From an uncultured Algibacter sp. (GTDB lineage: Bacteria > Bacteroidota > Bacteroidia > Flavobacteriales > Flavobacteriaceae), in the NCBI GenBank assembly GCA_947502405.1, contig CANMZT010000006.1, forward strand, positions 62,001 to 126,000: a stretch of DNA of 64,000 nucleotides, in the 5' to 3' direction. A program made the translations under genes and the position numbers. Shown piece by piece: positions 1-64,000 of this stretch (positions within the stretch are counted from its first letter, which is position 1; each line of letters starts with the position of its first letter). The notes beneath the pieces were generated by a model. It had not been told where the DNA came from and did not search any database. It was given only the letters and a program-made list of their open reading frames with translations.

Positions 1-1267
1 CTGGTAAATCCATAACATCACCCAGTAAAGCACCACCTTCACTTGCTGGCAATATTAATTGTGCAGGATCTTCAGGGATTTTCATACCATTAAGATACAC
101 TTGGTGTAACATACTATAATCAGCCGCATCTCCAACTAAAATACCGCCTAATAGTGATTTGCCATCAAGACTAACATTAATTCTTTTATATAAATGCTGT
201 GTTTTATTTTCAAAAATAATGGAATGTCCTTTTGATGCTGGCATAAAAGGCTCTCCAAAGCTCGCTACATCAACACCAATTAGTTTTAATTTAGTAGACA
301 TGTCAATATCTGCAGGCATTACTTTATCTGTATTACCAAGTATTTGATGCACCGCAACATCTGCCATATCATATCCTGGAGCAACCAATCCATATATCAT
401 TTGGTTGTATAATGCTATTTCACCAATGGCATAAATATTATTATCTGAGGTTTTCATAGTATTATCTACCACAATACCACCACGTACACCAACTTCCAAT
501 CCACATGCCCTAGCAAGTTCATCTCTGGGTCTAATTCCCGCAGAAACAATAAGCATATCAACATCTAAAGTATCGTCTTCACCAAACTCCATCCCTGTAA
601 TCTTACCATCACCTAAAATTTGATTGGTAGCTTTACTTAAATGGATATTTAGACCAATAGACTCAAGTTTTAATTTTAAAACTTGAGAACTTCTAGAATC
701 TAATTGCCTTGGCATTAGCTTAGGAGCAAACTCAACAATATGAGGCTCTAAGCCCATGTCTAATACAGCTTTACCTGCCTCTAAACCTAACAAACCACCA
801 CCAAGAACTGCGGCTTTACCATCTGGTTTTTCAGCATTAATTTTGGCTGCATAAGCTAGCATACCTTCTAGATCTTCAATAGTTCTGTAAACAAATACAC
901 CCTCTTTTTCAACCCCCTTAATTGGAGGCACGAAAGGCGAAGATCCTGTGGCTAGCACTAAATAATCATATGAAAACTCGCGGTCTTTTGCAGTGGTAAT
1001 GGTTTTTGCAGTTCTATTAATATCTGCCACGCGTTCATCAACCACTAAATCAATACCATGTTCTGCGTACCAAGATGCAGGTGCCATTTCTAAGGCTTTT
1101 GCATTCTGGCTTTCAAAAAACTCACTAAGATGCACTCTATCATATGCTGGTCTTGGCTCTTCACCAAAAACGATAACTTTAAAATCTTTGCTTGCTTCAT
1201 TGGCTACAAATTTTTCACAAAATTTATAACCTACCATGCCGTTTCCAACTACTATGATATTTTTCAT
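1..1267 (-). CDS. nirB: Nitrite reductase large subunit (NirB-like), 5' part only
   Basis: The visible 422 residues are the N-terminal FAD/NAD(P)H module of a NirB-type assimilatory nitrite reductase, which passes electrons from NAD(P)H to a sirohaem/4Fe-4S centre. A Rossmann motif VVGNGMVG lies at residues 6-13, followed by FGEEPRPAYDRVHLS, LVLATGSSPFVPPI near 104-116, a second nucleotide site VLGGGLLGLEAG near 154-165, and SAGIRPRDELAR and IYAIGEIA further on. The motif set FGEEPRPAYDRVHLS plus SAGIRPRDELA is typical of NirB rather than of rubredoxin reductases. The ATG at 1267 is preceded by a TAnnTTTG box. The 3' half, with the BFD-type cysteine region and the sirohaem domain, lies outside the window, so the full identity cannot be confirmed here. 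In the cytoplasm it would supply ammonium from nitrite. Confidence 0.88.
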   Translation of the reverse strand, partial: MKNIIVVGNGMVGYKFCEKFVANEASKDFKVIVFGEEPRPAYDRVHLSEFFESQNAKALEMAPASWYAEHGIDLVVDERVADINRTAKTITTAKDREFSYDYLVLATGSSPFVPPIKGVEKEGVFVYRTIEDLEGMLAYAAKINAEKPDGKAAVLGGGLLGLEAGKAVLDMGLEPHIVEFAPKLMPRQLDSRSSQVLKLKLESIGLNIHLSKATNQILGDGKITGMEFGEDDTLDVDMLIVSAGIRPRDELARACGLEVGVRGGIVVDNTMKTSDNNIYAIGEIALYNQMIYGLVAPGYDMADVAVHQILGNTDKVMPADIDMSTKLKLIGVDVASFGEPFMPASKGHSIIFENKTQHLYKRINVSLDGKSLLGGILVGDAADYSMLHQVYLNGMKIPEDPAQLILPASEGGALLGDVMDLP

Positions 1268-1284
1268 AATTACGTATTTAAACA

Positions 1285-1292
1285 CAAAACTA
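1285..1292 (-). promoter_or_regulatory. Candidate -7 box for nirB
   Basis: On the minus strand this reads TAGTTTTG, a perfect match to the Bacteroidetes -7 consensus TAnnTTTG. It would start transcription about 11 nt before the nirB ATG. No clear TTG was seen at the usual -33 distance, so the call is tentative. Confidence 0.4.
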
Positions 1293-1503
1293 AGTATTTA
1301 TACTTATTTTTAAATTAGATTTTAGTGAAAATTTATGTAGTAATAGAATTATTATCGATTTCTCAAATTGACAGGTTTATAATTGTCTTTTCAAAAATTT
1401 GACATGTTTTTTTTATTGAATATTAAAGTATTTTGTTTTGGGCTAAAATACTTAAACCAGCAAGCACAAGTAAAAATAAGGCACAATTATATGCTAGCAG
1501 AAA

Positions 1504-1600
1504 GGTGCGTTAGGGATTGTAACGGCAGCTTTTGGCGAGGCATGCATCGAGCCAAAACTATTAGTGGAAAGCCCGACCCCTTGTGGGTAACGCCCAAAAA
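1504..1600 (-). repeat. Interspersed repeat, GGGCGTTACC family (copy A)
   Basis: On the minus strand this starts 13-16 bases after the end of the FdhF/YdeP gene with TTTTTTGGGCGTTACC, then GGGTCGGGCTTTCC, and ends in ATCCCTAACGC. The same blocks recur at 18415 and 50186 (plus strand) and 13593 (minus strand), and in decayed form at 45410. It fills most of the 348-bp gap between nirB and the FdhF-like gene. The rest of that gap (1293-1500) is AT-rich sequence in which nothing was recognised. A short open frame here only reads through the repeat. Confidence 0.75.
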
Positions 1601-1615
1601 ACAAAGATAGTAGTT

Positions 1616-3910
1616 TTATGCTTTTTGAACTGTAATACGTACACTCTTTGAAGCTGGTGTTTTGGCCGTATGCGCAAAACTATCAAGGGGAACTAATACG
1701 TTGGTTTCTGGAAAATAGGTAGCACAACAGTTTTTAGGAATATCGTAACCTACTACTTTAAAATTAGTGGCCTCTCGTGTGACGCCATTGTATTCTGATT
1801 TTAAATGTACCACGTCATGCGCTTCCAAACTACGTAGTTTCATATCTTCCCGATTCATGAAAATAATACGACGCTCGTTAAAAACACCTCTATACCTATC
1901 ATCTAATCCATAGATAGTCGTGTTAAATTGATCGTGACTACGTATTGTCATCATAATTAACTCATTATCTTTTAATTGCCACTTAGGGAGCTTATTCTTA
2001 GAGAAATTAGCTTTTCCTGTTTTGGTTTTAAATTCACGAATTCGAGCACCATTAGGTAGATAAAAACCTGCTGGTTGTTTTAGTTTTTTGTTATAATCAG
2101 TAAAGCCTGAGACTACCTCTGCAATATCATCTCTTACTAAACTATAATCATCTTTATATTTTAACCAGTTGACTTTCGAGTTTTGCTTTAAACTAGCATT
2201 TGCTATACCGCACACCACAGCTACTTCACTGAGTAAGTTATCTGAACATGGCTCTAAAACTCCCTTTGTAGTATGCACAACACCCATTGAATTCTCTACA
2301 CTTTGTACTTGAACTCCGGATTTTTGATAGTCTTTTTCTGTACGTCCTAAGCATGGTAAAATTAAAGCCTCTTTTCCGGTGACTAAGTGCGAACGATTTA
2401 GCTTAGTACTTACATGAACTGTTAAATCACAATTTGCTAAAGCTTGCGCGGAATACAAGGTATCTGGAACGGCAGAAATAAAATTTCCTCCCATACCAAT
2501 AAACACTTTAGCTCTTTTTTCATACATCGCTTTTATAGCATCTATAACAGAATAGCCGTGTTTATTTGTTGGTTTAAAACCATATTTAGCTTCAATTTTA
2601 TCAAGAAATGCTTGTGGTGCAGATTCCCAAATACCAACAGTTCTATCGCCTTGTACATTTGAATGTCCTCTTACTGGACAAGTTCCTGCTCCTTCTTTTC
2701 CGATACTGCCTTTTAGTAGTAATATATTAACTAATTCGCGAATATTATCAACCGCATTCTCATGCTGTGTTAAGCCCATTGCCCAACAAAAAATGATTTT
2801 ATCATTATTGAGAATCAATTCAAAAACTTGATTAAAAATAGCTCTAGAAACTCCAGATAATGCAAGACATTCTTCAAAATTATAGGTTTTTAAATCTAAA
2901 ATGAATGCGTCATATCCTTGGGTAAACTCATCTATAAACGCTTTATCAAATACATTACCATCAGCTTCCTCATGCTCTAAAAGTTTTAAAAGTATGGCTT
3001 TAAAAAAGGCTACATCTCCATTAATTTTAATAGGTACAAAAACATCTGTTATCTGAGTCCCTCCTGTTAAAAGCTTTACTGGATTCTGAGGATTAGTGAA
3101 TTTTATTAAGCCAGCTTCTGGTAATGGATTAATTGAGATTATTTTACCGCCGTTCTTTTTAGTTTTCTCTAATGCCGTAAGCATTCTGGGATGATTAGTT
3201 CCTGGGTTTTGACCAACAACAATAACAACTTCAGCTTTGTACAAATCATCTAAAGTTACAGAGCCTTTACCTATGCCTAAGGTTTCAGACAAAGCACTGC
3301 CACTGGCTTCATGACACATGTTTGAACAATCTGGTAAATTTGATGTCCCAAATTCTCTAACAAACAATTGATATAAAAAAGCAGCTTCATTGGTGGTTCT
3401 TCCTGAAGTATAAAATACAGCTTCATCTGGATTCTTTAAAGCATTCAAATGTTCGCCAACTTTTTCAAAAGCAGCTTCCCAATCTATAGGTTGATAATGT
3501 GTTGCACCTTCAGGAAGGAACATAGGTTCTGCTAATCGACCTGATTTACCTATTTCAAAATCAGACCAACTCGATAATTCGTCAACTGAATGTTTAGTAA
3601 AAAAATCTTTACCAATCGTATTCTTTTGAGCTTCTTCGGCTATTGCTTTAATTCCATTCTCGCAAAATTCACCTAAAGAGGAACGCTCATCATCTGGATC
3701 TGGCCATGCGCAACCTGGACAATCAAAACCACCTTTCTGATTCATTTTTGTAGCCAGCTTAAAGGCATCAGCTGCTTTCATATATTTTGACACTTGACCT
3801 ATTGAACTTTTAATAGCAGAAAACCCAACGCTATTTTTAGGACGTTGGGTTGTTTCTATTTTTAAAAATTTTTCTGGTGTTTTAGCTTTCTTCTTTGGTG
3901 GTAATCCCAT
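1616..3910 (-). CDS. FdhF/YdeP-family molybdopterin oxidoreductase
   Basis: This 764-residue protein belongs to the YdeP branch of the DMSO reductase/formate dehydrogenase superfamily, which uses a bis-MGD molybdenum cofactor. The YdeP signature GFDCPGCAWPDPDD is at residues 61-74 (Cys64, Cys67; a further Cys83). The loop SNMCHEASG near 197-204 places Cys199 where FdhF has its metal-binding selenocysteine. VVVGQNPGTNHPRM and FCWAMGLTQHENAVDN are MGD-binding segments, and a C-terminal beta-barrel domain contains MTIRSHDQFNTTIYG. There is no Tat signal, so it should be cytoplasmic. The substrate of this branch is poorly defined; E. coli YdeP is linked to acid resistance. It lies 10 bp downstream of the XDH-type large subunit on the same strand, suggesting co-transcription of two molybdoenzymes. 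Confidence 0.88.
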   Translation of the reverse strand: MGLPPKKKAKTPEKFLKIETTQRPKNSVGFSAIKSSIGQVSKYMKAADAFKLATKMNQKGGFDCPGCAWPDPDDERSSLGEFCENGIKAIAEEAQKNTIGKDFFTKHSVDELSSWSDFEIGKSGRLAEPMFLPEGATHYQPIDWEAAFEKVGEHLNALKNPDEAVFYTSGRTTNEAAFLYQLFVREFGTSNLPDCSNMCHEASGSALSETLGIGKGSVTLDDLYKAEVVIVVGQNPGTNHPRMLTALEKTKKNGGKIISINPLPEAGLIKFTNPQNPVKLLTGGTQITDVFVPIKINGDVAFFKAILLKLLEHEEADGNVFDKAFIDEFTQGYDAFILDLKTYNFEECLALSGVSRAIFNQVFELILNNDKIIFCWAMGLTQHENAVDNIRELVNILLLKGSIGKEGAGTCPVRGHSNVQGDRTVGIWESAPQAFLDKIEAKYGFKPTNKHGYSVIDAIKAMYEKRAKVFIGMGGNFISAVPDTLYSAQALANCDLTVHVSTKLNRSHLVTGKEALILPCLGRTEKDYQKSGVQVQSVENSMGVVHTTKGVLEPCSDNLLSEVAVVCGIANASLKQNSKVNWLKYKDDYSLVRDDIAEVVSGFTDYNKKLKQPAGFYLPNGARIREFKTKTGKANFSKNKLPKWQLKDNELIMMTIRSHDQFNTTIYGLDDRYRGVFNERRIIFMNREDMKLRSLEAHDVVHLKSEYNGVTREATNFKVVGYDIPKNCCATYFPETNVLVPLDSFAHTAKTPASKSVRITVQKA

Positions 3911-3920
3911 TTAAAACGTA

Positions 3921-6128
3921 TTAGCCTATAATTTTTTCTTCAACATTGATATACTTTGTATAAGGAAATTTGGTTAAGCGTTTGCCTGTTGCCTTATAAA
4001 TAGCATTAGCTACAGCTGCTCCTACTGGTGGTAAAGTTGGCTCTCCTAAACCGGTTGGTGCAATATTACTTTCAACAAAATACACATCTACTTTAGGAGT
4101 TTGCGTCATTCGTATTAATTGGTAACCATTAAAATTATTAGCTAATGGTACACCGTCTTTAAAACCAAAATCAGAATACATAGCATGACCAATACCATCT
4201 AAAACACCTCCTTTTGCTTGATTCATTGCTCCTAAAGGATTTACTACAATACCACAATCTATAGCGCAAGTAACTTTTTTAACGACTGGTAGATCATTTT
4301 CCATTATAACATCAGCAACTTCAGCAACATGGGTATTATGACAGTAATAAACAGATAACCCTTGATAAACACCTTCTTCTGTTTTACCCCAATTAGATTT
4401 TTCAACAACCATTTTAAGCACCCCCTGTAACCGCTCTGGGCTATAGTCTATATTTGGCTCAGAATTATTTTTTGCATTATCCAATAAGTCCATATGCAAT
4501 TTTACGCGATCTACTCCTAACTCTTCTGCGAGTTCATCAAAAAAGCTTTGTTCAGCAGTTGCTAAAAAGTTGGTATAAGGTGCTCTCCACGCTCCTACAC
4601 TAATATTACTATTTAATCGAGCACTATCCACTTGGTAATTATCAAGAGCTCCGGCAGGAAAGAAATTAGGAATCAACCCATACATATTGCTATTTACACA
4701 AGCTTCTTTTAGATGATAACCAGTAAGTTTCCCATCCTTTATAGAAGCTGAAATTTTATATTTACTTGCAGGTCTATAAACACCTGTAGTCATATCATCT
4801 TCTCTAGTAGACACCATCTTTACAGGTTTTTTAATAGCATCTGAAATTTCTACTGCTTCCAAAACGTAGTCGTTATATAAGCGTCTTCCAAAACCGCCAC
4901 CCATTCTTGTTAGATCTACATGAATATCATCTACCGAACGTCCCAACATAGCAGCTACTGCACCTTCAGCTGCTTCTGGTGTTTGCGTTGGCCCTACCAA
5001 ATGCACTTTTTCAGGAGTTACATTTGCGAAAAAATTCATAGGTTCCATAGTGTTATGCGGTAGGAAAGTAGATTCGTAAACACGTTCCAACACTTTATCT
5101 GCGTTAGCAAAAGCTTTTTTTACATTACCATCTTTACGTCGCGTTCTAAATTTTTTACCATGTAATAAATCTAGGAGTTTTTCATCATGATCTTCTGTAC
5201 TTTCTAAATCAGAATCCGTTTTCCATGTAGCTGTTATTTCTTTTTTACCTTTTATTACGTCCCAAGTTGTTTTTCCAATAACCACAACTTTGTCCGTTGT
5301 ACTCAATTTTACGCTCCAATTGGGTTTACCCTCACTAAGTAAAGTTCTGGCTTTATCACCTATAGTAATTACATCTATAACGCCAGGTATTTCTTTTGCT
5401 TTTGACGCATCATAAGATTCTAGCACTTGCCCGAATGCAGGTGGTCTTAACACAGCGGCATACACCATGCCTTCTTCTTTATAATCTAAGCCAAAGAGTG
5501 GTTTTCCCGTAATGATTTTATTCATATCTACATTAGCTTTTCCTTGACCTATAATGGTAAAGTCCTTTGGATCTTTTAAAGTTACTTCCTCCGGAACATC
5601 TAAAACAGCAGCAGCCTCCACCACATCACCATAACCTAAAGTATCACCATTAGCATTAGAAATCACACCTTTTTTTGCAGAACACGTATTAGCATCAACA
5701 CCCCACTGTGCAGCTGCTGCATTAATCAACATTTGTTTTGCAGTTGCTCCTGTTTCTCGAAGTGGTTGCCAACTTCTTCTAATCGATTGGCTACCACCAG
5801 CCATTTGACCACTATAATTCTCAGTATCTAAAGGTGCTTGTACAACATAAACATCATCCCAAGCCACATCTAACTCTTCAGCAATTATCATAGGCATAGA
5901 CGTTTTTACACCTTGACCAATTTCTGGATTCACAGAATAGATGGTTACTTTCCCTTCTGGAGATATTTTTATATAGGCATTAAAATCTTTGTAGTTAAGT
6001 GTACTTAAATCTACGGGCATTTCAACATCAGATTTACAGGCATTAAATAAATTAAACCCAATTAACATACCACCACTTGCAAGTGCTGATGTTTTTAAGA
6101 ATGATCTTCTACTAAATGTATCTTTCAT
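3921..6128 (-). CDS. XDH-family molybdopterin-binding large subunit, Tat-exported
   Basis: This 735-residue protein is the molybdopterin cytosine dinucleotide subunit of a xanthine dehydrogenase-type hydroxylase, closest in layout to isoquinoline 1-oxidoreductase beta (IorB)-like or aldehyde-oxidising enzymes. A twin-arginine signal, SRRSFLKTSALASGG, begins at residue 6 and ends in LFNAC, a possible lipobox, so the protein may be a periplasmic lipoprotein. MGGGFGRRLYNDYV near 415 and WRAPYTNF near 511 are cofactor-binding segments, and GLGEPTLPPVGAA near 692 carries the expected active-site Glu. The partner 2Fe-2S subunit is encoded 19 bp upstream. No FAD-binding middle subunit is present, so electrons probably pass to a cytochrome or other periplasmic carrier. 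The true substrate cannot be told from sequence. Confidence 0.9.
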   Translation of the reverse strand: MKDTFSRRSFLKTSALASGGMLIGFNLFNACKSDVEMPVDLSTLNYKDFNAYIKISPEGKVTIYSVNPEIGQGVKTSMPMIIAEELDVAWDDVYVVQAPLDTENYSGQMAGGSQSIRRSWQPLRETGATAKQMLINAAAAQWGVDANTCSAKKGVISNANGDTLGYGDVVEAAAVLDVPEEVTLKDPKDFTIIGQGKANVDMNKIITGKPLFGLDYKEEGMVYAAVLRPPAFGQVLESYDASKAKEIPGVIDVITIGDKARTLLSEGKPNWSVKLSTTDKVVVIGKTTWDVIKGKKEITATWKTDSDLESTEDHDEKLLDLLHGKKFRTRRKDGNVKKAFANADKVLERVYESTFLPHNTMEPMNFFANVTPEKVHLVGPTQTPEAAEGAVAAMLGRSVDDIHVDLTRMGGGFGRRLYNDYVLEAVEISDAIKKPVKMVSTREDDMTTGVYRPASKYKISASIKDGKLTGYHLKEACVNSNMYGLIPNFFPAGALDNYQVDSARLNSNISVGAWRAPYTNFLATAEQSFFDELAEELGVDRVKLHMDLLDNAKNNSEPNIDYSPERLQGVLKMVVEKSNWGKTEEGVYQGLSVYYCHNTHVAEVADVIMENDLPVVKKVTCAIDCGIVVNPLGAMNQAKGGVLDGIGHAMYSDFGFKDGVPLANNFNGYQLIRMTQTPKVDVYFVESNIAPTGLGEPTLPPVGAAVANAIYKATGKRLTKFPYTKYINVEEKIIG

Positions 6129-6147
6129 TTTGTCTTTTATAAATGGG

Positions 6148-6609
6148 TTAACTTAATTTTTCTGAAGCTACTTTAACCGCTTCCTCAATACTATTATAAG
6201 AGGCACATCTGCAGATATTACCATTCATAGCATTTCGAATATCATCATTTGTGGGGTTTGAATTTTCATTTAAGAACGCAGAAGCGGTCATAATCTGCCC
6301 AGATTGACAGTATCCACATTGTGGCACATCAATTTCTTTCCAAGCCTGTTGTACTGGATGGCTACCATCTTCAGACAACCCTTCAATAGTAGTTATAGCA
6401 GCACCTTCTATTTGTGATACTTGTAGCAAACAACTTCTTGTAGCACTCCCATCTATATGTACAGTGCAAGCACCACATTGTCCAATACCACAACCAAATT
6501 TTGTACCTACTAGGTTAATATGGTCTCGCAGCACCCATAATAGTGGCGTATCTGCATCTGCTTCAACAGTATGCGTTTTTTTATTGATTTTTAAGTTGAA
6601 TGTTGGCAT
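6148..6609 (-). CDS. (2Fe-2S)-binding small subunit of XDH-type hydroxylase
   Basis: This 153-residue protein is the two-cluster iron-sulfur subunit that partners the molybdenum subunit encoded just downstream (19-bp gap). The plant-ferredoxin-type cluster ligands are Cys40, Cys45, Cys48 in GCGIGQCGACTVHIDG and Cys60. The second all-helical domain has CGYCQSGQ (Cys98, Cys101) and ICRCASY (Cys133, Cys135). Length matches the family norm of 150-160 residues. It has no signal of its own, so it presumably travels through the Tat system as a complex with the large subunit. It is the first gene of a probable three-gene molybdoenzyme operon and diverges from the transporter at 6724. Confidence 0.92.
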   Translation of the reverse strand: MPTFNLKINKKTHTVEADADTPLLWVLRDHINLVGTKFGCGIGQCGACTVHIDGSATRSCLLQVSQIEGAAITTIEGLSEDGSHPVQQAWKEIDVPQCGYCQSGQIMTASAFLNENSNPTNDDIRNAMNGNICRCASYNSIEEAVKVASEKLS

Positions 6610-6723
6610 AGTCTTATAAATTTATTCTGATAGTAAATTACAAAAAAATTAAAGTTATTTTTATCTATTAAATTCTTTTTAACATTGTTTTAGGTATAAA
6701 TAAGATATTATAAAAGTTGAAAT

Positions 6724-8193
6724 ATGAATACTACCAAACGCATAGGCTTATTACTTGGACCAATTATATTTATTATAATTCGATTGTTTTTTTATCCAGA
6801 AGGCTTACCTGATAATGCCAATGGTATTTTAGCTTCAACAGTTTGGATTGCCATTTGGTGGATTACTGAAGCCATTACAATTACCGCCACCGCATTGTTA
6901 CCTATTGTATTATTTCCACTAACAGGAAGTTTAGACATTGGCTCAACTACCGCATCTTTTGGTCATAAATTTGTGTTTTTATATTTAGGTGGATTTATTA
7001 TTGCTATAGCTATTGAAAAATGGAATTTACATAAACGCATTGCACTTAACATCATCAATATCATCGGGTCTAATATCCAGAAAATCATTCTTGGTTTTAT
7101 GCTTGCTACAGCTTTTTTGTCTATGTGGATTTCCAACACAGCTACTTCAGTTATGATGCTTCCCATTGGAATCGCTATCATCAAACAGTTAAAAGACAAC
7201 CCTAAAACGGACGAAAATGAAAACTTGATTTTTGGAAAAGCCTTAATGCTCGCCATAGCTTATAGTGCATCTATTGGAGGTATTGCAACTTTAATTGGCA
7301 CACCTCCAAATTTAGTTTTAGCAGGTATTGTATCTGAAACTTATGGTTATGAAATTACATTCTCACAGTGGTTTATATTTGGGTTTCCAATATCTATTAT
7401 TCTACTTTTTATCTGTTGGAAATATTTAACCAGGTTTACATTTACATTTAAACAAAAAGAATTCCCAGGTGGTAAACAAGAAATTAAACGATTACTGACC
7501 ACCTTAGGAAAAATAACTTATGAAGAAAAGATTATTGCCATCATTTTTGCCTTAACTGCATTTTGTTGGATTACACGATCATTTTTATTAAAAAAAATAC
7601 TTCCCCAAATCGACGATACCATTATAGCCATTTTCTTTGCTGTGATTTTATTTATTATCCCCTCAAAAACAAAACATAAAAATATAGTAACTTGGAATGA
7701 TACTAAAAATTTACCTTGGGGCATTATCCTATTATTCGGAGGTGGAATGGCTTTAGCTAAAGGCTTTGAAACTAGCGGGCTAGCCTTATGGATTGGAAAC
7801 CAAATGACATCCCTTGAAGGAATAAGCACTATTATACTAATCTTATTGCTCATTGGAGCAGTAAATTTCCTCACAGAAATCACATCAAACCTTGCTACAA
7901 CAGCAATGCTTTTACCAGTTCTAGCACCAATGGCATTAACCATAGATGTGCATCCTTTTATTTTAATGGTTGCCGCTGCAGTTGCTGCTTCTTGTGCGTT
8001 TATGCTTCCTGTTGCCACACCTCCTAATGCTGTAGTATTTGGTTCTGGCTATTTACGGATTCCTGATATGGTTAGCAAAGGCATTGTTATGAATATAGTT
8101 TCGATTATTATACTAACGCTGTTTGTATATTTTTTACTCCCAGAGTTATGGAATATTGCTATTGATGGGTTTCCTGAGAGTCTAAAAAATTAG
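6724..8193 (+). CDS. DASS/SLC13-family anion (di-/tricarboxylate) transporter
   Basis: This 489-residue inner-membrane protein has about 11-12 hydrophobic segments and the two paired signature loops of the divalent anion:Na+ symporter family: SNTATSVMMLPIG near residue 138 and TEITSNLATTAMLLPV near 386, each the SNT-type substrate/sodium site. VATPPNAVVFGSGY near 433 is the family consensus close to the C-terminus. Such proteins take up succinate, malate, citrate or sulfate, and the actual ion cannot be chosen here. It diverges from the molybdenum hydroxylase operon and ends 4 bp inside the convergent YheT-like gene. The start is the first ATG after an AT-rich leader. Confidence 0.88.
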   Translation: MNTTKRIGLLLGPIIFIIIRLFFYPEGLPDNANGILASTVWIAIWWITEAITITATALLPIVLFPLTGSLDIGSTTASFGHKFVFLYLGGFIIAIAIEKWNLHKRIALNIINIIGSNIQKIILGFMLATAFLSMWISNTATSVMMLPIGIAIIKQLKDNPKTDENENLIFGKALMLAIAYSASIGGIATLIGTPPNLVLAGIVSETYGYEITFSQWFIFGFPISIILLFICWKYLTRFTFTFKQKEFPGGKQEIKRLLTTLGKITYEEKIIAIIFALTAFCWITRSFLLKKILPQIDDTIIAIFFAVILFIIPSKTKHKNIVTWNDTKNLPWGIILLFGGGMALAKGFETSGLALWIGNQMTSLEGISTIILILLLIGAVNFLTEITSNLATTAMLLPVLAPMALTIDVHPFILMVAAAVAASCAFMLPVATPPNAVVFGSGYLRIPDMVSKGIVMNIVSIIILTLFVYFLLPELWNIAIDGFPESLKN

Positions 8194-9149
8194 TGATTCT
8201 CATTAACAAATTCTAATGCCCGCTTCTCGTTATAATAAACATTCTTTTTATCAATAAAGCCTGCATGTCCACCGTAATTAGGCATTTCTAAAAATAAATT
8301 CGGATTGCTTTTTGCTTCTTTAACAGGAAAACATTCTGGAGATAAAAAAGAATCATTCAATGCATTTATTATTAACGTTGGCAATTTTATATTAGGTAGA
8401 AATTGTAAACTACTACATCGTAAATAATAATCTAATGCGTCTTCAAAACCATGAGCTTTGGCTGTGTAAACATTATCAAAATCTGTTAGTGTTTTTATAG
8501 AATTAAACGCTTCAATAGTTAAAAACTCAGGAAATTGCTTTTGCTTCACTTTTAACCTTTTAAGAAGATGTTTTAAAAATCTATCGTGATATAATTTGTT
8601 TTTAAAAGTATGCAACTCTTTTGCAGAACCTGTTAAATAACAAGGTACAGAAACTGCAATCGCTGCTTTTATTTGATAAGGAAAAATATCTTCTTCCCCC
8701 AAATACTTTAAAATAACATTTGCTCCAAGACTAATACCTTTTAAATAAATTTCAGAATAGGTTTTATTAGAAATAACATGTTTTATTACTGCCTTTAAAT
8801 CTTTAGTTTCTCCTGAATGATAGCTGTAATAATTCAAATTATCTTCACCACTACATCCTCTAAAATTTACGCAAACCGCATCAATACCATTTTCATTAAA
8901 TAGTTTTGCGGTACCAGTCATATAAGGGCGTTGTCCGTTGCCTTCAAGTCCGTGAAGTAAAATTATAAGTCTATCGCTTTTTTCTTTTGAAAAACTCCAG
9001 TCTAAATCTAGAAAATCGCCATCACTTAAAGTGATGCGTTCCCGCTTTTGTTTTAAAGAAACACGACGAATTAAACCTGAATATACCGTTGAAATAAATC
9101 CATTTTTTAAATAAAATGGTGGTTTATAAGTTGATTCTACTATTGGCAT
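8190..9149 (-). CDS. YheT-family alpha/beta hydrolase
   Basis: This 319-residue protein is an alpha/beta-fold hydrolase of the YheT/EMB8 group. Visible features are the oxyanion-hole segment ILLHGLEGNGQRPYMTG near 83-99, the nucleophile elbow KGISLGAN near 138 (Ser in GISLG), the acid in ALNDSFLSPE and the catalytic His in GGHAGFID near the C-terminus. It probably hydrolyses esters in the cytosol. The natural substrate of the family is unsettled. Length fits (about 320). It overlaps the 3' end of the transporter gene by 4 bp and lies 31 bp downstream of adenine deaminase on the same strand. Confidence 0.85.
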   Translation of the reverse strand: MPIVESTYKPPFYLKNGFISTVYSGLIRRVSLKQKRERITLSDGDFLDLDWSFSKEKSDRLIILLHGLEGNGQRPYMTGTAKLFNENGIDAVCVNFRGCSGEDNLNYYSYHSGETKDLKAVIKHVISNKTYSEIYLKGISLGANVILKYLGEEDIFPYQIKAAIAVSVPCYLTGSAKELHTFKNKLYHDRFLKHLLKRLKVKQKQFPEFLTIEAFNSIKTLTDFDNVYTAKAHGFEDALDYYLRCSSLQFLPNIKLPTLIINALNDSFLSPECFPVKEAKSNPNLFLEMPNYGGHAGFIDKKNVYYNEKRALEFVNENH

Positions 9150-9180
9150 TTAGTGGATTTTGGTTGATGATTGATAGTAA

Positions 9181-10803
9181 TTAATCAAAGTTTAAAGGTG
9201 TGAATTTAAAATCTTTTCCATTAAATAATCCTTTATCGCTTAATTTCAAAGAAGGAATTACCAATAAAGCCATAAACGATAACGTCATGTACGGCGCATT
9301 TAGATTACAACCTAAAGATTTCGCCATATCATCTAATTCGGCATATTGACTACCAATAGTTTTACAATCTTTATCACTCATAATTCCTGCTACGGGAAGC
9401 GGTATTATTTTTTCTTCGGAATTGGATACAGCACAAATACCACCTTTATTTTCGATAATCAAATTTACTGCTTTACAGATGGCTTCATCTGAAACGCCAA
9501 TCGCAATTATATTATGGGAATCATGACCAACGGAAGAAGCGATGGCACCTTCTTTTAATCCGAAATTTTTAATGAACGCTATTGCTGGTTTTTGATTTTG
9601 ATAGCGATTAATAACCGTCATTTTTAAAATATCATTTTCTATGTTCGATACTAAATTGCCGTTTTCAACTGTGGCTTCGGCTATAATTTCATTGGTTACC
9701 AATTGCCCTTCCAAAGCTTCAATAACCCGGATTTGTTTTGAAGATGATTCAAATTTAAAATCTGAAACTGATTTAGTTTCACAATTAAAATTATTAAGGT
9801 TTTCAAAAGCAACCGATTGTATTTTTGATGTACCACTATCAAAAACCAATTCGCCATCTATATACGTTTGAAGCGTTTTAAAATGGTTTAAATCTTCTAC
9901 TACTATAATATCTGCATCGTCTCCAATTTGCAAAAGCCCAACATCTAAATTGTAGTGTTTTACGGGATTAATACATGCTGCTTGCAACACTTTAAACACA
10001 TTGATACCTTTTGAAACTGCTCTAGCACACAATTGATTGATGTGACCTAGAATTAAATCGTCTGGATGTTTATCGTCACTACAAAACATCATGCGTTCAA
10101 AATACTCTGGCAATAAATCGATTAGAGCGTCAAAATTTTTGGCAGCACTCCCCTCACGAATTAAAATTTTCATGCCTTTTTGAAGTTTCTCTAAAGCTTC
10201 GTCATAAGTGAAACATTCATGGTCGGTTGAAATTCCTGCAGCAATATATTTTGAAATATCTTCACCCCTAACACCTGGCGCATGCCCATCAACAGGTTTA
10301 TTAAAGTGTTTTGCCCATTCTAGTTTTTTTAACACCTCGGCATCATCAAAGATTACACCTGGGTAATTCATCATTTCTGCGAGATACTTGATGTTTGGGT
10401 TTTCTAAAAGTGATTTTATACCATCTGAATCAATAGTTGCTCCTGCCGATTCAAAATTTGTAGCAGGCACACAAGATGGTGCGCCAAAATTGAATTTAAA
10501 TGGCACTTGCTTTCCGTTTTCAATCATAAACTCTACACCTGCAACACCTAATACATTGGCAATTTCGTGCGGATCAGACACTGTAGCCACAGTACCATGT
10601 TTTACAGCTATTTTGGCAAACTCTGATGGTACCAACATAGAACTTTCTATGTGAATATGTGCATCTATAAAACCTGGCAAAATGTAATGGTTTACATCAT
10701 GCTGTGCTTCTTCAATAGCTACTATCTTGCTACCTTCAATAGTTATTACACCTTTGAAAATTCGCTTTTGATGTATATCTACAATATTCCCCTTTAGTAT
10801 CAT
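9181..10803 (-). CDS. ade: Adenine deaminase
   Basis: This 540-residue amidohydrolase converts adenine to hypoxanthine in purine salvage. The metal-binding motif [14 protein letters not shown] is near residue 60, followed by [14 protein letters not shown], a conserved DGHAPG near 172, and the [10 protein letters not shown] motif near 240 that is characteristic of Ade-type enzymes. The C-terminal adenine deaminase domain contains [14 protein letters not shown]. Length is close to the B. subtilis enzyme (about 575) and to flavobacterial forms (about 540). The start at 10803 gives [13 protein letters not shown], the usual amidohydrolase beta-strand opening. The nitroreductase gene upstream on the same strand is separated by a terminator. 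Confidence 0.93.
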
Positions 10804-10861
10804 GAGTATGTTATGCTTAAAAGCTTCCGAAATAACGAATTTACGAGGTTATTTTATGTAT

Positions 10862-10900
10862 AAAAAAAAAGAATCAAACTTTTGTTCAATTCTTTTTTAT
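10862..10900. terminator. Bidirectional intrinsic terminator
   Basis: An inverted repeat AAAAAAGAAT (10865-10874) pairs with ATTCTTTTTT (10889-10898), with an inner CAAA/TTTG pairing. It gives a U tract on either strand. It lies 24 bp past the nitroreductase stop and should end that minus-strand transcript before adenine deaminase. Confidence 0.6.
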
Positions 10901-10923
10901 TCTAGCTATAGTAAAACAAAATA

Positions 10924-11598
10924 CTATTTCCAAGTTACAACTTCCTCAATAGGCCTTCTTGTTTTTGGGTGCTCTGGATCTTCTTTTCTATGTCCAAAAG
11001 CTACCATATATGACAACCCGTATTTTGTGGTATCTACTCCAAATTTTTCCTGTAATAATTGCTCTGTCTTTTCTTGGTGGAAACCCTCTATTGGGCAACT
11101 ATCAATACCATGTAATGCTGCAGCTGTCATCATATTCGCTAAAGCGATATAGGTTTGTTTTGACGCCCAATCGAACAATTTTTTATCAGTATCTAAATCG
11201 AAATCTGTTTCTTGAAAGTTTTTATAAAAACCAGAATACATTTCTATAACATCTTCTGGGAAGTGTTTTACATCTTTCATAATGTGCATGATGTAATCTG
11301 CATCCCATTTTGTCATTGGTGCTTTCATGCTTAAGCCCAAGATAAAATGACTCGCTGTATCTAATTTTACTGGAGCTCCCCATGCCACTGGTTTAAGTAA
11401 TTCTCGTAACTCTTGATCTTGAACGACTATAAAATGCCAAGGTTCGAAACCAAAGGAACTTGGCGATAAGTTGGCTGTTTTTAGAATGAAATCTATATCA
11501 TCTTTTGATAATTTTTTAGTAGCATCAAACTCTTTTGTAGCATGACGATATTGAAATGCATTTAAGATTTCTTCTTTTGAAATATTAGGTGTTTTCAT
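10924..11598 (-). CDS. Nitroreductase-family NAD(P)H-dependent oxidoreductase
   Basis: This 224-residue flavoprotein resembles NfsB/YdgI-type nitroreductases, which bind FMN and reduce quinones and nitro compounds with NAD(P)H. The opening region FQYRHATKEFD has the RxxxR/K-type FMN phosphate contact, LSPSSFGFEPWHFIVV is the conserved dimer/FMN loop near 48-63, and GIDSCPIEGFHQEK and YMVAFGHRKEDPE near the C-terminus match the family. Cytosolic. It diverges from an HxlR regulator with overlapping, mirror-image promoters. This arrangement is common for HxlR proteins (e.g. YodB/YodC of B. subtilis, where an HxlR-type repressor controls a nitroreductase gene), so control by redox or quinone stress is a reasonable inference. 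Confidence 0.9.
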   Translation of the reverse strand: MKTPNISKEEILNAFQYRHATKEFDATKKLSKDDIDFILKTANLSPSSFGFEPWHFIVVQDQELRELLKPVAWGAPVKLDTASHFILGLSMKAPMTKWDADYIMHIMKDVKHFPEDVIEMYSGFYKNFQETDFDLDTDKKLFDWASKQTYIALANMMTAAALHGIDSCPIEGFHQEKTEQLLQEKFGVDTTKYGLSYMVAFGHRKEDPEHPKTRRPIEEVVTWK

Positions 11599-11610
11599 AT
11601 TTAAATTTTT

Positions 11611-11629
11611 AACTATACTTTTTATAGTT
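11611..11629. promoter_or_regulatory. Palindrome, candidate HxlR operator
   Basis: AACTATA, five bases, TATAGTT: a perfect 7-bp inverted repeat. It overlaps the -33 element of the forward (hxlR) promoter and lies at the expected start site of the reverse (nitroreductase) promoter, so one bound dimer could block both. Confidence 0.5.
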
Positions 11630-11658
11630 GCAAACTTAAGTATAGTATTTTACCTTTG
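11628..11658 (+). promoter_or_regulatory. Promoter of the hxlR-type gene
   Basis: TTG at 11628-11630, 20 nt, then TACCTTTG at 11651-11658: a full match to the Bacteroidetes sigma-A consensus (TTG-N17-23-TAnnTTTG). Start site predicted near 11665. Confidence 0.65.
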
Positions 11659-11661
11659 CAA
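11631..11661 (-). promoter_or_regulatory. Promoter of the nitroreductase gene
   Basis: On the minus strand TTG (11661-11659), 20 nt, then TAAGTTTG (11638-11631). It occupies the same DNA as the forward promoter but reads the other way; the two are related by the inverted repeat TTGCAAA/TTTGCAA at 11628 and 11655. The start site is predicted near 11624. Confidence 0.65.
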
Positions 11662-11682
11662 TAACGGTCATAAATGATAGTT

Positions 11683-11760
11683 ATACCATTTACAACTTGA
11701 AATTACCGTAATAAATCGCTCTTTTTTTCTTTTACAGTAATTTCAAATCATAAATGGTAT
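11683..11760 (+). repeat. Long nested hairpin in the hxlR leader
   Basis: Two perfect 10-bp arms are nested: ATACCATTTA (11683-11692) with TAAATGGTAT (11751-11760), and TTGAAATTAC (11697-11706) with GTAATTTCAA (11737-11746), plus GTAA/TTAC inside. The 3' arm covers the upstream ATG at 11754 but not the preferred ATG at 11778. It could attenuate transcription, mask translation or be a small palindromic insertion. Confidence 0.6.
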
Positions 11761-11777
11761 TAAAAAAATTTAAAAAT

Positions 11778-12116
11778 ATGTATACTTTTAAAGGTAAAAC
11801 ATACCCGTGTTGTACTAGCTTAACGATGGGTATTATTGGCGGTAAGTGGAAAACAGTTATTTTATATCATCTTATTGATAAGACGTTACGCTATAACGAA
11901 TTGCGAAAAGAAATACCATCTGTTACAGAACGCACGTTGAGTTTACAGTTAAAAACTTTAGAAAACGATGGACTTATTGCGCGTAAAGTATACACCTCTA
12001 AACCACCTTTAAAAGTTGAGTATACATTGACGGATTTTGGTAAAAGTGTTATTCCATTAATTCAATCTATAATTGATTGGGGCGTGTATGTTATTGAAAC
12101 ACATGTGGAAAAATAG
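11778..12116 (+). CDS. HxlR-family transcriptional regulator
   Basis: This 112-residue winged-helix repressor belongs to the HxlR/YodB/HypR family. It begins MYTFKGKTYPCCTSLTM, with the Cys-Cys pair near residues 11-12 where family members carry a redox-sensing cysteine, followed by GGKWKTVILYHL, LRYNELRKEIPSVTERTLS (recognition helix) and the wing DGLIARKVYTSKPPLKVEY. The ATG at 11778 is preferred to the one at 11754, because the family starts close to the cysteine and because the upstream ATG lies inside a hairpin. It diverges from a nitroreductase gene and likely represses both, with thiol oxidation by quinones or electrophiles as the inferred signal. Confidence 0.9.
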   Translation: MYTFKGKTYPCCTSLTMGIIGGKWKTVILYHLIDKTLRYNELRKEIPSVTERTLSLQLKTLENDGLIARKVYTSKPPLKVEYTLTDFGKSVIPLIQSIIDWGVYVIETHVEK

Positions 12117-12178
12117 CATAACTAAGAGTAAAGATGCTTTCAATCTAAAGTACGTTTACATAGCTTAGTATTATAGTA

Positions 12179-13492
12179 TTACTTCAACTCAATTTTTAAT
12201 ATCTGCTTTGTCTTTTTGGTTACTTTAAAACGCTCATCTGCTCTTCTTCCAACAACCCAAACAATAGCATTTCCTGAACATAACAACCATGTATGCTCCT
12301 TATCTAAAAGAGATAGTTTTTCGTCTTTAAAATATTTACTCAACTTCTTTTTACCTTTCATTCCAAGAGGATAAAAGATATCGCCTTCTTGTCGTTTTCT
12401 GAGTTTTAATGGAAACTTTAATGTATCCTTATCAACATAAATTATATGTTGTTCAGATTTTGAAATAGCATCCGCTGCATCAAAACATAGTGTACCAAAT
12501 GGAGTTTCTTTTTTTGTTTCGTGTTCTGAAATACTAATTTCTTTTACTACCGCTTTGCTTTTAAAAGGACTTAGTAATAACTGATCTCTGTTTTTAATAA
12601 GCCGATGTGTGTTAGATAGTACTTGCTTGCCTGTTTCGGCATCCAATAAATTTACCATATCGCTCCATTCGGTAAATCCAAAACTTTTAAAAACTTCAAA
12701 CATGTAGGCCTTTGGATTATTTACCTTTTTGAATTCTGAAATTTTAAACGTGATAAAATGCTCGTTCATGGTTTCAATAGCGCGCTTTAATACAGCGTTT
12801 GTGCTTTCCTCAACAATATCTGCGGTATCGTTTAAATTTTCTAATGTCGTTTGAAAACTTTGTATTAAACTGGGATTAATTTCTTTAAGAATGGGTACTA
12901 CTTCGTGCCTTAATTTATTGCGTAGATATTTAACTGATGCGTTGCTACTATCGTCTCGCCACTTGATATTATTTTTTGTAGCATAAGCTTGAATCTCATT
13001 GCTGGAAAATGGCAATAATGGGCGTACAAACTTCCCGTTAATTTCTGGTATTCCTGTTAAACCTTCTAATCCTGTACCGCGCGTAAAGTTGATTAAAAAG
13101 GTTTCTAAATTATCATCGGCGTGGTGTGCTGTTAGAATGTAGTCGAATTTTAATTGTTCTGCCAGTTCTTCAAACCAATTATAGCGCAACTCACGTGCTG
13201 CCATTTGGATAGACCGTTGGTTATCTTTAGCGTAAGCTTCAGTATCAAAACGTTGGGTAAAAACTTCTAAATTTAAATTTTTAGCCAGTTCTACTACAAA
13301 ATCTTCATCTGCATCACTTTCAGCGCCTCGTAAATTAAAATTGCAGTGTGCTAGGGCGATATTTAAGTTTAACTTATGACACAAATGCGCTAATACCACA
13401 CTATCTATACCACCAGAAATGGCTATAAGTAATTTGCTTTCTTTAAGGAAAGAAAGGTTGTTTTCTATATGTGTTTTGAAATTTTTAATCAC
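12179..13492 (-). CDS. tilS: tRNA(Ile)-lysidine synthetase TilS
   Basis: This 437-residue enzyme attaches lysine to C34 of tRNA-Ile(CAU) so that it reads AUA. The PP-loop AISGGIDSVVLAHLC is near residues 23-37, and the family-specific HCNFNLRGAESDADE, AARELRYNWFEEL and TAHHADDNLETFLINFTRG follow. The C-terminal substrate-binding domain has KLRKRQEGDIFYPLGMKGKKKLSKYF, a conserved element near 365-390. Length is normal for the Bacteroidetes form. The protein is essential in most bacteria. Its 3' end faces hxlR across a 62-bp gap in which only a weak CTAAG/CTTAG pairing was seen. Confidence 0.95.
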   Translation of the reverse strand: MIKNFKTHIENNLSFLKESKLLIAISGGIDSVVLAHLCHKLNLNIALAHCNFNLRGAESDADEDFVVELAKNLNLEVFTQRFDTEAYAKDNQRSIQMAARELRYNWFEELAEQLKFDYILTAHHADDNLETFLINFTRGTGLEGLTGIPEINGKFVRPLLPFSSNEIQAYATKNNIKWRDDSSNASVKYLRNKLRHEVVPILKEINPSLIQSFQTTLENLNDTADIVEESTNAVLKRAIETMNEHFITFKISEFKKVNNPKAYMFEVFKSFGFTEWSDMVNLLDAETGKQVLSNTHRLIKNRDQLLLSPFKSKAVVKEISISEHETKKETPFGTLCFDAADAISKSEQHIIYVDKDTLKFPLKLRKRQEGDIFYPLGMKGKKKLSKYFKDEKLSLLDKEHTWLLCSGNAIVWVVGRRADERFKVTKKTKQILKIELK

Positions 13493-13592
13493 ATGTAAAT
13501 TTACGTTTTATTTTAGTGTCGCAATGATGTGAAGCCGCAAAGTTTTTAGGCCATACTTAATATAGGGTTTGACTCTTATGCTTGCTGATAGT

Positions 13593-13704
13593 TGCGCAAG
13601 GGATTGAATACTTCGACTGCGCTCAGCACAGGCTCCATGTTGGAGCTCCCGATCTTAGGAGGAGCGACTAGTGAAAGCCCGACCCTTTGGGTTGCGCCCA
13701 AAAT
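13593..13704 (-). repeat. Interspersed repeat, GGGCGTTACC family (copy D), with a TTCGACTGCGCTCAG block
   Basis: On the minus strand it begins TTTTGGGCGCAACC, AAGGGTCGGGCTTTC, like the other copies. Its distal part carries, on the plus strand, TACTTCGACTGCGCTCAGCAC, the core of a second repeat family also seen at 62139 and in part at 30481. It dominates the 319-bp gap between tilS and the gene at 13812. The flanks 13493-13592 and 13705-13811 show nothing recognisable. Confidence 0.7.
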
Positions 13705-13811
13705 TCTATTAATGTATATAAGCATCTTTAATGGATTTTAGCATGACAAAAATCATAAGCTCGTTTTGTGGTTTTTGTAACTTTAAACTATGAATTTTAA
13801 ATAATTGAGCC

Positions 13812-14504
13812 ATGTGTACGATAGATAAATTAAACGACAAAAACACGCGAACTGCATTTGATAAAAAGGTAATTTCGGCTACGCAACATTTACAAGCTTA
13901 CGTTAAGCATCGTTTATACATTGCAGAGTCGACTAAGATTATCCCGAAAAACATGTATAAATCTAATGATATTATAGATGAGGGGATTGCAAAGTTTTAC
14001 GAGCAAGGGTATAATGTGGATGCTGATGCGGCTTCGATAAAAATTGAGCTTTTTAAGATTGTAGATGCAGATTTAGATGATTTGTTTAAAAATGAAGCGT
14101 TCCATCAAAACACTATGAGTACGGATGCTATTTTAAAAGATGAATTGGATGGATTGGATGAGGAATTTACTGCCGACGAAGGTTTTGATTTTATTATGAA
14201 TGAAGAGCTAAGCGATATTTCGTACCATCAGGACCAAGAGGATAAGCATGTTTTTGTATATGATGATAATAATGCTTCGATACAAAATGCTTTTGAAATT
14301 TCGGATGTTTCTACGAAACGCAATAAGCATTTATTAGGTAAATATTATACGTGGTTGCCACTTAAGGTTTCTGATATTGTAGATTTATTTGTTTTTGGAA
14401 AGTTGAGTTTTGAAGATATAGCAACAGTGAAAAATATTGAAGTAAAACGTGTGGAACGCATTTTAGAATTGGCGATTGAAGATTTTAAAGAGCATTTGAT
14501 TTAG
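13812..14504 (+). CDS. Uncharacterised protein, possibly sigma-factor-like
   Basis: This acidic 230-residue protein was not recognised with certainty. The N-terminal part (about 23-55, QHLQAYVKHRLYIAE then IPKNMYKSNDIIDEGI) resembles a sigma-70 region 2-type helix. The C-terminal part (about 185-228, LKVSDIVDLFVFGKLS then FEDIATVKNIEVKRVERIL) looks like a sigma region 4 helix-turn-helix, in which VRDIFYLRVVEGLSYEEIA-type segments precede the recognition helix. The middle (about 100-150) is very acidic and low in complexity (DELDGLDEEFTADEGFD), unlike canonical sigma factors. It has no signal peptide or membrane segment. It stands alone between a repeat and pabB. An atypical sigma or a sigma-like regulator is an inference from these patterns only. 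Confidence 0.55.
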   Translation: MCTIDKLNDKNTRTAFDKKVISATQHLQAYVKHRLYIAESTKIIPKNMYKSNDIIDEGIAKFYEQGYNVDADAASIKIELFKIVDADLDDLFKNEAFHQNTMSTDAILKDELDGLDEEFTADEGFDFIMNEELSDISYHQDQEDKHVFVYDDNNASIQNAFEISDVSTKRNKHLLGKYYTWLPLKVSDIVDLFVFGKLSFEDIATVKNIEVKRVERILELAIEDFKEHLI

Positions 14505-14561
14505 TTGTTTTTGATTAAGAGGTAAAAGACATTAGTTAAAAGGGATAAGTAAGAAGGTGAA

Positions 14562-14687
14562 TTAGTGTGCGAGTTTCTTGATTAGGGAATTCAACATTGT
14601 TTCAACTTCTAAGGATAAAGAGTTGATGTTATTTAAATCTTCTTCAACTATAAAACCTAGATTTAAAGCAACTTGCAATTGAAGCAT
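14562..14687 (-). pseudogene. Remnant of a four-helix-bundle (S23-type) gene
   Basis: A 41-residue frame starts at an ATG that overlaps the pabB stop codon (TAATG) and reads MLQLQVALNLGFIVEEDLNN then INSLSLEVETMLNSLIKKL. This matches the C-terminal helix pair of four-helix-bundle/S23 ribosomal-insert family proteins, in which LQIALNLGYI..ED and MLN.LIKKL are typical. Such proteins are about 115-120 residues, so the first two helices are missing. A full-length member of the same broad family lies at 53473. It may be a decayed gene whose 5' part was lost when pabB came to lie next to it, or a short translated tail coupled to pabB. Confidence 0.55.
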
Positions 14688-15979
14688 TAATTCTCCAAAA
14701 CCTCCCGCATAGCTTTAGCCTTTACCAAACACTCTTCGTACTCTTTTAACGGATTGCTTTTTGCTGTAATAGCGCCGCCTACGGAATAGGAAACGTATGC
14801 TTTGGTAGCATTGTATAAAATGCTTCGGATGACGACATTAAAATCGAAATCGCCATTTGGAGTAAAATAGCCTATACCGCCAGAATACACACCACGTTTG
14901 GTTTCCTCGAGATTCTCAATAATTTGCATTGCTGAAATTTTGGGCGCTCCCGTCATGCTTCCCATGGGAAATGTGCTCTTAATAATATCTACAGGATGCG
15001 TGTTTGGGTCTACTTTTGAGGTTACTGTAGAAATCATTTGATGCACTTGATCAAACGTGTAAATCTTACATAATTCTTCCACCTTTACACTGCCTTTTAA
15101 TGCCGTTTTTGAGAGGTCGTTACGCACTAAATCGACTATCATAATATTTTCGCTACGTTCTTTCTCGTCTTGCTCTAGAGCTGTTTTTAACCTTTCATCT
15201 TCGTCTTGATTATCAGAGCGTTTTGCTGTACCTTTTATAGGTTGAGAAATAATAGTTTCGCCTTCTTTTTTTATGTAGCGTTCTGGGGAAGCTCCTAAAA
15301 TAAATTTATCTTCTAATTTAACAAAGGAAGCAAATGGTGGTTTAGATATTTTGTTGAGTTTCTGATACGTTTCTAAAGGATTAATTTTTGTGTTTTCAGC
15401 ATAAAATTCCTGACAAAAATTGGCTTCATAAATATTACCTCGATGGATGTGGTCTAGCATAGCATTCACTTTATCAAAATAGGCGTCTTTATGAATGCGA
15501 AGCTTAATTTTTATATCTGAAAACGCTTTACCTCTAAAAAGGTCTTTTGCTTGTTTTATATCAAATAAATCATTTTCAATCTCATCTGAAACAAAATTTA
15601 AATATTGAATCTCTACTTGATTATTTTTAATTATAAACACTTTTTTAGGTTGAAAAAAACATAAATCAGAAAACCCTAATCCATCAAAATTTTCAGATTT
15701 CAATTGTTCTATATCATTCTTTAAATCGTAACCTAAATAACCAAAAACCCAATCTTTTGTATAATTTTGATATTCTTTGAGTTTTTCAAAACCTTGGTAG
15801 TAATCGGTTTTTATACTGGTAAAAGCATCTACCGCTAAAACAGCATCATAACTTGTAAATTTCTGTTCGTAATTATTAGAGTCTAACCAAACTACGTCAT
15901 CAAATTGTTGTGCCCAAATTAGTAACAGATTTTTAAATTTGGTAACGTCTTTAAGTTTATGAATTTGTGTTGTTCTCAA
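14687..15979 (-). CDS. pabB: Aminodeoxychorismate synthase component I
   Basis: This 430-residue chorismate-binding enzyme aminates chorismate for p-aminobenzoate and folate synthesis. The C-terminal chorismate-binding domain contains IHRGNIYEANFCQEFYAE, SPERYIKKEGETIISQPIKG, the PabB/TrpE element IKGTAKRS with the active-site Lys region, MTGAPKISAMQIIENLE and GGAITAKSNPLKEYEE. PIKGT, rather than the PIAGT of many TrpE proteins, supports PabB. No glutaminase (PabA) or PabC gene is nearby. It diverges from the aldose epimerase gene, with a TAACTTTG -7 box 18 bp upstream of its ATG. Confidence 0.9.
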   Translation of the reverse strand: MRTTQIHKLKDVTKFKNLLLIWAQQFDDVVWLDSNNYEQKFTSYDAVLAVDAFTSIKTDYYQGFEKLKEYQNYTKDWVFGYLGYDLKNDIEQLKSENFDGLGFSDLCFFQPKKVFIIKNNQVEIQYLNFVSDEIENDLFDIKQAKDLFRGKAFSDIKIKLRIHKDAYFDKVNAMLDHIHRGNIYEANFCQEFYAENTKINPLETYQKLNKISKPPFASFVKLEDKFILGASPERYIKKEGETIISQPIKGTAKRSDNQDEDERLKTALEQDEKERSENIMIVDLVRNDLSKTALKGSVKVEELCKIYTFDQVHQMISTVTSKVDPNTHPVDIIKSTFPMGSMTGAPKISAMQIIENLEETKRGVYSGGIGYFTPNGDFDFNVVIRSILYNATKAYVSYSVGGAITAKSNPLKEYEECLVKAKAMREVLEN

Positions 15980-15996
15980 ATAAAATTATTATAAGG

Positions 15997-16004
15997 CAAA
16001 GTTA
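15997..16004 (-). promoter_or_regulatory. Candidate -7 box for pabB
   Basis: Minus-strand TAACTTTG fits TAnnTTTG and predicts a leader of roughly 10 nt before the pabB ATG. No -33 TTG was seen at the standard spacing. Confidence 0.4.
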
Positions 16005-16052
16005 CTTAGAATACTTAAAAAATTAAGACTTTTACACAAAATACCTATTAGA

Positions 16053-16943
16053 ATGGTTTCATTACAAAACAATAAATTAAAAATAGCTGTACAAGATATT
16101 GGTGCAGAGTTATGTAAAATTACTTCTGTAAAACATAAAACCGATTTTATGTGGGATGCAGACCCAAATGTTTGGGGTAGTTTTGCGCCTAACCTCTTCC
16201 CTATTATTGGGGCTTTAAAAGAAGACTCTTATATCTTTGAAGGCAAAACATATACGCTTCCAAAACACGGATTTATTAGACATAACAACGCTGTAACTTT
16301 AGATAAGCAAACCGAAAACAGTTTAATATTTAAACTAACATCAAACGCTGAGACTCTAAAAAGCTATCCTTTTAATTTTGAGTTTTACATAAGCTATACC
16401 CTAAACGGTAATTGTATTGAAGTAGCGCATACCGTTAAAAATCTCGATACTAAAACCATGTATTTTTCACTTGGTGGACACCCTGCTTTTAAATGCCCTG
16501 TATTTGAAAATGAAAATTACGAAGACTACTATTTAGAATTTGAATACCCAGAAAATTCTAAAAGACATTTAATAAACATGGAAAACGGACTAATTTCTTC
16601 TGAAACTAAATCGGTTTTGGAACATACTAATATATTACCATTAACACAAAATCTCTTTAACGAAGATGCTTTAATTTTTAAAGATTTAAAATCCAGAAAA
16701 GTTGCTTTAAAAAGTAAGCAAAAAGGTAATATATTAACCGTTAGCTATAAAGATTTCCAGTATTTGGGTATTTGGGGTAAACCTAATGGCAATTATGTAT
16801 GTATTGAGCCTTGGCTTGGTATTGCAGATGCCGTAAACACCAATCAAGATTTTAAAACCAAAGAGGGCATTATAGCACTTTCGCAAAGCGAAACATTTAA
16901 AGCCATATACACCATAGAAATTGATAACAAGCATTTAGTATAA
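16053..16943 (+). CDS. Aldose 1-epimerase family protein
   Basis: This 296-residue protein belongs to the galactose mutarotase-like superfamily, the group near LacX/YeaD rather than canonical GalM. Conserved elements are MWDADPNVWGSFAPNLFPIIG near residues 30-50, the Arg/His-bearing LPKHGFIRHNNAV near 73-85, the catalytic-type histidine in FSLGGHPAFKCP near 143-154, and the Glu in VCIEPWLGIADA near 250. It would interconvert sugar anomers, possibly hexose-6-phosphates, in the cytoplasm. It sits 43 bp upstream of the helicase gene on the same strand. The specific sugar cannot be assigned. Confidence 0.85.
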   Translation: MVSLQNNKLKIAVQDIGAELCKITSVKHKTDFMWDADPNVWGSFAPNLFPIIGALKEDSYIFEGKTYTLPKHGFIRHNNAVTLDKQTENSLIFKLTSNAETLKSYPFNFEFYISYTLNGNCIEVAHTVKNLDTKTMYFSLGGHPAFKCPVFENENYEDYYLEFEYPENSKRHLINMENGLISSETKSVLEHTNILPLTQNLFNEDALIFKDLKSRKVALKSKQKGNILTVSYKDFQYLGIWGKPNGNYVCIEPWLGIADAVNTNQDFKTKEGIIALSQSETFKAIYTIEIDNKHLV

Positions 16944-16986
16944 ACTAAATAATTAAAACTAACTTTGCCACAAATAACTACAGCGC

Positions 16987-18339
16987 GTGACGTTTCAAGA
17001 CTTAAACCTTAACACACCACTTTATAATGCCTTAGACAATTTAGGCTTTGTAACCCCAACACCTATTCAGGCAGAAGCTTTTAATGTAGTTGCCTCTGGA
17101 AGAGATGTTGTAGGCATCGCACAAACGGGTACTGGTAAAACCTTTGCCTATATGTTGCCTATTCTTAAAAACTTAAAGTTCTCTAAGCAAGATAATCCGC
17201 GTGTATTGGTTTTAGTACCAACCCGTGAGTTGGTAGTACAAGTAGTTGAGGAAATTGAAAAACTATCCAAATACATTAATAATCGGGTTTTAGGGGTTTA
17301 TGGTGGCACAAATATAAACACACAAAAACAAGCCGTTGCCCAAGGTTTAGATATTATTGTAGCCACACCAGGGCGTTTATACGATTTGGCTGTAAGCCGC
17401 GTATTGCAATTAAAATCTATTCAAAAATTAGTTATAGATGAAGTTGATGTGATGCTAGATTTAGGGTTTAGGCACCAATTGATTAATATTTTTGATATTT
17501 TACCACAACGCCGACAAAACATTATGTTTTCGGCTACTATGACTGAAGATGTAGATTTACTAATTACCGATTTTTTTAGAAACCCAGAGCGTATTTCCAT
17601 AGCTGTTTCTGGTACACCACTAGATAATATCTCGCAACACCTATATAATGTCCCTAATTTTTACACCAAGGTAAATTTATTAGTGCATTTATTACACGAT
17701 AAAGAACACTTTAATAAAGTCTTAATTTTTGTAGCTTTTAAACGAATGGCAGATCGTTTGTTTGAAAAACTAGATGCGCATTTTAAAGAAGAACTTTGTG
17801 TGATTCACTCCAACAAAACACAAAATTATCGTTTGCGAAGTATTGAACAATTTCGTGAAGGCGACAACCGTATTTTAATAGCCACCGATGTTATGGCGCG
17901 TGGTTTGGATATTGATAATGTAAGCCATGTTATTAATTTTGACACACCACAATATCCAGAAAATTACATGCACCGTATTGGTAGAACAGGACGTGCCGAA
18001 CGCGAAGGTGAAGCGCTGTTATTTTCAACTAAAAAAGAGCAGGAAGCTGTTGAAAACATAGAACGCTTAATGGCAATGAAAATTCCTGTTTTAGAACTCC
18101 CTGAAACTGTCGAGATTTCTACTGAACTTATTGAGGAAGAGCGCCCACAAATAAGAGAACGCAACAACCCAACAAAGCGAAAAGACGAAGATGCACCTGG
18201 GCCAGCGTTTCATGAGAAAAAAGAAAAAAATCAAAAGGAAAATTTAGGCGGCTCTTATAAATTTAAAATTGCTAAAAAGTATAAAAAACCTAAAACTCGA
18301 GGCGATAAAAATTATAATAAACGGAATAAGAAAAAATAA
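16987..18339 (+). CDS. DEAD-box RNA helicase (DEVD variant)
   Basis: This 450-residue ATP-dependent RNA helicase resembles the RhlE/CsdA-type enzymes that act on ribosome assembly and mRNA structure. The Q motif precedes TPTPIQAEA, then motif I AQTGTGKT near 46-53, Ia PTRELVVQV, motif II VIDEVDVMLDLGF (DEVD in place of DEAD), motif III SATMT, motif V ATDVMARGLDIDNV and motif VI HRIGRTGR. From about residue 395 a Lys-rich, unstructured tail follows, typical of RNA-binding extensions. Translation starts at a GTG (16987); no ATG lies near the Q motif. A dense repeat cluster follows the stop codon. Confidence 0.93.
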   Translation: MTFQDLNLNTPLYNALDNLGFVTPTPIQAEAFNVVASGRDVVGIAQTGTGKTFAYMLPILKNLKFSKQDNPRVLVLVPTRELVVQVVEEIEKLSKYINNRVLGVYGGTNINTQKQAVAQGLDIIVATPGRLYDLAVSRVLQLKSIQKLVIDEVDVMLDLGFRHQLINIFDILPQRRQNIMFSATMTEDVDLLITDFFRNPERISIAVSGTPLDNISQHLYNVPNFYTKVNLLVHLLHDKEHFNKVLIFVAFKRMADRLFEKLDAHFKEELCVIHSNKTQNYRLRSIEQFREGDNRILIATDVMARGLDIDNVSHVINFDTPQYPENYMHRIGRTGRAEREGEALLFSTKKEQEAVENIERLMAMKIPVLELPETVEISTELIEEERPQIRERNNPTKRKDEDAPGPAFHEKKEKNQKENLGGSYKFKIAKKYKKPKTRGDKNYNKRNKKK

Positions 18340-18600
18340 GTCGCAGTGCTCAGTTGCAGTTTGCAGTGGTTAGCGTTTTTAAAATTTAACGTTTTCGTTT
18401 TCTTTGATATTTAGTTTTTGGGCGTTACCCTATCGGGTCGGGCTTTCCGCTATATCTTTTTAAAACGTCATTGCGAGGAGTGAGAGACGTGACAATCTGT
18501 TAAAACCTAGTTCTAAATTCAATTAATTATTTCCAAAGTTTTAAAAAGGATGTCGCTGCTCCCGATAGCTATCCGGACTAACGCGGGTGTATGCTAAATT
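18340..18600 (+). repeat. Nest of several interspersed repeat families
   Basis: This gene-free stretch holds four different repeat blocks: a GCAGT-rich low-complexity tract (18343-18373), the GGGCGTTACC family copy B (18415-18460: GGGCGTTACC, GGGTCGGGCTTTCC), a CGTCATTGCGAGGAGTGAGA block (18466-18501), and CCCGATAGCTATCC followed by ACGCGGGTGTATGCT (18561-18595), which corresponds to the distal end of the GGGCGTTACC family. It looks like one ancestral repeat split or overlaid by others. A REP-like hairpin starts 20 bp beyond. Confidence 0.7.
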
Positions 18601-18621
18601 CAGTTCTTATGTAGTATTTTT

Positions 18622-18645
18622 GTCATTCCTGCGAAGGCAGGAATC
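18622..18645 (+). repeat. REP-like hairpin R1
   Basis: GTC, then stem ATTCCTGC, loop GAAG, stem GCAGGAAT, then C. Left boundary of unit 1; the same sequence recurs at 19108. Confidence 0.8.
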
Positions 18646-18667
18646 TATTTTTAAAAAACAAGTATAA

Positions 18668-18979
18668 ATGTATAAAAACATACACCAATACTACTTATAC
18701 ATACTATCCAACAAAAAGAACGGAACCTTATACATTGGTGTTACAAACGACTTAGAACGCAGAATGTTCGAACATAAAAACAAACTCGTTGAAGGTTTTA
18801 CCAAAAAATACGGACTTGATAAACTCATCTATTTTGAAACTTACCAATATGTAAACGATGCCATAAAGCGTGAAAAAAACATGAAGAAATGGAAACGCCA
18901 ATGGAAAATTAATTTAATTGAAGAAGATAATGCAAACTGGGAAGATTTATCAAAGGATTGGACGTATTTAATTGATTGA
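18668..18979 (+). CDS. Small GIY-YIG nuclease, copy 1
   Basis: This 103-residue protein consists of one GIY-YIG domain of the YhbQ/UPF0213-like type. YYLYILSNKKNGTLYIGVT (residues 8-26) holds both tyrosines, DLERRMFEHKN the conserved Arg, and DAIKREKNMKKWKRQWK the metal-binding Glu and a basic helix. It should be a small endonuclease with no separate DNA-targeting domain. The gene lies between inverted REP-like hairpins 22 bp upstream and 9 bp downstream. It differs from copy 2 at about nine bases and three residues (Gly/Glu, Lys/Ser, Lys/Glu), so the duplication is recent. Small GIY-YIG genes bounded by such hairpins occur in many Bacteroidetes and Proteobacteria; their role in spreading the hairpins is an inference. 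Confidence 0.85.
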   Translation: MYKNIHQYYLYILSNKKNGTLYIGVTNDLERRMFEHKNKLVEGFTKKYGLDKLIYFETYQYVNDAIKREKNMKKWKRQWKINLIEEDNANWEDLSKDWTYLID

Positions 18980-18988
18980 TTTTATTAT

Positions 18989-19013
18989 GGATTCCTGCCT
19001 GCGCAGGAATGAC
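18989..19013 (-). repeat. REP-like hairpin R2
   Basis: GG, stem ATTCCTGC, loop CTGC, stem GCAGGAAT, GAC. Inverted relative to R1; right boundary of unit 1. Confidence 0.8.
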
Positions 19014-19107
19014 AAACAAACGTAATTTAGCTTTTAAGTAAAATAATAAAATAAATTTTAATTTGCTTTTCACTTAAAAAACAAAACAATAACTAATAAA
19101 GACTGCT

Positions 19108-19131
19108 GTCATTCCTGCGAAGGCAGGAATC
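19108..19131 (+). repeat. REP-like hairpin R3
   Basis: Identical to R1: stem ATTCCTGC, loop GAAG, stem GCAGGAAT. Left boundary of unit 2. Confidence 0.8.
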
Positions 19132-19153
19132 TATTTTTCAAAAACAATTATAA

Positions 19154-19465
19154 ATGTATAAAAACATACACCAATACTACTTATACATACTATCCAACAA
19201 AAAGAACGAAACCTTATACATTGGTGTTACAAACGACCTAGAACGCAGAATGTTCGAACATAAAAACAAACTCGTTGAAGGTTTTACCTCAAAATACGGA
19301 CTTGATAAACTCATCTATTTTGAAACTTACCAATATGTAAACGATGCCATAAAGCGTGAAAAAAATATGAAAAAATGGAAACGCCAATGGAAAATCAATT
19401 TAATTGAAGAAGATAATGCAAACTGGGAAGATTTATCAGAGGATTGGACGTATTTAATCGATTGA
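19154..19465 (+). CDS. Small GIY-YIG nuclease, copy 2
   Basis: A 103-residue sister of the protein at 18668, with all visible GIY-YIG elements kept (YLYIL, TLYIGVT, LERRMFEHK, DAIKREKN). Of about nine base differences from copy 1, most are synonymous or change surface residues, so both copies appear to be under coding constraint and intact. The gene ends 9 bp before hairpin R4. The start ATG is the same as in copy 1, and the 22-bp leader between hairpin and ATG is nearly identical. It is followed on the opposite strand by a DUF2971 gene. Confidence 0.85.
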   Translation: MYKNIHQYYLYILSNKKNETLYIGVTNDLERRMFEHKNKLVEGFTSKYGLDKLIYFETYQYVNDAIKREKNMKKWKRQWKINLIEEDNANWEDLSEDWTYLID

Positions 19466-19474
19466 TTTTATTCT

Positions 19475-19499
19475 GGATTCCTGCCTGCGCAGGAATGAC
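19475..19499 (-). repeat. REP-like hairpin R4
   Basis: Same sequence as R2 (stem ATTCCTGC, loop CTGC, stem GCAGGAAT). Right boundary of unit 2. Confidence 0.8.
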
Positions 19500-19531
19500 A
19501 AAAAACAAACAATAATATTGTCTGTTTTAGG

Positions 19532-20317
19532 TTAATTATACTTTGAAAGTATTGAATTTTTAACTTCAATATTTAAACCATATTTATAACATAAATCTTG
19601 AATAATATCTAAATACCACTTTGGAGAATAAGGACTAATAATAATTTTATCAATTAAAATATCTAAGTTAACATCTATATATTTCCCTCCACTAATTTCT
19701 TCTTTTGTCCAATCATAAACTAAACCTGCTCCAAAATCAACAGTATGTATTAATCTTACTTCATCCTCAAAGTTATAGGCAGAATGTTTATGTATTACTG
19801 GGTACATGATATTTCCATATGGCATCAAGTCTTTTTCATAATTAATATAGTTTATCTCACTTAGATTAATTTTCTCATTAGTCTTTTTAAATGAATCTAC
19901 CATCTTACTAACCGAAGAGGTTATCATTATTCCCTTATGAAAATCTGAATAAATTTTCCATAAAGCTGCTGATTCAGAATCTCCTTTATTCCAACAACTA
20001 ACACAATTCAAAGCCTTTAATTTTTTCTCAGCTTTTATATCTTCATCAATATCTAAAATTACTTCATCAGGTGTCATTTGTTTGAATTTGTGACTTAAGG
20101 GAAGTCTGTGTTTAGATAATTCAAGTCTTTTTTCATGAGTTGCTTTTGAAGTTGTACCTTCAAAATGGTCTTCAAGCTTATCGAGCCTACAAAAAAAGAG
20201 TGCCTTTTTATGAATTAAGGATATAAACTTAGTCAAGTCTAAATATTTAACAATCTTATAATTACTATCAGGATAAATAACAGGTGCAGTATGTCTTGAA
20301 GGCTTAATTATTGGCAT
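19532..20317 (-). CDS. DUF2971 domain-containing protein
   Basis: This 261-residue cytosolic protein belongs to the DUF2971 family. The family core CWNKGDSESAALWKIYSDFH near residues 108-127, followed by KGIMITSSV and later ALINEDEVRLI-like HSAYNFEDEVRLIHTVDFG near 178, is typical. FFCRLDKLEDHFEGTTS near 43-59 is the conserved N-terminal block. The biochemical function is unknown; members often occur in variable genome regions and some lie near defence genes. Here it lies between hairpins R4 and R5, beside the GIY-YIG units, and may be a passenger gene. Its base composition is not clearly different from its neighbours by eye. Confidence 0.75.
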   Translation of the reverse strand: MPIIKPSRHTAPVIYPDSNYKIVKYLDLTKFISLIHKKALFFCRLDKLEDHFEGTTSKATHEKRLELSKHRLPLSHKFKQMTPDEVILDIDEDIKAEKKLKALNCVSCWNKGDSESAALWKIYSDFHKGIMITSSVSKMVDSFKKTNEKINLSEINYINYEKDLMPYGNIMYPVIHKHSAYNFEDEVRLIHTVDFGAGLVYDWTKEEISGGKYIDVNLDILIDKIIISPYSPKWYLDIIQDLCYKYGLNIEVKNSILSKYN

Positions 20318-20404
20318 AAAAATGAATTATATACCTACTAAATTAATGTTTTTTGCTCCTAAACTTCAAACAAACTTATAAACACTTGTAAACAAATAAA
20401 ATAT

Positions 20405-20429
20405 GGATTCCTGCCTGCGCAGGAATGAC
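20405..20429 (-). repeat. REP-like hairpin R5
   Basis: Same sequence and orientation as R2 and R4. Together with R6 it forms a divergent pair 93 bp apart without a gene between. Nothing was recognised from 20430 to 20522 or from 20548 to 20729. Confidence 0.8.
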
Positions 20430-20522
20430 AAATAGGAGCAATTTGACTTTTGAGGTAATAAAAAGCAATAGTTTTTAATACACTTTTCAATAATGCTTGT
20501 TATAATGATTATTAGGCGTTCT

Positions 20523-20547
20523 GTCATTCCTGCGCAGGCAGGAATCC
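20523..20547 (+). repeat. REP-like hairpin R6
   Basis: GTC, stem ATTCCTGC, loop GCAG, stem GCAGGAAT, CC: same orientation as R1 and R3, with a loop resembling that of the opposite type. Confidence 0.8.
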
Positions 20548-20729
20548 ACCAAGAGAAAATCACGTACAAAAAAAACCTTAAACAGAGGTTCTTTCTACAA
20601 TATTCAAAAACTAATTAATTAATCCTTTATCCAGCATTTACAATGCGGTTCTACTCATACTTCCCAAAAGCCTTTCTATCATAAATCCAAGACATGGTTA
20701 TGAAAATTTCACCTAATATAAATTAGGCT

Positions 20730-20774
20730 AAAAAAAAAACCCTTTCAATCCCGATAACTATCGGGAGAAAAGGG
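20730..20774 (-). terminator. Intrinsic terminator of the ExbB-like gene
   Basis: A two-part hairpin with outer arms CCCTTT/AAAGGG and inner arms CCCGATA/TATCGGG, followed on the minus strand by ten U. It lies 32 bp past the stop codon of the ExbB-like gene. It is closely related to the terminator at 25388. Confidence 0.8.
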
Positions 20775-20805
20775 ATTTTAAAGTTAATTGATTGATGAAA
20801 CTCTA

Positions 20806-21198
20806 TTAATCTTTCTGTAGTACTTTTAAAATAATAATACCTATTCTTGGAAGTATAAACGTTACGGCACCAAAAACCGTGGTTAAAAAAGATACTTTTA
20901 GTCCACCAGCCATCATACCTTGGCTTACATCGCCTATGGCTTCAATAGCATCAAACGCGGTAATCATACCTATAATTGAGCCTAAAAAGCCAAATACCAA
21001 CCCTAGTACACTTGCATCAGAAGCTAAACCCGTCATTTTTTTAGATTTATTTAAATCTTTTTTAAGGTTTATAAACCCCATAACTATAAAAGCTAAGGCT
21101 AATAATAGACATATTAAAATAAGTGACATAAATAATGGACCGCCTTCCATAAAGCGATCTGCAAAAACATTTAAAGAAATAACTAATGATACATACAT
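20806..21198 (-). CDS. Orphan MotA/TolQ/ExbB-like proton-channel protein
   Basis: This 130-residue protein has three hydrophobic segments (about 1-14, 20-42 and 68-125, the last split in two) and the family signature GFLGSIIGMITAFDAIEAIGD near 69-89, then GLKVSFLTTVFGAV near 97-110, which corresponds to the Thr/Gly-rich helices lining the ExbB/TolQ channel. Canonical ExbB proteins have about 230 residues; the large cytoplasmic loop is cut down here. No ExbD/TolR or TonB partner gene is adjacent. It may still form a pentameric inner-membrane channel with a distant partner. A strong promoter and a strong terminator make it a monocistronic unit. Confidence 0.8.
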   Translation of the reverse strand: MYVSLVISLNVFADRFMEGGPLFMSLILICLLLALAFIVMGFINLKKDLNKSKKMTGLASDASVLGLVFGFLGSIIGMITAFDAIEAIGDVSQGMMAGGLKVSFLTTVFGAVTFILPRIGIIILKVLQKD

Positions 21199-21225
21199 AA
21201 TAATGGGTTTTAATTAAACATGCTA

Positions 21226-21253
21226 CAAACTTATAGCCTAAATGTTTTGCAAA
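21226..21253 (-). promoter_or_regulatory. Promoter of the ExbB-like gene
   Basis: Minus-strand TTTG (21253-21250), 16 nt, TAAGTTTG (21233-21226). The spacing is at the short edge of the consensus. Start predicted near 21219, about 20 nt before the ATG. Confidence 0.5.
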
Positions 21254-21465
21254 AATTAAAATGCGACGGATAACAGATTTAGTAATAAAAACAGCATAAC
21301 ATTAAATTCTTTATTAAACCTGTTATTCGTCTATAAAAACGCGCAAATTTCAAGCTGCCAACTTTAGTGGTAATTATAAAATCTATTTTTTTAGTTTAAG
21401 ATACTTAAGTGCCATATATAATTCCTTTTTAGACTTAAAAATTCCTTCTCAAGTGGTTTTTGTTG

Positions 21466-21494
21466 TTTGAAAATGCACCTTGAGCATACATTTG
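21466..21494 (+). promoter_or_regulatory. Promoter of the PKD lipoprotein gene
   Basis: TTTG (21466-21469), 17 nt, TACATTTG (21487-21494): a full Bacteroidetes promoter. The start predicted near 21501 leaves an unusually long leader of about 190 nt, with only a small CCTAA/TTAGG hairpin visible near 21650. The remainder of the 495-bp gap (21254-21465) shows nothing recognisable. Confidence 0.55.
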
Positions 21495-21693
21495 CACTGT
21501 GTTTAAATAACAGATGTAGTTTTCAACAAAATCATACAATTTAACAAACAGAGGAAATCCATCACTTATATTAAACACACAATAACAAAGTAAAGGCTTA
21601 CAAATCTTTAAGATGTTATAAAACCCAAATTTATTGAACAGAAACCTAAAAGTTAGGCAACATTGAATTTTATTAATTAATTATTTTATTATT

Positions 21694-22665
21694 ATGAACA
21701 CTAAGTATTTTTTATTATTGACATTATGTTTTTCACTTGTATTTTTACAATCTTGTGATAGAGAAGAAGCAAATTTTGACCTAGAAGTTGAACAAGCAGA
21801 ATTAGAGAATGACCAAATAAATCTTGAGTTTGATTCTACTTCATCTAGTCTTTCAAGTTCTCTTACTGCAGATTTTATTCCATCAATTAGAGTTTTAAAC
21901 AACCAAGGATTCGTTACCTTTATTAACACTTCAATATTAGCGAGCACTTTCGAATGGAGTTTTCCTGGTGCATCACCAGAATCTTCTACACTTAGAAACC
22001 CAACTGCTGTTTACAATCAAAATGGCACTTTTAGCGTAACCTTAGTTTCTTCTAGAAATGGGGTGTCTGAAACAATCACTAAGGAAGTTACTATTGCAGG
22101 AATTCAAGGCGATGGAAACCAAACTGGAGGAGACCAATCTGCTAATGTAAGTGCAAGGTTTTTTGCTAGTGTAAGAATTGTAAATAACCAAGCACAGGTA
22201 ACGATTAATAACCGTTCTGAAAATGCTAATAGTTTTCAGTGGAGCTTCCCTGGTGGAACTCCTGCAACTTCAACTTTAGAAAACCCAGTAATTACTTATC
22301 CAAGAAATGGAACGTTTGCAATTACTCTTATTGCTTCTAATGGTAATACTAGTGATACTACAACACAGAATCTTACAATCAGTAATATTCCTGGTGAAGT
22401 TGTAAACCCTCCTGCTGATCAAGTTGATGTTCGTGCAAGGTTCTTTGTTAGTGTACGTAGAGTTAATGGACAATCAGTTGTAACTATGAGAAATCGCTCT
22501 ACAAATGCTACTGATTTTCAGTGGAGTTTCCCTGGTGGAAGCCCTGAAACTTCTACTGAAGCAAATCCTACAGTAACCTATACAGAGAGAGGTATAAAAA
22601 CTATTACGCTTGTAGCTTCAAATGGCGACGCTAGCGCGACAAGAACTGTGAACCTTACTCTATAG
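21694..22665 (+). CDS. Secreted lipoprotein with three PKD-like domains
   Basis: This 323-residue surface protein has a lipoprotein signal (LVFLQSCDRE, Cys21) and three PKD-type Ig-like repeats of about 85 residues. Each has the PKD core: FEWSFPGASPESST near 88, FQWSFPGGTPATST near 184 and FQWSFPGGSPETST near 278, followed by NPT..Y...GTF..TL. The repeats are joined by short Gly/Asn/Asp-rich or Pro-rich linkers. No catalytic or ligand-binding domain is attached, so it probably acts as an adhesive or spacer protein on the outer membrane. It has its own promoter and terminator, and lies upstream of a LytS/LytTR pair that could regulate surface functions (inference). Confidence 0.85.
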   Translation: MNTKYFLLLTLCFSLVFLQSCDREEANFDLEVEQAELENDQINLEFDSTSSSLSSSLTADFIPSIRVLNNQGFVTFINTSILASTFEWSFPGASPESSTLRNPTAVYNQNGTFSVTLVSSRNGVSETITKEVTIAGIQGDGNQTGGDQSANVSARFFASVRIVNNQAQVTINNRSENANSFQWSFPGGTPATSTLENPVITYPRNGTFAITLIASNGNTSDTTTQNLTISNIPGEVVNPPADQVDVRARFFVSVRRVNGQSVVTMRNRSTNATDFQWSFPGGSPETSTEANPTVTYTERGIKTITLVASNGDASATRTVNLTL

Positions 22666-22722
22666 TTAATAAGTTTTTAGAGGTAACCACCTGCATCTGC
22701 ATAAAGTAGATGTAACCTCGAG

Positions 22723-22757
22723 CGGGAAATTCCAGAAATGGGTTTCCCGTTTTTTTA
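22723..22757 (+). terminator. Intrinsic terminator of the PKD lipoprotein gene
   Basis: CGGGAAA (22723-22729) pairs with TTTCCCG (22743-22749), followed by eight T. It lies 58 bp past the stop codon. Confidence 0.85.
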
Positions 22758-22871
22758 TATTATTAAAGCATTAATTTAGTTATAAAACAACACTAGGTTA
22801 AAACGCTTACTAATTTGGTTATTCATCTACAAAAACAAAAATCACAACAAATTTGTGCTATTATTGTATTC

Positions 22872-23924
22872 ATGTTTACAATGCGTTTTATACTAAAAAA
22901 AATAGGACAACTTATACTTCATGTTGCGTTTTGGTATGGTGTGCTTTTATTTTACACCTACTTTTTTGGTATTGATAGTAGCGATTATGACTACGTAAAA
23001 GATTTTTCGTTCTTTTTAATGCCCATAACTATTGCTACAACTTATGTTTTTATTTATAAACTTATCCCTGATTATCTAATCCCGAAACGCTACTTTTTAT
23101 TTGGTCTTTACAGCCTGTACACGTTTATAATTTCGGCATACCTTATTGTTATTTCTGTGTTTTATGGCTTGGTATATCTTTCAAATTTTGAAGAATCAAA
23201 TATGGCTCCGATTAGTAAAAGTCTGCTTTTTGTGGCTATAGCGGTTTACTTAGTCGTTATTATTGTAAGTGCGTTTAAACTTTTAAAATTGAATTTAAAA
23301 CACGCCGAAGACACCAAAAAATTGGAGACTAAAATTTTAGAAACGCAACTTAAACTAAAAGAGCAAGAGCTGAATTACTTAAAAATGCAAATTCATCCGC
23401 ATTTTCTGTTTAACACACTAAATACTATGTATGGCTTTGCTTTAAAAAAAGCTGATGAAACGCCAGAGATGATTTTAAAGCTATCAAACTTATTGGATTA
23501 TTTATTATACCAAGTAGATAAACCCTTTGTGGCTTTGCATGATGAAATTAATCATATTGATGATTATATTGAATTGGAAAAAATGCGTTTTAATGATACA
23601 CTTCAGATAAATTTTAACACAGACCATGCTTCAGACGATGTTAAAATCGCACCCATGTTACTTATTCCTTTTATTGAAAATAGCTTTAAGCACGGTAGTT
23701 TAAAGAAAGGTATACTTCAAATTAATATTAAACTATTTTGTAAAAATAAAAACATCTACTTTGAAATTGAAAATACAACCAGCAATAGTATTGAATCAGG
23801 AAATGGTATTGGTTTAGAAAACATCAAGAAACGATTAAACCTCTTGTATAAAGACAAACACCAACTTGATATTAAAAACACAAATGGATTATTTAAAGTA
23901 CATTTAAAACTCATTACTAATTAA
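22872..23924 (+). CDS. LytS/YehU-type sensor histidine kinase
   Basis: This 350-residue inner-membrane kinase has four hydrophobic segments in the first 140 residues, a short coiled coil (about 150-175, rich in Lys, Leu and Glu), then the His_kinase domain with the phospho-acceptor IHPHFLFNTLNTMYGF, an N-box PMLLIPFIENSFKHG and a G-box GNGIGLENIKKRL. No periplasmic sensor domain is apparent, so the membrane part itself likely senses the signal. I prefer the ATG at 22872 to a TTG 57 bp upstream, which would add a polar extension before the first membrane segment. It overlaps its response regulator by one base (TAATG), indicating translational coupling. Confidence 0.92.
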   Translation: MFTMRFILKKIGQLILHVAFWYGVLLFYTYFFGIDSSDYDYVKDFSFFLMPITIATTYVFIYKLIPDYLIPKRYFLFGLYSLYTFIISAYLIVISVFYGLVYLSNFEESNMAPISKSLLFVAIAVYLVVIIVSAFKLLKLNLKHAEDTKKLETKILETQLKLKEQELNYLKMQIHPHFLFNTLNTMYGFALKKADETPEMILKLSNLLDYLLYQVDKPFVALHDEINHIDDYIELEKMRFNDTLQINFNTDHASDDVKIAPMLLIPFIENSFKHGSLKKGILQINIKLFCKNKNIYFEIENTTSNSIESGNGIGLENIKKRLNLLYKDKHQLDIKNTNGLFKVHLKLITN

Positions 23925-24640
23925 TGCCAGAAAGCAAAAACATATCGTGTATTATTGTAGATGATGAAGCTATTGCAAGAGAAGTTATTGCAACGCATTT
24001 GGCTAAAATACCTAATATAACAATTGTTGCAAGTTGTAGTAATGCGATTGAAGCTTTTAATGAGTTACGAAACCACACCATCGATTTGATTTTTTTAGAT
24101 ATAAATATGCCCGAAATCTCAGGCATCTCTTTTGCAAAATCTATAAATAAAGATGTGAAAATTATTTTTACAACAGCTTATAGAGATTTTGCTGTTGAAG
24201 GTTTTGAACTGCAAGCTGTAGACTATTTAATGAAACCCATTTCATTTGATAGATTATTAAAAGCAGTTAACAACTATTTTAATATCCATACAGATAACAC
24301 ATCTATTGAAATTAAAGACTCAGAGACCAATGATTTTATGTTTGTGCGAGCTGATAGACGCATGATTAAAATAGATTTTGAATCTATAATTTACATTGAA
24401 AGTTATAGTGATTACATTAAAATTCATTTATCTAATAAAACCATAGTAACTAGAGAAACTATAAGTGCCATTGAAGCTAAATTACCGAGTAAACGCTTTT
24501 TAAGAATACATCGTTCATATATTATTGCCTTAAAACATATTACCTCTTTTACCAATGAAGAGATTATTATTAACAATAAAGCTTTAACGATTAGTAGAAC
24601 TTACAAAAAGGACGTTTTAGAAATTTTAGAAAAGTTTTAA
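23924..24640 (+). CDS. LytTR-family response regulator
   Basis: This 238-residue transcription factor has a receiver domain (CIIVDDEAIAREV at the start, phosphorylated Asp in LIFLDINMPEISG near 60, Lys in DYLMKPISFDRL near 105) and a C-terminal LytTR DNA-binding domain (FVRADRRMIKID through YIESYSDYIKIHL, TRETISAIEAKLP, and FLRIHRSYIIAL near 200). LytTR proteins bind direct repeats and act in Bacteroidetes on transport or surface genes. The cognate kinase is encoded immediately upstream. Its 3' end overlaps the convergent gene at 24637 by 4 bp. Confidence 0.94.
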   Translation: MPESKNISCIIVDDEAIAREVIATHLAKIPNITIVASCSNAIEAFNELRNHTIDLIFLDINMPEISGISFAKSINKDVKIIFTTAYRDFAVEGFELQAVDYLMKPISFDRLLKAVNNYFNIHTDNTSIEIKDSETNDFMFVRADRRMIKIDFESIIYIESYSDYIKIHLSNKTIVTRETISAIEAKLPSKRFLRIHRSYIIALKHITSFTNEEIIINNKALTISRTYKKDVLEILEKF

Positions 24641-25338
24641 TTAAATAATCCCCTTTTAGCCTCTAAAGTATTAGGTGCCCAAACTTTAATATCATCAAAC
24701 TTACCCGTATCATCAAAAGAGCCAAAGCCTAAGTTTCCAGATTTAAAATGGGTATCTGTTGCTTTCATGATAGGTGCCGTCATGTCATCAAAATAAATCT
24801 CAATAAGTCCTTCATTAACTTTTCTTACTATCCTAACAGTGTGCCAATCATCTACTGCTCCCCAATTAGTGCCTTTGGTTCTTTCCGAAGCAATACTTTT
24901 TCGTGGTTCATCATTAACTAAAAAAATAGAATTTGCATATTTATCTGCTTTAGTAGCAATATGTGTGTAATAAAAATTTGAGGCATTGGTAATACCAAAC
25001 ATTAAACATAAATCGCGATGCCCATATTCTCTTCCGTTTTGGTTTAGTCGTATTTCATAAATAAAATCACCAACTAAAATTTCCTTTATTACAGCTATAT
25101 TAAATGGCGATCTTACTTCTGGCTTGTAGTTACTTTTTCCAAAAAGCTCCAAAGTATTACCATTACTACCTTTTGAAATTCGCCATACTTTTTCGTCAGT
25201 CATTTCGAAATCAGCAATAGCGTTTGGAGACTCAAAATCTTGACTGTAAACTAGTTTATAATCCTCCGGAATGGTGGCTTGAGCACATAGTTTTATACTT
25301 AAAGTAAAACATACAAAAAGAGCAAAAGGAATTTTCAT
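24637..25338 (-). CDS. Secreted protein with concanavalin A-like fold
   Basis: This 233-residue protein has a clear signal peptide (MKIPFALFVCFTLSIKLCA, cleavage before QATIPED). The mature part starts YKLVYSQDFESPNAIADFEM and contains WRISKGSNGNTLELFGKS, FIYEIRLNQNG, a HRDLCLMFG segment, DWHTVRIVRKVNEGLIEIYF and GNLGFGSFDDTGKFDDIKVW. This is the beta-sandwich pattern of DUF1080/3-keto-disaccharide hydrolase-like and LamG-like proteins. No clear catalytic residues stand out, so a carbohydrate-binding or weak glycosidase role is possible. It lies convergent with the response-regulator gene. Confidence 0.65.
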   Translation of the reverse strand: MKIPFALFVCFTLSIKLCAQATIPEDYKLVYSQDFESPNAIADFEMTDEKVWRISKGSNGNTLELFGKSNYKPEVRSPFNIAVIKEILVGDFIYEIRLNQNGREYGHRDLCLMFGITNASNFYYTHIATKADKYANSIFLVNDEPRKSIASERTKGTNWGAVDDWHTVRIVRKVNEGLIEIYFDDMTAPIMKATDTHFKSGNLGFGSFDDTGKFDDIKVWAPNTLEAKRGLFN

Positions 25339-25387
25339 GTAGTGAGTATTTATTGTTCTCTAAATTATCACTTTAGTTTTTAATAAT

Positions 25388-25433
25388 AAAAAAATCCCTT
25401 TTCAATTCCGATAACTATCGGAAGAAAAGGGAT
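25388..25433 (-). terminator. Intrinsic terminator of the MscS-type gene
   Basis: Outer arms ATCCCTTTTC/GAAAAGGGAT enclose inner arms TTCCGATA/TATCGGAA, followed on the minus strand by seven U. It lies 69 bp past the MscS stop. It shares layout and most bases with the terminator at 20730. Confidence 0.8.
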
Positions 25434-25501
25434 GATAAGATATAGAGAGCCGTTTCGTTACTCAGAAAAGTAACCAACCAAATTTTAACCCTAACTTAAA
25501 G

Positions 25502-26317
25502 TTAATCCTGAATACTTACTTGACTCTCTACAATATCTTTAATAGGCACAATTACTTTACCTGTTTTTGTTTTTATAGTTACTGAAATACTATTGATAGC
25601 TTCTACCTCACCACGAATATCATTGAACTCTATAACTTGTCCTATTTCGTAAAGCTTTCTAGCATAAAACGTATTTAGTATTTTTTCTACCGCTTTGCGC
25701 GCTCCAAAACCAAAAGCTAATGCAAAAGCTAAAAGAAATGCTGCCAGTATCATTTTAATATTACTGGTTATAATTTCAGTATTTATCTCTGCTTGATTAA
25801 GCGCCGTGATACTTATTAAAACCATTAGGATAATAAATACCAATTGACTTATTAATTTACCACCAGATAAATCTATAGACTCGAATAAATTTTGCAAAGA
25901 CTTTTTAACAAACGTTGCAAACAATAAACCTAATGTTATAATTACTAGAGCGGTAAACAGTTTTGGCAAATAGCCCATAAAACTCTTTAATCCCTCAGAA
26001 ACCATTGTTAATTGTAAAATATCTGCTACAATAGTAATTAATACGATGTATAATAACCACTTAACTGTTTTAACTAAAATATTAACCAAATTAACATTTA
26101 GGGTTTTCCCTTCTGATAACTCTATTTCATTTAGCTTATCACCTAGCTTATTAACATTGGCTTTAGTAAGTACCTTTTTTAAAATACTTGTTATAATTTT
26201 TGTAACAATCAAGAATATAATTATTAGAGCAAGTACACCTAAAATTTTTGGTGCAGAGGCCGCAATATCTAGCCATATTTTTTCTAATGATTCTTTAATT
26301 TGGTCTAAAAAATTCAT
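25502..26317 (-). CDS. Small MscS-family mechanosensitive channel
   Basis: This 271-residue inner-membrane protein has four to five hydrophobic segments and the MscS pore/beta core at its C-terminal end: LAFALAFGFGARKAVEKIL near 195-213 (pore helix and Gly-rich kink), then the beta domain with YEIGQVIEFNDIRGEVEAIN and TKTGKVIVPIKDIVES. The large C-terminal vestibule domain of E. coli MscS is absent, giving a short family member. It would release solutes on osmotic downshift. It is the last gene of a cluster with an ECF sigma factor and a 62-residue protein (19 bp gap), so control by that sigma factor is plausible. Confidence 0.85.
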   Translation of the reverse strand: MNFLDQIKESLEKIWLDIAASAPKILGVLALIIIFLIVTKIITSILKKVLTKANVNKLGDKLNEIELSEGKTLNVNLVNILVKTVKWLLYIVLITIVADILQLTMVSEGLKSFMGYLPKLFTALVIITLGLLFATFVKKSLQNLFESIDLSGGKLISQLVFIILMVLISITALNQAEINTEIITSNIKMILAAFLLAFALAFGFGARKAVEKILNTFYARKLYEIGQVIEFNDIRGEVEAINSISVTIKTKTGKVIVPIKDIVESQVSIQD

Positions 26318-26336
26318 AATTAAGGGTTATTATTGG

Positions 26337-26525
26337 TTATGTATTTTGGTTGTTATTATTTCTCTTACTGATTACCGTTTCTATAACATGACTAAAGTTA
26401 TAAGAAAACAAAGCAGCTAAATCCATTATGAGTTTTGCCATAGCAATATCACTCATAACCTTCGACTTGAGTTCCTGAGGAACTTCTTTAAGTGGCTGGT
26501 TTATATGTTTAAATGGATTATCCAT
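26337..26525 (-). CDS. Small conserved protein next to ECF sigma gene
   Basis: This 62-residue protein begins MDNPFKHINQPLKEVPQELK and has a moderately hydrophobic helix (about 27-45) followed by a polar Asn-rich tail. Similar small proteins starting with (D/E)NPFKHI are found next to ECF sigma genes in flavobacteria (recollection, not searched). The start codon overlaps the sigma gene stop by one base, so translation is coupled. It has no signal peptide and no recognised domain. A role as a small sigma modulator is possible, but nothing in the sequence proves it. It is accepted as real because of its coupling and its place between two genes in one operon. Confidence 0.6.
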   Translation of the reverse strand: MDNPFKHINQPLKEVPQELKSKVMSDIAMAKLIMDLAALFSYNFSHVIETVISKRNNNNQNT

Positions 26526-27100
26526 TAATTTGTCTTTTCGTTATAAACGGTTATTAATTTATCTTTAGCACGTTTAATTCGCATTTTAACCGCACTTTGT
26601 CCTAAACCAAGAGCATCTTCTATTTCTTTAATAGTTAGGAAATCTTGGTATTTCATTAGCAAAATCATTTTCTCTTCAGGAGAAATGAGCTCTAATGCCA
26701 CTTTTAATTTATCAACTTTCATGGTCAGAAGGCTTTTATCGTCTTCCTCTTCTTCTGAAAGGTTTTCTATGTCTTTATAATCAACAGACTGTTTCTCAAA
26801 TTTCTTAGCCGTATTTCTAGTTACATAATTTACACAATGGTTATAAGTAAATGAGTATAACCATGTTGAAAATTTCGATTTCCCTTTAAAACTAGCTAAC
26901 TTAACAAAGAGTTTTAAAAACACATCTTGCGTTAAATCTTTAGCCTCATCTTCATCCTTTGCAAAACCATAACACTTATTATATACTAGACCCGCATACC
27001 TATCATATAAAGTCTCGAAAAGCAATGTATCGTTTGTTTTGACGATTGCTTCTACCAGATCCTCATCAGATAGCTTATTAATATTGTCTAGGGTTTTCAA
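26525..27100 (-). CDS. ECF-type RNA polymerase sigma factor
   Basis: This 191-residue sigma-70-family protein has region 2 with YDRYAGLVYNKCYGFAKDED then EAKDLTQDVFLKLFVKL (2.2-2.3) and FSTWLYSFTYNHCVNYVTRN (2.4), an acidic linker (DIENLSEEEEDDKS), and region 4 with KMILLMKYQDFLTIKEIEDA then LGLGQSAVKMRIKRAKDKL. Regions 3 and 1 are absent as in ECF factors. It is the first gene of a three-gene minus-strand operon with the 62-residue protein and the MscS-type channel. No anti-sigma of the usual type with a membrane segment is present beside it. Confidence 0.93.
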   Translation of the reverse strand: MKTLDNINKLSDEDLVEAIVKTNDTLLFETLYDRYAGLVYNKCYGFAKDEDEAKDLTQDVFLKLFVKLASFKGKSKFSTWLYSFTYNHCVNYVTRNTAKKFEKQSVDYKDIENLSEEEEDDKSLLTMKVDKLKVALELISPEEKMILLMKYQDFLTIKEIEDALGLGQSAVKMRIKRAKDKLITVYNEKTN

Positions 27101-27348
27101 ATTTAGCTTAACGCTATTAGTTGTTATTAATGTTTAAGACCCACTAATTTTTAAAAGGTCACAAGTTTTGCAAAAAAATAAAAAATAACATTTGTTAATG
27201 TATAAAACACATTATTAAACTTACGCATATACTACGCAAATGGTTTTTTAGAGCGAAAAAGCAAATTTAAGGTTTAAACTTTTGTTAAGGGCTTTTCTAA
27301 ATAGGTAACTTATAATCGATATTCTTAAATTAGCAAAAATTTAAGTTT

Positions 27349-28131
27349 ATGAAATCTCTATATGTTTTCCTTTTTACAACATTATTTATTTTACCAACAA
27401 GCAGTCATGCTAGTGATGATTTTTGGGGACAAACGGGACATCGTGTAGTTGGTAAAATAGCCGACAACTATTTAAAAGGAAAAGCTAAAAGAGAAGTAAG
27501 ACGCTTATTGAAAAGAAAATCACTTGCCTTTGTTTCAACATTTGCTGACGAGATAAAAGCAGATAAACGTTATAATAAATTTTACACTTGGCATTATATA
27601 AATATGCCTCTAGATACTAACTATGAAAACTCTAAAAAAAATCCGAAAGGTGATTTAGTAACAGGAATAGCTTATTGCACAAAAATTATTAAAGATGATA
27701 AATCTACAGATGATGACAAAGCGTTTTACTTGAAGCTATTAATCCATCTTATTGGCGATTTGCATCAACCTATGCATATTGGTTTAGAAGAAGATAGAGG
27801 TGGAAACGATTTTAAAGTACAATGGCATTATGAGGATTCTAACCTACATAGAGTTTGGGATAGTGGAATGATTGAAAAATATGATATGACTTATACTGAA
27901 CTAGCTGATAATGCAGATGTTTTAACTAAAAATCAAGTAAAGGCCATCCAAAAAGGATCAGTTATTGACTGGGTGAATGAAACGCATGAACTTACAAAAA
28001 AAGTATATGCTTCAGCTGAACCAGAAGAGAATTTGAGATATCGTTATTCTTATAATAATTTTAAAACCGTTAGGAGTCAATTACAAATTGCTGGAATTCG
28101 TTTAGCGCAATATTTAAATGATTTGTTTTAG
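27349..28131 (+). CDS. Secreted S1/P1 nuclease
   Basis: This 260-residue zinc-dependent nuclease of the phospholipase C/P1 fold degrades single-stranded DNA and RNA. A signal peptide (MKSLYVFLFTTLFILPTSSHA) is followed by Trp23-24 in DDFWGQTGHRVVG, where the mature N-terminal Trp and the first His bind zinc. Other ligands are seen in TWHYINMP, LIHLIGDLHQPMHIG and RGGNDFKVQWHYEDSNLHRVWD. All family zinc ligands appear to be present. It probably works in the periplasm or outside the cell to recover phosphate and nucleosides. It ends 4 bp before the stop of the convergent DUF922 gene. Confidence 0.93.
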   Translation: MKSLYVFLFTTLFILPTSSHASDDFWGQTGHRVVGKIADNYLKGKAKREVRRLLKRKSLAFVSTFADEIKADKRYNKFYTWHYINMPLDTNYENSKKNPKGDLVTGIAYCTKIIKDDKSTDDDKAFYLKLLIHLIGDLHQPMHIGLEEDRGGNDFKVQWHYEDSNLHRVWDSGMIEKYDMTYTELADNADVLTKNQVKAIQKGSVIDWVNETHELTKKVYASAEPEENLRYRYSYNNFKTVRSQLQIAGIRLAQYLNDLF

Positions 28132-28135
28132 TAGA

Positions 28136-28972
28136 CTAATTTGATTTATATAAATCATATTTTGCTAATTCAATTTCTACTATAGACTTCCACTTTTTTT
28201 GAGTTTCAAATTTTTCACCGAATTGCGTTTGTATATCATAAAGACTTTGGCGCCCTTCCCATTCATTATGAATCTTATAGTAAATTTTTTCAGCCTCAGC
28301 ACCTTTTGAAGGTGTAATATTAGCATCAATAAAAGCCTTTCTTAGTTTTCTAGCATAAATTTCAGTAATATCAAAATGAATTTGCTCATGAGTTAAAACA
28401 TAAGGTGTTTTTCCTTCTGGCCTAAACCAACTACTATTATTTATAAATACAGTTTTTACAAAAATTTTGCCTTTTGAAAATAAATTGAAACCATTCGAGT
28501 AAATCCCAAAACCAGAGTTAGTAACAGCTAAAGCATTTGGATAATTTTCATCATCTGGAACTCCTTTAAAATCATCCCATGTTAATTTTCTATCAGATGA
28601 CCATTCTATTTCTGTTTCATAATTTTTAGCATCATCAACTTTATAAATCTTAGCCCAAAGCCTATCACAACTACTCCAACTATTAGCTGGCTTATGTTTG
28701 GTTATTTTAACTAAATTGGCTCCTGCTTTTCTAGCCAAAACTTTTAAATGTTCAAGATTTTCATAATAAGAACAATTTTCTGAGAATCCATTATCTGTAG
28801 CTTTTAGTTCTCCTATTATATCGCCTTTTATAATTTGATCATCAACAATATCAAGTATAACCACTAATTCACCTTCTTCTAGTTCTGGTAGTTTTTTTAT
28901 AACTGAACTCCGAAGTTTTGGAGAACATGAATTAAACGCTATTAAGATTAAAATTAATGCTAATCTCTTCAT
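28136..28972 (-). CDS. DUF922 lipoprotein, putative metalloprotease fold
   Basis: This 278-residue protein starts with a lipoprotein signal, MKRLALILILIAFNSCSPK (Cys16). I choose the ATG at 28972 because the nine residues before it (from 28999) break the signal. The N-terminal half includes a segment with EHLKVLARKAGANLVKITKH, as in proteins with a surface-antigen-like domain. The C-terminal half (about 140-278) is DUF922: IEWSSDRKLTWDDFKG and the HExxH-type site YVLTHEQIHFDITEIYARKL, suggesting a zinc protease. Its target is unknown. A terminator separates it from lpdA upstream. Confidence 0.8.
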   Translation of the reverse strand: MKRLALILILIAFNSCSPKLRSSVIKKLPELEEGELVVILDIVDDQIIKGDIIGELKATDNGFSENCSYYENLEHLKVLARKAGANLVKITKHKPANSWSSCDRLWAKIYKVDDAKNYETEIEWSSDRKLTWDDFKGVPDDENYPNALAVTNSGFGIYSNGFNLFSKGKIFVKTVFINNSSWFRPEGKTPYVLTHEQIHFDITEIYARKLRKAFIDANITPSKGAEAEKIYYKIHNEWEGRQSLYDIQTQFGEKFETQKKWKSIVEIELAKYDLYKSN

Positions 28973-28990
28973 AGAAATACTTTTAAAAAC

Positions 28991-29019
28991 AAAAAGCAAT
29001 CAATTATTGATTGCTTTTT
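28991..29019. terminator. Intrinsic terminator of lpdA, bidirectional
   Basis: AAAAAGCAATCAA (28991-29003), loop TTA, TTGATTGCTTTTT (29007-29019). It lies 30 bp past the lpdA stop and has T runs on both strands. Confidence 0.85.
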
Positions 29020-29048
29020 GTTCTAATTTTATTTTTCAATATACGATT

Positions 29049-30449
29049 TTAAATATGCAAAGCTCTATCTTCAGTAGCCGCTAAAGCTGCTTCTTTAATA
29101 GCCTCTGTAAATGTTGGATGCGCATGAGACATTCTTGAAACATCTTCTGCACTTGCACGATACTCCATTGCTACAACAGCTTCAGCTATCATATCTGCTG
29201 CACGAGCTCCAATCATGTGTACTCCTAAAATTTCATCTGTAGTTTTATCAGCTAAAATTTTCACAAAACCATCTAAATCCATACTGGCTCTACTTCTACC
29301 TAATGCACGCATTGGAAAAGAGCCTACCTTATAATCTACACCAGCTTCTTTTAGTTCTTCTTCAGTTTTACCAACTGCTGCAACTTCTGGCCATGTGTAA
29401 ACAACTCCAGGGATTAAGTTATAATCAATATGTGGTTTTTGTCCAGCAATAGTTTCAGCTACAAAAACACCTTCTTCTTCAGCTTTATGCGCCAACATTG
29501 CACCTTTTACAACATCTCCAATAGCATAAATATTGGATGCTGATGTTTGCAAATGCCCGTTTACTTCTACTCTACCTCTATCGTCTAGTTTTACTCCTGC
29601 AGCTTCAGTATTTAATCCATCTGTATAAGGACGACGTCCTACAGATACTAAACAATAATCGCCTTTAAATTCAACTTCTTCACCTTTCTTATTATCTGCT
29701 TTTACAATAACCTCATCACCTTTTCGGGTAACCGATTTCACTTTGTGAGATACTTGCATTTTGAATTTAGCTTTCTTGAAAACTTTATTCAATTCTTTAG
29801 ATAATCCAGCATCCATGGTTGGAATAATTCTATCCATATATTCCACAACAGTTACCTCTGACCCTAATCGTCTGTAAACCTGTCCTAACTCTAAACCAAT
29901 TACACCACCTCCAATAACAATCATGTGTTTTGGGATTTCTTTAAGCTTTAAAGCTTCAGTAGATGTAATGATGCGCTCTTTATCAAGCTCAATAAATGGT
30001 AAGTTTGAAGGTTTACTACCCGTAGCTATAATGGTGTTTTTAGCTTCAATTTCAGTAGTTTCATCACCAGAAATAGTAATATGTGTAGCATCTTTAAAGC
30101 TTCCTAAACCTTGGTACACATCAATTTTATTCTTTTTCATTAAAAAATCGATACCACCAGTAGTTTGGTCTACAACTGCTTGCTTACGGGCAATCATTTT
30201 CTCTAAATTAACTTTTACCTCTCCTGGTACTTCAATACCATGTTCTTCAAAATGCTTTACGGCATCTTCGTAGTGATGAGAAGAATCTAAAAGGGCTTTA
30301 CTTGGAATACAACCTACATTTAAACAGGTACCACCAAGTGTTGCGTATTTTTCTATAATGGCAGTTTTCATGCCTAATTGTGCGCAACGAATGGCTGCCA
30401 CATAACCTCCAGGACCAGAACCAATAACGGCTACATCGTATGAATTCAT
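29049..30449 (-). CDS. lpdA: Dihydrolipoyl dehydrogenase
   Basis: This 466-residue FAD enzyme reoxidises dihydrolipoamide in the pyruvate and 2-oxoglutarate dehydrogenase complexes and the glycine cleavage system. The FAD site VIGSGPGGYVAAI is near 8-20, the redox disulfide GGTCLNVGCIPSKAL near 39-53, the NAD site VIGGGVIGLELG near 177, IYAIGDVVKGAMLAHKAEEE near 308, and the catalytic His-Glu pair in HAHPTFTEAIKEA near 443. The length is standard. The E2 and E1 genes are not adjacent. A TAGTTTTG box lies about 60 bp upstream. Confidence 0.96.
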   Translation of the reverse strand: MNSYDVAVIGSGPGGYVAAIRCAQLGMKTAIIEKYATLGGTCLNVGCIPSKALLDSSHHYEDAVKHFEEHGIEVPGEVKVNLEKMIARKQAVVDQTTGGIDFLMKKNKIDVYQGLGSFKDATHITISGDETTEIEAKNTIIATGSKPSNLPFIELDKERIITSTEALKLKEIPKHMIVIGGGVIGLELGQVYRRLGSEVTVVEYMDRIIPTMDAGLSKELNKVFKKAKFKMQVSHKVKSVTRKGDEVIVKADNKKGEEVEFKGDYCLVSVGRRPYTDGLNTEAAGVKLDDRGRVEVNGHLQTSASNIYAIGDVVKGAMLAHKAEEEGVFVAETIAGQKPHIDYNLIPGVVYTWPEVAAVGKTEEELKEAGVDYKVGSFPMRALGRSRASMDLDGFVKILADKTTDEILGVHMIGARAADMIAEAVVAMEYRASAEDVSRMSHAHPTFTEAIKEAALAATEDRALHI

Positions 30450-30506
30450 ATAATTATTTATGTAATATTAAAAAAAGATGCTTTGACTGCGCTAAGCATT
30501 ACAAAG

Positions 30507-30514
30507 CAAAACTA
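30507..30514 (-). promoter_or_regulatory. Candidate -7 box for lpdA
   Basis: Minus-strand TAGTTTTG, with TTG at 30541-30539 at a spacing of 24 nt, just beyond the usual range. Part of the TTTGACTGCGCT repeat fragment (30482-30493) lies within the predicted leader. Confidence 0.4.
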
Positions 30515-30574
30515 AAATCAAAAATACGAATTTAGATTCAAGGGATTTAAAGGATTAAGAGTTTTTTAAACAAA

Positions 30575-32185
30575 TTAATGATGTTTATGAATATCATTTA
30601 AAATCCACTCCAATTCAGTGTCAATATCTAATTTTGTATCCATCAAATTAGGTAAAACTTCAACATCTGGTTTAATGCCAAATCCGTCTGGTAGTTGTTT
30701 TTGAGGGGCTTCAATTTGCATTAGTCCCATTCTAACTTTTACCTTTGAAGTTGGAAGTTGATACGTTTTGTAAATCCCCGCTACAGTACCATTATAAGCG
30801 CCACCAGTTTCTTCTCCAACAAAAATAGCACGCTTATTTGCTTTTAAATGCGTGGATATAAGTGATGATGCTGAAAAAGAATTACCATTAATTAAAACAT
30901 ATAATTTACCTTGATAACTAAGTGGATGAGGCGATTTTGTTTTAGTGTGTTTATTGAAGTTGTAATACAGTTTGCCATTTCGCTTTTTTATTTTTAAAAG
31001 ATTGTGCACCGCAACAGCTGGGTAAAATATAGACCCCATGACTTTTAAACTATGGGGTGTTGTATTACTCATAAACGATTTTAAAAATGGAGTTCTACTT
31101 TTAACTTCACTTTCCGTAATGAACTGATAATCTTTATTGGTTAAATAGGAGTATAAATAATCGATTTCTGCTATTCTACCGCCGCCATTATCTCTTAAAT
31201 CTAAAATCATAAACTTAGTTTTGGCAGAATCTAGTTTTGCAAAACTTTCTGTATAAAACTTTTTATACGGCCCATTGGTAAAGCTTCGTAACTTCATATA
31301 GGCTACAGTAGTATCTTTACCAATAAAATTAAAATTGCGGGTGTATTTGTTTTTCTTCCCTAAATACCCGTACTTTCTATTGGCTTTTTTTCGCTTCCGC
31401 TTTGCGAGTTTAATTACTCGCTTTTGCTCCTTAGTTAGTATTACAGGTTTTATTTCCTTAATTGAAGTAGAATCATTGCCTTTTGTACTGTCTTTAACCT
31501 TATTCTTTTTATCACCTTTAGGAATTCTTCTAAACATCCTATCAAATAGAGCGTCTTTCGATTTAAACGTAATTTTTAGACTATCTTGAAAACCTTTATC
31601 CTTATAAAAAAACACCGAAAACCCTTTGGAAACAAATCTATTATGAAGCGTTTTATTGTAGCCATCAGAAGCAAAACGTGTTTTATAAATCTCAACCAAT
31701 TTAGAAGCAGATTCATCATTTATACTCACAATTTCATTACCAACTAAAGTAGAGTCCTTTCCAAAGTAATCTTTAACCCATAGTTTTCCATCTAAATATG
31801 CCACTTCCAAATCATAAAACTCAAACTTATTCTTTTTAAGCAATTTTCTTTCCTTTCTAGTAAACCACTTACTTACAGAGCCAACAGCAACGTGCCCTTG
31901 CTTTACCTCTGCAACTACAGGTGCTAGCTTCTTGTAAAATGTTCTTGAATCAATCGGCGTGTTTATACTTTTCTTAAGGCTATCAAATTTAAAGTCTAAA
32001 ACCTCCTTAGAGGTATACTGATATAATTTTGGGTGGTGCCGTTTTAATTGACCATACAATTTATCTACATCTTCGTGCAAATCTTTAACAGCATGCAACT
32101 TAGTAATATGTTGATTATGCTTTTTGACACTTTTACATGAAATTAAAAGTAAGAACAATAAAACTGATAAAAGAAGTCTCTTCAT
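30575..32185 (-). CDS. S41-family (C-terminal processing type) peptidase lipoprotein
   Basis: This 536-residue protein carries a lipoprotein-type signal (MKRLLLSVLLFLLLISCKSV, Cys17). The peptidase domain shows LDLRDNGGGRIAEIDYLYSY near 328-347, the catalytic Ser in LINGNSFSASSLIST near 436-450, and VGEETGGAYNGTVAG near 463. There is a Lys/Arg-rich insertion (about 230-280, KVKDSTKGNDSTSIKE and RKRKKANRKYGYLG) before the catalytic core, which is unusual for the family. No clear PDZ domain was seen. It is anchored to a membrane and may process or degrade peptides. It diverges from smpB. Confidence 0.85.
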   Translation of the reverse strand: MKRLLLSVLLFLLLISCKSVKKHNQHITKLHAVKDLHEDVDKLYGQLKRHHPKLYQYTSKEVLDFKFDSLKKSINTPIDSRTFYKKLAPVVAEVKQGHVAVGSVSKWFTRKERKLLKKNKFEFYDLEVAYLDGKLWVKDYFGKDSTLVGNEIVSINDESASKLVEIYKTRFASDGYNKTLHNRFVSKGFSVFFYKDKGFQDSLKITFKSKDALFDRMFRRIPKGDKKNKVKDSTKGNDSTSIKEIKPVILTKEQKRVIKLAKRKRKKANRKYGYLGKKNKYTRNFNFIGKDTTVAYMKLRSFTNGPYKKFYTESFAKLDSAKTKFMILDLRDNGGGRIAEIDYLYSYLTNKDYQFITESEVKSRTPFLKSFMSNTTPHSLKVMGSIFYPAVAVHNLLKIKKRNGKLYYNFNKHTKTKSPHPLSYQGKLYVLINGNSFSASSLISTHLKANKRAIFVGEETGGAYNGTVAGIYKTYQLPTSKVKVRMGLMQIEAPQKQLPDGFGIKPDVEVLPNLMDTKLDIDTELEWILNDIHKHH

Positions 32186-32268
32186 ATAAGCTAAAATACT
32201 AGTATTTGAGAAATTTGGAAACGGATTAATGTTTCTTTAACTTTTAAAAAAAATCAAATGAAATTCTG

Positions 32269-32276
32269 TAGTTTTG
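32269..32276 (+). promoter_or_regulatory. Candidate -7 box for smpB, nearly leaderless
   Basis: TAGTTTTG ends 6 bp before the smpB ATG, so a start site at the usual 5-7 nt distance would fall on the start codon. No good -33 TTG was found. Confidence 0.4.
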
Positions 32277-32282
32277 CTCTTT

Positions 32283-32741
32283 ATGCAAAAAAACATCAAC
32301 ATACAGAATAAGAAGGCACGCTTTCAATATGAAATTTTAGACAAGTATACTGCTGGCATTGTGTTAACAGGTACTGAAATAAAGTCTATTAGAAGCAGCA
32401 AAGCTTCTATTGCTGAAAGTTTTTGTGAGTTTAGCGAAAATGGTGAACTTTTTGTTGTAAACATGACTATCCAAGAATACGCTTTTGGTAACTACTACAA
32501 CCACAAACCAAAAGCTACTAGAAAGCTACTTTTAAATAAAAGAGAACTTAAAAAATTAAACAAAGAAGTCCAAAATACTGGGCTTACCATTATTCCGTTA
32601 CGTTTGTTTATAAATGATAAAGGTTATGCCAAATTAGAGATTGCCTTAGCTAAAGGTAAAAAGCTTTATGACAAGCGTGAAACTATAAAAGATAGAGATA
32701 ATAAACGCGATCTAGACAGAATTAAAAAAAACTACAAATAA
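32283..32741 (+). CDS. smpB: SsrA-binding protein SmpB
   Basis: This 152-residue protein binds tmRNA and the ribosome during rescue of stalled translation. The OB-fold core reads NKKARFQYEILDKYTAGIVL, TGTEIKSIRSSKASIAESF, EYAFGNYYNHKP, KRELKKLNKEVQNTG, LTIIPLRLFINDKGYAKLEI and the basic C-terminal tail GKKLYDKRETIKDRDNKRDL, which folds on the ribosome. The ATG at 32283 is chosen; a TTG three codons earlier lies within the promoter box. The tmRNA gene itself is not in the window. Confidence 0.96.
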   Translation: MQKNINIQNKKARFQYEILDKYTAGIVLTGTEIKSIRSSKASIAESFCEFSENGELFVVNMTIQEYAFGNYYNHKPKATRKLLLNKRELKKLNKEVQNTGLTIIPLRLFINDKGYAKLEIALAKGKKLYDKRETIKDRDNKRDLDRIKKNYK

Positions 32742-32807
32742 ATTAAGGCTTTCTTAACGCTTCAAATTATTTATATTTTCTAATTTACAGTTTTTAAAAT
32801 CATTACA

Positions 32808-33359
32808 ATGAAAAACCTATTTGCTTTTCTATTGATTGGAATGTTTTGCCTTAATATTCAAGCACAAAACAAAACTAAAAAAGAGGAAAAAGAAACTGTT
32901 GAATTTAAAATAGACAGTGCTTCCGTTTTAACTTTAAACAGTACTATTAAATCACTTTATGATGTTATTTCTGGTGAAAAAGGTGAAGAAAGAAATTGGA
33001 AACAATTTAAATTTCTCTTTAAGCCTAACGCTAAATTAATTCCGTCTGGTAAAGATAAATCAGGAACATACAGGGTTCGCTATATGTCTCCTGATGATTA
33101 TATAAAAGGATCTGGAAAATGGTTGGTAGAAAATGGTTTTTTTGAAAAGGAAATACACCGAGAAGTAAATACCTTCGGGAATATTACACAGGTATTTAGT
33201 ACTTACGAGGCTTTTTACAGTAAAAATGATGAAAACCCTTTTATGAGAGGCATTAATAGTATTCAATTATTAAATGACGGTGAGCGCTGGTGGGTTGTTA
33301 ATATTTATTGGACCCAAGAATCTGAGGAAAACCCCATTCCTAAAAAATACTTACCTTAA
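32808..33359 (+). CDS. Secreted NTF2-like protein
   Basis: This 183-residue protein has a signal peptide (MKNLFAFLLIGMFCLNIQAQ) and a mature domain whose pattern resembles NTF2/SnoaL-like folds: TIKSLYDVISGEKGEERNWK then FKFLFKPNAKLIPSG, a helix SPDDYIKGSGKWLVENGF and closing strands NITQVFSTYEAFYSKN and NSIQLLNDGERWWVVNIYW. No catalytic residues can be picked out. It lies 66 bp after smpB and 35 bp before the peptidase gene at 33395. Its role is unknown; a periplasmic ligand-binding or enzymatic role is possible. Confidence 0.7.
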   Translation: MKNLFAFLLIGMFCLNIQAQNKTKKEEKETVEFKIDSASVLTLNSTIKSLYDVISGEKGEERNWKQFKFLFKPNAKLIPSGKDKSGTYRVRYMSPDDYIKGSGKWLVENGFFEKEIHREVNTFGNITQVFSTYEAFYSKNDENPFMRGINSIQLLNDGERWWVVNIYWTQESEENPIPKKYLP

Positions 33360-33394
33360 TTGTGACTTTTTCAACCATTTAAATTCAATCCATT

Positions 33395-35290
33395 ATGTTA
33401 AATAAACCATACGTTATACTCTTGTTCTTAATTGCCTCTGTATTTGAAATCAATGCACAAGGTCCAGCAAAACCTGTCTTTAAAGATGGGGAGGCGCAAA
33501 TTGTTGAAGCTTTTAATACGCCTGATAAATGGATAAGACACGACTTATTTGTTGAAACCGAATTTGATACGGATGGAGATGGAAAGCTAGACCGTGTACA
33601 TGTAGATGTAACAAGACCATATCAAACAGATACCGAAGGTTTAAAACTACCTGTAATTTACGAATCTAGTCCTTATTATGCTGGTGTTGCTCCAGATGTT
33701 GATGGTGTGTTTTGGGATGTAAAACATGAATTGGGTGAAATGGCTAAAGAGCGTGTTCATCCAGAGGTAACTCGATTAGGAGAACGCCCAATTATTTCAA
33801 ATTCTCAAATTAAAAAATGGGTTCCTAGAGGCTATATTGTTGTACATTCATCTTCACCGGGCACAGGATTATCTCAAGGTTCTCCAACAGTTGGAGGTGA
33901 TAATGAATCTCTAGCACCTAAAGCGGTTATCGATTGGTTGTGTGGAAGAGCAAAAGGCTACACAGAACCTTACGGAAACGAAACTGTAAAAGCTTTTTGG
34001 AGTACAGGAAAAGTGGGGATGACAGGAACATCATATAACGGAACCATTCCTTTGGCTGCTGCTACAACTGGTGTTGAGGGATTAAAGGTTATAATACCAA
34101 TTGCTCCAAACACATCATACTATCATTATTACCGTTCAAATGGTTTAGTACGTTCTCCAGGTGGCTATTTAGGTGAAGATATAGATGTACTTTATGATTA
34201 TATACATAGTGGAGGCGAAGAACCGCTTGTTATAAATGATTCAAATAAAGTAAATGATGCCAATGTGCCTACTGCTTTTAAAAATAAAAGAGCTTATAGC
34301 AATGCTATGGTAAGAGATACTGAAATGAAAAACGGTATGGATAGAATTACTGGAGATTATAACGATTTTTGGGCAGGACGCGATTACCTAAACGATATGG
34401 CTCCTATGAAAGCTGCTATGTTGATGTCTCACGGTTTTAATGATTGGAATGTGATGCCAGAACACAGCTATCGTATATACAAGAAAGCCAAAGAAATGGG
34501 ATTAGAAACTGGAATCTATTATCATCAATATGGCCATGGCGGACCACCTCCTGTAAGCATGATGAATAAGTGGTTTACACATTATTTACATGGGATTGAA
34601 AACGGTGTTGAAAACGAACCTAATAAAGCTTGGATTGTTCGTGAAGATGATAAAATGGAAAACCCAACAGGATATAAAGATTACCCAAATCCAGAGGCTT
34701 CACATATAACTTTGCAACTTACATCTGGCGCTCCAAAAAGCGGTGGGTTAACATTACAAAAAACATCAAATCAGGGTAAAGAAACTTTAGTTGACAACTA
34801 TTCATTTTCTGGAAAAGCTTTAGCACAAGCAGAAATTACTAAACACCGATTACTATATGTTACACCAAAGCTTAAACATGATTTGCATATTTCTGGTGTA
34901 CCTCAAATTACTGTAAAATTAGCAAGTAATAAACCTGCTGCAAACTTATCTGTTTGGTTGGTATCCCTTCCTTGGAATGATAGTAGAAGAGCTAAAACTA
35001 CAGATAATATTATTACTCGTGGTTGGGCAGACCCTCAAAATCATAAATCATTAACAGAAAGTGAACCTTTAATTCCTGGTAAATTTTATAACGTAACTTT
35101 TGATTTGCAACCTGATGATCAAGTTATTAAAGCAGGACAACAAATTGGTTTAATGATTTTTTCCAGTGACAAAGAATATACTTTGCATCCAAACCCAGGA
35201 GCAGGACTCACTATTGATTTGGATGGATCAATTTTAACCTTACCAGTTGTTGGTGGCTCTAACAGTTATAATAAAGCTTTTAAATACTAA
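33395..35290 (+). CDS. X-Pro dipeptidyl-peptidase (CocE/NonD family)
   Basis: This 631-residue secreted serine peptidase of the S15 type removes X-Pro dipeptides. A signal peptide (to about residue 21, ending EINAQG) precedes an alpha/beta-hydrolase domain. The nucleophile is in GKVGMTGTSYNGTIPLAA near 208-225, the acid in MSHGFNDWNVMPEHS near 347, and the His in YHQYGHGGPP near 378. The C-terminal jelly-roll domain (about 430-620) contains HDLHISGVPQITVKLASN and MIFSSDKEYTLHPNPG. Length fits the family. It probably assists protein or peptide nutrition in the periplasm. Confidence 0.92.
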   Translation: MLNKPYVILLFLIASVFEINAQGPAKPVFKDGEAQIVEAFNTPDKWIRHDLFVETEFDTDGDGKLDRVHVDVTRPYQTDTEGLKLPVIYESSPYYAGVAPDVDGVFWDVKHELGEMAKERVHPEVTRLGERPIISNSQIKKWVPRGYIVVHSSSPGTGLSQGSPTVGGDNESLAPKAVIDWLCGRAKGYTEPYGNETVKAFWSTGKVGMTGTSYNGTIPLAAATTGVEGLKVIIPIAPNTSYYHYYRSNGLVRSPGGYLGEDIDVLYDYIHSGGEEPLVINDSNKVNDANVPTAFKNKRAYSNAMVRDTEMKNGMDRITGDYNDFWAGRDYLNDMAPMKAAMLMSHGFNDWNVMPEHSYRIYKKAKEMGLETGIYYHQYGHGGPPPVSMMNKWFTHYLHGIENGVENEPNKAWIVREDDKMENPTGYKDYPNPEASHITLQLTSGAPKSGGLTLQKTSNQGKETLVDNYSFSGKALAQAEITKHRLLYVTPKLKHDLHISGVPQITVKLASNKPAANLSVWLVSLPWNDSRRAKTTDNIITRGWADPQNHKSLTESEPLIPGKFYNVTFDLQPDDQVIKAGQQIGLMIFSSDKEYTLHPNPGAGLTIDLDGSILTLPVVGGSNSYNKAFKY

Positions 35291-35299
35291 ATATCAAAA

Positions 35300-35908
35300 T
35301 TGGACGCATTAGAGAAACAGGAAGTTTATTGGTCTAAAAGATACCAAGACAACCAAACAGGTTGGGATATTGGAGGTCCCTCAACACCTATTAAAACCTA
35401 TATAGATCAGCTAAAAAATAAAGATTTAAAAATCTTAATACCTGGTGCAGGAAATTCTTATGAAGCAGAATATTTATTCAACAAAGGTTTTAAAAATGTA
35501 TTTGTTCTAGACATTTCAAAAGAACCATTGCATGCATTTCAATCTAGAGTTCCACGTTTTCCTAAAAATCAAATGATTCATGATGATTTTTTTTCTCATA
35601 AGAACCAATATGATTTGATTATCGAGCAAACATTTTTCTGTTCTTTTCCTCCTAGAAAAGTTAACAGACAAGCTTATGCGAACAAAATATTTGAACTCTT
35701 AAAAGAAGATGCAAAGTTAATAGGCTTATGGTTTAATTTTCCACTTTCAGGAGATATGGAAAAACGTCCTTTTGGTGGTTCAAAAAAAGAATATTTAGGG
35801 TATTTTGCTCCACTATTCCATGTTAAAACGTTTGAAGCGAGTTATAATTCAATACCGTCAAGACAAGGCAATGAGTTATTTGGGATTTTTAAGAAAAAAG
35901 CCAACTAG
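35300..35908 (+). CDS. SAM-dependent methyltransferase, TPMT family
   Basis: This 202-residue protein belongs to the thiopurine S-methyltransferase-like group. WSKRYQDNQTGWDIGGPSTP near residues 11-30 is the family N-terminal motif, LKILIPGAGNSYEAEYLFN near 45 is the SAM-binding loop, and VFVLDISKEPLHAFQ and IIEQTFFCSFPPRKVNRQ follow. Targets could be thiols, thiopurines or halides. It starts at TTG (35300), 9 bp after the peptidase stop; no ATG lies near. Its end overlaps the convergent pcm gene by 4 bp. Confidence 0.88.
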   Translation: MDALEKQEVYWSKRYQDNQTGWDIGGPSTPIKTYIDQLKNKDLKILIPGAGNSYEAEYLFNKGFKNVFVLDISKEPLHAFQSRVPRFPKNQMIHDDFFSHKNQYDLIIEQTFFCSFPPRKVNRQAYANKIFELLKEDAKLIGLWFNFPLSGDMEKRPFGGSKKEYLGYFAPLFHVKTFEASYNSIPSRQGNELFGIFKKKAN

Positions 35909-36546
35909 TTTTTATCTTCTAATAAAGGCACAAATCTAAATTCACCAAACTCCTCTTGTTCAAATTCTTTTGGGCCTTTTCGAGTAAACATGGTCATAAT
36001 TTGAACATCGTCACCTACAGGAATCACTAACCTTCCTCCTATTTTTAATTGACTTAATAATGGTTTAGGAACAAAAGGTGCTCCTGCAGTTACAATAATG
36101 CCATCAAAAGGTGCTTCTTCTTCTAAACCTATATACCCATCACCAAAAATGAGTTTTTTTGCTCGGTATCCTAGTTTTGGTAAAAACTTACTTGTTTTCT
36201 TAAATAACTCGTTTTGACGTTCAATACTATAAACTTTGGCTCCTAACTCACACAAAACAGCTGTTTGATACCCACTTCCTGTACCAATTTCTAGAATTTT
36301 ATCTCCAGAGTTTATTTCTAATAATTCAGATTGAAATGCTACCGTATAGGGCTGAGAAATGGTTTGGTCTGCAGCAATGGGAAACGCTTTATCTTGGTAA
36401 GCATGATCCAAAAAACTAGAATCCATAAACAAGTGCCTGGGTATGTTGCCTATAGCTTTTAAAACATTTGAATCGGTTATCCCTTTGTTTTTTAATATGT
36501 TAACGAGTTGCTGTCTTAGTCCTTGATGCTTAAAAGTATCTTTCAA
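35905..36546 (-). CDS. pcm: Protein-L-isoaspartate O-methyltransferase
   Basis: This 213-residue SAM enzyme methylates isoaspartyl residues in aged proteins. Conserved are IPRHLFMDSSFLDHAYQDKA near 28-47, the active-site loop AADQTISQPYTVAFQSELL near 53 (Ser in the ISQP motif), the SAM motif LEIGTGSGYQTAVLCELG near 87-104, and the post-motif region IIVTAGAPFVPKPLLSQLK. Length is standard. It is convergent with the TPMT gene and diverges from the Gfo/Idh gene at 36705. Confidence 0.95.
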   Translation of the reverse strand: MKDTFKHQGLRQQLVNILKNKGITDSNVLKAIGNIPRHLFMDSSFLDHAYQDKAFPIAADQTISQPYTVAFQSELLEINSGDKILEIGTGSGYQTAVLCELGAKVYSIERQNELFKKTSKFLPKLGYRAKKLIFGDGYIGLEEEAPFDGIIVTAGAPFVPKPLLSQLKIGGRLVIPVGDDVQIMTMFTRKGPKEFEQEEFGEFRFVPLLEDKN

Positions 36547-36679
36547 TTCTGGTGGTGTTTAGTTGGCTAAAATTAGGCAAAGATTTTTAAGCTAGAAAGC
36601 TATTTATTCAGATTTTATTTTTCATCATTTTAGCTCAAAAACTTTTAGATTATTTACTTAACTTGATACTTTAAATAAT

Positions 36680-36687
36680 TATTTTTG
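36680..36687 (+). promoter_or_regulatory. Candidate -7 box for the 36.7-45.4 kb gene run
   Basis: TATTTTTG fits TAnnTTTG and would start transcription about 12 nt before the ATG at 36705. A TTG lies only 14 nt upstream, shorter than the consensus spacing. Confidence 0.4.
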
Positions 36688-36704
36688 TTGAAAACGTAAA
36701 GATT

Positions 36705-37664
36705 ATGCTAAAAGCTGGAGTTCTTGGTGCTGGCCACCTAGGTAAAATTCATTTAAGACTTCTTAAACAGTCTGAAAAATACGAGCTTGTTGGGTTTTAT
36801 GATGCCGATGAAGAAAATGGTAAGAAAGTAGAATCCGAATTTGGTTATAAATTTTTCAACTCGATTGATGCCTTAATTGATGCTGTAGACATGGTAGATA
36901 TAGTAACGCCTACACTATCGCATTATGACTGTGCAAAACAAGCTATTGCTAAAGGCAAGCATGTTTTTATTGAAAAACCAATTACCAATACTGTTGAAGA
37001 AGCAGAACATATCAGAGAACTTTTAGCAGAAAATAATTTACGTGGACAAGTTGGGCATGTTGAGCGTTTTAACCCAGCATACATTGCCGTTAAAAGTGAA
37101 ATAAACTCTCCTATGTTTATTGAAACACATCGTTTAGCAGAATTTAACCCTAGAGGTACTGATGTTCCTGTAGTTTTAGATTTAATGATTCATGATATAG
37201 ATATTATTTTAAGTGTAGTAAAATCTAAAGTAAAAAGTGTTTCAGCGAGTGGTGTTGCTGTAATTAGTGATACACCAGATATTGCCAATGCACGCTTGGA
37301 GTTTGAAAATGGTTGTGTAGCTAACTTAACTGCTAGTAGAATTTCACTTAAAAAAATGCGTAAAGCCAGATTTTTTCAGAAAGACGCTTATATTTCAGTT
37401 GACTTTTTAACTAAAAAATGTGAAGTAGTTAAGATGAAAGACGCGCCTGAAAACCCCGGAGATTTTGATATGATTCTTCAAAATGCTGAAGGTGTAAAAA
37501 AACAAATCTATTTTGATAATCCTTCTGTCCCGGATAATAACTCCATTTTAGATGAATTGGAAACTTTTGCAGATGCTATAAATAATAACACAACACCTGT
37601 AGTAACGCTTCATGACGGTACAGAAGCCTTACGGGTTGCTACACAAATTATAAATAGTTTTTAG
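36705..37664 (+). CDS. Gfo/Idh/MocA-family oxidoreductase
   Basis: This 319-residue NAD(P)-dependent dehydrogenase has a Rossmann motif GVLGAGHLGKIHLRLL at residues 4-19, the family EKPIT motif near 90 that carries the catalytic Lys, and GQVGHVERFNPAY near 112. Length fits. Substrates in this family are sugars, inositols or biliverdin-like compounds and cannot be specified here. It directly precedes the 3-hydroxybutyryl-CoA dehydrogenase gene without a gap (stop at 37664, ATG at 37665), so the two are surely co-transcribed. Confidence 0.88.
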   Translation: MLKAGVLGAGHLGKIHLRLLKQSEKYELVGFYDADEENGKKVESEFGYKFFNSIDALIDAVDMVDIVTPTLSHYDCAKQAIAKGKHVFIEKPITNTVEEAEHIRELLAENNLRGQVGHVERFNPAYIAVKSEINSPMFIETHRLAEFNPRGTDVPVVLDLMIHDIDIILSVVKSKVKSVSASGVAVISDTPDIANARLEFENGCVANLTASRISLKKMRKARFFQKDAYISVDFLTKKCEVVKMKDAPENPGDFDMILQNAEGVKKQIYFDNPSVPDNNSILDELETFADAINNNTTPVVTLHDGTEALRVATQIINSF

Positions 37665-38552
37665 ATGAAAAACGTTGCAGTAATTGGAGCTGGCACTATG
37701 GGAAATGGTATCGCTCATACTTTCGCTCAAAGCGGTTTTAAAGTGCAGTTGATTGATGTTAATGAAGAAGCTCTAAAAAAAGGCATACAAACCATAGCTA
37801 AAAATTTAGATAGAATGGTTGCCAAAGAAAAAATTACAGAGCAACAGAAAACCGAAACTTTAAATAATATTACAACTTATACTGATATTAAAGATGGTGT
37901 TGATTCTGCTGCTTTAATAGTTGAAGCTGCTACTGAAAATTTAGAATTAAAACTAAAAATTTTCAAACAGTTGGATGAAGCCTGTTCTGAATCAGCTATT
38001 TTGGCAACAAATACCTCTTCAATATCTATTACACAAATTGCAGCTGCTACCTCAAGACCAGAGCGCGTTATTGGGATGCATTTTATGAATCCTGTTCCTA
38101 TTATGAAATTAGTAGAAATTATTCGTGGTTATAACACCCATGATGAAGTTACTAATACCATTATGGAACTTTCTAAAACTTTAGGTAAAACCCCTGTAGA
38201 AGTTAATGATTATCCTGGATTTGTTGCAAATAGGATTTTAATGCCAATGCTCAACGAATCTATTGAAACGCTTTATAATGGTGTTGCAGGCGTTGAAGAA
38301 ATTGATACTGTTATGAAATTAGGTATGGCTCACCCAATGGGTCCTTTACAACTAGCCGATTTTATAGGTTTAGATGTGTGCTTATCTATTTTGAATGTGA
38401 TGTATGATGGCTTTAAAAATCCTAAATACGCACCATGCCCCTTATTAGTTAATATGGTAAGAGCTGGAAAACTAGGTGTAAAATCTGGTGAAGGTTTTTA
38501 TGATTATGCTGAAAGTAGAAAAGCTGAAATTGTTTCGAAACAATTTTCTTAA
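37665..38552 (+). CDS. hbd: 3-hydroxybutyryl-CoA dehydrogenase
   Basis: This 295-residue enzyme oxidises (S)-3-hydroxyacyl-CoA with NAD(P). The nucleotide site VIGAGTMGNGIAHTFAQSG is at residues 5-23, NTSSISITQIAA near 116, the catalytic His in GMHFMNPVPIMKLVEIIRG near 137-156 and the C-terminal domain motif VNDYPGFVANRILMPMLNE near 183. A Glu at about 141 (in the His-Glu pair) is less obvious, but the family pattern is complete. It takes part in fatty-acid or amino-acid breakdown or in polyhydroxybutyrate metabolism. It is followed after 1 bp by an M23 lipoprotein gene, an odd functional neighbour. Confidence 0.93.
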   Translation: MKNVAVIGAGTMGNGIAHTFAQSGFKVQLIDVNEEALKKGIQTIAKNLDRMVAKEKITEQQKTETLNNITTYTDIKDGVDSAALIVEAATENLELKLKIFKQLDEACSESAILATNTSSISITQIAAATSRPERVIGMHFMNPVPIMKLVEIIRGYNTHDEVTNTIMELSKTLGKTPVEVNDYPGFVANRILMPMLNESIETLYNGVAGVEEIDTVMKLGMAHPMGPLQLADFIGLDVCLSILNVMYDGFKNPKYAPCPLLVNMVRAGKLGVKSGEGFYDYAESRKAEIVSKQFS

Positions 38553-38553
38553 A

Positions 38554-39165
38554 ATGAAATATCTAATTTGTTTTTTTATCTCTTGTATCTCTATTTTATC
38601 TTGTAAGCAAAAAGATAATCACACAAAAGAAAACATAGTTGCAATAAAAAATGATACTTTACTTCAAATTAATTACTATGATATCTTTAAAGAAAAAACT
38701 AATTATATTTCTGAAGGGTTTGATTTCCCTGTAGGAAAACCAAATGCAAAAGGATATTACAATGCTCAAAAATTTCAAGAAAATAATCATTTAGGGGATG
38801 ATTGGAATGGTATTGGCGGAGGAAACTCAGATTTAGGAGATTCTATATACTCAATATCCAATGGATATATTAGTGAAGTTAAAGATTACAAAGGAGGTTG
38901 GTGTAAAGTGCTAAGAATTGTTCATTTATATGAAGGCAAATTATATGAATCTCTTTACGCGCATTGCGATTCTATATTAGTAGCACAAGGCAAATTTATC
39001 AAGAAAGGTGAAAAAATTGCTACAATTGGTAATTGTAATGATAATTATTTAGCGCACCTTCATTTAGAAATAAGAAACAAAGTTGGTTTAGATATTGGAG
39101 GCGGTTATTCAACTAATACTAAAGGTTATTTAGACCCAACAGGCTTTATTAACAAAAATAGATAA
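38554..39165 (+). CDS. M23-family metallopeptidase lipoprotein
   Basis: This 203-residue protein starts with a lipoprotein signal (MKYLICFFISCISILSCKQK, Cys17). The start at 38554 is chosen because it gives the signal peptide and follows the previous stop by 1 bp; a longer frame from 38488 overlaps that gene. The LytM-type zinc site is intact: the first His and Asp in NNHLGDDWNG near 85 and the HxH motif in LAHLHLEIRNK near 173. YSISNGYISEVKDYKGG and YESLYAHCDSI are the usual flanking strands. It likely cuts peptidoglycan cross-links in the periplasm. Confidence 0.85.
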   Translation: MKYLICFFISCISILSCKQKDNHTKENIVAIKNDTLLQINYYDIFKEKTNYISEGFDFPVGKPNAKGYYNAQKFQENNHLGDDWNGIGGGNSDLGDSIYSISNGYISEVKDYKGGWCKVLRIVHLYEGKLYESLYAHCDSILVAQGKFIKKGEKIATIGNCNDNYLAHLHLEIRNKVGLDIGGGYSTNTKGYLDPTGFINKNR

Positions 39166-39168
39166 CAA

Positions 39169-40407
39169 TTGGCAAAAATAATTCCATTTAAAGCAGTTCG
39201 ACCAACTCGAGCCATCGTTGGGTTAGTTGCGGCACGTCCTTATCAAAGTTACACGGTTGAGGAGCGCGAATCTAGAATGGATTATAATCCTTACAGTTTT
39301 CTTCATATTGTAAATCCAGGATATAAATACCACCAAGCTATTCATGGTGAAGAACGTTACAAACTTGTTAGAAATCGATATTTAGAATTTAAAGAAGATG
39401 GAGTTTTTATTCAAGATGAAAAGCCTTCTTTATATGTTTATAAAATAGTTAATAGACTCGGACAAAAATTTAATGGCATTATAGCTGCCACAAGTGCAGA
39501 AGACTATGAAAAAAACATTATAAAAAAACATGAAGACACTATTGCTAAGCGTGAGCAAACTTTTAAAACATACTTAAAAACAGTAGGATTTAATGCTGAA
39601 CCGGTACTACTAACCTACCCTGATAACGATGTTATTTCATCAATAATTGAGGATACTCAAAAAAAACATGCTGAATTTGAGTTTACTATGACTTACAGGG
39701 ACACCCATTATTTATGGAAAATAGAACATGAAGAAACCATTACTCAGATTCAAAATGAATTTGAGAAAATGAAAACTATATACATTGCAGATGGTCATCA
39801 TAGATCATCATCATCTTACCTGTTATATAAAGATGAAAAAAGTAAAAATACAAATCATAATGGTACAGAATCCTATAACTTCTTCATGTCTTATCTTATT
39901 CCAGAATCAGATTTAGTAATCCATGAGTTTAATCGTCTTGTAAAAGATTTAAACGGATTAACTAAGGAAGAATTTTTAATTCGTTTAGATTCTTTATATC
40001 GAATAGAAAATAGAGGTAGTATCCCTTACATACCTTCAAAACCACATCATTTTAGTATGTATTTAGACGGTGAATTTTATTCTTTATACTTAAGAAAATC
40101 GAGATACCAGATAAATACTGCTCTAGATGAATTGGACGCTGAGTTATTGTATAAGACCATATTACAACCCGTTTTAGGAATTAACTATTTAAGGAATGAT
40201 AACCGAATAGCATATGTAAATGGAAGACACGAAATGGTTACAATTAAAGGTAGTGTTGATAAAGGCGAGTTTGAAGTTGGTTTTGGTATGTGTCCTGCAA
40301 CTATTGAACAAATAAAGAATATAGCAGATGAAGGTTTAACAATGCCTCCAAAAAGCACTTATATACTGCCAAAATTAAGAAGCGGTGTTACTATTTATGA
40401 ATTTTAA
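39169..40407 (+). CDS. DUF1015 family protein
   Basis: This 412-residue cytosolic protein matches DUF1015. It opens AKIIPFKAVRPTRAIVG and contains ESRMDYNPYSFLHIVNPG near 35-52, LYVYKIVNRLGQKFNGIIAA near 88, YIADGHHRSSSSYLLYKDE near 203-221 with two adjacent His residues, and a C-terminal GMCPATIEQIKNIADEG then MPPKSTYILPKLRSGVTIYE. The family's function is unresolved, though the conserved ADGHHR motif looks catalytic. It uses a TTG start 3 bp after the previous stop. The next gene, yggS, follows after 77 bp. Confidence 0.88.
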   Translation: MAKIIPFKAVRPTRAIVGLVAARPYQSYTVEERESRMDYNPYSFLHIVNPGYKYHQAIHGEERYKLVRNRYLEFKEDGVFIQDEKPSLYVYKIVNRLGQKFNGIIAATSAEDYEKNIIKKHEDTIAKREQTFKTYLKTVGFNAEPVLLTYPDNDVISSIIEDTQKKHAEFEFTMTYRDTHYLWKIEHEETITQIQNEFEKMKTIYIADGHHRSSSSYLLYKDEKSKNTNHNGTESYNFFMSYLIPESDLVIHEFNRLVKDLNGLTKEEFLIRLDSLYRIENRGSIPYIPSKPHHFSMYLDGEFYSLYLRKSRYQINTALDELDAELLYKTILQPVLGINYLRNDNRIAYVNGRHEMVTIKGSVDKGEFEVGFGMCPATIEQIKNIADEGLTMPPKSTYILPKLRSGVTIYEF

Positions 40408-40484
40408 TATAATATTGGTTTAGCTATTACATTATTTAGTAGAATCAGTTTAACAACAAACAGCTTTATAAATAACAATAAAGT

Positions 40485-41156
40485 ATGAGCATAAAAGAGA
40501 ATCTTAAAAATATAAAATCTAAACTCCCAGAACATGTTACTCTAGTTGCTGTTTCAAAAACCAAACCTGTTAAAGACCTCATGGAAGCATATAATGCTGG
40601 TCAGCGCATATTTGGTGAAAATAAAATTCAAGAAATGGCAGAGAAATATGAAGAAATGCCTAAAGATATTGAGTGGCATATGATTGGGCATGTACAACGC
40701 AATAAAGTAAAATACATGGCAGGTTTTGTGTCTCTAATTCATGGGGTTGATAATTTCAAATTACTCAAAGAAATAAATAAGCAGGCTAAAAAGCGTGAAA
40801 GAGTTATTAATTGTTTATTTCAAATAAAAATAGCTTCAGAAGATTCTAAATTTGGTATGTCAGCAAATGATGCTTCAGAAATCATAAAATCTCAAGAGTT
40901 TTCAGAATTAGAAAACATAAAAGTTACTGGAGTAATGGGAATGGCTACTTTTACTGATGATGAGCACCAAATAAAAAAAGAATTCAATCATTTAAAATCT
41001 ACCTTTGAAACTTTAAAACAGTTTGATACTAATAACTGTAAGCTTCAAATAATAAGTATGGGTATGAGTGGTGATTATCCATTAGCAATTGACTGCGGAA
41101 GCAATATGATTCGAGTTGGAAGTAGTATCTTTGGACATAGGATTTACCAAAATTAA
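40485..41156 (+). CDS. YggS-family PLP homeostasis protein
   Basis: This 223-residue PLP-binding protein (PLPBP/YggS/PROSC) is thought to buffer pyridoxal phosphate and affect amino-acid pools. The PLP Lys is in LVAVSKTKPV near 20-29, followed by RIFGENKIQEMAEKYEEM, EWHMIGHVQRNKVKYM near 64-79, VTGVMGMATF and the phosphate-binding LQIISMGMSGDYPLAIDCGS near 186-205 with RVGSSIFG. Length is typical. It is cytosolic. The next gene starts about 30 bp downstream with a non-standard codon. Confidence 0.93.
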   Translation: MSIKENLKNIKSKLPEHVTLVAVSKTKPVKDLMEAYNAGQRIFGENKIQEMAEKYEEMPKDIEWHMIGHVQRNKVKYMAGFVSLIHGVDNFKLLKEINKQAKKRERVINCLFQIKIASEDSKFGMSANDASEIIKSQEFSELENIKVTGVMGMATFTDDEHQIKKEFNHLKSTFETLKQFDTNNCKLQIISMGMSGDYPLAIDCGSNMIRVGSSIFGHRIYQN

Positions 41157-41188
41157 GTAATCTAATAACAAACAAATAGCAAATTCCT

Positions 41189-42553
41189 ATTTACGCAATT
41201 TTAGACATAGAGACTACTGGAGGAAAGTTTAATGAAGAAGGCATAACAGAAATTGCCATATACAAATATGATGGACATAATCTTGTAGATCAATTTATTA
41301 GTTTAATAAACCCAGAACGCGACATACAACCCTTTGTAGTCAATTTAACAGGAATAAACAGTAACATGCTTCGGAATGCTCCAAAATTCTATGAAGTAGC
41401 AAAACGTATTATTGAAATTACTGAAGATTGTATTTTAGTGGCTCATAATGCACAATTTGATCATCGTATTTTATGTACTGAATTTAGACGATTAGGCTAT
41501 GAATATGAAAGAAGAACTCTTTGCACTGTTGAACTTTCAAAAGATTTAATTCCTGGTCAAGCTTCTTATAGCTTAGGCAAATTAGTTCGCTCTTTAGGAA
41601 TTCCTGTAACAGACAGACACCGAGCCTCTGGAGATGCATTGGCAACTGTAAAGTTGTTTAAAATGTTGCTTGCAAAAGACTCTTCAAAAAGTATTATTCA
41701 AAAATCTATTCGGCTAAACCCGAAACGTCAACTAGAACCAAGACATTTAGATATTATTGATGCCTTACCTTCCATTACTGGTGTTTATTATATCCTTAAA
41801 GAGAATGGGGATATTATTTACATTGGTAAAAGTAAAAACATAAAAAAGCGTATCAATCAACACTTTACAGGTACAAACCCTAAATCTAAAAAAATACAAG
41901 CTCAAGTAACTGCTGTAACTTATGAAGCCACTGGAAGCGAACTTGTTGCGCTTTTAAAAGAAAGTGAGGAAATAAAAAGAGTTAAACCTATCCATAACCG
42001 AGCATTACGGCGCTCTATTTTCACACATGCCTTATATAGTTTTAAAGACGAAAACAACTATATAAATTTAAAAATTGAAGCAGCAGATGGTCGCAAAAAG
42101 CCTATCACTACTTTTAGTAATCGCCAAAGCGGAAAAAGTTTTATAACTAAAGCTGTTGAAGATTATAATTTATGCCAAAAACTTACTGGTCTTTATAAAA
42201 CAAAAACAAGCTGTTTTAATTTTGAAATTAAAAGTTGTGAAGGTGCATGCATACAAAAAGAAGCTCCAGAGTCTTACAACAAACGTGTTGAAGCGTTAAT
42301 TGAAAAAAACAGCTATACCAATAAAAACATGGTGATTATTGATCGAGGTAGAGAAATTGATGAACGCAGTGCCATACTTATTGAAAATGGCATTTTTAAA
42401 GGTATTGGTTTTTTCAATTTAAACTATCAAATTAATAACCTTAAAGTTCTAGAATCGATAATAACACCTATGCAAAATAATAGAGATACACAACATATTA
42501 TTCAAAGCTATCTGAGAAAAAATAAACGCATTAAAACCCTTTTAATAGATTAA
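41189..42553 (+). CDS. DEDDh exonuclease / GIY-YIG (UvrC-like) fusion, ATT start
   Basis: This protein of about 454 residues joins a DnaQ-type 3'-5' exonuclease (residues 1-165) to a UvrC/Cho-type GIY-YIG nuclease domain (about 190-290) and a C-terminal part. The exonuclease motifs are ILDIETTGG at the very start, NAQFDHRIL near 85 and HRASGDALATVKLF near 145 (DEDDh). The GIY-YIG part reads ITGVYYILKENGDIIYIGKS then IKKRINQHF. Such fusions occur widely in Bacteroidetes and probably act in DNA repair. The first ATG (41366) would remove motif I. The frame is open back to a stop at 41177, and that stretch has no ATG, GTG or TTG; only ATT at 41183 or 41189 is available. I use 41189, which gives (M)YAILDIETTGG as in relatives. 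Confidence 0.85.
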   Translation: MYAILDIETTGGKFNEEGITEIAIYKYDGHNLVDQFISLINPERDIQPFVVNLTGINSNMLRNAPKFYEVAKRIIEITEDCILVAHNAQFDHRILCTEFRRLGYEYERRTLCTVELSKDLIPGQASYSLGKLVRSLGIPVTDRHRASGDALATVKLFKMLLAKDSSKSIIQKSIRLNPKRQLEPRHLDIIDALPSITGVYYILKENGDIIYIGKSKNIKKRINQHFTGTNPKSKKIQAQVTAVTYEATGSELVALLKESEEIKRVKPIHNRALRRSIFTHALYSFKDENNYINLKIEAADGRKKPITTFSNRQSGKSFITKAVEDYNLCQKLTGLYKTKTSCFNFEIKSCEGACIQKEAPESYNKRVEALIEKNSYTNKNMVIIDRGREIDERSAILIENGIFKGIGFFNLNYQINNLKVLESIITPMQNNRDTQHIIQSYLRKNKRIKTLLID

Positions 42554-42555
42554 AC

Positions 42556-44523
42556 ATGAAACACTTTTTTTTGTTACTATTTGTATGCTTTTACATCAAT
42601 ACTTTTGCTCAAGAAAATTATAATTCAGAGTCATTTCGAGTTTCTTTAGAAGATTTAGAAAGTAAAACATTTACAAAAGACTCTACGGCGAATGCCTTAG
42701 TTATTTATGAAAAAGCCAAAAGCTATGTTGACAAAAGTGACTTCGACTTAAGGACAGAAGAAAAACACAAAATAAAAATTTTAAAAAGAAAAGGTTTTGA
42801 GCATGCTACGGTTGAAATTCATTTATACAGTAATGATAGTGGCTCTAGAGTTGAGAAAGTAGAAAAAATACTAGCCACTACCTACACTATGGTTGATGGA
42901 GAAGTAATTAAAACCAAACTAGATGAAGACAATATCTTCACTGAAAAATACGACGAAAACCACACACTCGTTAAATTCACGCTTCCAAATGTAAAAGTGG
43001 GCTCAGTAATTAGTTATAGCTATACCATTATTTCCCCCTTTATGATGAAATATCATGGATGGGATTTTCAAGGCAGTATTCCAAAACTTTATAGTGAATA
43101 CACTCCTAGTATTCCAGGTAATTGGGAATATAATATTAAACTTGTTGGTGGCCAAAAACTAGCTATTAACGAATCTGAAGTTGAGAAAAACTGTCTTATT
43201 GCAAGTAATGGAGCATCTTCACATTGTTTTAATTCAAGATATGTAATGAAGGATATTCCTGCTTTTATTGAGGAAGATTACATGACAAGTAAATCTAATC
43301 ATTTGATAAAAATAGAATACGATTTAAAAACCTTTAGAAGGTTTGATGGTACTTATGAGCATTTTACAAAAACTTGGAAAACCGTTGACAAAGAATTAAA
43401 AACACACCCTAAAATTGGAAAACAACTAAACAAATCAGTTGATTTAGAAGATTTTTTATCCGAAGACATCATAAACGAAACAGACCTACTTAAAAAGGCA
43501 CAATCCATTTTTAGATACGTACAAAACAATTATAATTGGGATGAAGAGTATCTAATTTTCAGTGAAACATCGGTAAAAGATTTGATAAATAGTAAATCTG
43601 GTAACGTAGCTTCAATCAATATTTTATTACATAATTTGCTAAAGGAAAGTGGGATTAAAGTAAACCCTGTGCTAGTATCCACAAGGGGCAATGGTTTTCC
43701 CACTAAAGTTTTTCCAGTTATATACGACTTCAATTACCTTATTGTTCAAGTAACTATAAATGATAAAAAATTTATGTTGGATGCCACAGATAGTTTTTTA
43801 AATTTTGGTGAGATTCCTTTTAGATGTTTAAACCAATATGGCAGGTTAATTGATTTTAAAAATGGTAGTGATTGGGTGGACTTGAAACCATACAAGCCTT
43901 CAAACATTTTTTATCAAGCTAATTTACGTTTTAATGAAAACGGAGACCTTATTGGAGACATAAAATCTAAAAGAACGGGGTATAAGGCTTTTTACAAGAA
44001 AAAATCTTTTTACTCCAATAAAATTGAATATCTAGATAAACTTGAAAACGCTTTTCCTTATATAGAAATATCTGATTTTGACGTAACAAGCGAAGGTAAA
44101 AATAGTGAAGACTTCAAGGAATCTTACAATGTAGAATACAATTTTGATGAAGCAGGAAATAATATATATTTAAACCCTTTTCTTGTAAAGTTTTTTGATG
44201 AGAACCCTTTTAAACTGCAAGAACGCACCTACCCAATCGATTTTGGCTATAAAGATAGTTATTTCTACATGTTAAAGTTTGAGTTAAATAATAATTACAA
44301 GATTGTTGAAATGCCAGAACCAAAAAATGTCATGTTACCAAATAGTTCAGGACAAATCTTATTCAATGCAACTCAAATTGGAAATACAGTAAATGTAAGT
44401 TTAAAAATAACTTTCAAAAAGGCTATTTACAATCCAGAATATTATTCTTACTTAAAAGCATTTATGAGTGAAGTTGTAAATATTCAAAACAACACCATAA
44501 TTTTAGTTCAAAAAACTAATTAA
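42556..44523 (+). CDS. DUF3857 / transglutaminase-like secreted protein
   Basis: This 655-residue protein has a signal peptide (MKHFFLLLFVCFYINTFAQ), an N-terminal DUF3857 beta domain (about 50-220, with ATVEIHLYSNDSGSRVEKVE and LPNVKVGSVISYSYTI), a transglutaminase-like middle domain (about 285-420) and a C-terminal beta domain. In the middle domain the usual catalytic Cys position in the SG(D)C motif reads SKSGNVASINILLHN and the His position reads FNYLIVQV, while the Asp in FMLDATD remains. Cys and His are therefore missing and the domain is probably a structural or binding module. It is periplasmic or surface-exposed. It follows the nuclease gene by 2 bp. Confidence 0.85.
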   Translation: MKHFFLLLFVCFYINTFAQENYNSESFRVSLEDLESKTFTKDSTANALVIYEKAKSYVDKSDFDLRTEEKHKIKILKRKGFEHATVEIHLYSNDSGSRVEKVEKILATTYTMVDGEVIKTKLDEDNIFTEKYDENHTLVKFTLPNVKVGSVISYSYTIISPFMMKYHGWDFQGSIPKLYSEYTPSIPGNWEYNIKLVGGQKLAINESEVEKNCLIASNGASSHCFNSRYVMKDIPAFIEEDYMTSKSNHLIKIEYDLKTFRRFDGTYEHFTKTWKTVDKELKTHPKIGKQLNKSVDLEDFLSEDIINETDLLKKAQSIFRYVQNNYNWDEEYLIFSETSVKDLINSKSGNVASINILLHNLLKESGIKVNPVLVSTRGNGFPTKVFPVIYDFNYLIVQVTINDKKFMLDATDSFLNFGEIPFRCLNQYGRLIDFKNGSDWVDLKPYKPSNIFYQANLRFNENGDLIGDIKSKRTGYKAFYKKKSFYSNKIEYLDKLENAFPYIEISDFDVTSEGKNSEDFKESYNVEYNFDEAGNNIYLNPFLVKFFDENPFKLQERTYPIDFGYKDSYFYMLKFELNNNYKIVEMPEPKNVMLPNSSGQILFNATQIGNTVNVSLKITFKKAIYNPEYYSYLKAFMSEVVNIQNNTIILVQKTN

Positions 44524-44544
44524 TCTTTTCTTATTTTTGATAAT

Positions 44545-45396
44545 ATGAATAAACCATCAAAAATAAGCTGGAGAACCAAACTTCATGATATTATTTATGA
44601 AGCAGACACTCCTACGGGAAAACTTTTTGATGTTATTCTTCTTATTGCCATTATAGCCAGTATCATACTAGTTATGCTAGAAAGCATTCAGAGTTTTGAT
44701 AATAAGTATCACAACTTCCTTAATATTTCAGAATGGATTATAACAATACTCTTTAGTTTAGAGTATATCGTTCGAATCATTACCGTAAAAAAGCCATTAA
44801 ACTACGTTTTTAGCTTCTATGGTATTATCGATTTGCTTTCAACCATTCCAAAATACATATCATTACTGTTTGGTGGCATTCATGCTTTAGCAGCATTAAG
44901 AGCCTTACGCTTGCTTCGTATATTTAGAATATTAAAGTTAGCCCGTTACCTAGGCGCATCAAACCATTTAGCCACTGCATTAAAATCAAGTCGCGCAAAA
45001 ATATCCGTATTCCTATTTGCCGTATTAATTTTATGTATCATTTTTGGCACACTTATGTATCTTATAGAGGGTGAATCTAGTGGTTTTACTAGCATACCTG
45101 TAAGCGTATACTGGTGTATAGTAACACTAACTACGGTTGGGTTTGGAGACATAGCCCCTGTTACGCCTCTGGGGCAGTTTATAGCTGCTATAATTATGGT
45201 TTTAGGTTATGGCATTATAGCTGTTCCAACAGGTATAGTTTCTGCCGAATATACAAGTCAGACAAATAATAGCAACCAAAAACCAAGTAAACCAGAAATA
45301 AATTTAAACTCTCAATCCTGCGAAAATTGTTTGGCAGAAAACCATAAAGACAAAGCAGACTATTGTTACAATTGTGGCGAAAAGCTTTATAGTTAA
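44545..45396 (+). CDS. Voltage-gated-type potassium channel with C-terminal zinc ribbon
   Basis: This 283-residue inner-membrane channel has six membrane segments. S4 carries regularly spaced arginines (ALRALRLLRIFRILKLARYL, about 117-136). The pore has the selectivity filter TLTTVGFGDIAP near 192-203, a K+ filter (TVGFGD). After S6 (about 208-233) a linker leads to a C-terminal CxxC pair, CENCLAENHKDKADYCYNCG (262-281), a rubredoxin-like zinc ribbon that is unusual for such channels. It could sense metals, redox state or a partner protein. It starts 21 bp after the DUF3857 gene. Confidence 0.88.
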   Translation: MNKPSKISWRTKLHDIIYEADTPTGKLFDVILLIAIIASIILVMLESIQSFDNKYHNFLNISEWIITILFSLEYIVRIITVKKPLNYVFSFYGIIDLLSTIPKYISLLFGGIHALAALRALRLLRIFRILKLARYLGASNHLATALKSSRAKISVFLFAVLILCIIFGTLMYLIEGESSGFTSIPVSVYWCIVTLTTVGFGDIAPVTPLGQFIAAIIMVLGYGIIAVPTGIVSAEYTSQTNNSNQKPSKPEINLNSQSCENCLAENHKDKADYCYNCGEKLYS

Positions 45397-45720
45397 TTTT
45401 TGAGAGTTACCACAAGAGGCGGCCTTTACTTATTGATTTTTATTTCAAACTTGCCGTTAGTTCCGATAGTTATTGGGACTAATGCAGGTATATTTTCTAT
45501 CTATGAGTTTTAAAAGAAACCGATTAGTTTTTTTTGAAAAGTTCGTTTAATGTTTCGCTGATATGAAATCGTCTTAATTTAGTATAACCGACCTCAAACA
45601 AGATTATCATTTTTTTCTTGTAAAGTCAATCATTATTTTGGGGCAATACCATCAATTTTATAGTTAAATTGGGATTACTCATGTATTCAAATTAACTTTA
45701 CCAAATAAATAGATTAAGCT
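45397..45720 (+). repeat. Intergenic gap with a decayed GGGCGTTACC-family repeat
   Basis: From 45408 to 45495 the sequence keeps fragments of the repeat (GTTACCACAAGAGGCGGCCTTT, here quoted only in outline, then TTCCGATAGTTATTGGGACTAATGC as a degraded form of the CCGATAGCTATCCGG...AACGC end). From 45500 to 45720 nothing was recognised; it is AT-rich and presumably holds the promoter of the miaA fusion gene. Confidence 0.5.
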
Positions 45721-47298
45721 ATAAACTCAAACACAAAATATCTTATTTCTGTAGTTGGACCAACAGCTATTGGTAAAACAGCACTTAGCATAAAACTAGC
45801 ACAACATTTTAAAACGGATATAATTTCTGCAGATTCTCGTCAGTTTTTTAGAGAGATGCAAATTGGTACTGCTGCTCCTACACCAGAGGAATTAGCGGGA
45901 GCTAAACACCACTTCATTCATCATAAATCTATAAAAGACAATTACAACGTAGGTACTTTTGAGAAAGACGCTTTAAAATGCTTAAATACTCTTTTTAAAG
46001 AAAAGGATATCGTAATTATGGTTGGTGGCTCAGGGTTATATGTAGATGCTGTAACTAAAGGCTTAGATTTTTTCCCAGAAGTAAACCCTGAAATACGAAA
46101 AACACTAAACAAAAAACTAGAGCAAGATGGTTTAGAAGCTCTTAAACATCAACTACAAAACTTAGACCCTATATCGTATAATACAATAGCTATTGATAAT
46201 CCACACCGAGTTATTCGCGCTTTAGAAATTTGTATTGGCTCTGGCAAACCGTATTCTTCATTTTTAAATCAAGGTAAAGAAAAACGCCATTTTAAAACTA
46301 TAACTATTGGCTTAACAGCAGATAGAGCATTAATATACCAACGCATTAACCAACGTGTTGATATGATGATGCGAGATGGATTATTTGACGAAGTAAAAGG
46401 CTTATTAGACTTCAAAGATTTAAACGCATTAAACACGGTTGGCTATAAAGAACTCTTTAATCACCTTTCTGGTGAATGGGATTTAGATTTTGCCATTTCA
46501 GAAATTAAGAAAAATACACGTCGTTTTGCAAAACGCCAACTCACTTGGTTTAAACGAAATGATAAAACATTATGGTTTGATTATAAAACACAAACCTCAG
46601 AAATCATCAGTAAAATAAATTCTAGAATTAACGAAGCTGTTTTGGACAATCCTGTCTGGTTTTCTCTATCAGAAGTGCACACTGATAAATGCATAAATTA
46701 TGGTAAAGTTAAATTCTATAAAAACGACTACACACCCTTTGGTGCATTTATAGAAGGTGCTGATACTGCGCAAGCTATTGAAGAACACTCTAAACTAATT
46801 GACACCTTTTTTGTAGTTGGAAAACAACCCCAAATGCCAACTGCGTTTAAACCAGCTACTAAATATATTGGTTTACAAATGATGCTCCGTAAAAAAATAG
46901 AATTCCCGATAACGGAAACTATTACTGAACTTGGAGAAAAACACCTTGAAGATTTAATGGGTTTAATTAAACTTGTATATCCGCATTTTTTTAAAGAAAA
47001 AACAAGCGATTTAGGGAGATACTATGGAATTTATAAAAATAAAAAACTAGTGGCTGTTTTAGGAGAAAGAATGCAAACAAAAAACTTTACTGAAATTAGT
47101 GCAGTTGCAACACACCCTGATTATTTGGGTAATGGCTATGCTAAACAACTTTTAACTCACGCATCAAATAAAATTTTTGAGGATAATAAAACTCCTTTTT
47201 TACACGTAGATGAAACCAATCTGGGACCAATTAACCTATATAAAAAGCTTGGTTTTGTTACAAGGAAGAAAATAGAATACTGGAAAATAAGTAGTTAA
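45721..47298 (+). CDS. miaA: MiaA-GNAT fusion protein, non-AUG start
   Basis: The frame encodes about 525 residues. Residues 1-305 are tRNA dimethylallyltransferase MiaA, which prenylates A37 of tRNAs reading UNN codons: P-loop VVGPTAIGKTALS near 11-23, IISADSRQFFREMQIGTAAP near 35-54, HHFIHHKSI, VGGSGLYVDAV and RRFAKRQLTWFKRN near 277. Without a stop the frame continues through NPVWFSLSEVH into a GNAT-type acetyltransferase (about 315-525) with VAVLGERMQTKNFTEISAVATHP in outline, HPDYLGNGYAKQLL and LHVDETNLGPINLYKKLGF. The frame is open from a stop at 45715, but no ATG, GTG or TTG precedes the P-loop; the candidates are ATA (45721) and ATT (45745). A start at the first ATG (45856) would delete the P-loop. 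Confidence 0.85.
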   Translation: MNSNTKYLISVVGPTAIGKTALSIKLAQHFKTDIISADSRQFFREMQIGTAAPTPEELAGAKHHFIHHKSIKDNYNVGTFEKDALKCLNTLFKEKDIVIMVGGSGLYVDAVTKGLDFFPEVNPEIRKTLNKKLEQDGLEALKHQLQNLDPISYNTIAIDNPHRVIRALEICIGSGKPYSSFLNQGKEKRHFKTITIGLTADRALIYQRINQRVDMMMRDGLFDEVKGLLDFKDLNALNTVGYKELFNHLSGEWDLDFAISEIKKNTRRFAKRQLTWFKRNDKTLWFDYKTQTSEIISKINSRINEAVLDNPVWFSLSEVHTDKCINYGKVKFYKNDYTPFGAFIEGADTAQAIEEHSKLIDTFFVVGKQPQMPTAFKPATKYIGLQMMLRKKIEFPITETITELGEKHLEDLMGLIKLVYPHFFKEKTSDLGRYYGIYKNKKLVAVLGERMQTKNFTEISAVATHPDYLGNGYAKQLLTHASNKIFEDNKTPFLHVDETNLGPINLYKKLGFVTRKKIEYWKISS

Positions 47299-47336
47299 AG
47301 AAGTAAAAATTCAAAAGAGGGCAATCAAAGTAATTT

Positions 47337-48965
47337 TTATTCCATAGTCACATGGCTATATTTAGCGTTAATCACAATATTTTTTCCACTAGACAAACTC
47401 CCTGTTAAAAAGTTAGTTGTATGCTCATCTGTAGTTTGCTCTGGATGATTTAAATGAGAACGTGTGCCTTTATATCTTAAATTATATGCTGTATCTGGCA
47501 GTCTAATAAAAGCATCATTATTCTGCAGGATCATATTCAAACTGATAAAATCATCATCAATATTAAAAATCTTTACATCACCAATATTTCCATCAATAAT
47601 AGCGCTTCCTAATAAGTTTTCTACATCAATATTTGATGATACAGCGTTTAAAACCAAATGCTCAACATTTTCCAATTCAACATCTTTTACATAATTCAGG
47701 TTTAGTTCACCCAAATTCCAATTCGTCACATATATAGGCGAATAAGAAGCATTAATGGAAGTTAAACTCCCATTAATACTTTCTGCTGTAAATTTTGTGT
47801 ATTGCAAATCGGCCTCTAAGTTTTTAATGTTAGCAGCAAATTGAATTTCGCCATGTTTAACATTAACCTTTAACTTAGCATCTTTTGGCATTTTAATTTT
47901 AATCGTTTTCTTAACATTCGGATTCGATTTGTTATGAAACAAGCCTTCTACTTCGCGCTCTCTATCCTTAATTAAAATAGCACGTTCTTTCAAACGTTTC
48001 TTATGCTCTTCTGCACGTAATTTAGCTCTAACCTTCATCGCTTCTGCTCTAACTTTGCTTTCCTCTGCACGAGCCTTAGCGCTTACTTTCATGGCTTCGG
48101 CACGAGCTTTTTGTGCTTCAACACGTTCTGCTTGACCCTCCATACGCTTTGCAAAACTCTCTCCCCAGGCTTCCATTTCTTTTGCATACTTCTCTTCCCA
48201 TTCTTTACCAAACTTTTCGCCCCAAGCTTCCATCTTTTTTGCATAATCTTCTCCAAATTTCTCACCCCATTCTTTACCGAATTTTTCGCCCCAGGCTTCC
48301 ATCTTTTTAGCATAATCCTTTCCATATCGAGATTCGAAATTTTTAGACCATTCTTCTAAATACTTTTCACCGTTTTTTTGATATTCTTCATAATCAAACT
48401 GAATAGCATTAACCCCTTCAGGCAATTCTGGTAACTCAGGCATTTCTGGCATCTCAGGCATTTCTGGCATTTCTGGCATTTCTGGCATCTCAGGCATTTC
48501 AAAATCAAAATCAAAGTCAAAATCCATTTCAGGCAAATCAACAAGCTCAAACTTTAATTCATTTAATATTGCGCCTACAGAATGGTTGTGATTGTGATTA
48601 TCGTGGTCACAACCTTCAGAAACATGAGAACCATTCTGTACCCATAATGACCGAGAGTGTCCGCCTCTAGTACTAATTGAAACTTTACTACTGGTAGCAT
48701 CAATATCTACATCCCAATGTTTAACAGCATCTTGCAGCTCCTCCTTACTTAATTTCTCACCTTCAACATAGGCTTCAATTTCAATGGTATTTTTGTTCCA
48801 TGTATCAAATACAATATTACTGTAACTTGTATTTAAATCTACAACAACATCTTTATCTACCTTAATAGATTGTGATACCTTAGTCAGCTTTTGTTGGGCA
48901 ACTAAACCTCCCGTTATAAGAAAGCATAGCGCTACAAGCTTCATTTTTATTTTAATTCTGTTCAT
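47337..48965 (-). CDS. DUF4097-like secreted protein with tandem repeats
   Basis: This 542-residue protein has a signal peptide (KMKLVALCFLITGGLVAQ), an N-terminal beta region (DVVVDLNTSYSNIVFDTWNK), a short acidic tandem repeat of Met-Pro-Glu (about 156-180), then a long charged segment (about 205-335) with repeats of the type MEAWGEKFGKEW and the Ala/Arg/Glu pattern RAEAMKVRAKLRAEE, predicted helical or coiled coil. The C-terminal part (about 345-542) has the beta-helix-like pattern of DUF4097 (VNVKHGEIQFAANIKNLEAD, ASYSPIYVTNWNLGELNLNY). It is the last gene of an ECF sigma/anti-sigma operon. It probably sits at the cell surface or in the periplasm. Confidence 0.75.
   Translation of the reverse strand: MNRIKIKMKLVALCFLITGGLVAQQKLTKVSQSIKVDKDVVVDLNTSYSNIVFDTWNKNTIEIEAYVEGEKLSKEELQDAVKHWDVDIDATSSKVSISTRGGHSRSLWVQNGSHVSEGCDHDNHNHNHSVGAILNELKFELVDLPEMDFDFDFDFEMPEMPEMPEMPEMPEMPEMPELPELPEGVNAIQFDYEEYQKNGEKYLEEWSKNFESRYGKDYAKKMEAWGEKFGKEWGEKFGEDYAKKMEAWGEKFGKEWEEKYAKEMEAWGESFAKRMEGQAERVEAQKARAEAMKVSAKARAEESKVRAEAMKVRAKLRAEEHKKRLKERAILIKDREREVEGLFHNKSNPNVKKTIKIKMPKDAKLKVNVKHGEIQFAANIKNLEADLQYTKFTAESINGSLTSINASYSPIYVTNWNLGELNLNYVKDVELENVEHLVLNAVSSNIDVENLLGSAIIDGNIGDVKIFNIDDDFISLNMILQNNDAFIRLPDTAYNLRYKGTRSHLNHPEQTTDEHTTNFLTGSLSSGKNIVINAKYSHVTME
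48140..48330 (-). repeat. Coding tandem repeat, EAWGEKF type
   Basis: Encodes three to four imperfect copies of (K)MEAWGEKFGKEW(GEKFG..YAK), roughly 30 residues each. The DNA copies at 48160-48235 and 48285-48305 share long identical runs such as CCAGGCTTCCAT. Confidence 0.6.
48421..48500 (-). repeat. Coding tandem repeat, Met-Pro-Glu
   Basis: Nine-base units (GGCATTTCT or GGCATCTCA on the plus strand) encode MPE repeats, ending in LPELPE. The near-perfect units could change in number by slippage without shifting the frame. Confidence 0.7.
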
Positions 48966-48977
48966 TTTTTGATTTTT

Positions 48978-49556
48978 TTAGATTGATTGTGATACCTCTT
49001 CTGCTTTAGCATCAGAGGTATTAAATTTTTGCAATTGTTCTCTTAATCGATACAATAAGTTTAAACGAAGCTTTAAATTATCAATTAGTGCGTTTACCGT
49101 TAATTCACTTGGTCCAGCCTCAGTTAACTCTAACGATAGTTTTTGGTATTCTTTATCTAAAGCATTCAACTGAATTAAATACCCATCAAATAACTCCTTG
49201 GTTTCTGGAGTGTATGTCATTTTAGACAACTCCAAATTAATACTCGCTAAATAGTAATCTTCAACCTTTTTTAACCCGGGTGAAACATCACCTAAAGTTT
49301 TGGTATTAACCTTTTTAGTATTAGCAACCTCTGGAGTATCTCCCATAGTTTTTGGTTGAAAATATTTAAAAGCACCAAAACTTAAACCTAAAAGCACTAC
49401 AACACTGGCAGCAATTTGCATCCAATTAAACTTGGCTTGCTTTTCTTCTGGCAATGCCGCATCTAGCTTATCTAAAAAGCGTTCTTGATGATTTTTAGGC
49501 ATCTTTTCGTCCGTTATCTTGTCATTTTTAAATAACTCTCTAAGATCTTGTGCCAT
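48978..49556 (-). CDS. Probable membrane anti-sigma factor
   Basis: This 192-residue protein has an N-terminal cytoplasmic helical part (LRELFKNDKITDEKMPKNHQ then ERFLDKLDAALPEE), one membrane segment (about 45-63, MQIAASVVVLLGLSFGAFKY) and a periplasmic alpha-helical part (about 85-190), rich in Leu and Glu (YYLASINLELSKMTYTPETK, VNALIDNLKLRLNLLYRLRE). No zinc (HxxxCxxC) motif is visible. The position between an ECF sigma gene, which it overlaps by 17 bp, and a surface-protein gene is the classic anti-sigma arrangement. I assign it by layout and topology; the sequence family was not recognised. Confidence 0.65.
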   Translation of the reverse strand: MAQDLRELFKNDKITDEKMPKNHQERFLDKLDAALPEEKQAKFNWMQIAASVVVLLGLSFGAFKYFQPKTMGDTPEVANTKKVNTKTLGDVSPGLKKVEDYYLASINLELSKMTYTPETKELFDGYLIQLNALDKEYQKLSLELTEAGPSELTVNALIDNLKLRLNLLYRLREQLQKFNTSDAKAEEVSQSI

Positions 49557-50091
49557 TTTTTTTAAGTTTTAAAAGGTTTTGTAACTTTACTTTACCTCTA
49601 GATAGTTGTGTTCTTGATGCAACCTCAGAAATATCCAGAATTTCTGAAATTTCTTGATGGTCATACCCTTCAATTAAATATAACATAACAACATACTGAT
49701 ACTTTTCTGGCAACTCATTAATAGCCACCTTTACATCGTTAAGCGTTATCGTATCTTCTACTAACCATTTGTCATCTTTATCAGTATCAACCACTTTCAG
49801 GTGCACCTCATCTAGTTCAACAAGCTGTTGTTTCCTAGCTTTTAAAAAATCAATACTCTTATTAACAACAATACGTTTTAACCATGCGCCAAAAGTTACT
49901 TCTGCTTTATATTGATGCAATTTTGTAAAAGCCTTTATAAAAGCTTCTTGCACCACATCTTCCGCATCAGCAGCATCTTTCAAAAACCGTTTTGCAACAA
50001 TATACATCCCGTCGCAGTACTGGTTGTATAACTGCAATTGCGCTTTGCGGTTGTTCTGTTTACATTGTTCAATAATGTCAACTTGAAACAT
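49540..50091 (-). CDS. ECF-type RNA polymerase sigma factor
   Basis: This 183-residue sigma factor opens FQVDIIEQCKQNNRKAQLQL then YNQYCDGMYIVAKRFLKDAA, followed by region 2 DAEDVVQEAFIKAFTKLHQY and FGAWLKRIVVNKSIDFLKAR, and region 4 LPEKYQYVVMLYLIEGYDHQ then EISEILDISEVASRTQLSRGKVKL. It belongs to the group in Bacteroidetes that sits with a transmembrane anti-sigma factor. It is the first gene of a three-gene minus-strand operon with the probable anti-sigma and the DUF4097-like repeat protein. Confidence 0.94.
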   Translation of the reverse strand: MFQVDIIEQCKQNNRKAQLQLYNQYCDGMYIVAKRFLKDAADAEDVVQEAFIKAFTKLHQYKAEVTFGAWLKRIVVNKSIDFLKARKQQLVELDEVHLKVVDTDKDDKWLVEDTITLNDVKVAINELPEKYQYVVMLYLIEGYDHQEISEILDISEVASRTQLSRGKVKLQNLLKLKKNGTRS

Positions 50092-50185
50092 GCTTGTTCT
50101 ACTTTTGGTTTAAGTTAGTTCGTTTAAAAGACGATTAAAAAAACACAGTGTTGCAAAAAAATTAAAAAAATATAAATTATTTTAG

Positions 50186-50281
50186 TTTTTGGGCGTTACC
50201 ACAAGGGTCGGGCTATTCGTTACAAGTCCTCGTTCCTGCGGGCTTTCCACTGCTATCCCTAACGCGGGCTAATCTGCTAAA
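50186..50281 (+). repeat. Interspersed repeat, GGGCGTTACC family (copy C)
   Basis: TTTTTGGGCGTTACC, AAGGGTCGGGCT at the left, then GCGGGCTTTCC and TATCCCTAACGCGGGCT at the right: the best-preserved copy of both ends. It fills much of the 363-bp gap between the sigma gene and the DUF2911 gene. Nothing else is recognisable at 50092-50185 or 50282-50454. Confidence 0.75.
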
Positions 50282-50454
50282 TTAAGGTTACAATAATATT
50301 TTCAGTCTCAGTTTAAAAAATTCATCAAAACTTCTATTGCTTATTATCTATCACCCGAGATTTTCACATATACAACAAAACTAAATAAATTACCGTTTGG
50401 GCTTTACTGGTTATTTCATTTAAATTATCTTTATGCTTTAATAAATTGCTGTAT

Positions 50455-51009
50455 ATGAACACCTTCCTAAAACGCGTCTTAATTCTATTATCTATAATAG
50501 CATTAGGATTATTTTTATACTCCGTTTTTGTTGAAAATATTTTTGCACCACGACTAAGTCCTAAAGATACTGTAGAGTTTAAATTAAACGATTTAAAACT
50601 CGAAGTCTTTTATAATAGGCCATTTAAAAAAGGCCGTGAGATTTTTGGCGCGTTAGTCCCTCACGATCAAGTATGGCGAACAGGAGCTAATGAAGCTACA
50701 ACTTTTGAAACCAATAAAGTACTGGAAGTAAAAGGTGTGCCTCTAGCGGCAGGAAAATATACATTATGGACAGTTCCTAGAGATTCTGTTTGGACCGTTA
50801 TGTTTAACACCAAGCAATACTCTTGGGGTGTAAATGCAGAAATGAAACCTATGTGGGATCCAAACTTTGATGCTTTAACCATAGAAGTTCCCTTACAAAA
50901 ACTTCAAAATACAGTGGAGCAATTTACTATAGCTTTTGATAATTCAACAGATAATCTGTTTTTAACTATGGCATGGGATGATGTTAAGGTTTCTGTTCCT
51001 TTAAAATAA
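50455..51009 (+). CDS. DUF2911 domain protein, membrane-anchored
   Basis: This 184-residue protein has an N-terminal membrane segment (residues 8-26, LILLSIIALGLFLYSVFVE), then the DUF2911 domain: KLEVFYNRPFKKGREIFGAL near 46, VPHDQVWRTGANEATTFETN near 66-85, AAGKYTLWTVPRDSVWTVMF near 98 and WGVNAEMKPMWDPNFDALTIEVPLQ in outline. The family function is unknown; the domain is beta-rich and often carries a signal peptide. The ATG at 50455 is preferred to a TTG three codons upstream. It is followed after 20 bp by a small secreted protein gene. Confidence 0.85.
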   Translation: MNTFLKRVLILLSIIALGLFLYSVFVENIFAPRLSPKDTVEFKLNDLKLEVFYNRPFKKGREIFGALVPHDQVWRTGANEATTFETNKVLEVKGVPLAAGKYTLWTVPRDSVWTVMFNTKQYSWGVNAEMKPMWDPNFDALTIEVPLQKLQNTVEQFTIAFDNSTDNLFLTMAWDDVKVSVPLK

Positions 51010-51029
51010 TTAATATCACAATCATTGTC

Positions 51030-51470
51030 ATGAAAAAAACAGCTCTCATTTCAATTGTATTTTTATTTACAATTAGCATATCCGCTCAAAGCAAAACTTT
51101 AAAAAATCAAATTGAAACCCAAAAACTCTCCAAAAAAGTTGCAGATTTATTTAATGACAATAAAATACCAGAATCCTTTCAAATCTTAGAGCAATACTGG
51201 CCACTTCCAAAAAACGAAATGGATGCGCTACAAGAAAAAACCATTAAATACATGAATATTTTAGAAACTCGCTTTGGTAAACGCTTAGGAGTTTTAAAAA
51301 TAAAAGATGAAAATATATCTGATATTGCACTTAGGGAAACATACATTATGAGGTATGCATACAGTGCCATTAGAATTGTTTTTACTTATTACAGAAGTGA
51401 AAATGGTTGGTTTGTAAATTCGTTTAAATGGGATGATTCATTTACTGAGGAGTTTGTAAAAACCAAATAA
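51030..51470 (+). CDS. Secreted protein of unknown function
   Basis: This 146-residue protein has a signal peptide (MKKTALISIVFLFTISISA, cleavage near QSKTL) and a mature alpha/beta domain with KKVADLFNDNKIPESFQILE, YWPLPKNEMDALQEKTIKYM and the closing RIVFTYYRSENGWFVNSFKW. It was not recognised as a known family. The last strand pair looks like that of small NTF2-like or cystatin-like folds. It lies 20 bp after the DUF2911 gene and 58 bp before meaB, so it may share the first gene's transcript. Confidence 0.6.
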   Translation: MKKTALISIVFLFTISISAQSKTLKNQIETQKLSKKVADLFNDNKIPESFQILEQYWPLPKNEMDALQEKTIKYMNILETRFGKRLGVLKIKDENISDIALRETYIMRYAYSAIRIVFTYYRSENGWFVNSFKWDDSFTEEFVKTK

Positions 51471-51528
51471 TTAAGTTGCGATTCCTCTTAAAATAAAATT
51501 GTAAATTTAGACAAACTTTCGTCTACAG

Positions 51529-52602
51529 GTGTCAAAGAAAAAAAAATCGGCTTTACAAGAACAAAAAGGCGTTTCTATTTCAGAAATCACAAACCAATCT
51601 TCTATAAATTCTATTCAACAAAAACGCAAGTCAAATATTGATGAAACCAAATTGGTAAATGCGCTTTTAAAGGAAGATATTACTGCATTAAGTAGAGCTA
51701 TAACATTGGTTGAAAGTAAAAACCCAAAACATAAAAACAAAGCTAGTAACATTTTAAAAGCATGTTTACCTCATGCCAACAACTCAATTAGGATTGGTAT
51801 TACAGGAGTTCCAGGTGTTGGAAAAAGCACGTTTATTGAAGCCTTTGGTAAACACTTAACCTCTAACGGAAAACGCATTGCCGTTTTAGCCATAGACCCA
51901 AGTAGTACCATAACCAAAGGCAGTATTCTTGGAGATAAAACTAGAATGGAAGATTTAGTTAAAGATAAAAATGCTTTCATTAGGCCATCAGCTTCTGGAG
52001 AATCTTTAGGCGGTGTAGCCAGAAAAACTAGAGAAACCATTATACTTTGCGAAGCGGCAGGATTTGATGTTATAATTATTGAAACTGTTGGTGTAGGACA
52101 AAGTGAAACTACGGTACATAGTATGGTTGATTTCTTTTTGTTATTAAAACTGGCTGGAGCTGGTGATGAGTTGCAAGGTATTAAACGAGGCATCATTGAA
52201 ATGGCTGATGCTATTGCGATTAATAAAGCAGATGGAGACAACCTAAAACAAGCCAAACTTGCCAAAGTAGAGTTTAATAGAGCACTTCATATGTATCCAG
52301 AAAAAGCATCAAACTGGCAACCCAAAGTTACACTTTGTAGTGCCCTTAAAAATGAAGGTGTTGATGATATTTGGAATATTATTTTAGAATATATTGAAAC
52401 TACCTCAACAAACAACTTTTTCAACAAAAAACGATATGAACAGAATAAGTTTTGGCTCATTCAAACCATAGAAGAACAATTGAAATCAGATTTCTTCAAC
52501 ACAGTAAAAATCAAAGAAGCATTAGAAGAACAGATTCAACTTATTGAAGAAAACAAAACGACTCCTTTTGCTGCTGCCGATTATTTACTAAGCCTTAAGT
52601 AA
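51529..52602 (+). CDS. meaB: MeaB-type GTPase (methylmalonyl-CoA mutase chaperone)
   Basis: This 357-residue G protein loads and protects the adenosylcobalamin of methylmalonyl-CoA mutase. The P-loop GITGVPGVGKSTFIEAFG is near 86-103, AIDPSSTITKGSILGDKTRM near 122-141, the ETVGVGQSE switch near 187-195, and NKADGDNL near 233 (NKxD). The N-terminal helical extension and the C-terminal dimerisation helix are present. It uses a GTG start; no closer ATG fits. The mutase genes are not in the window. It overlaps the convergent PAP2 gene by 15 bp. Confidence 0.95.
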   Translation: MSKKKKSALQEQKGVSISEITNQSSINSIQQKRKSNIDETKLVNALLKEDITALSRAITLVESKNPKHKNKASNILKACLPHANNSIRIGITGVPGVGKSTFIEAFGKHLTSNGKRIAVLAIDPSSTITKGSILGDKTRMEDLVKDKNAFIRPSASGESLGGVARKTRETIILCEAAGFDVIIIETVGVGQSETTVHSMVDFFLLLKLAGAGDELQGIKRGIIEMADAIAINKADGDNLKQAKLAKVEFNRALHMYPEKASNWQPKVTLCSALKNEGVDDIWNIILEYIETTSTNNFFNKKRYEQNKFWLIQTIEEQLKSDFFNTVKIKEALEEQIQLIEENKTTPFAAADYLLSLK

Positions 52603-53163
52603 TTGAAAACGCTTTAATAAATACTGGGTTAGTTTATAAAACATAAATCCTGAAATAGCACCAAAAGTCATTCCGCATAAAATATCTATAGGGTAATGTA
52701 CACCAACATAAATTCTACTGTAGGCCACAACTGCACTCCAAAACAATAAAATAAAAATTAAGTTTTTACAGTAAGGTTTTAACATTAAACCCGCAAAAAC
52801 AGCTGCAGCCATGGTGTTTGAAGAATGCCCAGAGAAAAACCCATATTTACCACATCGCACTGCAATAAAGCGTATTTGCTCTTCGAGTGCAGGTACACCA
52901 CATGGTCGCGGTCTCATAAATGTGCGCTTAAAAACATTAGTGATTTGGTCTGTAAACGTTACCATTAGAGCAATAATAATTATGAAAAACAATAATGGCT
53001 TGAATCCAAATTTCTTGTAAAACAAAAACAATAAAATAGCATATAATGGAGCAAAAGCGTATTTGTTAGTAATTACTAACCACAAATCATCCCAGGTAGA
53101 AGAACCTAAATTATTTAATAAAATAAAAAGTTCAGTATCGTATTCTAGAAGTTGCTCTATCAT
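52588..53163 (-). CDS. PAP2-family membrane phosphatase
   Basis: This 191-residue protein has five to six membrane segments and the three PAP2 motifs: KRTFMRPRPCGVP near 83-95 (KxxxxxxRP), GFFSGHSSNTMAAA near 114 (PSGH-type, here FSGH) and YSRIYVGVHYPIDILCG near 149 (SRxxxxxHxxxD). It likely dephosphorylates lipid substrates such as undecaprenyl-PP or phosphatidylglycerol-P on the periplasmic side. It shares 15 bp with meaB on the opposite strand and follows a 75-residue protein gene by 3 bp. Confidence 0.9.
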   Translation of the reverse strand: MIEQLLEYDTELFILLNNLGSSTWDDLWLVITNKYAFAPLYAILLFLFYKKFGFKPLLFFIIIIALMVTFTDQITNVFKRTFMRPRPCGVPALEEQIRFIAVRCGKYGFFSGHSSNTMAAAVFAGLMLKPYCKNLIFILLFWSAVVAYSRIYVGVHYPIDILCGMTFGAISGFMFYKLTQYLLKRFQLLKA

Positions 53164-53166
53164 ATT

Positions 53167-53394
53167 TTATTCATTGTATTTAGCAACCTCACTATCATAA
53201 AATTCGGTAGCTTCCTTTATGGCATTTTCCGTTTCAGTTTCCAATTCTTTCTGATCTTCAGCATCAAAATCTTCAAACCATTCTACATCATCATTTTCAA
53301 GATTAATAATAAACCTAGGAAACTCCGTATGAATCACATAAATAGCATTCGGAAATTCTGTGTTATCACCTAAAATAAACTTTGGAAGACTCAT
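53167..53394 (-). CDS. Small conserved acidic protein
   Basis: This 75-residue protein begins MSLPKFILGDNTEFPNAIYV and ends in an acidic helix DAEDQKELETETENAIKEAT. It has a beta-strand pattern in the first half and no signal or membrane segment. No domain was recognised; similar short proteins are familiar from flavobacterial genomes (recollection only). Its gene lies 3 bp before the PAP2 gene on the same strand, so the two are likely co-transcribed. The reverse frame over the same bases is low-complexity and is rejected. Confidence 0.65.
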   Translation of the reverse strand: MSLPKFILGDNTEFPNAIYVIHTEFPRFIINLENDDVEWFEDFDAEDQKELETETENAIKEATEFYDSEVAKYNE

Positions 53395-53472
53395 TTTGTT
53401 ATAGTTTAAAGTGTCTAAAATTATAAATACTTAAAGTTGTTCTTACTCGAATGAATATTCAAATCTAGTTGC

Positions 53473-53826
53473 TTATAGCTTATTAGCAACGGATGTAAAA
53501 ATAGCTAAAAGTTCTTTGGCTTCAATTCTTAATTGAGAAATATTAGCAGAGTTTGATAATTGCATTTTCTCAATAATTTCTAGCCAATAATCTGTTTCAC
53601 TTGATTCGGCTAAACTTATCTTAATTTTATTTTTAAAATCTTTAGGACTTCTAGACCTGTTCGCTTCTCTATAATTAGCTCCTATACTTGTACCTGATCT
53701 TGATATTTGATTCCTTAAAACTAAAGATTCTGGTGTGTTAGGAAGACTTCCTGAAAGCTTAAGAACTTCAATAGCAAATTCGATTGTTCTCTTTTCTAAA
53801 ACTTGAGCAAACTCTTTATTAGTCAT
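53473..53826 (-). CDS. Four-helix-bundle protein (S23-type)
   Basis: This 117-residue protein belongs to the four-helix-bundle/S23 ribosomal-insert protein family. TIEFAIEVLKLSGSLPNTPE near 14-33, LRNQISRSGTSIGANYREAN near 43-62 (the conserved RSxxSIxANxxE motif), DFKNKIKISLAESSETDYWL near 68-87 and the final helix are all present. Homologues occur within rRNA insertions and as free-standing genes; their function is unclear. It is full-length, in contrast to the remnant at 14562. Confidence 0.88.
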   Translation of the reverse strand: MTNKEFAQVLEKRTIEFAIEVLKLSGSLPNTPESLVLRNQISRSGTSIGANYREANRSRSPKDFKNKIKISLAESSETDYWLEIIEKMQLSNSANISQLRIEAKELLAIFTSVANKL

Positions 53827-53860
53827 GTTTTTAAACTTTAAATACTTAAGATACTTTAGC

Positions 53861-55240
53861 TCACTTTGAACTTTTTTGGATTAACCTTTTAGTCAAATAG
53901 TTAAACCTTATATATAATAAAATTGCTGCGGTAGTTAAACCTGCTAATAAACCCAACCAGATTCCAAAACTACCATAAGCGCCTTCTTTTCCCAAAAACC
54001 AACTTACAGGAAATCCAATTAACCAATACGAAACAAAAGTTATTAAAGTTGGTATTTTTACGTCTTGTAAGCCACGAAGGGCTCCTAATACAAGTACCTG
54101 TATACTATCACTTATTTGAAAAATAGCCGCTGCAATTAATAGTTTTGAAGCAATACCAACCACTTGCATATTATCAGTTAGGTTTTCAGCATCATCATAA
54201 TCCACATATATTTTTGGTAAATAATCATGAAACACAAAAAATATTATTGCAAAACCAAAGGCTAATAATGTTCCCATAAAGAATAATGAAAAAGCTATTC
54301 TTCTAAGCTCAAAATACGCTTTTAAACCCTTTTGATTTCCAACACGTATCATAGCCGCTACACTAAGTCCCATAGCGACCATAAATGTCATAGAGCTTAA
54401 ATTTAAAGCAATTTGATTTGCTGCTTGCGGGTTTTTACCCAACAAACCACTTAACCAAATAGCAGCTGTAAAAATCGCCACTTCAAAAAACATCTGCATC
54501 GCACTAGGAGCTCCTAAGTTGACGATTTTTTTTATCATTAAACTGTCTAGTACAAAAAACTTAATATTAGTAACAAATGCTCTCGATTTTTCTTTACCCT
54601 TAAGTAAAAACCATAAATAAAGAACCATTATAACTCTTGATGCTAATGTACCGTAAGCAGCACCAACGATATCCAATTCGGGAAAACCAAACTTCCCAAA
54701 AATCAATATATAGTTTAAAATGATATTAACAATATTTCCAATTAAAGTGGCATACATTGGATACTTTGTCATGGATAAACCATCGCTAAACTGCTTAAAC
54801 CCTTGAAAAATTATTAACGGAATTAATGAAACAGCTACTAAATCTAGATAAGGAATTGCTAATTCTACAACCTCAACTGGTTGTTTCATTAAATACATTA
54901 AGGGTTTTGCAAGAAAAACTAATAAAAAAAGTAATACGCCTAAAACAGTACAAAGAAATAATCCATGTTTAAAGGATGATTTTCCTTTTATGAAGTCTTT
55001 GGCAGCATCCGCTTCAGCAACTAAAGGTGTAATAGCTGTAGAAAAACCAATACCCAAAGACATTGCTATAAACATGAAACTATTACCTAAAGAAACTGCA
55101 GCAAGTTCAGCAGTTCCTAGTTGCCCAACCATAATATTATCAATAAAACTGACAAAAGTATGCCCCAACATTCCAAGCATCACAGGTGAGGCTAATTGCC
55201 AATTATATTTGAATTCTTTAGTGTAGTTTGAAAAATGCAT
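53861..55240 (-). CDS. MATE-family efflux transporter
   Basis: This 459-residue inner-membrane protein has about 12 hydrophobic segments arranged in two halves. Family elements are LASPVMLGMLGHTFVSFIDN near 16-35, MVGQLGTAELAAVSLGNSFM near 37-56, GIGFSTAITPLVAEADA near 63, ISDSIQVLVLGALRGLQDVK near 385 and TFVSYWLIGFPVSW. It expels cationic drugs or metabolites in exchange for Na+ or H+. It has a perfect -7 box 5 bp upstream of its ATG, so the mRNA may be nearly leaderless. Confidence 0.93.
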   Translation of the reverse strand: MHFSNYTKEFKYNWQLASPVMLGMLGHTFVSFIDNIMVGQLGTAELAAVSLGNSFMFIAMSLGIGFSTAITPLVAEADAAKDFIKGKSSFKHGLFLCTVLGVLLFLLVFLAKPLMYLMKQPVEVVELAIPYLDLVAVSLIPLIIFQGFKQFSDGLSMTKYPMYATLIGNIVNIILNYILIFGKFGFPELDIVGAAYGTLASRVIMVLYLWFLLKGKEKSRAFVTNIKFFVLDSLMIKKIVNLGAPSAMQMFFEVAIFTAAIWLSGLLGKNPQAANQIALNLSSMTFMVAMGLSVAAMIRVGNQKGLKAYFELRRIAFSLFFMGTLLAFGFAIIFFVFHDYLPKIYVDYDDAENLTDNMQVVGIASKLLIAAAIFQISDSIQVLVLGALRGLQDVKIPTLITFVSYWLIGFPVSWFLGKEGAYGSFGIWLGLLAGLTTAAILLYIRFNYLTKRLIQKSSK

Positions 55241-55244
55241 TGCG

Positions 55245-55252
55245 CAAAAGTA
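55245..55252 (-). promoter_or_regulatory. Candidate -7 box for the MATE gene
   Basis: Minus-strand TACTTTTG ends 5 bp before the ATG at 55240. A start site at the usual distance would fall at or next to the start codon. No -33 TTG is visible. Confidence 0.4.
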
Positions 55253-55365
55253 ATATTTAGCTTTTATCTTTTAAGAATTTGTAATTAATCTTTTTGCTTG
55301 GACTAATTATTAACAAATGTTAATAATTATTTGTAATTTAGTAATAGCGTTTTGTAGTAATATAT

Positions 55366-55498
55366 TACATTCGCAGCGTTCCAAATCGATCTCCCTAGTA
55401 GTTAATAGCGAGTAGGAACACTTAGCTTTATTTATAGGGATAAAAATTAGCGCTAGGTTTCTAAATGAAAAGGAGGAAATTTATTTTCCTCCTTTTTT
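55366..55498 (+). ncRNA. Candidate structured small RNA
   Basis: The 279-bp gap between the MATE gene and the flavin oxidoreductase gene is noncoding but not featureless. TACATTCG (55366-55373) resembles a -7 box with one mismatch. GTTCC (55378-55382) can pair with GGAAC (55415-55419), and TCCCTA (55392-55397) in its loop with TAGGGA (55435-55440) outside, which would make an H-type pseudoknot. A strong terminator follows. The transcript would be about 110 nt. No known RNA family was recognised. Confidence 0.35.
55469..55498. terminator. Intrinsic terminator, both strands
   Basis: AAAGGAGGAAA (55469-55479) and TTTCCTCCTTT (55485-55495) with a T run on the plus side and a shorter one on the minus side. 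It may end the minus-strand transcript of the gene at 55520 and, on the plus strand, the candidate small RNA. Confidence 0.8.
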
Positions 55499-55519
55499 AA
55501 TTCATTTTTTTTACAAATT

Positions 55520-56461
55520 TCAGAGTTGAGACACAGCTTGTTTTGCTTCTACAAACTCCTCAATAATATCTTTTACTATTAAAGACACAGGCTTTATGTC
55601 ATGTATTAAACCCGAAATTTGTCCTATTTCTAACTCACCTTTATTTAAATCACCTTCAAACATTCCACGTTTGGCCCTCGCCCTACCCAATAGTTCTTTT
55701 AGTTGTTCAACTGTTGGAGCAGATTTGTATAAATCTTGAATTTGATTATAAAAATCATTTTTAATTAAACGTACTGGGGCTAGCTCCTTTAACGTAAGTT
55801 GTGTATCGCCTTCCTTGGACTCTACAACCATATTTTTAAAATCTATATGTGCTGAACTTTCTTCACTTGCTACAAATCTACTTCCTATTTGTACACCATC
55901 TGCTCCTAAAACCATAGTAGCCAACATTGCTTTTCCGGTGGCTATACCTCCAGCTGCAATTAAAGGAATCTTAATATGCTCTTTGACCATTGGAATTAAG
56001 GTTAGTGTTGTTGTTTCATCTCTTCCATTATGACCTCCAGCTTCAAATCCCTCTGCAACTATAGCATCAACACCAGCTTCTTGCGCTTTTAATGCAAACT
56101 TTACACTACTCACTACATGCACTACAGTTATACCTTGTTCTTGTAACCAATTTGTCCATGTTTTTGGATTTCCAGCAGAAGTGAATACGATTTTCACCCC
56201 CTCTTCTACTATAATATCCATAATCTCTTTGATATTAGGATATAACATTGGAACATTTACACCAAATGGGCTGTCGGTTGCTTTTTTACACTTTTGAATG
56301 TGCTCTCTCAATACTTCGGGATACATAGAACCTGCACCAATGAGACCTAAAATACCTGAGTTACTAGCAGCTGAAGCTAATCGCCAACCACTATTCCATA
56401 TCATTCCTGCTTGGATAATAGGATACTCAATATTGAATAAATTAGTTATTCTATTTGTCAT
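55520..56461 (-). CDS. NPD/FabK-type flavin oxidoreductase (nitronate monooxygenase family)
   Basis: This 313-residue FMN-dependent TIM-barrel protein has the family start FNIEYPIIQAGMIWNSGWRL, SNSGILGLIGAGSMYPEVLR, PFGVNVPMLYPN near 72, EGFEAGGHNGRDETTTLTLI near 138 with the conserved His, AAGGIATGKAMLATMVLGAD near 172 and GVQIGSRFVASEESSAH near 193. Such enzymes act as nitronate monooxygenases, enoyl-ACP reductases (FabK) or quinone reductases; the sequence alone does not decide. It lies 22 bp downstream of mnmA on the same strand. Confidence 0.87.
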   Translation of the reverse strand: MTNRITNLFNIEYPIIQAGMIWNSGWRLASAASNSGILGLIGAGSMYPEVLREHIQKCKKATDSPFGVNVPMLYPNIKEIMDIIVEEGVKIVFTSAGNPKTWTNWLQEQGITVVHVVSSVKFALKAQEAGVDAIVAEGFEAGGHNGRDETTTLTLIPMVKEHIKIPLIAAGGIATGKAMLATMVLGADGVQIGSRFVASEESSAHIDFKNMVVESKEGDTQLTLKELAPVRLIKNDFYNQIQDLYKSAPTVEQLKELLGRARAKRGMFEGDLNKGELEIGQISGLIHDIKPVSLIVKDIIEEFVEAKQAVSQL

Positions 56462-56483
56462 TAAATTTTAAATATGATAATAA

Positions 56484-57671
56484 TTATGAAATTACTCCCG
56501 AACCAATAAGTTCATCATCAACATACCAAGCTACAAACTGACCTTCTGCCATTGCTGACTGAAATTCTTCAAACTCAACATACATACCGCTGTCAACTTT
56601 ATGTAATTTAGCTTTTTGTAAAGATTGTCTGTATCTAATTCTAGCCATAACTTCCATAGTGGCATCTAAATGAAGTTTTAAATCTTCTCTTACCCAATGT
56701 AATTCTTCATTAGACACGAATAATGCCTTTTTTAAAAGTCCTGGATGTTCTTTTCCTTGACCTGTATAAATCACATTTTCTTTTACATCAGTATCAATTA
56801 CAAATAAAGGTTCTATTGTTCCTCCAACCCCAAGGCCTTTTCTTTGTCCTTTTGTAAAGTAATGAGCACCTTGATGTTTACCTACAACTTTACCTAAATC
56901 TACTTTATAATTTATTTTACGTGATAAATACTCTAATTTTTCTTCTTCAGAATTAAAATCAAGTTTAACATCATTATATATGTCTTCTTCTTTAGAAATT
57001 TCAACAATAACACCTTCTTTAGGTTTTAATTGTTGCTGTAAAAAATCAGGTAGTTTTACCTTACCAATAAAACACAACCCTTGAGAATCTTTTTTATCCG
57101 CAGTAACCAAATCTAATTTAGTAGCAATATCTCTTACTTCAGGTTTTGTTAACTCTCCTATGGGAAATAAAGATTTAGCCAATTGTTGTTGAGATAACTG
57201 ACAAAGAAAATAAGACTGATCTTTATTTTCATCAACACCTGCCAAAAGTCTGTAAATCTTTTTATTATTTTTTTCAATTACACCTTTCCTACAATAATGA
57301 CCTGTTGCTACGTAATCTGCACCAAGTTCTAATGCTATATTGAGAAAAACATCAAACTTAATCTCTCTGTTGCATAAAACATCAGGATTGGGCGTTCTCC
57401 CTTTTTCATATTCATTGAACATATAATTAGCAATACGCTCCTTATATTGCTCACTTAAATCAACAGTTTGAAATGGAATTCCTAATTTTTCAGCTACTAA
57501 CATAGCATCATTACTATCATCTAACCAAGGGCACTCATCAGATATAGTTACAGAATCATCATGCCAGTTTTTCATAAACAAGCCAATAACCTCATAACCT
57601 TGCTGCTTTAATAAATAAGCAGCAACACTAGAATCTACCCCACCAGAAAGTCCGATAATTACACGTTTCAT
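56484..57671 (-). CDS. mnmA: tRNA 2-thiouridylase MnmA
   Basis: This 395-residue enzyme puts the 2-thio group on U34 of Lys, Glu and Gln tRNAs. The PP-loop [20 protein letters not shown] is near 4-23, the first catalytic Cys in [14 protein letters not shown] near 96-109, the second in [16 protein letters not shown] near 209-224, and [11 protein letters not shown] near 280. The Bacteroidetes form includes a short insertion ([20 protein letters not shown]), which makes it longer than the E. coli enzyme (368). The promoter box TATCTTTG lies 18 bp upstream. Confidence 0.95.
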
Positions 57672-57688
57672 GCTAAAAAATTAGGATA

Positions 57689-57696
57689 CAAAGATA
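57689..57696 (-). promoter_or_regulatory. Candidate -7 box for mnmA
   Basis: Minus-strand TATCTTTG fits TAnnTTTG; predicted leader about 11 nt. No -33 TTG at standard spacing. Confidence 0.45.
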
Positions 57697-57798
57697 CATA
57701 TTATAACATGATATTTATTAGCGACTAGATTTTAAAAACATCGATGAAACACACTTTTGTTTAATTTTAACTTAATTTTATTAAACATTATTAGGTTT

Positions 57799-57832
57799 TT
57801 TGTTTAACTAATCATTATTTTTGTTAAACAAA
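57799..57832 (+). promoter_or_regulatory. Perfect inverted repeat upstream of the FAS1 lipoprotein gene
   Basis: TTTGTTTAAC (57799-57808) and GTTAAACAAA (57823-57832) are exact inverted repeats 14 nt apart. A TATTTTTG -7-type box (57816-57823) lies between and partly inside them, so a protein bound here would cover the promoter. The ATG follows 21 bp after the repeat. Confidence 0.5.
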
Positions 57833-57853
57833 TAGTAACTAATAAATAAAAAA

Positions 57854-59254
57854 ATGAAAGTATTTAGAAACCTTAAAAATTTATCTTTCCTATTTTTAGG
57901 ATTGATTTTAATGACCTCTTGTAGTAACGACGATGATAATTCAGTTGATTTCGTGCCTACTAACAGTATTGTTGAACTTGCACAATCTACTCCACAATTA
58001 TCAAGTTTAGTAACTGCTCTTACCAAGTACCCTGATTTAGTTAGTTTATTAAGTAATGACGGTACTTATACGGTTTTTGCTCCTAATAATGATGCTTTTA
58101 CTGCATTATTGGGTGCTATTGGACAAACGTCAATTGATGATATTCCAGAAGATGTATTAAAAAGTGTATTACAGCATCATGTATATACATCTGCTGCTCT
58201 TCAAGCTAGTCAAGTTACCTCTGGAACTATAACCATGGCTGGTGGTGAATCAGTTGAAATTGTGTCTGATGAAAATGGAGTTACCGTTGGAAATGCAACA
58301 GTAATTGCTATTGATGGAATTGGTACAAATGGTGTTGTGCATGTAGTTGATAGTGTAATTGTACCTCCTTCGATGCTACCAATAGTAGGAACAATTGTTG
58401 CACCTGCGTACTTTAATAAAGATTTCACAACACTTATTGCTGCTGTTTTGGCTGCTGACCCTAGTGTATTAGAATTACTTTTAAGTAATGGTCCTGATGG
58501 AAATGGATTAACTTTATTTGCTCCTACGAATGATGCTTTTGCTGCTGCAGGTATTACAGATGTTAATGGTGCAGATGCTATTTTAGCATATCATCTTGTT
58601 AATGGAACAGTAATGCAAGCTATGTTGCCAGACTCTGGTATTGCTGCTGCTGAAGTTCCTACATTAAATGGAGAAAACATTTATGTTACTAATGCAGGTG
58701 GAGCGGTTTCAATTAATGGAACAACCACGGTTACAGCAACGGATATTGCAGGCTCAAATGGTGTAGTGCATGTAATTGATAGAACTTTAATACCACCTAC
58801 AAACACTATTAATGATATAGTAGCAAGTCTTGCTGGAGGTAATCCTGCAGAATTCACAATGTTAGCTGCTGCATTAGGTAGAGCTGGTTTAGGTGATACG
58901 TTTGGTACAGCTGGTCCATTTACTGTATTTGCACCAACTGACGCTGCATTTATGGCTGCTGGTTTTCCAGATGTTGCTTCAATAAACGCTGCTGACCCAG
59001 AAACTTTAGCTGGAATTCTAACACATCACGTAGTGCAACCAAATGTATATATATTTTCAACTGATTTAACAGACGATTTAGAAGCTCCTATGCTGAATGG
59101 ACAAAATGTAACTATAGATTTAGATACCTTAACTATTCAAGATGCAGCTGGATCTCCAACTCCTGCTGGTTTAGTACCTACATTATTAAATGTTCATGCA
59201 ACTAATGGTGTTGTTCATGTAATAGATAGAGTATTACTACCTGCTGATAATTAA
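57854..59254 (+). CDS. Lipoprotein with three fasciclin (FAS1) domains
   Basis: This 466-residue protein begins with a lipoprotein signal (FLFLGLILMTSCSNDDD, Cys23). Three FAS1 domains follow (about 35-170, 178-315 and 318-464). Each has the H1 box (TVFAPNNDAFTAL, TLFAPTNDAFAAAG, TVFAPTDAAFMAAG) and the H2 box with NGVVHVVDSVIVPP, NGVVHVIDRTLIPP and NGVVHVIDRVLLPA, together with YH or HH motifs in between. FAS1 proteins mediate adhesion at the cell surface or in biofilms. It has its own terminator and an unusual inverted repeat over its presumed promoter. Confidence 0.93.
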   Translation: MKVFRNLKNLSFLFLGLILMTSCSNDDDNSVDFVPTNSIVELAQSTPQLSSLVTALTKYPDLVSLLSNDGTYTVFAPNNDAFTALLGAIGQTSIDDIPEDVLKSVLQHHVYTSAALQASQVTSGTITMAGGESVEIVSDENGVTVGNATVIAIDGIGTNGVVHVVDSVIVPPSMLPIVGTIVAPAYFNKDFTTLIAAVLAADPSVLELLLSNGPDGNGLTLFAPTNDAFAAAGITDVNGADAILAYHLVNGTVMQAMLPDSGIAAAEVPTLNGENIYVTNAGGAVSINGTTTVTATDIAGSNGVVHVIDRTLIPPTNTINDIVASLAGGNPAEFTMLAAALGRAGLGDTFGTAGPFTVFAPTDAAFMAAGFPDVASINAADPETLAGILTHHVVQPNVYIFSTDLTDDLEAPMLNGQNVTIDLDTLTIQDAAGSPTPAGLVPTLLNVHATNGVVHVIDRVLLPADN

Positions 59255-59324
59255 AAAATTAGTTTGGTTTGTTGATTGTAGGCAACCATTTAGTATTCCC
59301 ACTAAAGATTGTCTATGAAAAAGG

Positions 59325-59352
59325 CGCCTTAAGAAATTAAGGCGTTTTTTTT
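59325..59352. terminator. Bidirectional terminator between FAS1 and MORN-type genes
   Basis: CGCCTTAA (59325-59332), loop GAAA, TTAAGGCG (59337-59344), then eight T; on the other strand five T follow. The stop codon of the MORN-type gene lies within the stem. Confidence 0.85.
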
Positions 59353-60041
59353 ATGCGTTTGGGTTTATAGGAGAAGTCCTTTTCTTTAATCAATTTATTA
59401 TTTTCATAGTACTTCCAAACACCATCTTTTTTTCCTCTTTTATAAACACCTTCAGAAAGTAATTCACCTTTTGGATTATAAAATTTTGCTAATCCATGCA
59501 ATTCATCACCTACGTACATATATTTTTTTAGTAAAACACCCTTTACAGAATACCAAAAAGATTCGCCTTCAAGCTTACCATTTACATAGTTTTTCTTTTC
59601 TGTAACTTGTCCATTCGGATAATATACTAAACGCTCACCTTCTAATGCACCGTTATTATTATAAGTTTCTAAAGTAAGTAGTTTATCAGAGTTTTTTTGA
59701 TAATATTTCCAAGTACCAATGTATGTTTTACCATCCATTTTTCCTTCACTAATCACTTTTCCATTTGAAGCCAAAAACTTCACCTCAGCTATATTATCAT
59801 TTTCATTAAACAATTTAGTTGCACTTAAAATAGCTTTATTTTTATATGCCTTGTAAAACTTGAATAACCCAACCTCTTTCCCATGGGTAAACTGACCTTC
59901 ATACCTTAAAATATTGGTCTCTTCATAATGTTTTTTCCATTTACCATGACGTTTTCCATTACTATCAAACTCATTAATACCTTGAGCAAAAACCAAATTG
60001 CTAAGTATTATTAAAAAGAATACACTATAAAATCTTTTCAT
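59337..60041 (-). CDS. Secreted MORN-repeat protein (YwqK-like)
   Basis: This 234-residue protein has a signal peptide (FYSVFFLIILSNLVFAQ) and about eight repeats of the MORN/YwqK type: GKRHGKWKKHYEET, GQFTHGKEVGLFKFYKAYK, GKMDGKTYIGTWKYYQKN, GALEGERLVYYPNGQVTEKK, GKLEGESFWYSVKGVLLKK, HGLAKFYNPKGELLSEG and GKKDGVWKYYENNKLIKEK. Proteins of this type are often called YwqK-family antitoxins, but the signal peptide here and the lack of a toxin gene nearby argue against that role. They may bind lipid or glycan surfaces. It lies upstream of yidC's 3' end on the same strand. Confidence 0.8.
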   Translation of the reverse strand: MKRFYSVFFLIILSNLVFAQGINEFDSNGKRHGKWKKHYEETNILRYEGQFTHGKEVGLFKFYKAYKNKAILSATKLFNENDNIAEVKFLASNGKVISEGKMDGKTYIGTWKYYQKNSDKLLTLETYNNNGALEGERLVYYPNGQVTEKKNYVNGKLEGESFWYSVKGVLLKKYMYVGDELHGLAKFYNPKGELLSEGVYKRGKKDGVWKYYENNKLIKEKDFSYKPKRIKKTP

Positions 60042-60189
60042 TTTTATGTTATGTTAATCGCTTTCGCGGAAGTTATCTTAATTATACTCTAATTGCATAT
60101 AACAAAAAAGCTGCCAAAATATTTTATTGACAGCTTTATATATTTATTTAAATCAAGACCTTTCGATTATACGCAAGGTAAAGTATTAA

Positions 60190-62082
60190 TTATTTGCGTT
60201 TTTGTTGCGCTTGTTTTTGTTTTTCTGCTTGCTCCATCATTTCTGCCATTTTCTTTTGAAAACGATTTTGTTTTTTAGGCTGTTTCTTCTTCTCTTGAAT
60301 CTGAGCATGAATTTTATCTTCATCAAGAATAAAGTTTTTAATAACTAATATGATTCCTATACTAATAACATTAGATATGAAATAGTATAAACTCAAACCT
60401 GATGCATAGTTATTAAAGAAAAATAACATCATTATAGGAGAGAAATACATCATATATTTCATCATTTTCGCCATATCTGGCATACCTTCTTGCTGTGGTT
60501 GCGACTGCATATTTTGCCCTGTAGTTAAACGCATATAAAAGAAAATAGCGATAGAGGCTAATATTGGGAACAAACTTACGTGACTTCCATAGAAAGGAAT
60601 ACTCCATCCTGAAGGAAATTGATAAATAACATCATAAGAAGATAAATCATCTGCCCAAAGGAATGATTTCTGTCTCAAATCAAACGCCGAAGGGAAAAAC
60701 TGAAACAACGCATAAAATACGGGCAGCTGTATTAAAGCTGGTAAACAACCCGCCATAGGGCTTGCCCCTGCTTTAGTTTGAAGCGCCATAGTTTCTTGTT
60801 GCGCTTTCATTTTATTATCCTTATACTTTTCTCTAATAGCATCAAGTTCGGGCTTTAATATTTTCATTTTAGCCTGAGATAAAAACTGCTTATACTGTAC
60901 AAATGATAATAAAATTTTCACCAAAATCGTCATGACTACAATAGCAATTCCGTATGCCATGTACTTTCCCAGAAACCCAAATAGCGGCATAAATATATAG
61001 CGGTTTATCCAACCAAATAATCCCCAACCAAATGGTACCAATTCATCTAGGTTTCTGTCGTATTTATTTAAAACTTTAAAATCACTTGGCCCGTAATACC
61101 AATCCATGGTTTGGTTGATTTCGCCACCTTGTAACTCTAAAGGAATAGTAGTAGCAAAACTTTTAGTAAATACTGTATCAATGGTTTCTTCTTTTACTAA
61201 ATTTTCAGTCTTAACTTTTACGTTTTTAAAACGATTATCAGTTAATAATACTGAAGAAAAGAAATGTTGTTTATAACCAACCCATGATACATCTTCTATA
61301 TCATCTTCACCATCTCTTGTATAATCTGCTTTTCCATCCTCATAATCATAATGAATATCGGTATATCTATTCTCATAAGAGATGCTCTTCGCATGTCGGT
61401 ATCCTTTTAGTTTCCAATCTAAATTTATTGCTTGCGAGCTATTAATTACATTACTTAATCCTTGAGAACGAACGGCAAAATCTATCATATAGTCGCCTTC
61501 CTTAATCTCATATCTATATTCTAAAAATTGACTTTCAGAAACCTTAAGTTTCATAGAAACTAAAGTAACATCTCCATTTTTAGTCACAGATGACACAAAT
61601 GGTAAATCCTTTGTATTTAGAATTCTACTATCTGTAGTTCCAAAATTTATATTAAATGACGCATTGTTATCCTTAATTAGGTATATAGGAATTGAATCAT
61701 AATCAACAAACTGCTTTAAACGCACTTCTGAAAGATACCCCCCTTTATTACTAAATTTAAGTGCATATAAATCGCTTTCTACGACCGTTTCTTTATTTGA
61801 AGATTGTAAAGCTGAATATGCAAAGGCGCCTAATTTATTTTTTAACTGAATAACCTGAAGCGAATCTGCATCAGATCCAACTGCATAATCATTCGCAGTA
61901 GTTACTAAAGTTTGCTCTTGTTCTTTAGTCTTCTTTTCTGCCTCAACCTGTTCTTGCTTTGCTTTTTCTTGAGCTTCTAATTCTTCAGGAGAAGGTTTAT
62001 TCTGCCAAAGCATATATGCCAATATTCCGAATATAAGTACAAAACCTATAATCGAATTTAAATCTAATTTCTTTTCTTCCAT
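60190..62082 (-). CDS. yidC: Membrane protein insertase YidC
   Basis: This 630-residue protein inserts inner-membrane proteins with or without SecYEG. It has the Gram-negative layout: an N-terminal membrane anchor (about 11-27, IGFVLIFGILAYMLWQ), a large periplasmic beta domain (about 90-340, with LYALKFSNKGGYLSEVRLKQ), and the conserved five-helix C-terminal core with FGFLGKYMAYGIAIVVMTIL, the hydrophilic-groove Arg region KYKDNKMKAQQETMALQTKA, SPMAGCLPALIQLPVFYALF and a basic tail (KMAEMMEQAEKQKQAQQKRK). The gene immediately follows pyrG on the same strand, separated by a repeat. Confidence 0.95.
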   Translation of the reverse strand: MEEKKLDLNSIIGFVLIFGILAYMLWQNKPSPEELEAQEKAKQEQVEAEKKTKEQEQTLVTTANDYAVGSDADSLQVIQLKNKLGAFAYSALQSSNKETVVESDLYALKFSNKGGYLSEVRLKQFVDYDSIPIYLIKDNNASFNINFGTTDSRILNTKDLPFVSSVTKNGDVTLVSMKLKVSESQFLEYRYEIKEGDYMIDFAVRSQGLSNVINSSQAINLDWKLKGYRHAKSISYENRYTDIHYDYEDGKADYTRDGEDDIEDVSWVGYKQHFFSSVLLTDNRFKNVKVKTENLVKEETIDTVFTKSFATTIPLELQGGEINQTMDWYYGPSDFKVLNKYDRNLDELVPFGWGLFGWINRYIFMPLFGFLGKYMAYGIAIVVMTILVKILLSFVQYKQFLSQAKMKILKPELDAIREKYKDNKMKAQQETMALQTKAGASPMAGCLPALIQLPVFYALFQFFPSAFDLRQKSFLWADDLSSYDVIYQFPSGWSIPFYGSHVSLFPILASIAIFFYMRLTTGQNMQSQPQQEGMPDMAKMMKYMMYFSPIMMLFFFNNYASGLSLYYFISNVISIGIILVIKNFILDEDKIHAQIQEKKKQPKKQNRFQKKMAEMMEQAEKQKQAQQKRK

Positions 62083-62097
62083 CTAATCTTAGTTGGT

Positions 62098-62157
62098 GTC
62101 ATTCTGAATGTAATGAAACATCTATTTTAGAGATATTTCGACTGCGCTCAATATGAC
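62098..62157 (-). repeat. Interspersed repeat, GTCATTCTGA...TCGACTGCGCTCAATATGAC family
   Basis: A 60-bp partial palindrome. The left end GTCATTCTGAATG (62098-62110) and the right end CGACTGCGCTCAATATGAC (62139-62157) are imperfect inverted repeats. The right-end block also occurs at 13610 and in part at 30482. It lies between pyrG and yidC. Confidence 0.65.
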
Positions 62158-62213
62158 GAACGTTATTTATTATAAAGTGTATTGAATAATCAAAAAACTA
62201 TCCAATCTTACTT

Positions 62214-63884
<1,671 letters not shown>

Positions 63885-64000
63885 AAATAGTAATTTTAGC
63901 GGGACTTGTTAACAATTTTCCAATTCATTTAATCCTACAAATCATTTTACTTTGTAAAAAAAATCTACTAAATTCGCTAACGACTGATATAAGTCATTAA

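Follow-up and report, generated by a model that had tools for sequence, protein, structure and literature searches.

Two direct copies of a small GIY-YIG nuclease gene, each boxed by an inverted pair of hairpins, stand in the window (the whole 64,000-nucleotide stretch analysed here). We read each unit as an autonomous member of a REP/REPIN-like system in which the GIY-YIG gene lies between cognate CGTC hairpins that its enzyme would cut and spread, a reading to which we give a probability of roughly 0.55.

The units are 392 bp each (18622-19013 and 19108-19499), differ at 12 bases and share one layout: a 24-nt hairpin (GTCATTCCTGC-NNNN-GCAGGAATC), then a GIY-YIG gene of 103 codons, then the hairpin again in inverted orientation, with the GTC tags pointing outward. 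Unit 1 runs from its left hairpin (18622-18645, plus strand, GTCATTCCTGC-GAAG-GCAGGAATC) through gene copy 1 (18668-18979, plus strand, 103 aa, PF01541 E 2.3e-16) to a right hairpin (18990-19013, minus strand); unit 2 has the same elements at 19108-19131 (plus strand), 19154-19465 (plus strand, 103 aa, PF01541 E 2.8e-16) and 19476-19499 (minus strand). Between the two genes, 9 of 312 bases are changed, which alters 3 of 103 residues (G19E, K46S, K96E). A preliminary description of this DNA had given two direct 392-bp hairpin/gene/inverted-hairpin units whose genes differ at about nine bases and three residues, and both statements stand, the 12 differences being counted over the whole unit. Terminal inverted repeats are present, with arms of 42 nt (83% complementary) in unit 1 and of 25 nt (96%) in unit 2. 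Segmental tandem duplication was rejected, since the flanks of the units are not duplicated: over the 60 bp beyond them, 42 of 60 positions differ on the left and 35 of 60 on the right.

Allowing up to 3 mismatches, the hairpin pattern (TCATTCCTGCGNNGGCAGGAATC) matches the window at six places and 100 shuffles at none, which rules out chance as its origin. A third hairpin pair, with tags inward, lies at 20406-20546 and is formed by hairpins at 20406-20429 (minus strand) and 20523-20546 (plus strand) around a 93-bp spacer (20430-20522, plus strand); the region 20369-20577 aligns at 77-78% in two sister species, G044 and G155. The 94-bp spacer between the units (19014-19107, plus strand) is outside the duplicated block, as had been described, yet it and the 93-bp spacer inside the third pair are related, with a score of 18 that none of 300 shuffles attains (mean 0, sd 3.9).

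No known RNA family matches at gathering score within 18400-20700, where the best matches are Flavo-1 (RF01705) upstream and low-scoring miRNA-type matches over the hairpins. The Flavo-1 match (18432-18574, minus strand, 38 bits against a gathering score of 42) coincides with a dispersed repeat that has many copies in the genus and contains a CGTCATTGCGAGG...CAATCTG repeat; Flavo-1 may therefore overlap a CGTC-type repeat. A variable gene also adjoins the hairpins at the window locus (19532-20317, with a sub-cutoff DUF2971 match), and the same locus holds a different 378-aa ORF in G155 (L193:1676-2812) and a 443-aa ORF in G044 (L192:3370-4701). Accessory genes may be exchanged here at a small site delimited by the hairpins.

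The window hairpins and the CGTC REP superfamily

CGTC-tagged REPs were described in 2013 from five phyla, with Gramella forsetii (Bacteroidetes) among the hosts, as repeats that have a CGTC/TGTC tag, an 8-9 bp stem starting with AT, a loop of 4-5 bp and a CCA-like tail, and among which inverted (HH) dimers with short spacers predominate and other dimers are rare (Di Nocera 2013, PMC3733652, in the available part of its text). By structure, the window hairpins are CGTC REPs. They take the form TGTC-ATTCCTGC-NNNN-GCAGGAAT-C, with an 8-bp stem that begins with AT, a 4-bp loop and, at most aligned sites, a CCA or CTA tail, and their hosts are likewise Bacteroidetes.

Their dimers and their dispersal agree with this class as well. 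Searched for across the genome that carries the window, as the preliminary description had proposed, the hairpin recurs at 60 sites on 20 contigs at up to 3 mismatches (reversed-pattern control, 0). Thirty of these sites were retrieved with their loci. At 11 of them, an inverted partner with its tag outward lies 20-31 bp past the tail, which amounts to 9 distinct doublets. A tag-in partner is present at five (four belong to the two tag-in pairs of the window and one is a chance match), a same-direction partner within 160 bp at none, and the remaining sites have no partner within 160 bp.

The difference from the superfamily is the gene. A GIY-YIG gene lies inside the dimer here, whereas the available text of PMC3733652 gives the repeats no enzyme: it states that they 'apparently lack a dedicated transposase', that no CGTC repeats occur around RAYTs and that associations with other transposases are few and fortuitous. 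The term 'GIY' has 0 occurrences in that text and is absent from the available text of PMC12306157. Our literature searches, which reached few subscription papers, found no text linking GIY-YIG to CGTC REPs.

Genes and their cognate hairpins

Six small GIY-YIG genes are found in the genome that carries the window, along with a weak match within a 408-residue frame. Clear inverted hairpins surround four of the six, and their types differ: TTCCTGC for the window pair, TTCCGCACTTGATGCGGAA for the C8 gene and TTTCCGCGAAG-CGGAAA for the C20:25878 gene. The other two, on C18 (score 23) and at C20:40604 (score 21), have a weak inverted pair or none, and the latter adjoins same-direction repeats. At up to 3 mismatches, 6 sites of the C8-type hairpin are found in this genome, including the two that flank the C8 gene itself. 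Mixed doublets also occur, in which a TTCCTGC hairpin is paired with one of the types found around the C8 and C20 genes.

The same association was examined at related loci picked by protein similarity alone (the best 80 of at least 558 in named genomes, plus 29 from the family), of which 3 of 109 were left out of the flank counts for short flanks, leaving 106; some redundancy is present in this set (L090/L146 and L076/L143 have identical hairpins, and L053 equals G155 over the unit). By a strict detector (GTC followed immediately by an arm of at least 8), 39 of 106 GIY-YIG genes are flanked on both sides by tag-out hairpins, whereas 1 of 270 other ORFs in these loci is (Fisher 3e-23). At least one flank carries such a hairpin in 63 of 106 versus 21 of 270; no strict tag-out hairpin stands at 43 of the 106. 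When all 64 trinucleotides are tried as the tag, GTC comes up in 102 of 212 flanks and the runner-up in 11. The lineage-specific hairpins mostly share the frame [CT]GTCA-stem-loop-stem'-TC[CT], and the hosts, by record title, include Bacteroidota, Bradyrhizobium, Chloroflexi, Saccharibacteria and Syntrophomonas. A homologue in N. gonorrhoeae, 49% identical, stands among CGTCATTCCCGC (CGTC-type) hairpins, the nearest of which have their tags facing the gene, the reverse of the window orientation.

The hairpins on the two sides of a gene also belong together. An inverted-pair score of at least 30 is reached by 74 of 106 own left/right pairs versus 66 of 520 mismatched pairs, a control that is high because relatives share hairpins; the other ORFs of the same loci and the pairing within genomes were therefore used as controls. 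Within genomes (63 genes from 20 genomes, chosen for several listed copies and with only some copies retrieved), the own right hairpin is the best match of the left one in 46 of 62 cases, with 19.1 expected. Nuclease genes bounded by their own hairpin variant, as the preliminary description had anticipated, are thus the case for many, and the hairpins, dispersed though they are, are not scattered without a link to GIY-YIG genes. Among 88 same-genome gene pairs, the window pair is the only one with at least 85% identity, so the gene itself seems rarely copied, as is said of RAYTs. At one locus (L250, G087:C1:1186300-1194500) four divergent GIY-YIG genes lie in about 6 kb, and recognisable own hairpins accompany two or three of them.

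UPF0213-like GIY-YIG genes of Bacteroidota served as a negative control (L334-L363, 30 loci, one dropped for a short flank). Strict two-sided hairpins were found at 0 of 29 and a hairpin on any side at 4 of 29. Other inverted repeats (score at least 30) surround 16 of 29 of these genes versus 23 of 812 mismatched pairs, so the link with repeats is wider than the subfamily of the window. Several of these repeats have the form TGTCA..GAGC..AGTCGA.

Of the 149 genomes of the family, 14 have a best listed enzyme with at least 60% identity to that of the window, and 13 of these carry the exact window hairpin, versus 29 of the 135 others (Fisher 1.7e-7, with the 60% cut chosen after inspection of the matches). 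Many hairpins are also found where no enzyme reaches 60%: G006 has 17 and a broken gene, G088 17, G110 and G113 15 each, G131 13 and G096 10.

Presence and absence between species

Homology between the genome of the window (G000) and G044 stops at the outer tag of unit 1; the block does not run on beyond the hairpins in relatives, an extension that the preliminary description had named as a point against its reading. In G155, unit 1 and the same spacer are followed by a lone hairpin at the place of unit 2 (its left hairpin, 19108-19131). The gene upstream of the units is by appearance what we take to be a DEAD-box helicase, and the short interval from this gene to the next conserved one holds no such hairpin in G149 and G151. 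The two copies differ from each other at 12 bases, from G044 at 25 each and from G155 at 31 and 34. They are closer to each other than to either relative, so copy 2 either originated after these species separated or was homogenised since then, at a place where G155 has no more than a hairpin.

Empty sites in relatives, which had been suggested as a check, are found at species level. G000 and G044 share a doublet at C13:25826; G150 and G155 lack it, and there the genes on its two sides overlap. A mixed doublet (C4:208664-208739) is present in G000, G044 and G155 and absent in G149, G150, G151, G153, G154 and G156, G152 lying outside the alignment. At the L035 doublet, extra bases stand on both sides.

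Bradyrhizobium, for which 195 genomes were searched, offers a similar picture for whole units. Compared with the GIY-YIG unit of L092 as reference, the 29 loci examined (L217-L245) comprise 19 empty sites, 4 full ones (one with a different right flank), 1 partial and 5 without a simple junction. The right end of this unit is sharp; on the left, 55 extra bases stand beside the orthologous units and are absent beside the unit at another site, L245. At the junctions of the Bradyrhizobium units and the sister-species doublets, whose flanks have diverged, inspection by eye revealed no target-site duplication.

A second Bradyrhizobium interval is bounded by genes that we take to be lepB-like and groEL. 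Of the 20 genomes retrieved for it, 19 show the groEL end, and the states are varied: no CGTC hairpin in 3, a solo palindrome tagged at both ends in 4, a nested palindrome in 1, a left hairpin followed by a GTAG-type repeat in 4, full units in one orientation in 4 (two of them in broken frame) and in the other orientation in 2, and an internally deleted gene in 1. The two orientations differ in protein (82-84% versus 68-72% identity to the L092 protein). Several side observations belong here. A second palindrome (GGTGCGCAATTGCGCACC) is nested within the CGTC hairpins of L237, L240, L300 and L307, and GTAG-type repeats follow truncated hairpins at several Bradyrhizobium sites. At L096 and L220, a GIY-YIG unit joins an L092-type left flank to an apparent groEL end, as would result if two units had recombined and the intervening genes been lost.

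The enzyme and the spread of the hairpins

Pfam finds GIY-YIG and a weak T5orf172 in the unit proteins and no other domains. Neither a HuH tyrosine transposase nor a DDE or other known transposase was found in the unit with Pfam and NCBIfam, the latter giving one sub-cutoff group I intron endonuclease match. In 107 sequences (106 loci and the window protein), the residues that we take to be catalytic in GIY-YIG enzymes are kept nearly throughout: Y11 in 106, Y22 in 106, R32 in 104, E69 in 107 and N88 in 107. Stop codons fall inside the matched stretch in 10 of 106 related loci. A structure model of copy 2, built from 32 sequences (mean pLDDT 92.5), has a single PDB match at E <0.001, the UPF0213 protein 1zg2 (E 3.3e-4), followed by Slx1 structure-specific nucleases. 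The GIY-YIG fold is known from UPF0213, Slx1, UvrC and I-TevI-type homing endonucleases. The window enzyme shares this catalytic fold and differs from the I-TevI type in being a free-standing 103-aa protein between hairpins, without a long DNA-binding part. With a classical insertion sequence the unit has terminal inverted repeats in common, but not a DDE or other known transposase. A role as a defence gene was rejected (PADLOC yields one weak homing-endonuclease match, E 0.003), as was phage or plasmid cargo: by tblastn, the window protein matches 34 of 72,556 plasmid records, some of them chromosome-sized, and none of 50,697 phage records.

The REP-like, RAYT-like layout noted in the preliminary description holds, with own hairpin pairs around a nuclease gene and with doublets. 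According to the available text of PMC3116915 and PMC8266576, the REPtron or REPIN-RAYT system likewise has a nuclease gene flanked by its own REPs, and the doublets and cognate pairing seen here would correspond to its non-autonomous doublets and cognate recognition, but its RAYT is a HuH tyrosine transposase, whereas the window unit has GIY-YIG and a weak T5orf172. Because no HuH enzyme is present in the unit, the system is not a REPIN/RAYT member. We rate it as a GIY-YIG 'REPtron', with this enzyme in place of the RAYT, and hence as a variant of the REP-with-enzyme kind.

A small GIY-YIG enzyme may also recognise a repeat without moving it. The Ssn family, said to have been described by Chenal, Veyrier and colleagues in Nature Communications in 2025, reportedly consists of site-specific GIY-YIG nucleases, with thousands of homologues, that cut cognate repeats as ssDNA; in Neisseria, the repeated cognate sequence of such a small enzyme is said to modulate transformation. 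That study reportedly concerns ssDNA cleavage and transformation, not hairpin-boxed mobile units or the CGTC REP superfamily. The likeness would be a small GIY-YIG enzyme with catalytic residues and a repeated cognate sequence. By analogy, the window enzyme would cut its repeat in incoming or single-stranded DNA and tune transformation or genome exchange, the hairpins having spread otherwise and the gene being kept for the host. We consider this unlikely, although the near absence of the gene from phage and plasmid records and the variable gene beside the hairpins in three species would both suit it. Paralogues with their own hairpin pairs, full units at one site in both orientations and unit 2 as a comparatively recent copy are difficult to account for unless hairpin and gene have at times moved together.

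Another mover is conceivable, namely RAYT/IS200-type or other transposases that carry the hairpins along, the GIY-YIG genes being passengers caught between two of them. The REP/REPIN-like architecture recalls this, and GTAG-type REPs are linked to RAYTs in the available text of PMC8266576 and PMC3116915. It is nevertheless quite improbable in view of the transposase associations reported for CGTC repeats, none around RAYTs and few and fortuitous with others, in the available part of PMC3733652; nor would passengers belong to a single protein family that recurs across several phyla, with hairpin variants of its own. Harder still to credit is a role of the hairpins solely in termination or mRNA stabilisation, with ordinary segmental duplication behind the tandem copies: hairpins do adjoin gene ends, some beside a terminator-like stem, but the GTC tag, the tag-out inversion, the plain and mixed doublets, the empty sites and the lack of duplicated flanks around the 392-bp unit all speak against it.

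Returning to autonomous units with a cognate enzyme, hairpins that stand without a gene, single or as tag-out doublets with 20-31 bp between, would be the non-autonomous copies. The nuclease likely recognises its hairpin and is plausibly the engine of hairpin spread; we infer that it cuts the hairpin and that this cleavage powers the spread. Most probably, the enzyme would bind and cut its own hairpin when this is extruded or single-stranded, during replication or uptake, and repair or strand transfer would then insert a copy of the doublet, or of the entire unit, elsewhere. New copies would land preferentially where a hairpin already stands, so that the element would combine the behaviour of a REPIN with that of a homing endonuclease. 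The scarcity of the gene in phage and plasmid records, together with the rarity of close paralogues, fits a RAYT-like, largely vertical enzyme that serves its repeats in trans. Several findings weigh against this reading: the extra bases beside inserted hairpins and the lack of a recognised target-site duplication, the genomes rich in hairpins but with no enzyme at 60%, the 43 of 106 loci and the two genes of the window's own genome with weak or missing hairpin pairs, the repeats around UPF0213-like genes and the reversed tags in N. gonorrhoeae.

More tentatively, and at somewhat below even odds, we propose that GIY-YIG enzymes are the missing mobilisers of the CGTC REP superfamily as a whole, forming minimal elements in many phyla that would spread by hairpin cleavage and copying into hairpin sites. 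This offers a concrete enzyme candidate for repeats that the available text of PMC3733652 left without one in 2013, and a rule by which the target of each enzyme would be predictable from its own flanks. The lepB-like/groEL interval of Bradyrhizobium and the genus of the window are natural sites for following gain and loss. If the proposal is true, the mobilising mechanism would be neither that of a DDE or HuH enzyme nor that of a serine or tyrosine recombinase, with a hairpin-cutting GIY-YIG enzyme as the sole protein, and a second, unrelated nuclease fold would stand beside RAYTs as the partner of REP-like DNA.
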